Shown here one piece after another: positions 1 to 21,880 of a stretch of DNA of 21,880 nucleotides. Source of the stretch: a virus; the IMG/VR virus record IMGVR_UViG_3300020472_000194, positions 1 to 21,880 of that record; one strand, 5' to 3'. The position numbers and the translations under genes are program-made. The notes under the pieces were generated by a model, which saw nothing but the letters and a program-made list of their open reading frames with translations, did not search any database and was not told the DNA's origin. Each line of letters begins with the position of its first letter. Position 1 is the stretch's first letter.

Positions 1-204
1 ATTGAATGCGTCAAGGTCAATAAAGTCTGGACGTTGGTACTTCATTGCATTCTCACCTTCAGGTGCAACAATGAATTCTTCACAAAAATACTCAGCATTA
101 ACTGTTAATGCTTCAGCAGCACCGATGAGTTCATCAGTCTGCTCTGCATTGCATCCTAACACACGTGTGCAGTAATCAATGTCCTTATTCAACTGAGAGA
201 GCAT
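1..204 (-). CDS. Hypothetical protein, 3' end cut by the left window edge
   Basis: Only the first 68 codons are present; the frame is open through base 1. The translation begins MLSQLNKDIDYCTRVLGCNA and continues with an acidic, helix-favouring stretch containing two Cys (12, 18) and a later Phe-Cys-Glu-Glu. No family is recognised. The ATG at 204 is the first ATG after an in-frame TAG at 235-237, which supports it as the start. No Shine-Dalgarno sequence lies upstream; instead there is a short tandem repeat of ACTAT. The gene lies past the terminator of the upstream operon, so it probably has its own promoter in the 205-326 gap. Function unknown; likely a small phage protein. Confidence 0.7.
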   Translation of the reverse strand, partial: MLSQLNKDIDYCTRVLGCNAEQTDELIGAAEALTVNAEYFCEEFIVAPEGENAMKYQRPDFIDLDAFN

Positions 205-210
205 GACTGT

Positions 211-225
211 ATAGTATAGTATAGT
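211..225. repeat. Three tandem copies of a 5-bp unit (ATAGT / ACTAT)
   Basis: Three perfect copies of ATAGT lie 7-21 bases upstream of the ATG at 204. Read on the minus strand the tract contains overlapping TATACT hexamers, close to the sigma-70 -10 consensus TATAAT, but I see no convincing -35 element 17 nt upstream. It could be a -10 region giving a very short leader, or just a chance microsatellite. Confidence 0.6.
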
Positions 226-251
226 GTTGAGGGACTAGGACAGTTTGATTA

Positions 252-293
252 TCTTGACGTGATGTGTCTGCTTCTAAGTCAGACTAGTCAAGA
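252..293. other. Nested inverted repeats in the intergenic gap
   Basis: An outer 7-bp inverted repeat (TCTTGAC at 252-258, GTCAAGA at 287-293) encloses an inner 5-bp one (GTCTG at 266-270, CAGAC at 280-284). An 8-bp palindrome GACTAGTC (282-289) overlaps the right arms. The outer arms are 28 nt apart and the spacing is asymmetric, so a stable RNA fold is uncertain. It would fall in the leader of the gene at 1-204 if transcription starts near 312. Role unknown. Confidence 0.35.
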
Positions 294-311
294 ACCCAGT
301 GATCCTCTCAA

Positions 312-319
312 CATTTATA
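312..319 (-). promoter_or_regulatory. Possible T4-type late promoter box
   Basis: The minus strand reads TATAAATG, one base different from the T4 late promoter TATAAATA, and T4-like cyanophages are reported to use a similar late motif. It sits just past the operon terminator and about 110 nt upstream of the ATG at 204, a sensible place for a promoter of that gene. An 8-mer in AT-rich DNA is weak evidence on its own. Confidence 0.3.
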
Positions 320-326
320 TCATAGC

Positions 327-353
327 ATAAAAAAGCACCCTGTGTGGGTGCTT
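327..353 (-). terminator. Intrinsic terminator closing the tail-fibre operon
   Basis: On the minus strand a perfect 8-bp stem, AAGCACCC and GGGTGCTT, encloses a 5-nt loop (ACACA) and runs directly into a T tract. The last two stem bases plus four more give six consecutive T. It begins about 22 nt after the stop codon of the 122-aa gene (375). This is a textbook rho-independent terminator and ends the operon that enters from the right edge. Confidence 0.88.
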
Positions 354-374
354 GTGACAGTTCTTAAAGTGTCC

Positions 375-743
375 TCATTCTTGTGACGTGACCCCATCGT
401 TATTATAGGGTATAGTTCCATTCGGTGCAACCACATAAACTTCAATATAATAATCTGAGTCTTGTAGCTCTGTCTTTTGAGGAAACCAATCAAATGCAGT
501 ATCAGTTGCTTTAATCTCAGTATTAAATTCAATGAATGTATCAGGTGACTCAAATACTTCAGTGTGTTCACCAGTATCTACAGGTATATAATCCTTATAA
601 TACTCTTTGATTTGTGCTTTTTTGGTAGCATCATCCATATAATACCAATTACTAGCATTAATATAAAGAACATACTTATCCTTTGATGCTGCGTAACCAG
701 CAAGAATATCATCCATTCGTTGTAGATTTAATGATACTAACAT
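375..743 (-). CDS. Hypothetical 122-aa protein, last gene of the tail-fibre operon
   Basis: The family is not recognised. The protein is acidic and rich in Tyr, Asp and Glu, with no signal peptide or membrane segment. Residues 1-50 look helical (MDDILAGYAASKDKYVLYIN, then DDATKKAQIKEYYKDY). The second half looks more like beta strands, with a YYIEVYVVAPNG strand-turn segment near residues 98-109. The start shares one base with the stop of the upstream gene (TAATG), so translation is probably coupled; upstream pairing is weak (GGTG). The intrinsic terminator follows directly. Position after a chaperone-like gene in a fibre operon suggests a small structural or assembly protein, but that is inference from context only. 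Confidence 0.85.
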   Translation of the reverse strand: MLVSLNLQRMDDILAGYAASKDKYVLYINASNWYYMDDATKKAQIKEYYKDYIPVDTGEHTEVFESPDTFIEFNTEIKATDTAFDWFPQKTELQDSDYYIEVYVVAPNGTIPYNNDGVTSQE

Positions 744-1654
744 TACAGTTCACCACTCTCTATTCGTTTTAATATATCATCAATATATGCATCTTTATCT
801 GGATAATTTGGCTCACCAAGGTCACGACCTGATTGTCTATGACTCAACATACTGCTCATATTTAATGAATCATCAAGAGTATTCAATCTCAATAGCATAT
901 AGAATGCCATTCTCTGTCTCCAATTCATTAATGTACTATGAGTTGGTTTCCAGAAATGATACACACTTTCCATATATGATACACCATGACCATAATCACC
1001 ATACTTATCAACAATTGGTTGTGGTAATGATTCCTCTGCTTCTCTTGCTAAGTATTCCTTTGGTGTAATTGGAAACTTAACATCATATGCAATACCGTAA
1101 GTTGGGTCTGCTGGAATATCACGTAAATACTGACGATATTTCTCCCACATTGCTTTTTCTGCACCATCAGTAACAGGAGAATCTGACATCATAACATAAT
1201 CAGAATCCTGTAATAAGAAATTACGCATTAACCTCAACTTCTCCCAATTCAATTCAATCTTATTAACATATTCTCCCTGCAATGCAGCTTCAAGACTCTT
1301 ATCTACAGTTTCTTTGTAATCTATATACTTTTCAATTAAAACATCTTTCAAACTATTAGCTTCAGCAGGATCTAATTCACCAACAGGGAATTCATATGAT
1401 GTCCACTTACCGCCAGTTTCGCTTTTGACAATTCGTTGGTATTTATTTCTAGTTACTTGATAACCACCACTTTTAAATGCAGTGAACACCTCAAGTCTAT
1501 CACGTTCACTATGCCATAAAGGAAATAACAAAGGAGTTATTTCAGTATCCCAATACTTATCATCAATAAATTTACACACACCCTGATATGTAATACTTCT
1601 ACTCAAAGTATTCATGTGGATAATTACATCTTGTGTGGTAGCTGTTAACCCCAT
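743..1654 (-). CDS. 303-aa protein with a tail-assembly-chaperone-like motif
   Basis: Residues about 137-182 read WEKLRLMRNFLLQDSDYVM, then a spacer, then YRQYLRDIP. That is the arrangement of the phage tail assembly chaperone family typified by Phage_tail_APC (R..R..LL..sDw, then yRq.LRdiP). Such chaperones help tail or fibre subunits assemble. Here the motif sits in the middle of a protein far longer than the usual small chaperone. It is flanked by an N-terminal region (residues 15-115, PLLFPLWHSERDRLEVFTAF) and an aromatic C-terminal region (residues 220-260, MNWRQRMAFYMLLRLNT) that I do not recognise. The preferred start has AAGGA only 1 nt and GGAG 13 nt upstream, both off the ideal spacing; Met14 is an alternative start. 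A two-codon ORF (ATG AAT TAA, 1659-1667) lies between GGAG and the start. Chaperone function is inference. Confidence 0.85.
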   Translation of the reverse strand: MGLTATTQDVIIHMNTLSRSITYQGVCKFIDDKYWDTEITPLLFPLWHSERDRLEVFTAFKSGGYQVTRNKYQRIVKSETGGKWTSYEFPVGELDPAEANSLKDVLIEKYIDYKETVDKSLEAALQGEYVNKIELNWEKLRLMRNFLLQDSDYVMMSDSPVTDGAEKAMWEKYRQYLRDIPADPTYGIAYDVKFPITPKEYLAREAEESLPQPIVDKYGDYGHGVSYMESVYHFWKPTHSTLMNWRQRMAFYMLLRLNTLDDSLNMSSMLSHRQSGRDLGEPNYPDKDAYIDDILKRIESGEL

Positions 1655-1679
1655 GTCCTTAATTCATCTCCATATGTAT

Positions 1680-4600
1680 TTAGTGTGCTTTGATTAAGTA
1701 CTTACTTCTATGATACTTTGTAATCAAAGGAATTTCATTTGTTATGATAACAGAAGAAGTAACACTCAATGGTGAAGATCCATTTAATACAAAATCTCCA
1801 CCAGTGACAGTCATACCACTTTGAGTTGCATTAACTTCTCTTCTAACCATATCAATACCATCATCTTGACCACAAGTTTGATTACCAACTATCATATTAC
1901 CAGGTAATGATGCATTAGATGATGGTACAAATTGATATATCTCCCTCTCATTAAATGTTAATATCATCTGCGAAACACCATAGTTATCATTAGATGATAC
2001 ATTTTCAGGGACTTCAGATGCTGATGATCTATTTTGTGTGACAAAAAGATACATCGTTGACATTCTCATTGGATGATCATCATCTGGTGGTATCTGATAT
2101 GAATATGTAGCCCAACCAGGTTCGTTAACACTAGATAAAACTAATTCACCTGCAAGGGTAGTAGATCCATCAATAGCATCACTATAATATAATAATAAAT
2201 TCTCTTCTGGTGTATCACCACCATTAGAACCATTACCTTTAATAATATCAAAGTATATTTTATTAATGAAACTAGAATTGAGTGGACCAACAGTTAATGC
2301 TCTAGTTCCTTCACCCTCAAATCTTATATGTCTTGTACATTTAGTACTTCCATTAACATCTGAATGGAAAGTTGATGGCAATATAGGGAATGTTCCTGTA
2401 GATGGTGATACAATCTTTATCTTACCATCTGGATTAGCATCAGCCCAAATAGCAGTACCACCAGCAGGTGTTGTAAGTACAAAGTTTTGATCATAGTCCC
2501 TAGTTGCAGGGAATCCTGGTACTTTATATCCTCTACCATAAGCAACAGAATCAACTGGATTAATAGGAGTAGCTGGATTTCTCTTACTTGCTTTAACCCT
2601 TACATATCCATTGTCTCCAGCAGTACCACCACCAGTTCCAGCAGCTCCTAAACTACCTACAATAGGAACATCTATATTTCCAGTTGGTGCTGCTTGAACT
2701 TTGAATGAAACAACTGCACCAGAACCACCACCAGAACCAGCTGGATTTATTCCTTGGTTCTGTGCTTCAAATTCAGCTCTTATATATCCACCAGCAGTAG
2801 ATCCATTAACATTAATAGTACATAAATCCCAGAAACTATCTTTATAACCAGACTGTCCTGTATATCCACCTTTTCCTCCACCAGCATTACCATGACCTGT
2901 TCCTGGTGCTCCACCTCCAGCATCTTGTCCAGCATTACCACCACCTGCACCTGTGGATCCAAATCCACCTCCACCTCCACCACCAGATCCAGCAGTACAA
3001 CTACTTGATTGTCCATTCTGTCCGTTAAATCCTTGGACAGCATATCCTGGACTTAGACCAGCAACAGGACCATATGCATCTTGACCTCTATCACAAGTGT
3101 CTGGGGGAGAGAAACTATTTTCTCCTCCTCCACCTCCACCGCCGCCGCCACCGCCGCCAGCACCAGCACAAGTTTGACCTAAACTATCATTAATAGATGA
3201 TGCACCACCACCAGCACCACCTGTACCAGCATTTCCTAATTGTCCAGGTCCAGTTCCACCACCATCAGCACCACCACGACCTTTACCATTGTTAGCAGAC
3301 TCACCTTGTGTTTCAATACCAGTAGCACTACCATTCATACCAGCACTTGCAAGAATAAAAGTCAATGGTCCAGTTCCAGCATCTTTCTGTAAATATATCT
3401 CACTACCTACATTACCTACTCCACCACCATAATCCATTCCTTGTGCTCTTGTTGCACAACCAGAGTGACCAGCATAGTTTCCATCACCATATTCACCACC
3501 ACCTTGACCATTACCATCTCCACCTTTTCCTCCAGACAACCATACTTTAACTGATGTCACTCCTTCTGATGGCACTGGTATAGTTCCATTAATAGCAGTA
3601 CCACCAGCACTAGCATGTTGAATATACAATGCATTATTCAATGTAACTAAATTAGCACCGCCTGGTGGAGTAGTTCCTGCTTCTGGCCAATTAGTAGTAC
3701 CAGTATCATTAAATTCTTCTCCAACACCATCTCCACCACCACCATAAGAGAGATATGTAGGTGCAGCACCAAGACCACCAGTTAGACTTTGTTGTCCACC
3801 ATTTGCACCCTGATATCCATTTTGTTGGTATTCTATTGTTACGCCTTCTTCGTTCGCAAATCCAGCTGGAGTGATCGTAACTCCTCCACCCAATCCACCA
3901 AGAGGAGTAGTAGCACTATCACCAGATTTTCCTCCCCTTCCACCTTCAGCAGTGATTGTATATGTAGTACCATTAACTTCCAACGATACAGTAGCATTTC
4001 CACCATCACTACCATTGCTTGTTGCAAATCCACCAGATCCACCAGCTCCAGTCAATGTAATTTCATACAATACAACATTATCACCAGTTGCAGGTTGATT
4101 AAGATTATTAGGAGATTCTAATTCTGTTTCATATACAGTAACAATATCACCTGGATTATATGTAATAATATCTTGTAATCCAATCACTGTTAAATCATCA
4201 ATAACATATGCATGAGGATCATCTTGCTGTGGTATCGCTTCAAATATACCATCTGCTTGTTTAATAACTCCTCCTGATGGCATATCACCCGATGTTGGCA
4301 TCGTACCACCAGTAGGTTTTTCAGCAGTAAATGATGTTGATGAAGTTACTATTTTAATCTCATAACTTCCATTCCAATTACCAGTAGCACCAGTAATTGT
4401 TACCCAATCACCTATTCCTAAATTATGAGAATTACTAGTATTAACTACAATTGAAGTACCGTCAGAAGTAGCAGAAGAAACTGCAAGAGGTGGTGCTTGA
4501 GTTACTTTATATGATTGACATGCAACTGAATCATCTACAACATCACCAATACCAGAGACATTACCAAATGTTGCAGTTGAAGCATTTTGTAATCTTTGAC

Positions 4601-5771
4601 CTATAATACCATGAGAGTGAGTTTTAGGTATACCAGAAGCACCTTCAGGTAAAAATATATCAACCATCGCTGTTTGATTCTGATATATTGTAGTGAATTC
4701 ATCACTAAAACCAGCACCTACTGTTGGTGATGCTGTATCAACCCTAGAGTGTAAAAGATAATGATCATGTTCTGGTGGTCTAGGTAATATAGCATCATCT
4801 AAAGGACCAACTGTGTACTTAACAGAACCAGTCAACCTCATAGGAACAAATGTCTGAACATTCTCATATCCACTGGTAGTAACATCACTAACAGTAAAGA
4901 ATGATCCTGGATCATCTAATCTTGTCTTTGGTACGAACCACTGTCCACCAGTTAATCCAACCTTCACGTTAGCTAAATTACCAGGAACAGCAGTTCCACC
5001 ACCACTAACACCATTACCATATCCAAGTACTTTCTTTTCTCTATAATCAGGAACTCTAAATTCACCAATTAAATAAGGATAATCATTAATACTTACAGTT
5101 TTATTAAACATCACTCTTGGATGCTCTTCACCAGCAGTATTAAAATCTATAGTATAATTTCCTTGAGTATATTGAGTACCATCAAAATCGTCACCATTAG
5201 CATCAACTACCTTATAAACTGTTGTATTGTTAGGTAATCCAGTCAGACCACTATCATCTTCAACTAAACCATAACTATTACCAACTGTAAATAAACCTGT
5301 TGGAATACTACCAAGAGAATTTCCTGGTGTTTGTGGTACTGTTACTCTATCAATCAATACTACTCCAGTTCCATAAGGATATACTCTTTTATCACCAGAA
5401 ATATGATTAGGATCGTTAAGTATCTCAAAGTATAATTTATTATCATTCCACCACATCTTCTGAATAGAACCAGTTGGAGTTGGACTCTCTAATACAACAG
5501 AACCTCCATTAACATCACCTGTTTGCTTATAATTATCACCAATAGCAAGGAATAGATGAGGATAATCTGCTACTTTATATTTCTCTCCATCAGTATATAA
5601 CCAACCATCATAATTATATTCAATATCAGTTTGATATGATGGTTTTCCTGTCAGACTATTCTGAACGTCTGTATGCTGATCAACAACGACAGGTAAAATT
5701 GCTCCTATACTTGTATAAGAACCTTGCTTGTCGCTATAATAATTATTCCTAGTTGATCTATATGTTGGCAT
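1680..5771 (-). CDS. Large collar-type tail fibre protein with a glycine-rich adhesin-like domain
   Basis: The 1363-aa protein is modular. Residues 20-84 resemble the first half of a tail-collar domain (GAILP, YDGWLYTDGEKY, YPHLFLAIGDNY). A ~145-residue insert follows, and the second half resumes at about 230 with YPYLIGEFRVPDYREK. His-x-His pairs lie at 335/337 (EHDH) and 385/387 (THSHG). Residues 435-483 form a beta module (SNSHNLGIGDWVTITGATGN). Residues about 574-1055 are glycine-rich, with a 12-Gly run at 872-883 and strand segments such as VTSVKVWLSGGKGG. Residues 1090-1280 look like a beta-sandwich, and the C-terminus ends KYHRSKYLIKAH, like other collar proteins. Glycine-rich domains of this sort form receptor-binding tips in some T4-like phages. 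The start shares one base with the previous stop (TAATG) and has no Shine-Dalgarno sequence. Host-receptor binding is inference. Confidence 0.92.
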   Translation of the reverse strand: MPTYRSTRNNYYSDKQGSYTSIGAILPVVVDQHTDVQNSLTGKPSYQTDIEYNYDGWLYTDGEKYKVADYPHLFLAIGDNYKQTGDVNGGSVVLESPTPTGSIQKMWWNDNKLYFEILNDPNHISGDKRVYPYGTGVVLIDRVTVPQTPGNSLGSIPTGLFTVGNSYGLVEDDSGLTGLPNNTTVYKVVDANGDDFDGTQYTQGNYTIDFNTAGEEHPRVMFNKTVSINDYPYLIGEFRVPDYREKKVLGYGNGVSGGGTAVPGNLANVKVGLTGGQWFVPKTRLDDPGSFFTVSDVTTSGYENVQTFVPMRLTGSVKYTVGPLDDAILPRPPEHDHYLLHSRVDTASPTVGAGFSDEFTTIYQNQTAMVDIFLPEGASGIPKTHSHGIIGQRLQNASTATFGNVSGIGDVVDDSVACQSYKVTQAPPLAVSSATSDGTSIVVNTSNSHNLGIGDWVTITGATGNWNGSYEIKIVTSSTSFTAEKPTGGTMPTSGDMPSGGVIKQADGIFEAIPQQDDPHAYVIDDLTVIGLQDIITYNPGDIVTVYETELESPNNLNQPATGDNVVLYEITLTGAGGSGGFATSNGSDGGNATVSLEVNGTTYTITAEGGRGGKSGDSATTPLGGLGGGVTITPAGFANEEGVTIEYQQNGYQGANGGQQSLTGGLGAAPTYLSYGGGGDGVGEEFNDTGTTNWPEAGTTPPGGANLVTLNNALYIQHASAGGTAINGTIPVPSEGVTSVKVWLSGGKGGDGNGQGGGEYGDGNYAGHSGCATRAQGMDYGGGVGNVGSEIYLQKDAGTGPLTFILASAGMNGSATGIETQGESANNGKGRGGADGGGTGPGQLGNAGTGGAGGGASSINDSLGQTCAGAGGGGGGGGGGGGENSFSPPDTCDRGQDAYGPVAGLSPGYAVQGFNGQNGQSSSCTAGSGGGGGGGFGSTGAGGGNAGQDAGGGAPGTGHGNAGGGKGGYTGQSGYKDSFWDLCTINVNGSTAGGYIRAEFEAQNQGINPAGSGGGSGAVVSFKVQAAPTGNIDVPIVGSLGAAGTGGGTAGDNGYVRVKASKRNPATPINPVDSVAYGRGYKVPGFPATRDYDQNFVLTTPAGGTAIWADANPDGKIKIVSPSTGTFPILPSTFHSDVNGSTKCTRHIRFEGEGTRALTVGPLNSSFINKIYFDIIKGNGSNGGDTPEENLLLYYSDAIDGSTTLAGELVLSSVNEPGWATYSYQIPPDDDHPMRMSTMYLFVTQNRSSASEVPENVSSNDNYGVSQMILTFNEREIYQFVPSSNASLPGNMIVGNQTCGQDDGIDMVRREVNATQSGMTVTGGDFVLNGSSPLSVTSSVIITNEIPLITKYHRSKYLIKAH
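2615..4055 (-). other. Region encoding the glycine-rich domain of the 1363-aa fibre protein
   Basis: Residues about 574-1055 are dominated by Gly, mostly GGT and GGA codons, with interspersed Asn, Ser, Ala and Thr and a few Cys (772, 868, 893, 925). Three stretches look like related units in which a strand leads into a Gly loop: ITLTGAGGSGG (571-581), VKVWLSGGKGG (741-751), and VVSFKVQAAPTG (1020-1031) followed by GGGTAGDNGYVRVKA. The pattern resembles the Gly-rich fibre domains of phage adhesins, some of which pack as polyglycine type II helices. Whether this one does is inference. Confidence 0.75.
3123..3158 (-). repeat. Twelve consecutive Gly codons
   Basis: Codons 872-883 of the 1363-aa protein are all Gly, using GGC, GGT and GGA in mixed order. 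The tract is locally GC-rich inside otherwise AT-rich DNA. The mixed codons mean it is not a homopolymer, but replication slippage in steps of three bases would keep the frame and change the length of the Gly tract. Confidence 0.9.
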
Positions 5772-7222
5772 TATGTTTTGATAATATATTCTGATAGAAT
5801 AAAGGGTTGAATAAATTCATCCGCTTTTTTATTTTCGTTTATTTGTATACTAATTGAAGATGTTATAGTACCATAAGCTGTTATATTTACTGCATCAGTT
5901 ATTATTTGATATGTATGTGGTTCAACTTCAAAAGGAACTATATGTGTGTGAAGTGCTTCATTACCAAAACGACCTACTCTTGTAGTTAAGTTCAAACCAG
6001 CAGCATAACCTTCTTGAAGAACACCACTAGATTGATAAAATCCTGGATTAGCAAACGGTACTGTAGGGTATGTATAATTGGGAGTCAAAGGAGTCTCAAG
6101 TGTATAGGTTTTACCAAGAGGAGAACCAATTCCAAGGAATCCTGGTGTACAATTTTGAAAGTACTTACCAGCATATTGAATCTCACCAAAACAGTATTCA
6201 TCACGATCCCCAGATGCACCAAAACCAACACACGTGCCATTATTTCCAGAAGAATACTCCCACTTACCTGTTCCATTATATGATGCATCTGGTCCCTGAC
6301 CTGATGAACCATCAGCTAATGTATCGCCAGGTCCACCAGTGGTACTCCACTTAACATTAGCTGCACATCCACCATCAGCAGTGAAGTTACCAGATGTCAC
6401 ACCATGACATGTTGGCCAAAGACATAAACCCTGTGATAGATATGAAGAGCAAGAGTTACAACCTCCACCCCAATCCCATGCTCCTTCTGGCCAAGGATTA
6501 TCCCATGATGGATCTCTGTTTAACCTACCATCAGCAGCAAAATAACATAGTTCTTGTCTTGAATGAGCAAACCATTGACAAATATCAAGACTACTTCTAG
6601 TAGTTACTGATTTATATGCAAGTTGTGAATTATCAGGACCAGCATGAGCTTGTCTAAATCTTCTAGTAGTACTATAATGCATGTGTGGTTGAATTTGAAT
6701 ATTATCCACACCAGCAGTAGCAACCTGATTACCTTGACTTCTAGTAAACTGAGGACGAGATTGAAGATCTATTGTCTGTGATGGTAAATAGAAATCACCA
6801 GTAAATTCAACTTCCCAAGGTGATGGTGCTCTCTGAACAACTTCTAAACCAACACCTGCTTTAATCTGCTGTCTACCATCATCAAGAGTACAATACAAAT
6901 CATTATATCTACCAACATCAGATGCATTTGTATGTCTAATATTCTTCATCCTGAAATCAGGTAACTGAAATTGAGTATCAGTAAGAGTTATCTCATCTTT
7001 CTTAAATTTTGAGTTTACTCCTGTACCTAAAATCAATGAAAGAGCAGGAAATAAAGTAGCACTTAAAATTCTTCCATCACACCTAAGATATCCAGCAGGA
7101 ACAATATCTCTTGATGATCCTGTAGTTGGATCTTGATCTTCTGCTAACTGTCTAGGAAGATGTATGATAGTACCTGTTACAGTTCCTAACTTGGATTTTT
7201 CCTTATTGTAGAATACTGCCAT
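5771..7222 (-). CDS. Collar-type tail fibre protein with a cysteine-rich insert
   Basis: The 483-aa protein has a collar-like N-terminus (residues 14-100: GTIIHLP, PAGYLRCDGRIL, FPALSLILGTG, FQLPDFRMKN). His-x-His pairs lie at 180/182 (QPHMH) and 425/427 (LHTHI). The C-terminus, ADEFIQPFILSEYIIKT, is typical of collar and microcystin-dependent-type proteins. Between the His pairs is an unusual segment with ten Cys (215, 226, 255, 258, 267, 272, 286, 331, 344, 358) and many Trp, including WGGGCNSCSSYLSQGLCLWP. In T4 gp12 and gp37, His-x-His motifs bind metal along the trimer axis, and the same is inferred here. GAGGG lies 8 nt upstream of the ATG, which directly abuts the stop of the upstream gene. 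Likely a trimeric short-fibre or tip protein. Confidence 0.92.
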   Translation of the reverse strand: MAVFYNKEKSKLGTVTGTIIHLPRQLAEDQDPTTGSSRDIVPAGYLRCDGRILSATLFPALSLILGTGVNSKFKKDEITLTDTQFQLPDFRMKNIRHTNASDVGRYNDLYCTLDDGRQQIKAGVGLEVVQRAPSPWEVEFTGDFYLPSQTIDLQSRPQFTRSQGNQVATAGVDNIQIQPHMHYSTTRRFRQAHAGPDNSQLAYKSVTTRSSLDICQWFAHSRQELCYFAADGRLNRDPSWDNPWPEGAWDWGGGCNSCSSYLSQGLCLWPTCHGVTSGNFTADGGCAANVKWSTTGGPGDTLADGSSGQGPDASYNGTGKWEYSSGNNGTCVGFGASGDRDEYCFGEIQYAGKYFQNCTPGFLGIGSPLGKTYTLETPLTPNYTYPTVPFANPGFYQSSGVLQEGYAAGLNLTTRVGRFGNEALHTHIVPFEVEPHTYQIITDAVNITAYGTITSSISIQINENKKADEFIQPFILSEYIIKT

Positions 7223-8548
7223 TTAAGAAACCCTCATGATGAAGATAGTAGTTAACGATGGTGTATTTACATTCATAGAAATATTTAGTGCATCTGGTAC
7301 TGATACTGGAACAGCAGTATTAGTACTAACATTATTAACTAGTATCGTGTTTGGCATACGAACACCTCTAGTCATTTCTATATTCAATGGATCATGTGTG
7401 TGACCACCTAATGCAGTATCAGCCCACTCTTCTGCATTATGTTGTTTTGTAGTAGGAAATGTAACGTAAGTATCAGGATCATAATTGGGATCTGTTGGTC
7501 TACCCTGACCACCACCTCTACTAGCAGGAACATCATCACTATGATAATAATTTTCATATCCACTGTAAGATGTCGGCATTGGTATCGGACCAGTATCTGC
7601 TGCTACTTGAATAGCTGGTATACCACCACCATCATCAGTATATCCAAAAGTAGGACCATTTGCATACTGCATAACCTGTCTACTTTGTACTAAAGGAGTT
7701 ACATTCTTTGATGCATCAACCTGTTTTGCAGATGTAGTTTGAACAAGTGTCTCATGATCTGATTGATTCCATGTTATCTTCGCTTGACCAAGACCTGCTT
7801 TCCATGTTTCTGCTAAATCACCATTAGAAAGAGCACCAACACCAGAAACTTCGTTCCAATATGTAGTAGGAGCTGGTACATAATTTCCTGGTAAAAATGT
7901 TAATACTCTATTCCCACTTTCATTAGCAGTATTAATTTGATCATAATCGTTTTCTGTAGCTGGTCCATGCATATGACCTGGAGTATGATCTACTCCTAAT
8001 TTCCTAGGTATAGAATAAATGGTATCAAACCAAGTGGGAGATGATATTGCTTGACCTGTTATTCTACCAGATAATTCATTAGATGCTGCTATGGCAAATT
8101 GTATATCAACATCAGTATCTTGTAATGTTATTGGTTGTTCACCTTCAATACCATTCTTACTAACATATTTTCCTATTATTAATTGTGTAGCAACATCCAA
8201 TCTAGTATACTCAATATCAACCAAGTTTCTTAAATTAAAATTTGGAAGATTGAAAACATCAGTCTCTAGATAAGGTTTATCAAATGTACCCTCATTACTA
8301 ATGCCAACATTACCACCTATACCACCAACTTCAGTTGGATTGTTAGGATCTGGATGTGGACCATAAGTATTACCTATGATATCTGCTAGTATTGGAAAAT
8401 CAACCGCAATTAATTGCTCTCCATTACATACTTTATAACCATGTGGTAAAGCATCTTCAGATGAAGTGGCAGAACTATTACCAGTCCAAGGAAGGATTGT
8501 TCCAATTGGAACATTTTTAGATGCTTTTACTCTGTTGTAATATGCCAT
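7223..8548 (-). CDS. Collar-type tail fibre protein, 441 aa
   Basis: This is the plainest of the three collar-type proteins here. Residues 14-125 carry PIGTILPWTG, LPHGYKVCNGEQL, FPILADIIGNTYG and VFNLPNFNLRNLVD, matching the collar pattern (Gly-x-Ile-x-Pro, Gly-Tyr-x-x-Cys-Asn/Asp-Gly, Phe-Pro-x-Leu, Leu-Pro-Asn/Asp-Phe). His-x-His pairs lie at 192/194 (HTPGHMHG) and 383/385 (GGHTHDP), the same arrangement as in the two downstream paralogues. The C-terminus is a strand-rich tail (ALNISMNVNTPSLTTIFIMR). The start is well supported: GGAG (8558-8561) lies 9 nt upstream, inside the last codons of the giant gene, whose stop is 3 nt away. That makes translational coupling likely. Predicted role: a trimeric, metal-stabilised fibre or baseplate tip; the exact place in the virion is unknown. 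Confidence 0.93.
   Translation of the reverse strand: MAYYNRVKASKNVPIGTILPWTGNSSATSSEDALPHGYKVCNGEQLIAVDFPILADIIGNTYGPHPDPNNPTEVGGIGGNVGISNEGTFDKPYLETDVFNLPNFNLRNLVDIEYTRLDVATQLIIGKYVSKNGIEGEQPITLQDTDVDIQFAIAASNELSGRITGQAISSPTWFDTIYSIPRKLGVDHTPGHMHGPATENDYDQINTANESGNRVLTFLPGNYVPAPTTYWNEVSGVGALSNGDLAETWKAGLGQAKITWNQSDHETLVQTTSAKQVDASKNVTPLVQSRQVMQYANGPTFGYTDDGGGIPAIQVAADTGPIPMPTSYSGYENYYHSDDVPASRGGGQGRPTDPNYDPDTYVTFPTTKQHNAEEWADTALGGHTHDPLNIEMTRGVRMPNTILVNNVSTNTAVPVSVPDALNISMNVNTPSLTTIFIMRVS
7231..7235 (-). promoter_or_regulatory. Ribosome binding site for the 483-aa collar protein
   Basis: GAGGG lies 8 nt upstream of the ATG at 7222, inside the last codons of the 441-aa gene, whose TAA directly abuts that ATG. 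It decides the start and indicates coupled translation. Confidence 0.75.
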
Positions 8549-8551
8549 CTA

Positions 8552-11500
8552 TTAAATCTCCATTAACCACCAACCTTGTTGTGTTGAAGGAATACCAACT
8601 CCACCACCACTATCTACAGAACCAAGATAAACTAGAGAGAATGCTGCATTTGGTGTTTGTACAACTAGTTCTCCAGAATTATATGAATTAGCAAGGAATC
8701 CACCACCTTCTGCAAGTGTTGTACCAGTAGAATCTCCTTGAACTCTAACACCGACACCAGGAGCACGAACGACTAAAGATGTCTTATGATTCAAGTTTCC
8801 ACCAACATCAACAATCTTAATGACATCACCAGTTGAAACTTCTGCTGGTAGAGTTAATACTAATGTATTATCAATATCAACAGCAGCACAGTAAATAATA
8901 TTTGCCATTAATGTCTTAGCAGCAGGATCAGAACCAGTTGAAACATATCTTGTATGACGACCACCAGTTCTTGTCCAGAAAGGTTCAACACCAAATGCTT
9001 CAATCTCACCAGTATGCTTGATACTGAACTTATCTGATCCATTGTTATTTAGTTTATCAACAGTGAATATTTCACTCTGAGGAGTTGGATTTGTATTAGA
9101 TTCACCTGTTACAGTAAGAGTTAACTTAGCAGATACATTACCAACATTATCAACTACAAATGTAGGATCAACTATACCAGTTGCACTGAAGACCGTTTCA
9201 GGGCAATTCTCTGGGTACATCGTAAGAGCACCCTTAAGAACAACACCTGCATCAAGTTGCAAACTTCCAAGGTGATCAGCATGTCCACCATCATTCTTGA
9301 AGTAGAGCAATCTAGATGAATTAACTGAATCAAATATTTCAATGTCACCACCAATCATATTGATATTGCCACCAATATCAAGATTGCCCTTGTTGTATCC
9401 TAAAGAACCAGATTGTCTCTCATGATTAATAACCGCACTATTAACAGTTCCTTGTAAGTTAGAGTTAAGTAAGAAGAAACTATTATCACCTGTTGTTAGA
9501 TTTTCAAATCTTACATAGTTAACATAATCAATCCTTGTTTGAACTATGTAACCTCTGTTAAGAATAGCAGAAACATATTCAACAGAACCTCTAGTTTTAG
9601 ACTCAAGATCAAGTAATTGAGAAACTTCACTATGTTTCTTAATTACTAATATAGTATCATTAACAGTATAATCACCAGCAGATGCTTTAGTTGTACCTTC
9701 TTGTCCACCATCACAAATAAGTTCTGGGCTAGCACCAGTAGTAATTCCACGTACAATTAATATCTCATGGAATCCTGGATCAACAACAACTGATGACCCA
9801 TCAATCGTTTGTGGTGCAGTATTTGCTGAAGTACCAACAACAAGTAAATCTCCTATTTCAAATGCTGCATTACCTTCACCAACAGACTGTACAGGAATAA
9901 CCCAATCATAGGATGAGTGAGCAGTTACAGCAGCACGAACAGTTGTCTTCTTACCATTATTATCCGTAACAGGATCATACGAATAAGAATATACTGTTAC
10001 TTGATCAGTAATAGTTCCAAATGCAGTTTCTGTCTCAGATGGTGTCTTAACAGATGGATAGAACTCAGATAGCTCAACTCTACGTATATGATTACCAATT
10101 GTAGTATTAGCACTACATGAATCTACATTAAATACTTCTTGCTCATTTCCATTAGTTAATGTAAGAGTTTCATTCTGAGAAATATAGAATCCAACTGTTG
10201 ATATATTAGAACCATACACAGGATTCTTAAGACGTATACTATCTGTCTTAACTTCTGTCACATAGTTGACAGGGAATTCAATGTCAGTGAAATTACCATA
10301 AGTAGGATTATATCTAATTTCATCACCAACAGATACCTTAGCAATATCAGTTGCAGATACGCCACTAATATAATAAGTAGCATCATCACCAGTAATTCTT
10401 ACAAGACTACCAACAATCTCTTCACGTTTGATAGTTCCACAACCACCTTGTAATTTAATAGTTGTGTTAATATTAACAATTGATCCAGGAATATCTGGGT
10501 TACCAATAGTAACTTCACCAGTTACAGAGTCAACCTCAAATACTACCTTGTCTGGTTCACCACAATTAGAAACTGTTAGTTTCTGGTTTACCTGACCAGT
10601 AATCTGATCAATCTTGAGTGCTTCACCAAAATCGTATGTGCCATCCTGATTAGTGTCACTACGTCCAATGATAATGTAGTCATCTGTTGATAGAGTACCA
10701 CCAAACTCAGCAAGATTAACTTGATCTTGTGGTCCAGTATTATCTAAATTATTTTCTGTCCAAGTAGAATCAAACTGTACATTAACCTTGTAAATAGGTG
10801 TTGTGTCTGGATGATCTGAATGGAATCCAGTAAATGTACCAAATGGTTGACGCTTAACTTTTAAGAAGTAAGGAGCAACAGTAGTTCTTGTTAACTCAGT
10901 AATCTGAGCAACTTCTGGGAATATACTATTACCACTAATTCCAGTATCAATGATTATATAATCACCAACTACAAAGTATTGTACGGTAGGATTACCATTG
11001 ATATCATTAGTGATAGGAGCATACTTAAGAGGTAAGTAGTACTCATTAGTACCAGTTAGATCTGGGAATTGTGATATAGTTTCTCCAGCAGGAGTTCCTT
11101 GGAAGTTATAACCACCCCACAATCCAGAACCAGCAGTATCAATCTGATTATACTCACCTACATCAGCAAGTACTTTCTTAATTACATTAAGAATATCTAC
11201 ATTCTTATTAGGATCAACTACTGTATATGGTGGAGTAAGACCATTATCATGAGAACTAATAGTAGTACCTAACTGACCTCTATCACTAATGAATTCAAAA
11301 GCAGAAGTACCACCACATAACCAAATATCACTCAGGAATTTAGCAGAAGCATTAACTTGTAATCTATTATTAATTGTAGTTGTACCACCTTGACCAGCAA
11401 TATTAACATCAGATGCATTAGTAGCAAAGTTAATATTAGAAGGACCACCAGAGTTAGAGAAGAAGTTAACAGTTCCAGCAGGTGTGAATAGATTTACAGA

Positions 11501-14500
11501 CTGTTGATCTGACCTCTGATTTACACCATTTGGCCAACCGCCAATCCATACATCACCATCAGCAATTAATGATTTAGTTCCAATTCTTGTATAAGATTGT
11601 GACTCAGTGCTATCATAAGCACCACCAATAACTATCTTAGAATCAGCAAGAGTTGCTACTGAATTGAGAAGGTAATTGTTAGGTGTTGCACCAATCTTAA
11701 TTTCACTATTATTTGAAAGTCCACCAACTTCAATATGTTGTCCAGATAACTGCTTGTTACCAATCTCAATATTTTGAGCGTAACCAGCCATCTGTAGACC
11801 AGCACCTGTAACAGTCTGTCCTGTATTTGCTATATGAGTACCACTAAATGTGTTACCCATTAAGAAATTAAATGTTCCTGTTGTTATACCTGTCGTTACA
11901 TTAACAGTACTATCTGCATGTCCTGATGGCCATGAACCAATATGAAGATCCTGTTCAACCGAAACATCATCCGTAAATCTACCAGAACCAACAACAACAA
12001 ATGTTTGATCAAGTGTTGTATTTGTTTGAGTGGTATCAAGTGGAGCAGTACCAATGATTGTATTAATACCAACAGCACCAAAAGGAGGAGCAGTAGAGAC
12101 CCTAAGTGTTGCTGAAGTATTTGGATCATAAGCATCACCACCAACTAATAATGCATTGCTAGTACCAAAGTCTGATCTTGTGGATCCATCAGCATTTGCA
12201 ATACCTGTATAATTGTTTAATTGAGAATCGCCAGTATTATAATCATAAGTAACAAATGTTTTACCAGAGATGAATGCAGTACCTACAACATCCAAGTTAG
12301 CACGTGGATTAGTATCAGGATTTACTTGATTCGCCATTCCATTGTCACTAACAAATGCATCTGCATATGCATCATGATCAGCACGAGCAATTGTGTTAAT
12401 ACCAACTCTATAATCACCAGCGATTGCAGTTCTAGTTCTTATAGATTCAGCACCTAATACACCCCACTCTTTCCATGAAGAGTTAGCAAACTGCATTGTT
12501 GCAGTTGGTGAACCAGACCAATCAAATGGATTCTGATTTTGAATGTTAGCTCTATTCTCAACGATAGAGAACTTACATGACTCAGCATCAGGATCAAATC
12601 CAGCAGATATAACTGTCCAAGTTCCATTAAGAGCACTATCAATAAAGTTACCAATCTTAATTTGTGAACCAGGATTTATACCAAGAACTGAGTTCTTAAG
12701 TCCTTCCCATTCAACTGTTACAACCTGTGTACCATTAAATGAGAATCTCTTAATTTGATTCGCACTAATAGCTGTAAAGTAGTTTGCATAGATCCATCCA
12801 AGAGATCCAGACTTACCTACATCGCTACCCTTAAGTAACATGTCACCAGACTTAGGAGCTCCAGCATTACCATACTGAACAATTTGAGTAGCATCAAATG
12901 TTCCCAATTGGTTTGGAGTAATGTTAGAACCTAGTAGACCAACAGCATGGTTCTGAATCTTATATCCTTGAGCAGCACCAGCAGAACCACGTGGGTTAAA
13001 CTGGAATATAGAAGCAGCAATTCTGTTTCTAGCAATAGTAATATGACCAAGAGTATCTTGATTCAAGTACTGTGACTGAGCAGCAAGACTACCATCATCA
13101 CCAGAATTAGGATCAACATCAGATATAATCTTTAATGCAGAATCTCTAACTCTACCAAGAACATTGATAGTTACAGGTGAGTTGAATGTGCTTGTCTTAT
13201 CCTGATTATCACCACCATTAACTGTGATATACTCATTGAATGTAACAGGAGTATCAAAGGTGGTAACTAGACCACCAATATCCTCTTCATCATCATCAGA
13301 ATCAATTAACTGTGCAGACTCTAAGAACTCTTCCTCACCAGTGATAGCATCAATTTTACGGTTACCAATGTATAGGTCACCATTTGAGTTAAGACCAGTG
13401 TAGAATACTAAACCACCATCTTCTTTCTTAGACTGAGCATAGAAATCTTGAATTGGTTCAAGAATAACTTCCTGTCTTTGAGGTAAACCAGTTGAGTAGT
13501 TACCTGGACCAAAACCAAGGTATTCAAACGTATGGTTACCAGCACGAGCAATAGATGGTCTTCGTAGTTCAACATAAACTCTAGAATCAGCAACAACTGT
13601 GCTATCACCAGCAATAGGAATCAAACGATCCTCAGAACCAGATGTAGCATTACCAAGTTGAGCTTTTAATACATTGTTACCAGTGTAAGAATTATTTGTA
13701 AATGCATCAGTAGCAAGTATGTCACTAACACACTCCTTAGTCATTGATCCCTTGAAATCATTAACTGTTACTAAACCATGAGTATAGTTATCAGCAGCAG
13801 ATGATGTAGAAGGAGGATCAACAGCAGCAGGATCTATTTGTCTGAACCAGAAAGGATCATTCTTATAGTTTAATGGATATAGTTTACTGATTGGCTGAGA
13901 GAACTTAAAGTTTCTAAAGTTTCCTTGATTACCAGCACCAGTTGGGAGTGGGGAAATATTACCACGAATAGCAGTTAGATAGTAAATACCAGGTTGCTGT
14001 TTAAATATACGTTTCTGTATTTGCTCAACATCAAAAATATAGAAGTTATCATCAATTTCACCAACATCCTCTACAGATTCAATATAATATTCAACTGGAG
14101 GACTATTCTCTGAAACTATCTTATCACCTGGAGTTAGAGTATAAACTTTAGCTCCACCTTGCTTATAATAGTACTCTGGATATCCCTTACGAATTAAATC
14201 TTTAATTCCATATGACTTACCATAATCCCTATCTGCTAATAGATCAGAGAATACAGTCTGTGTTGATCCAGCTGGAAGATGTTCAAATCTAGTATTCTCT
14301 AATGGATCATAATCAATTGGTTCTTTATTAGTATCAGATACAACACCCTTAAGAATCAAATGCCAGGTATCTGTACCAGGAACATTGAGAGCAGCATGAA
14401 CATAACCATAACCAGAACAATTACCAAACCAAGTAACTTTATTGAATCCATTATCAGAAGGATTATCTATCTTTGCAGTAGGATTAGCAGTGAAAGAACC

Positions 14501-17500
14501 ACCTTGAGGAGCAGTTACTTTAACTGTTACAAACTTCTCATTAATTAATGCAGGTGTACTTGTTAGACTTGGATCATAAGTAGTTAATTCAAGATATGTA
14601 TTACCATCATTAGCATCAACAAAGTATCTACCAGATTGAACATTAAAATCAATATTACTACTTGTCTTTAATGTCTTAGTAAATACCTGTGGACCTACAG
14701 TTGATAATGGTTTTCTATAAGGATTATATTCTATAGAAGAATCATGTCCTGTGATTCCCTTCAAATCATCTTTGGTTGCACCAATCCACTCATGTGCTTG
14801 AGCAGGGTTATAAAACTTAGCTTCAGTAGTACTACCAGAAACAACAGGTCTCAGAACTATTTTCTGTGGTAAAAGTTTTCTTGTAGTATCCTTACGAATC
14901 TTAAGAGTAAATCCATTTAGAGGATCACGTACTGATTGTAAGTACTCAGGTATAACATAACGTAAACGATAGATACGATCATCTGCTTTACGCTCATCCT
15001 TAATTCTTTCAAACCAAGCATCATTTGTCTTCTCAATACCAGAAAGATCATTATATGATTGTTCATGCAATCTTGTTAAGATAGCAAAGTCATGTCCTGG
15101 TGTTGATGAATTTTCTGATTGATTAATTACCTGAATGAACCACTTACCGTAAATTGGTGGAGTTCCAGTATTAGGATTCTCATATACTGGATCATATCTC
15201 AGTGGAGATTCTCTCTTATTAGCAAATACAGAGAATCCATCTTGTGTGCTAGTAGTATCAAAACTTATTGGTTGTTGTCCTGCTATAGCATCAGTTGTAT
15301 TCTTATGAATAGTAAATAGATTCTTATCAATGTATCTTACAAAGTAAGTACGATTTTCTTTTAACTTACTAGAAACAGCAACATCAGTATCTGATTGCCA
15401 TGAAGCACTCAACAATGGTAATGAACCACCTTCATTCTTCTTAAAGAAGACTTCTTGTACTGTTACGTTAGAAGTTGGGATATCAAATATATGTGGAACA
15501 TCTGTTTTAAGAGCACCAAGAGGTACAGCAGAGGTCTCACAAGAATATTGATGGCAATCATAATCTATATCAAGAACAAACTGATAGAGATCTATTTCAA
15601 CATCAGCATCAACAGACTCAACTTCAGCAGAATGAATGTATATACCAGCAGCAGCGTTTTCTTTACTACCAGCTAACATCAACTTAGCTTGATCGCCAAC
15701 TGTAGTTCCAGCAGTAAACCCAAGACTACTAAAGTCTGTTGGTTTTGTAGTTCTACCTGGAGCAATTACATAATATGTTTGGTTGGGTGAAAATCCATTC
15801 GGTAATCTTATCTTACGCTTATCAACTACAACACCATCCTTAGCACGTGGAACTAATCTTACTGGAGTACCAGTTTCAAAGTTATGTGGGTTAGCAGTTA
15901 ATGATGTAGGATCTTTAATAGTCCAAATAGTTCCTCTGTTAGCAAGATCAGAAGAAGAACTTGATGGTTCATTTCTAGGAACAGTATTTAATCCTGTCTG
16001 AATAATAGTACCAATATTAGAGAAGAACTGACGAATCGCAGTTGCTTCATTAGCACACTTAGGATAATTATTATCCTGTAAATTACCAGAGTTATTAAAT
16101 GATGTGTCTGGAGCAGGTGAATATTCACTAGTGTATACACCAGAGTCTAATGTAAAGTATACATAAGAATTTGTTGTTGTTGCATTAGCATTAACAGAAG
16201 GACCAAATGATAATCCCAATGGTGTTTCAGTTCTATCAATACTATCAATATATCCAGGATTTAATATAGCATTCGTTAAAATACCAAATAGCGTAGATAT
16301 TGAACTAGCAACATCCTGACAACGACCAGTAGAATTATTTCTAACAACTGAATCAAGTGATGTTGGTGTTAATACTGTACTTTGTATAATACCAAATAAT
16401 GTATTGATTGATGATCTTACATCCTCACATTTACCAACAGATTCTGTTCTTGTTATTCCACTAAGACTAATTGGATCAACAATAGCATTAGTAACAATAG
16501 AAGAAAGAGTGTTTAGAGAACCTCTTATATCCTCACATTTTGTTACTGACTGTGTACGAGTAACTCCAGTAAGTGAGGAAGGTGTGGAAATAGTAGAAGT
16601 TAATATTTGAACTAAAGATGTAACAGTACTCTTTGCACTATTACATTGGTTATTAGAAACTCCGTCAGTAATTGTAGTATCTTTTACCTGACTATTTGAA
16701 GTATAACCACCAACAGTAACATCAACATTAGTCATTACTTCATGAATAATGTCACGTACTTCATTAAAAGCAGATATAGTTTCATTCTCTGATCCAGCAG
16801 CATGAGCACCAGCAACATACATGTTAGCACAATCCCATACACGATCATTACCACCGTATGCTAAGTTATGTGCAACAACATCTACAACATCCCTAAGATC
16901 ATCAAGACAATCAACAGAAGTATAAGGAGCAGTCCATGTATATGAAGGGTATGCTGCTAACATCCGTCCCAACGCAATATCTGCAATGAAATTTTTATTA
17001 GCAAGTATCAAATTCCTTGCATCAGCTACCTTATTATCTTGCGGAGTATTAGCATTGACAGTTATTGTATTATCATATGCTTGAGTTAGTCCATGATCAC
17101 CAATAACAAGAACTTTCTCTTGTCTCATTACTTGAACCATCATCTCAGTAGCATCAGTTAATGCTGCAACTGTCTGAGTCTCTTCACCAGCAACATGAGC
17201 ACCTGATACATACAGGTTCGCCATATCCCAAACTCTATTATTACCACCAAACGCTAAGTTATATGATACTTCAATAATGAAATCCTCTATGTCATCAATG
17301 CAATCCTGTGCATTACCTGTTGGAGGTAAGAATCCAGGATTTTCAAGGATCATACGTGCATATGCTTCCTTGGCAATAAATGTCTTATTAGACTCAATTA
17401 AATTACGAGCATCACCAGCACGATCAACAGGAGGATCAGCAATATCAGAAGTTATAGGACCATCAGGATTATAATCCTGTGTTAAACCATGCTTACCAAT

Positions 17501-20500
17501 ACACAGAACCTTTTGTCTTCTAACAACTTGAGCAGCCATTTCTCTTGCTTGCTCAAATACAAAATTAGTTTCAGTCTCCTCACCAGCAACGTGAGCACCA
17601 GTCTTATATGAATAAGCAGCATCCCATGTCTTGTCGTTACCACCATAAGCAAGGTTATGTCCTATCGCATCTAAAATATCTACAACATCATCAACACAAT
17701 CTTGATTATGATATGCATTGCTACCACCAACAGAGAATGTCTTATGTACTGAATCTGGTACAGAACTCACCCATTGATGTGAATAATTTCCACCAGTTAT
17801 AACAGCACCTGTTCCACTGTTAGGTACAAAATCATGATCATACTGATCCGCAGGAGCTCCTGCACCAACGTTGATGGTAATAGTACCACTTTGCTTCTCT
17901 ACAGCACCAGCAGCAGATCTCTTGAAGTCATGAATCTGTCTTGGTAAATGCTTAATACTATTAGGATCAGAAGATTTCCATGTATGTGTAGATTCTGGTT
18001 CATATTCAATAGCATCAGTAATTGCTTCCTTGAATGTATGAACATATTGATTGTTTGTATTAGAATCAAATCCAACATTAAATGTGATTGTACCATCTTG
18101 ATGATGAATACCATCAACAAGAGCGTCATCATAACTATGAAGAGAAGTATTACTTGATAATCCAACATTAATAGTAAATGTATCACCAGTAGCATTAGAT
18201 ACCTTCAACCATCTTCCACTTGGATAGTCAAATCCTGCACGTGGATAAGATTTAATAGATACATCTCCATCTAATTCACAAGTAAATTTAAGTGAACCAT
18301 CTGCAATCTTAACATAATCTCCATTCTGGAATCCATGACCACTTGATGTAATAACTAAATTACCATTTGCAGCAGTATAAACAGCATTAGTTGCAGTCTT
18401 AGTATTATATCCTACAGCAGTAATAGCAATAGACTTACCAGCCCAAGGATCAACACCAGCACGAGGATAACTATGCCATGTTTGGTCATTATCTTTAGTG
18501 CAAGTAAAACTAAGAGAATTATCTTTTAATGTAATATTAGATCCAACACGTAACCCATGCTGTCCAACTGTTGCCACCATAACACCAGTAGCAGCATCGT
18601 AAGTAACAGCATCTGGTTTAAAGTATTTGTTATTTCCAGCACTACCTACATTAACAGTAACACTGTCGTCAGTCTTATTGGTTATATGTAAAGATCTTGA
18701 TGAAGCTTGATCTTTACCTGCACGTGGATATGATTTATCAGAATCATTACCATCCATCTCACAACTGAATTTGAGTGAGTTGTTATCAATAACAATACCA
18801 TCACCAACACTTAAACCATGTGTTCCAATATTAAGAACAAGATCTCCACTTACAGGATCATATGATGTACCTGTTCCAGCTGTAAAGTTAACTTCTGCAT
18901 CTGCTTGACCAACATTAACATTAAATGTATTTGGTGTAACATCAGAAATTTCTAACCATTTTCCTGATTTTGGATCAGAAGATCTTGGATATGAATGTTC
19001 TGTTGCATAATTATCCATTGCACAACTAAATGTCAATGAATTATCAGAAATCTTAATCCTATTTCCATTTACAAATCCATGATTATTAATGGTTAAATTT
19101 AAAACACCAGTTGTAGGATCATAAGCAGCATTTGTTGGCTTATAGAATGAAGATCCAACATCCTTAATCTCTAAACCTGTTTGATAAGCAGGGTCAGTTG
19201 AACGTGGATATGATTCTGTGCTAGTATAAGAGTCCTTAGAACACTTGAATGATAACCCACCATCTGCTAATCTAATAGTAGATCCTTTAACAAGATCGTG
19301 ATCATTAATAGTTAATACAATATCACCTGTTACCTGATTGTAATTTGCATCAGTAACATCATATGATGTTTGTAACGTCTTACCTACATTCACCACTACA
19401 TCATCTTGAGATGCAAAAATAACAGGAAGAACTTCACTAGCAGCAGGATCACTTACACGAGGATACTTGTGTTCTGTTGCATAATTATCCATTGCACAAG
19501 TAAATGTCAATGCATCAAAGTCTATTCTTATGCTATCCTGTGCTCTGAAGAATGTAGGACTTGCTGCTTGATCATATTCATGTAAATAATTACCACCAGC
19601 AATAACTGCACCAGTTGCAGATGCTAAATTAGGAACAAATGTATGAGCATAGTGATTAGCAACATCAGCATCAAATCCAACATTAATTGTAATTGTGGTT
19701 GAAGTTACAGAATCAATGTTAATTGCTGTATTAAAGAATGGATCTGTTGTTCTTGGATAAGCATGATTAGACTGATCACTATCCTTACTACAAGTAAATG
19801 TCAATGACTCCTGAGCAAGCTTAATACTAGTACCAGCACTCAATCCATGATTACCAATCGTCAAGGTCATTACACCTGTTGCTGCATTATAATCAGCAGT
19901 AGTTGGTGTAAATGATACAATAGGAGTAGATCCAACATGAACATCAAATGTACTTTGCTGTACGTTAGTAATCTCTAACCACTTACCACTTACAGGATCA
20001 GAAGCTCTTGGATACTTCTTAACAGAAGTCTTATTATCCATAGAACACTTAAACCATAAAGCCTCATCTTGTATTTGAATCTTCTCACCAGACTTCATTC
20101 CATGATTATTTTTGGTGAGTGTTAGAATACCAGTTGTAGGATCATAAGCAGCATTAGTTACAGAAACTGAAGTAGATGCTGATAAACCATTATTAGGTAT
20201 CTTAAGATTCAATACTCCAGTTGAAGGATCATATGTGGTTCCAGTAATAGGAGTAAATGATTGAGTTGATGATTGAACAACCATCCTCTCCACTGCTTCA
20301 TGTGCAATAAGATTCTTGTTAGCAGCAATTAATTTCTGAGCATCACCACCTCTATCTGATACAACATCAACATTATCTTCATTGATATTTGTAAGTTGTG
20401 GACTAGCAATAGGTTGAGAAAGACCAGATGTTGTCTTTGTTTGTGTTAATCCATGAGTACCATAGATGAATACATCTTCCTTACGCATGACCTGAATAGC

Positions 20501-21880
20501 CATGTCTTTAACATACTCATAAGCACGAGCAGTTTCAGTTCTACTTGTTGAGATATGAAGAACTTCTCCACTCTCATAATAGTAAGATATATCCCATGTC
20601 TCAGCATTACCACCAAATGCTACATCACTAGCAATCTTATGAACAGCTTTTACTAAATCATCCTTACACTTAGCAGGTGTGTAATTAGCGGCTGGTGATG
20701 TATATCCAGGAAAATCAAGAAGCATTCTTTCGTATGCTTCAGCAGCAATAAAATCTTTATTAGATTCAATTAAGTTAGCAGCGTCACCATGTTTGACAGA
20801 TACAACTTTCTTTTCTGAGTATGTTGCTTTCTGACCCAACTCTATATTAGTTGAGTCAATAATTCTTTTAACAAATGTGTTGTTAGGTATAGCAGGTGCT
20901 GCTGGTCTTACAGCGTTAGAATTTATATAACCATTAGTGAAACTATTAGTCTCATAATCAGCTACAGTCATACCTGGAACAATACCACTAGTATCTCCTA
21001 CATTAACGATAGCAGAACCAGTAGTAGTAGATACACTAGTACGAAGATATGAGAAATTACGTGCAGATGCAATTGCAAGATCTCTAGCATAGTAATAACC
21101 TTCTAGAGTCTCTGTTAATTCTTCAGTAATATAAGATAAGTTAGTACCAACAAAATAAGATTCAGCAGCCTGAATTGTATTAATATTACCACCCAGTCTT
21201 AAATCCTGTACTGTAGCATCTATTAAATATCCAATATCTCTGCGACACTTCTCAATAGTAATATTCTCATTAATTGTTATATTTGGATACTTAGAAGTAA
21301 TATACCCATAAGCTTCATAAGCAATAAAGTTCTTATTAGCTTCAATTAAGTTAGCAGCATCAAGACTACCATTACTTACTATATTTCCACCAGAAGGAGT
21401 TAATATACTAGGTGCAGCAACATATCTCTTAAATCCACTAGGACTTATAGTTGCATTAAATTCATTACTTTGACCAGCACTTCTTGGAGTAAGTTTTACA
21501 TATAACTTATCATCCTTCTTAGAACCTAAACGATATCCTTCAATAGATGCAGCAGGACGTTTACCAGGATCATATGCTAAATCATCACCAAGGAATATTT
21601 GAGTATGATTTGCTTGATCATTAGATGCTTGTACATCTAAAGTATAATAAGGAACTTTTGATGTGTTGCCAGTAGTTTCAGGTACAACCTGTGGAGGAAT
21701 AATATCTGTAACGAATCCACCCTTATCTTGGTTGAATGCAAAACCTTTATGACCGATAGCATGGAGTGATGTATTACCAAAGTTACTGTTAGAGTTGGTG
21801 ATACTCATGTCACCACCACTTTCCATTAGGAAGTGATCAGCGAAACCAACAGCGAAGATACTAACACACTGAATGAATGC
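8552..21880 (-). CDS. Giant fibre-like virion structural protein, 5' end beyond the right window edge
   Basis: At least 4442 codons. The frame is open to base 21880 with no stop, and the upstream residues (AFIQCVSIFAVGFADHFL) run smoothly into MESGGDMSITNSNSNFGNTS. The ATGs at 21826 and 21808 have no good ribosome site, so neither is likely the true start. From the N-terminus: a conserved fibre segment (GYRLGSKKDDKLYVKLTP); five ~105-118-aa helical units (21372-16700), the third split by a block with eight YDPTTG/YPR repeats (20270-17730); four exact 36-aa repeats (16645-16214); a long beta-rich region I do not recognise; an acidic patch (DSDDDEED, about 13280-13303); shaft-like modules (VTTFDTPVTFNEYITVNGG); and a tip region (8980-8552) with GDVIKIVDVGGN, GELVVQTPNAAFSLVYLG and GWWLMEI. 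No S74-type intramolecular chaperone is seen. Likely a long tail fibre or other virion fibre of a T4-like cyanophage; placement is inference. Confidence 0.93.
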   Translation of the reverse strand, partial: AFIQCVSIFAVGFADHFLMESGGDMSITNSNSNFGNTSLHAIGHKGFAFNQDKGGFVTDIIPPQVVPETTGNTSKVPYYTLDVQASNDQANHTQIFLGDDLAYDPGKRPAASIEGYRLGSKKDDKLYVKLTPRSAGQSNEFNATISPSGFKRYVAAPSILTPSGGNIVSNGSLDAANLIEANKNFIAYEAYGYITSKYPNITINENITIEKCRRDIGYLIDATVQDLRLGGNINTIQAAESYFVGTNLSYITEELTETLEGYYYARDLAIASARNFSYLRTSVSTTTGSAIVNVGDTSGIVPGMTVADYETNSFTNGYINSNAVRPAAPAIPNNTFVKRIIDSTNIELGQKATYSEKKVVSVKHGDAANLIESNKDFIAAEAYERMLLDFPGYTSPAANYTPAKCKDDLVKAVHKIASDVAFGGNAETWDISYYYESGEVLHISTSRTETARAYEYVKDMAIQVMRKEDVFIYGTHGLTQTKTTSGLSQPIASPQLTNINEDNVDVVSDRGGDAQKLIAANKNLIAHEAVERMVVQSSTQSFTPITGTTYDPSTGVLNLKIPNNGLSASTSVSVTNAAYDPTTGILTLTKNNHGMKSGEKIQIQDEALWFKCSMDNKTSVKKYPRASDPVSGKWLEITNVQQSTFDVHVGSTPIVSFTPTTADYNAATGVMTLTIGNHGLSAGTSIKLAQESLTFTCSKDSDQSNHAYPRTTDPFFNTAINIDSVTSTTITINVGFDADVANHYAHTFVPNLASATGAVIAGGNYLHEYDQAASPTFFRAQDSIRIDFDALTFTCAMDNYATEHKYPRVSDPAASEVLPVIFASQDDVVVNVGKTLQTSYDVTDANYNQVTGDIVLTINDHDLVKGSTIRLADGGLSFKCSKDSYTSTESYPRSTDPAYQTGLEIKDVGSSFYKPTNAAYDPTTGVLNLTINNHGFVNGNRIKISDNSLTFSCAMDNYATEHSYPRSSDPKSGKWLEISDVTPNTFNVNVGQADAEVNFTAGTGTSYDPVSGDLVLNIGTHGLSVGDGIVIDNNSLKFSCEMDGNDSDKSYPRAGKDQASSRSLHITNKTDDSVTVNVGSAGNNKYFKPDAVTYDAATGVMVATVGQHGLRVGSNITLKDNSLSFTCTKDNDQTWHSYPRAGVDPWAGKSIAITAVGYNTKTATNAVYTAANGNLVITSSGHGFQNGDYVKIADGSLKFTCELDGDVSIKSYPRAGFDYPSGRWLKVSNATGDTFTINVGLSSNTSLHSYDDALVDGIHHQDGTITFNVGFDSNTNNQYVHTFKEAITDAIEYEPESTHTWKSSDPNSIKHLPRQIHDFKRSAAGAVEKQSGTITINVGAGAPADQYDHDFVPNSGTGAVITGGNYSHQWVSSVPDSVHKTFSVGGSNAYHNQDCVDDVVDILDAIGHNLAYGGNDKTWDAAYSYKTGAHVAGEETETNFVFEQAREMAAQVVRRQKVLCIGKHGLTQDYNPDGPITSDIADPPVDRAGDARNLIESNKTFIAKEAYARMILENPGFLPPTGNAQDCIDDIEDFIIEVSYNLAFGGNNRVWDMANLYVSGAHVAGEETQTVAALTDATEMMVQVMRQEKVLVIGDHGLTQAYDNTITVNANTPQDNKVADARNLILANKNFIADIALGRMLAAYPSYTWTAPYTSVDCLDDLRDVVDVVAHNLAYGGNDRVWDCANMYVAGAHAAGSENETISAFNEVRDIIHEVMTNVDVTVGGYTSNSQVKDTTITDGVSNNQCNSAKSTVTSLVQILTSTISTPSSLTGVTRTQSVTKCEDIRGSLNTLSSIVTNAIVDPISLSGITRTESVGKCEDVRSSINTLFGIIQSTVLTPTSLDSVVRNNSTGRCQDVASSISTLFGILTNAILNPGYIDSIDRTETPLGLSFGPSVNANATTTNSYVYFTLDSGVYTSEYSPAPDTSFNNSGNLQDNNYPKCANEATAIRQFFSNIGTIIQTGLNTVPRNEPSSSSSDLANRGTIWTIKDPTSLTANPHNFETGTPVRLVPRAKDGVVVDKRKIRLPNGFSPNQTYYVIAPGRTTKPTDFSSLGFTAGTTVGDQAKLMLAGSKENAAAGIYIHSAEVESVDADVEIDLYQFVLDIDYDCHQYSCETSAVPLGALKTDVPHIFDIPTSNVTVQEVFFKKNEGGSLPLLSASWQSDTDVAVSSKLKENRTYFVRYIDKNLFTIHKNTTDAIAGQQPISFDTTSTQDGFSVFANKRESPLRYDPVYENPNTGTPPIYGKWFIQVINQSENSSTPGHDFAILTRLHEQSYNDLSGIEKTNDAWFERIKDERKADDRIYRLRYVIPEYLQSVRDPLNGFTLKIRKDTTRKLLPQKIVLRPVVSGSTTEAKFYNPAQAHEWIGATKDDLKGITGHDSSIEYNPYRKPLSTVGPQVFTKTLKTSSNIDFNVQSGRYFVDANDGNTYLELTTYDPSLTSTPALINEKFVTVKVTAPQGGSFTANPTAKIDNPSDNGFNKVTWFGNCSGYGYVHAALNVPGTDTWHLILKGVVSDTNKEPIDYDPLENTRFEHLPAGSTQTVFSDLLADRDYGKSYGIKDLIRKGYPEYYYKQGGAKVYTLTPGDKIVSENSPPVEYYIESVEDVGEIDDNFYIFDVEQIQKRIFKQQPGIYYLTAIRGNISPLPTGAGNQGNFRNFKFSQPISKLYPLNYKNDPFWFRQIDPAAVDPPSTSSAADNYTHGLVTVNDFKGSMTKECVSDILATDAFTNNSYTGNNVLKAQLGNATSGSEDRLIPIAGDSTVVADSRVYVELRRPSIARAGNHTFEYLGFGPGNYSTGLPQRQEVILEPIQDFYAQSKKEDGGLVFYTGLNSNGDLYIGNRKIDAITGEEEFLESAQLIDSDDDEEDIGGLVTTFDTPVTFNEYITVNGGDNQDKTSTFNSPVTINVLGRVRDSALKIISDVDPNSGDDGSLAAQSQYLNQDTLGHITIARNRIAASIFQFNPRGSAGAAQGYKIQNHAVGLLGSNITPNQLGTFDATQIVQYGNAGAPKSGDMLLKGSDVGKSGSLGWIYANYFTAISANQIKRFSFNGTQVVTVEWEGLKNSVLGINPGSQIKIGNFIDSALNGTWTVISAGFDPDAESCKFSIVENRANIQNQNPFDWSGSPTATMQFANSSWKEWGVLGAESIRTRTAIAGDYRVGINTIARADHDAYADAFVSDNGMANQVNPDTNPRANLDVVGTAFISGKTFVTYDYNTGDSQLNNYTGIANADGSTRSDFGTSNALLVGGDAYDPNTSATLRVSTAPPFGAVGINTIIGTAPLDTTQTNTTLDQTFVVVGSGRFTDDVSVEQDLHIGSWPSGHADSTVNVTTGITTGTFNFLMGNTFSGTHIANTGQTVTGAGLQMAGYAQNIEIGNKQLSGQHIEVGGLSNNSEIKIGATPNNYLLNSVATLADSKIVIGGAYDSTESQSYTRIGTKSLIADGDVWIGGWPNGVNQRSDQQSVNLFTPAGTVNFFSNSGGPSNINFATNASDVNIAGQGGTTTINNRLQVNASAKFLSDIWLCGGTSAFEFISDRGQLGTTISSHDNGLTPPYTVVDPNKNVDILNVIKKVLADVGEYNQIDTAGSGLWGGYNFQGTPAGETISQFPDLTGTNEYYLPLKYAPITNDINGNPTVQYFVVGDYIIIDTGISGNSIFPEVAQITELTRTTVAPYFLKVKRQPFGTFTGFHSDHPDTTPIYKVNVQFDSTWTENNLDNTGPQDQVNLAEFGGTLSTDDYIIIGRSDTNQDGTYDFGEALKIDQITGQVNQKLTVSNCGEPDKVVFEVDSVTGEVTIGNPDIPGSIVNINTTIKLQGGCGTIKREEIVGSLVRITGDDATYYISGVSATDIAKVSVGDEIRYNPTYGNFTDIEFPVNYVTEVKTDSIRLKNPVYGSNISTVGFYISQNETLTLTNGNEQEVFNVDSCSANTTIGNHIRRVELSEFYPSVKTPSETETAFGTITDQVTVYSYSYDPVTDNNGKKTTVRAAVTAHSSYDWVIPVQSVGEGNAAFEIGDLLVVGTSANTAPQTIDGSSVVVDPGFHEILIVRGITTGASPELICDGGQEGTTKASAGDYTVNDTILVIKKHSEVSQLLDLESKTRGSVEYVSAILNRGYIVQTRIDYVNYVRFENLTTGDNSFFLLNSNLQGTVNSAVINHERQSGSLGYNKGNLDIGGNINMIGGDIEIFDSVNSSRLLYFKNDGGHADHLGSLQLDAGVVLKGALTMYPENCPETVFSATGIVDPTFVVDNVGNVSAKLTLTVTGESNTNPTPQSEIFTVDKLNNNGSDKFSIKHTGEIEAFGVEPFWTRTGGRHTRYVSTGSDPAAKTLMANIIYCAAVDIDNTLVLTLPAEVSTGDVIKIVDVGGNLNHKTSLVVRAPGVGVRVQGDSTGTTLAEGGGFLANSYNSGELVVQTPNAAFSLVYLGSVDSGGGVGIPSTQQGWWLMEI
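8558..8561 (-). promoter_or_regulatory. Ribosome binding site embedded in the end of the giant gene
   Basis: GGAG sits 9 nt upstream of the ATG at 8548 and forms part of the Met-Glu codons of the giant protein's C-terminal WWLMEI. It confirms the start of the 441-aa gene and ties its translation to ribosomes finishing the giant gene. Confidence 0.8.
11470..11955 (-). repeat. Duplicated WPxG beta module in the giant protein
   Basis: DLHIGSWPSG (near 11932) and DVWIGGWPNG (near 11532) are each followed, after a similar gap, by a VN strand and an NF strand (TVNVTTGITTGTFNF; SVNLFTPAGTVNFF). Between them lie several shorter IEIG, IEVGG, IKIG and IVIGG strands. The spacing suggests a module of about 130 residues that was duplicated in the fibre shaft. 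Confidence 0.6.
16214..16645 (-). repeat. Four exact 108-nt (36-aa) tandem repeats
   Basis: Cys codons recur at 16645, 16537, 16429 and 16321, exactly 108 nt apart. Units read C-E/Q/N-D/S, a helix such as VRSSINTLFGIIQ, then PxSLxGVxRTxSV. The first unit starts QCNSAKSTVTSLVQILTSTI and the last ends with an altered tail (DSIDRTETPLG). A fifth, degenerate copy with KCANEATAIRQFFSNIGTII begins near 16057, after about 52 extra residues. They probably form repeating helical hairpins or a coiled stalk; that is inference. Confidence 0.88.
16700..17033 (-). repeat. Helical GGN repeat unit e
   Basis: Last copy: ADARNLILANKNFIADIALG, DCLDDLRDVVDVVAHNLAYG, GGNDRVWDCANMYVAGAHAA, then a diverged end (DVTVGGYTSN) in place of HGLTQ. 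It leads directly into the 36-aa repeat array. Confidence 0.8.
17078..17421 (-). repeat. Helical GGN repeat unit d
   Basis: Complete copy: GDARNLIESNKTFIAKEAYA, DCIDDIEDFIIEVSYNLAFG, GGNNRVWDMANLYVSGAHVA, MMVQVMRQEKVLVIG and HGLTQ. About 115 residues, and close to unit c when that is rejoined. Confidence 0.82.
17476..17718 (-). repeat. C-terminal fragment of GGN repeat unit c
   Basis: It encodes DCVDDVVDILDAIGHNLAYG, GGNDKTWD, GAHVAGEETET, a MAAQVVRRQKVLCI helix and HGLTQ. It aligns with the second part of units b, d and e and completes the fragment at 20275-20350. Confidence 0.8.
18996..19038. repeat. 43-bp direct repeat, copy 1
   Basis: The first 30 bases (18996-19025) are identical to 19470-19499. 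After one mismatch the next 12 bases match as well. The segment encodes the core CAMDNYATEH of one YPR repeat unit, and identity at the DNA level suggests recent duplication or exchange. Confidence 0.85.
19106..19132. repeat. 27-bp direct repeat, copy 1
   Basis: Identical to 20129-20155. It encodes the NAAYDPTTG start of a beta repeat unit, and the two copies are 1023 nt apart, a multiple of three. Confidence 0.8.
19470..19512. repeat. 43-bp direct repeat, copy 2
   Basis: Matches 18996-19038 at all but one base and lies 474 nt away, again in the YPR core of a repeat unit. Recombination between the copies would remove 474 nt (158 codons) without shifting the frame. Confidence 0.85.
20129..20155. 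repeat. 27-bp direct repeat, copy 2
   Basis: Identical to 19106-19132 and at the same position within another repeat unit. Exchange between the copies would keep the reading frame. Confidence 0.8.
20275..20350 (-). repeat. N-terminal fragment of GGN repeat unit c
   Basis: It encodes GDAQKLIAANKNLIAHEAVE and RMVV, the start of a GGN unit. The expected Cys-Asp-Asp helix does not follow. Instead the frame enters the YDP repeat block, and the rest of the unit appears about 850 residues later at 17718. Confidence 0.8.
20443..20795 (-). repeat. Helical GGN repeat unit b
   Basis: Second copy: GDAANLIESNKDFIAAEAYE, KCKDDLVKAVHKIASDVAFG, GGNAETWD, an MAIQVMRKEDVFI helix, and HGLTQ at its end. It is complete and about 117 residues long. 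Confidence 0.8.
21052..21372 (-). repeat. Helical GGN repeat unit a (divergent)
   Basis: First copy of the ~105-118-aa unit: DAANLIEANKNFIAYEAYGY, then EKCRRDIGYLIDATVQDLRLGGN, then a YARDLAIASARN helix. It keeps the Asn-Lys-x-Phe-Ile-Ala start, the Cys before Asp, and Gly-Gly-Asn, but lacks the later Gly-Ala-His and HGLTQ motifs. Confidence 0.75.

Follow-up and report, generated by a model that had tools for sequence, protein, structure and literature searches.

Two described systems bear on the locus analysed here. The PB domain of ApcE is interrupted at residues 81-136 by 55 inserted residues; the insertion lies upstream of Ser153, the residue aligned with Cys81 (PMC5436742). In cyanophages, T4-GC969 is a protein family that was detected in S-SM1 and classed as a structural protein of the virion (PMC3037559). 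We find that this family, of which Syn19_088 is a member, bears the helical unit that is the subject of this paper. A search of the open-licence literature returned no description of cyanophage tail proteins with domains that resemble phycobilisome proteins or phycobiliproteins.

The window, by which we mean the whole 21,880-base virus record, has as its main gene a minus-strand reading frame of 4424 aa (8552-21826) for a cyanomyovirus short tail fibre or tail protein. The PHROG 4527 short tail fiber profile matches residues 1592-4424 (E = 0), and the gene order is common to the window and five Synechococcus phages (S-WAM2, S-CAM4, ACG-2014i, Sf-CH11 and Sf-CH1b), in which the tail gene has a CpeT/tRNA cluster upstream and genes of the short tail fibre and collar downstream. 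Judged by both profile and gene order, we assign the product to the short-tail-fibre proteins of T4-like cyanophages; the window virus is a phage of ocean cyanobacteria. Downstream of the tail genes, at 743-1654 on the minus strand, lies a homologue of a tail-fibre assembly chaperone (PHROG 4697/4912).

The helical units of this protein and the block between two of them are encoded, like the whole gene, on the minus strand, and the order of units within the window's family is a, b, c, d, e. Our unit profile was built from the four units that are intact in the window, namely a (residues 156-262, 21041-21361), with a CRRD motif at C194, b (348-462, 20441-20785), d (1472-1582, 17081-17413) and e (1602-1710, 16697-17023); it matches a, b and e at E 9e-47, 8e-55 and 6e-54, and d is documented by the AlphaFold and Foldseek results given below. 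The original prediction held that unit c is split into two halves by an in-frame block of about 850 residues with eight beta repeats, and our searches bear out the split, the open frame and the repeats alike. In residues 495-536 the profile matches through its positions 1-25 alone (E 7e-6), and in residues 1361-1450 through positions 32-109 alone (E 2.5e-25). The positions first given for unit c were nearly right and needed a small shift: the N-half (residues 495-518) runs from nt 20344 to 20273, and the C-half (residues 1375-1450, with Cys1377 in a CVDD motif) starts at 17704, with its Cys codon at 17698, rather than at 17718, and ends at 17477.

Between the halves the reading frame is open throughout for ~856 aa (residues 519-1374, 17705-20272). 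One partial beta repeat at residues 518-555 stands ahead of eight full ones (547-1226, 18149-20188), each of which is found by a beta HMM at E 2e-27 to 8e-43; the repeats share a mean pairwise identity of 35%, and of the ~856 inserted residues the eight full ones make up about 680. They are followed by a degenerate beta-rich tail of ~148 residues (1227-1374, 17705-18148), and most split relatives have a similar stretch of ~135-160 aa after their last beta repeat.

What is the helical unit? When the whole 4424-aa protein is searched against Pfam, the only family found is PF00502, Phycobilisome (E 1.1e-10; 42.1 bits against a cut-off of 22.2), which matches three window units in one register. 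Taken alone, unit a gives E 0.006 and unit b E 9e-5 (profile 33-140, 22.9 bits for the same cut-off of 22.2); over 19 units, PF00502 reaches E<0.1 in nine, and no competing family recurs. A profile of 70 units, searched against all PDB sequences, has phycobiliproteins as essentially all of its best 60 matches (best E 1.7e-5) and aligns to residues 39-103 of phycobiliproteins, the bilin cysteine falling in register. The AlphaFold model of unit d, made from 67 aligned units, has a pLDDT of 92.2 and a pTM of 0.86 and shows the globin-like helical fold expected of PF00502; in a Foldseek search of the PDB its ranks 1-14 are all phycobiliproteins, with probability 1.00 and TMq 0.56-0.78. The N-terminal X/Y helical hairpin of phycobiliproteins was looked for and not found, the unit starting at phycobiliprotein residue 39-40. 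Over 207 units, the position of Cys84 is Cys in 96% and that of Asp87 is Asp in 99%, and Arg86 is kept in 36% (Asp in 60%); within the window, CxRD occurs in unit a only.

Together, profiles and models identify the helical unit as a phycobiliprotein-fold domain. The original prediction included neither this likeness nor the whole units nested in the same loop of relatives. Could the likeness instead reflect the convergence of short amphipathic helices? The single E-values are modest, as this would have it (1e-5 in the PDB sequence search, 0.01 in Foldseek). However, the best sequence matches and all 14 of the top fold matches fall on one family in one register, with the Cys and the Asp aligned, and among 14 control genomes PF00502 has a match in Synechococcus elongatus only, so that we think convergence very unlikely. 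PF00502 also matches 20 of the 24 unit-bearing phage records, and in GenBank the phage records with the unit (381 for the type-a unit and 151 for type-e) are cyanophages only, plus one 'Marine' record. A search of host genomes for the unit returned only three MAG contigs, probably viral; they come from Planctomycetaceae, Rhodobacteraceae and Proteobacteria bins (L171, L172 and L173) and are probably misbinned cyanophage contigs.

We decoded N-halves, C-halves and beta repeats in 167 large reading frames, most of which come from viral contigs. Relatives with an uninterrupted unit c had been named beforehand as the thing to look for, and 18 distinct orthologues, L017 among them, lack the block, so that it is not universal; unit c is split in 31 relatives, the window included, with 9-26 beta repeats and a block of 847-2630 aa. 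The loop is short in the 18 intact c units, which have the residues specific to c (EAVERM, GGNDKTWDAAYSY). Since these residues are common to intact and split c, we are dealing with the same, orthologous unit, and since intact c keeps them, it did not arise by replacement with a d copy. When split and intact c are aligned there is a single clean gap, 517-1358, which begins after ERML, and the block replaces or displaces a short YPxFTVxGGN loop. In the split relatives the halves of c are conserved on par with the neighbouring intact units (mean identity 0.80 for the N-half and 0.75 for the C-half), N9 and I13 of the N-half being 100% conserved. A different placement of beta repeats is seen at L125:8624-10351, where three of them lie between units c and d, not within c.

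The direction of the change was read from trees of units a and b only (329-332 columns), with unit c excluded. On the unrooted tree the distribution of intact and split c needs one change (100/99), and taken by itself this tree would permit the split to be ancestral, with the block lost from the intact relatives. When the tree is rooted with other families, which are divergent outgroups (support is below 95 on some basal branches), the split rows form a single derived clade (100/97) and the intact rows are paraphyletic, their monophyly being rejected (AU p=0.018). This argues for a single insertion and not for an ancestral state. Moreover, none of the relatives examined in the window's family has a split in any sister unit, and the c-specific residues of intact c leave no room for its restoration from a d copy; we therefore find an ancestral split hardly credible. 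Orthologues lacking the insert exist, and the insert appears as the derived state within an ancestral host unit. The proposal that the array entered a loop between two helices is thus strongly supported by intact orthologues, a clean gap, a single derived event and a site in a loop of the unit that is variable by nature.

Aligned with the phycobiliprotein fold, the insertion site in c is assigned to the loop between helices B and E, before the bilin-cysteine position. In relatives the B-E loop also holds whole copies of the unit, in nests 2-4 deep (L009, L010, L011, L014, L160 and L048-type loci) that lie within a further split type-a unit. The counts of N- and C-halves at these loci are mostly balanced, in the manner of brackets. 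When a three-deep nest is aligned with a two-deep one, the extra complete unit falls exactly between N2 and C2, and half-by-half scores concur; L061:741-2207 is one nest three deep. The outermost N-half and the last C-half of the nests both match a unit that is uninterrupted in Sf-CH1b (L014), in nests two deep (L010 and L011) as well as four deep (L009 and L160), and in five proteins a type-a unit supplies the first N-half and the last C-half, the distance between them ranging from hundreds of residues to over a thousand. We considered whether NNNCCC could consist of sequentially paired halves and rejected this, because the extra pair of the three-deep nest is the third N with the first C and because a single uninterrupted unit accounts for both the outermost N and the last C. 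The nestings read from these alignments are evolutionary ones. At seven loci (L034, L036, L103, L124, L008, L093 and L170) beta repeats have entered another loop as well, which follows helix F in the C-half. The B-E loop is a general, recurrent port for inserts in these tail proteins.

A local helix of the form CANVRSTIxTLxxIVTxAIxxGxLxxLP stands before every displaced C-half of CxRD type in the nested relatives. Helices of the same kind occur in the window after unit e, where 16217-16693 holds four in tandem of ~39 aa each (KCEDVRSSINTLFGIIxxxIxxPxSL).

Do the halves of c still pack together? In the AlphaFold model of residues 480-1590 (1111 aa), for which intact unit d was the control, the N-half forms one helix (491-518), the block is all beta and the C-half forms three helices; the pTM is 0.47, and the helices of c have a moderate pLDDT of 56-77. 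A Foldseek search with the whole model is dominated by the beta domains and uninformative about unit c, and the first matches of the block model are receptor ectodomains and fibronectin fragments. A covariation test of the pairing of nested halves gave 7 of 16.

We consider it probable that a phycobiliprotein-fold unit c received one beta array in its B-E loop, once, and that its halves still pack. The starting point is a family in which unit c, with the phycobiliprotein fold, was intact within a cyanophage tail-fibre protein; in one lineage a single beta-repeat array then entered the loop that joins helix B, the first of the unit, to helix E, which bears the Cys, and its size has since varied between 9 and 26 repeats. 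The N- and C-halves would still meet, so that the array may leave the helical stalk as a side branch. Such packing is geometrically demanding, since both ends of a chain of 9-26 domains must reach one loop, which is awkward in an extended fibre. An alternative that avoids this difficulty is that the halves no longer fold together: the N-half would be a free helix capping the end of b, the C-half would serve d as a start-helix bundle, and the beta array would join the two in linear order. In the nested relatives the local CANV-type helix could indeed substitute for the distant N-half. However, no such substitute helix precedes the C-half in the window's block, the N-half retains its unit-specific conservation at N9 and I13, and the homologous domain of ApcE tolerates a loop insertion (PMC5436742); separately folded halves are possible in our judgement, though doubtful. 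The role of the protein is most likely structural, with the phycobiliprotein-like units as a helical stalk and the beta arrays as a source of additional bulk, length or binding surface.

The conserved cysteine raises a further question, namely whether the units covalently bind bilin at this position and are loaded in the infected cell, which would make the tail coloured or light-responsive. The Cys and Asp stand in register with Cys84 and Asp87, as described above, and among 24 named phages 11 have both unit and CpeT, three have the unit without CpeT, ten lack both and none has CpeT without the unit; a Fisher test on the T4-like cyanophages, uncorrected for kinship, gives p 0.005, and the co-occurrence is confounded by phylogeny. 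Syn9 and S-PM2 are phages with the units, and P-SSM2 has neither unit nor cpeT. With the Pfam profile, CpeT is found in 14 of 15 other unit-bearing records; tblastn finds it in 71 records against 381 with the unit, an undercount of divergent CpeT that gives a different picture from the profile. In five phages (L008, L009, L010, L011 and L014) cpeT, a T-type bilin lyase gene, lies directly upstream of the giant tail gene, and the roles of phage pebS, pcyA and cpeT have been called a mystery or unresolved (PMC3037559). That cpeT tracks the unit across cyanophages is suggestive, and bilin binding by the tail is therefore a testable reading. Nevertheless, we think it unlikely, since Arg86 is replaced by Asp in most units, T-type lyases are reported to serve Cys-153 and not Cys-84 (PMC10452541), the unit has no N-terminal X/Y helices and a bilin reductase occurs in just one of the 15 records. 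Adsorption is light-dependent in some cyanophages (PMC9229316), which offers only a lead in this respect. If phage or host lyases loaded bilins onto the tails, the bilin genes of phages, so far unexplained, would have a purpose, even in hosts without phycobilisomes.

More generally, the window provides a presence/absence case on a tree, in which a virus tail appears to have gained a whole 850-residue array by one insertion into one loop, and for which the intact relatives can serve as controls. For a large and mostly unannotated class of cyanophage structural proteins, the helical unit can now be named phycobiliprotein-like, and one loop of this fold serves repeatedly as a port, which admits even copies of the unit itself, in nests 2-4 deep. 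The old puzzle of why cyanophages carry cpeT and bilin genes becomes a question for the bench: is there bilin on the virion?

How does the locus compare with known systems? With the phycobiliproteins (phycocyanin and phycoerythrin, alpha and beta) the unit shares the helical core from mid helix A/B through E, F and G/H, the register of Cys84 and Asp87 and, in intact units, the position of the loop; the units differ in standing in tandem within a virion protein of more than 4000 aa, in lacking the X/Y hairpin and in often having Asp for Arg86. In ApcE (LCM) the phycobilin domain is likewise interrupted upstream of the Cys84-equivalent position; however, its PB-loop is ~55 residues long and largely disordered, whereas the split c units hold 847-2630 residues of folded beta repeats. 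The block model resembles the FnIII/Ig-like beta-bead ectodomains in being a chain of small beta domains, with TM-scores that are very low because the chain is flexible. With the T4-like cyanophage short tail fibre, as in S-WAM2, Sf-CH11 and S-CAM4, the window agrees in the gene and its neighbours, while the layout of units and arrays in these tail proteins varies from family to family.
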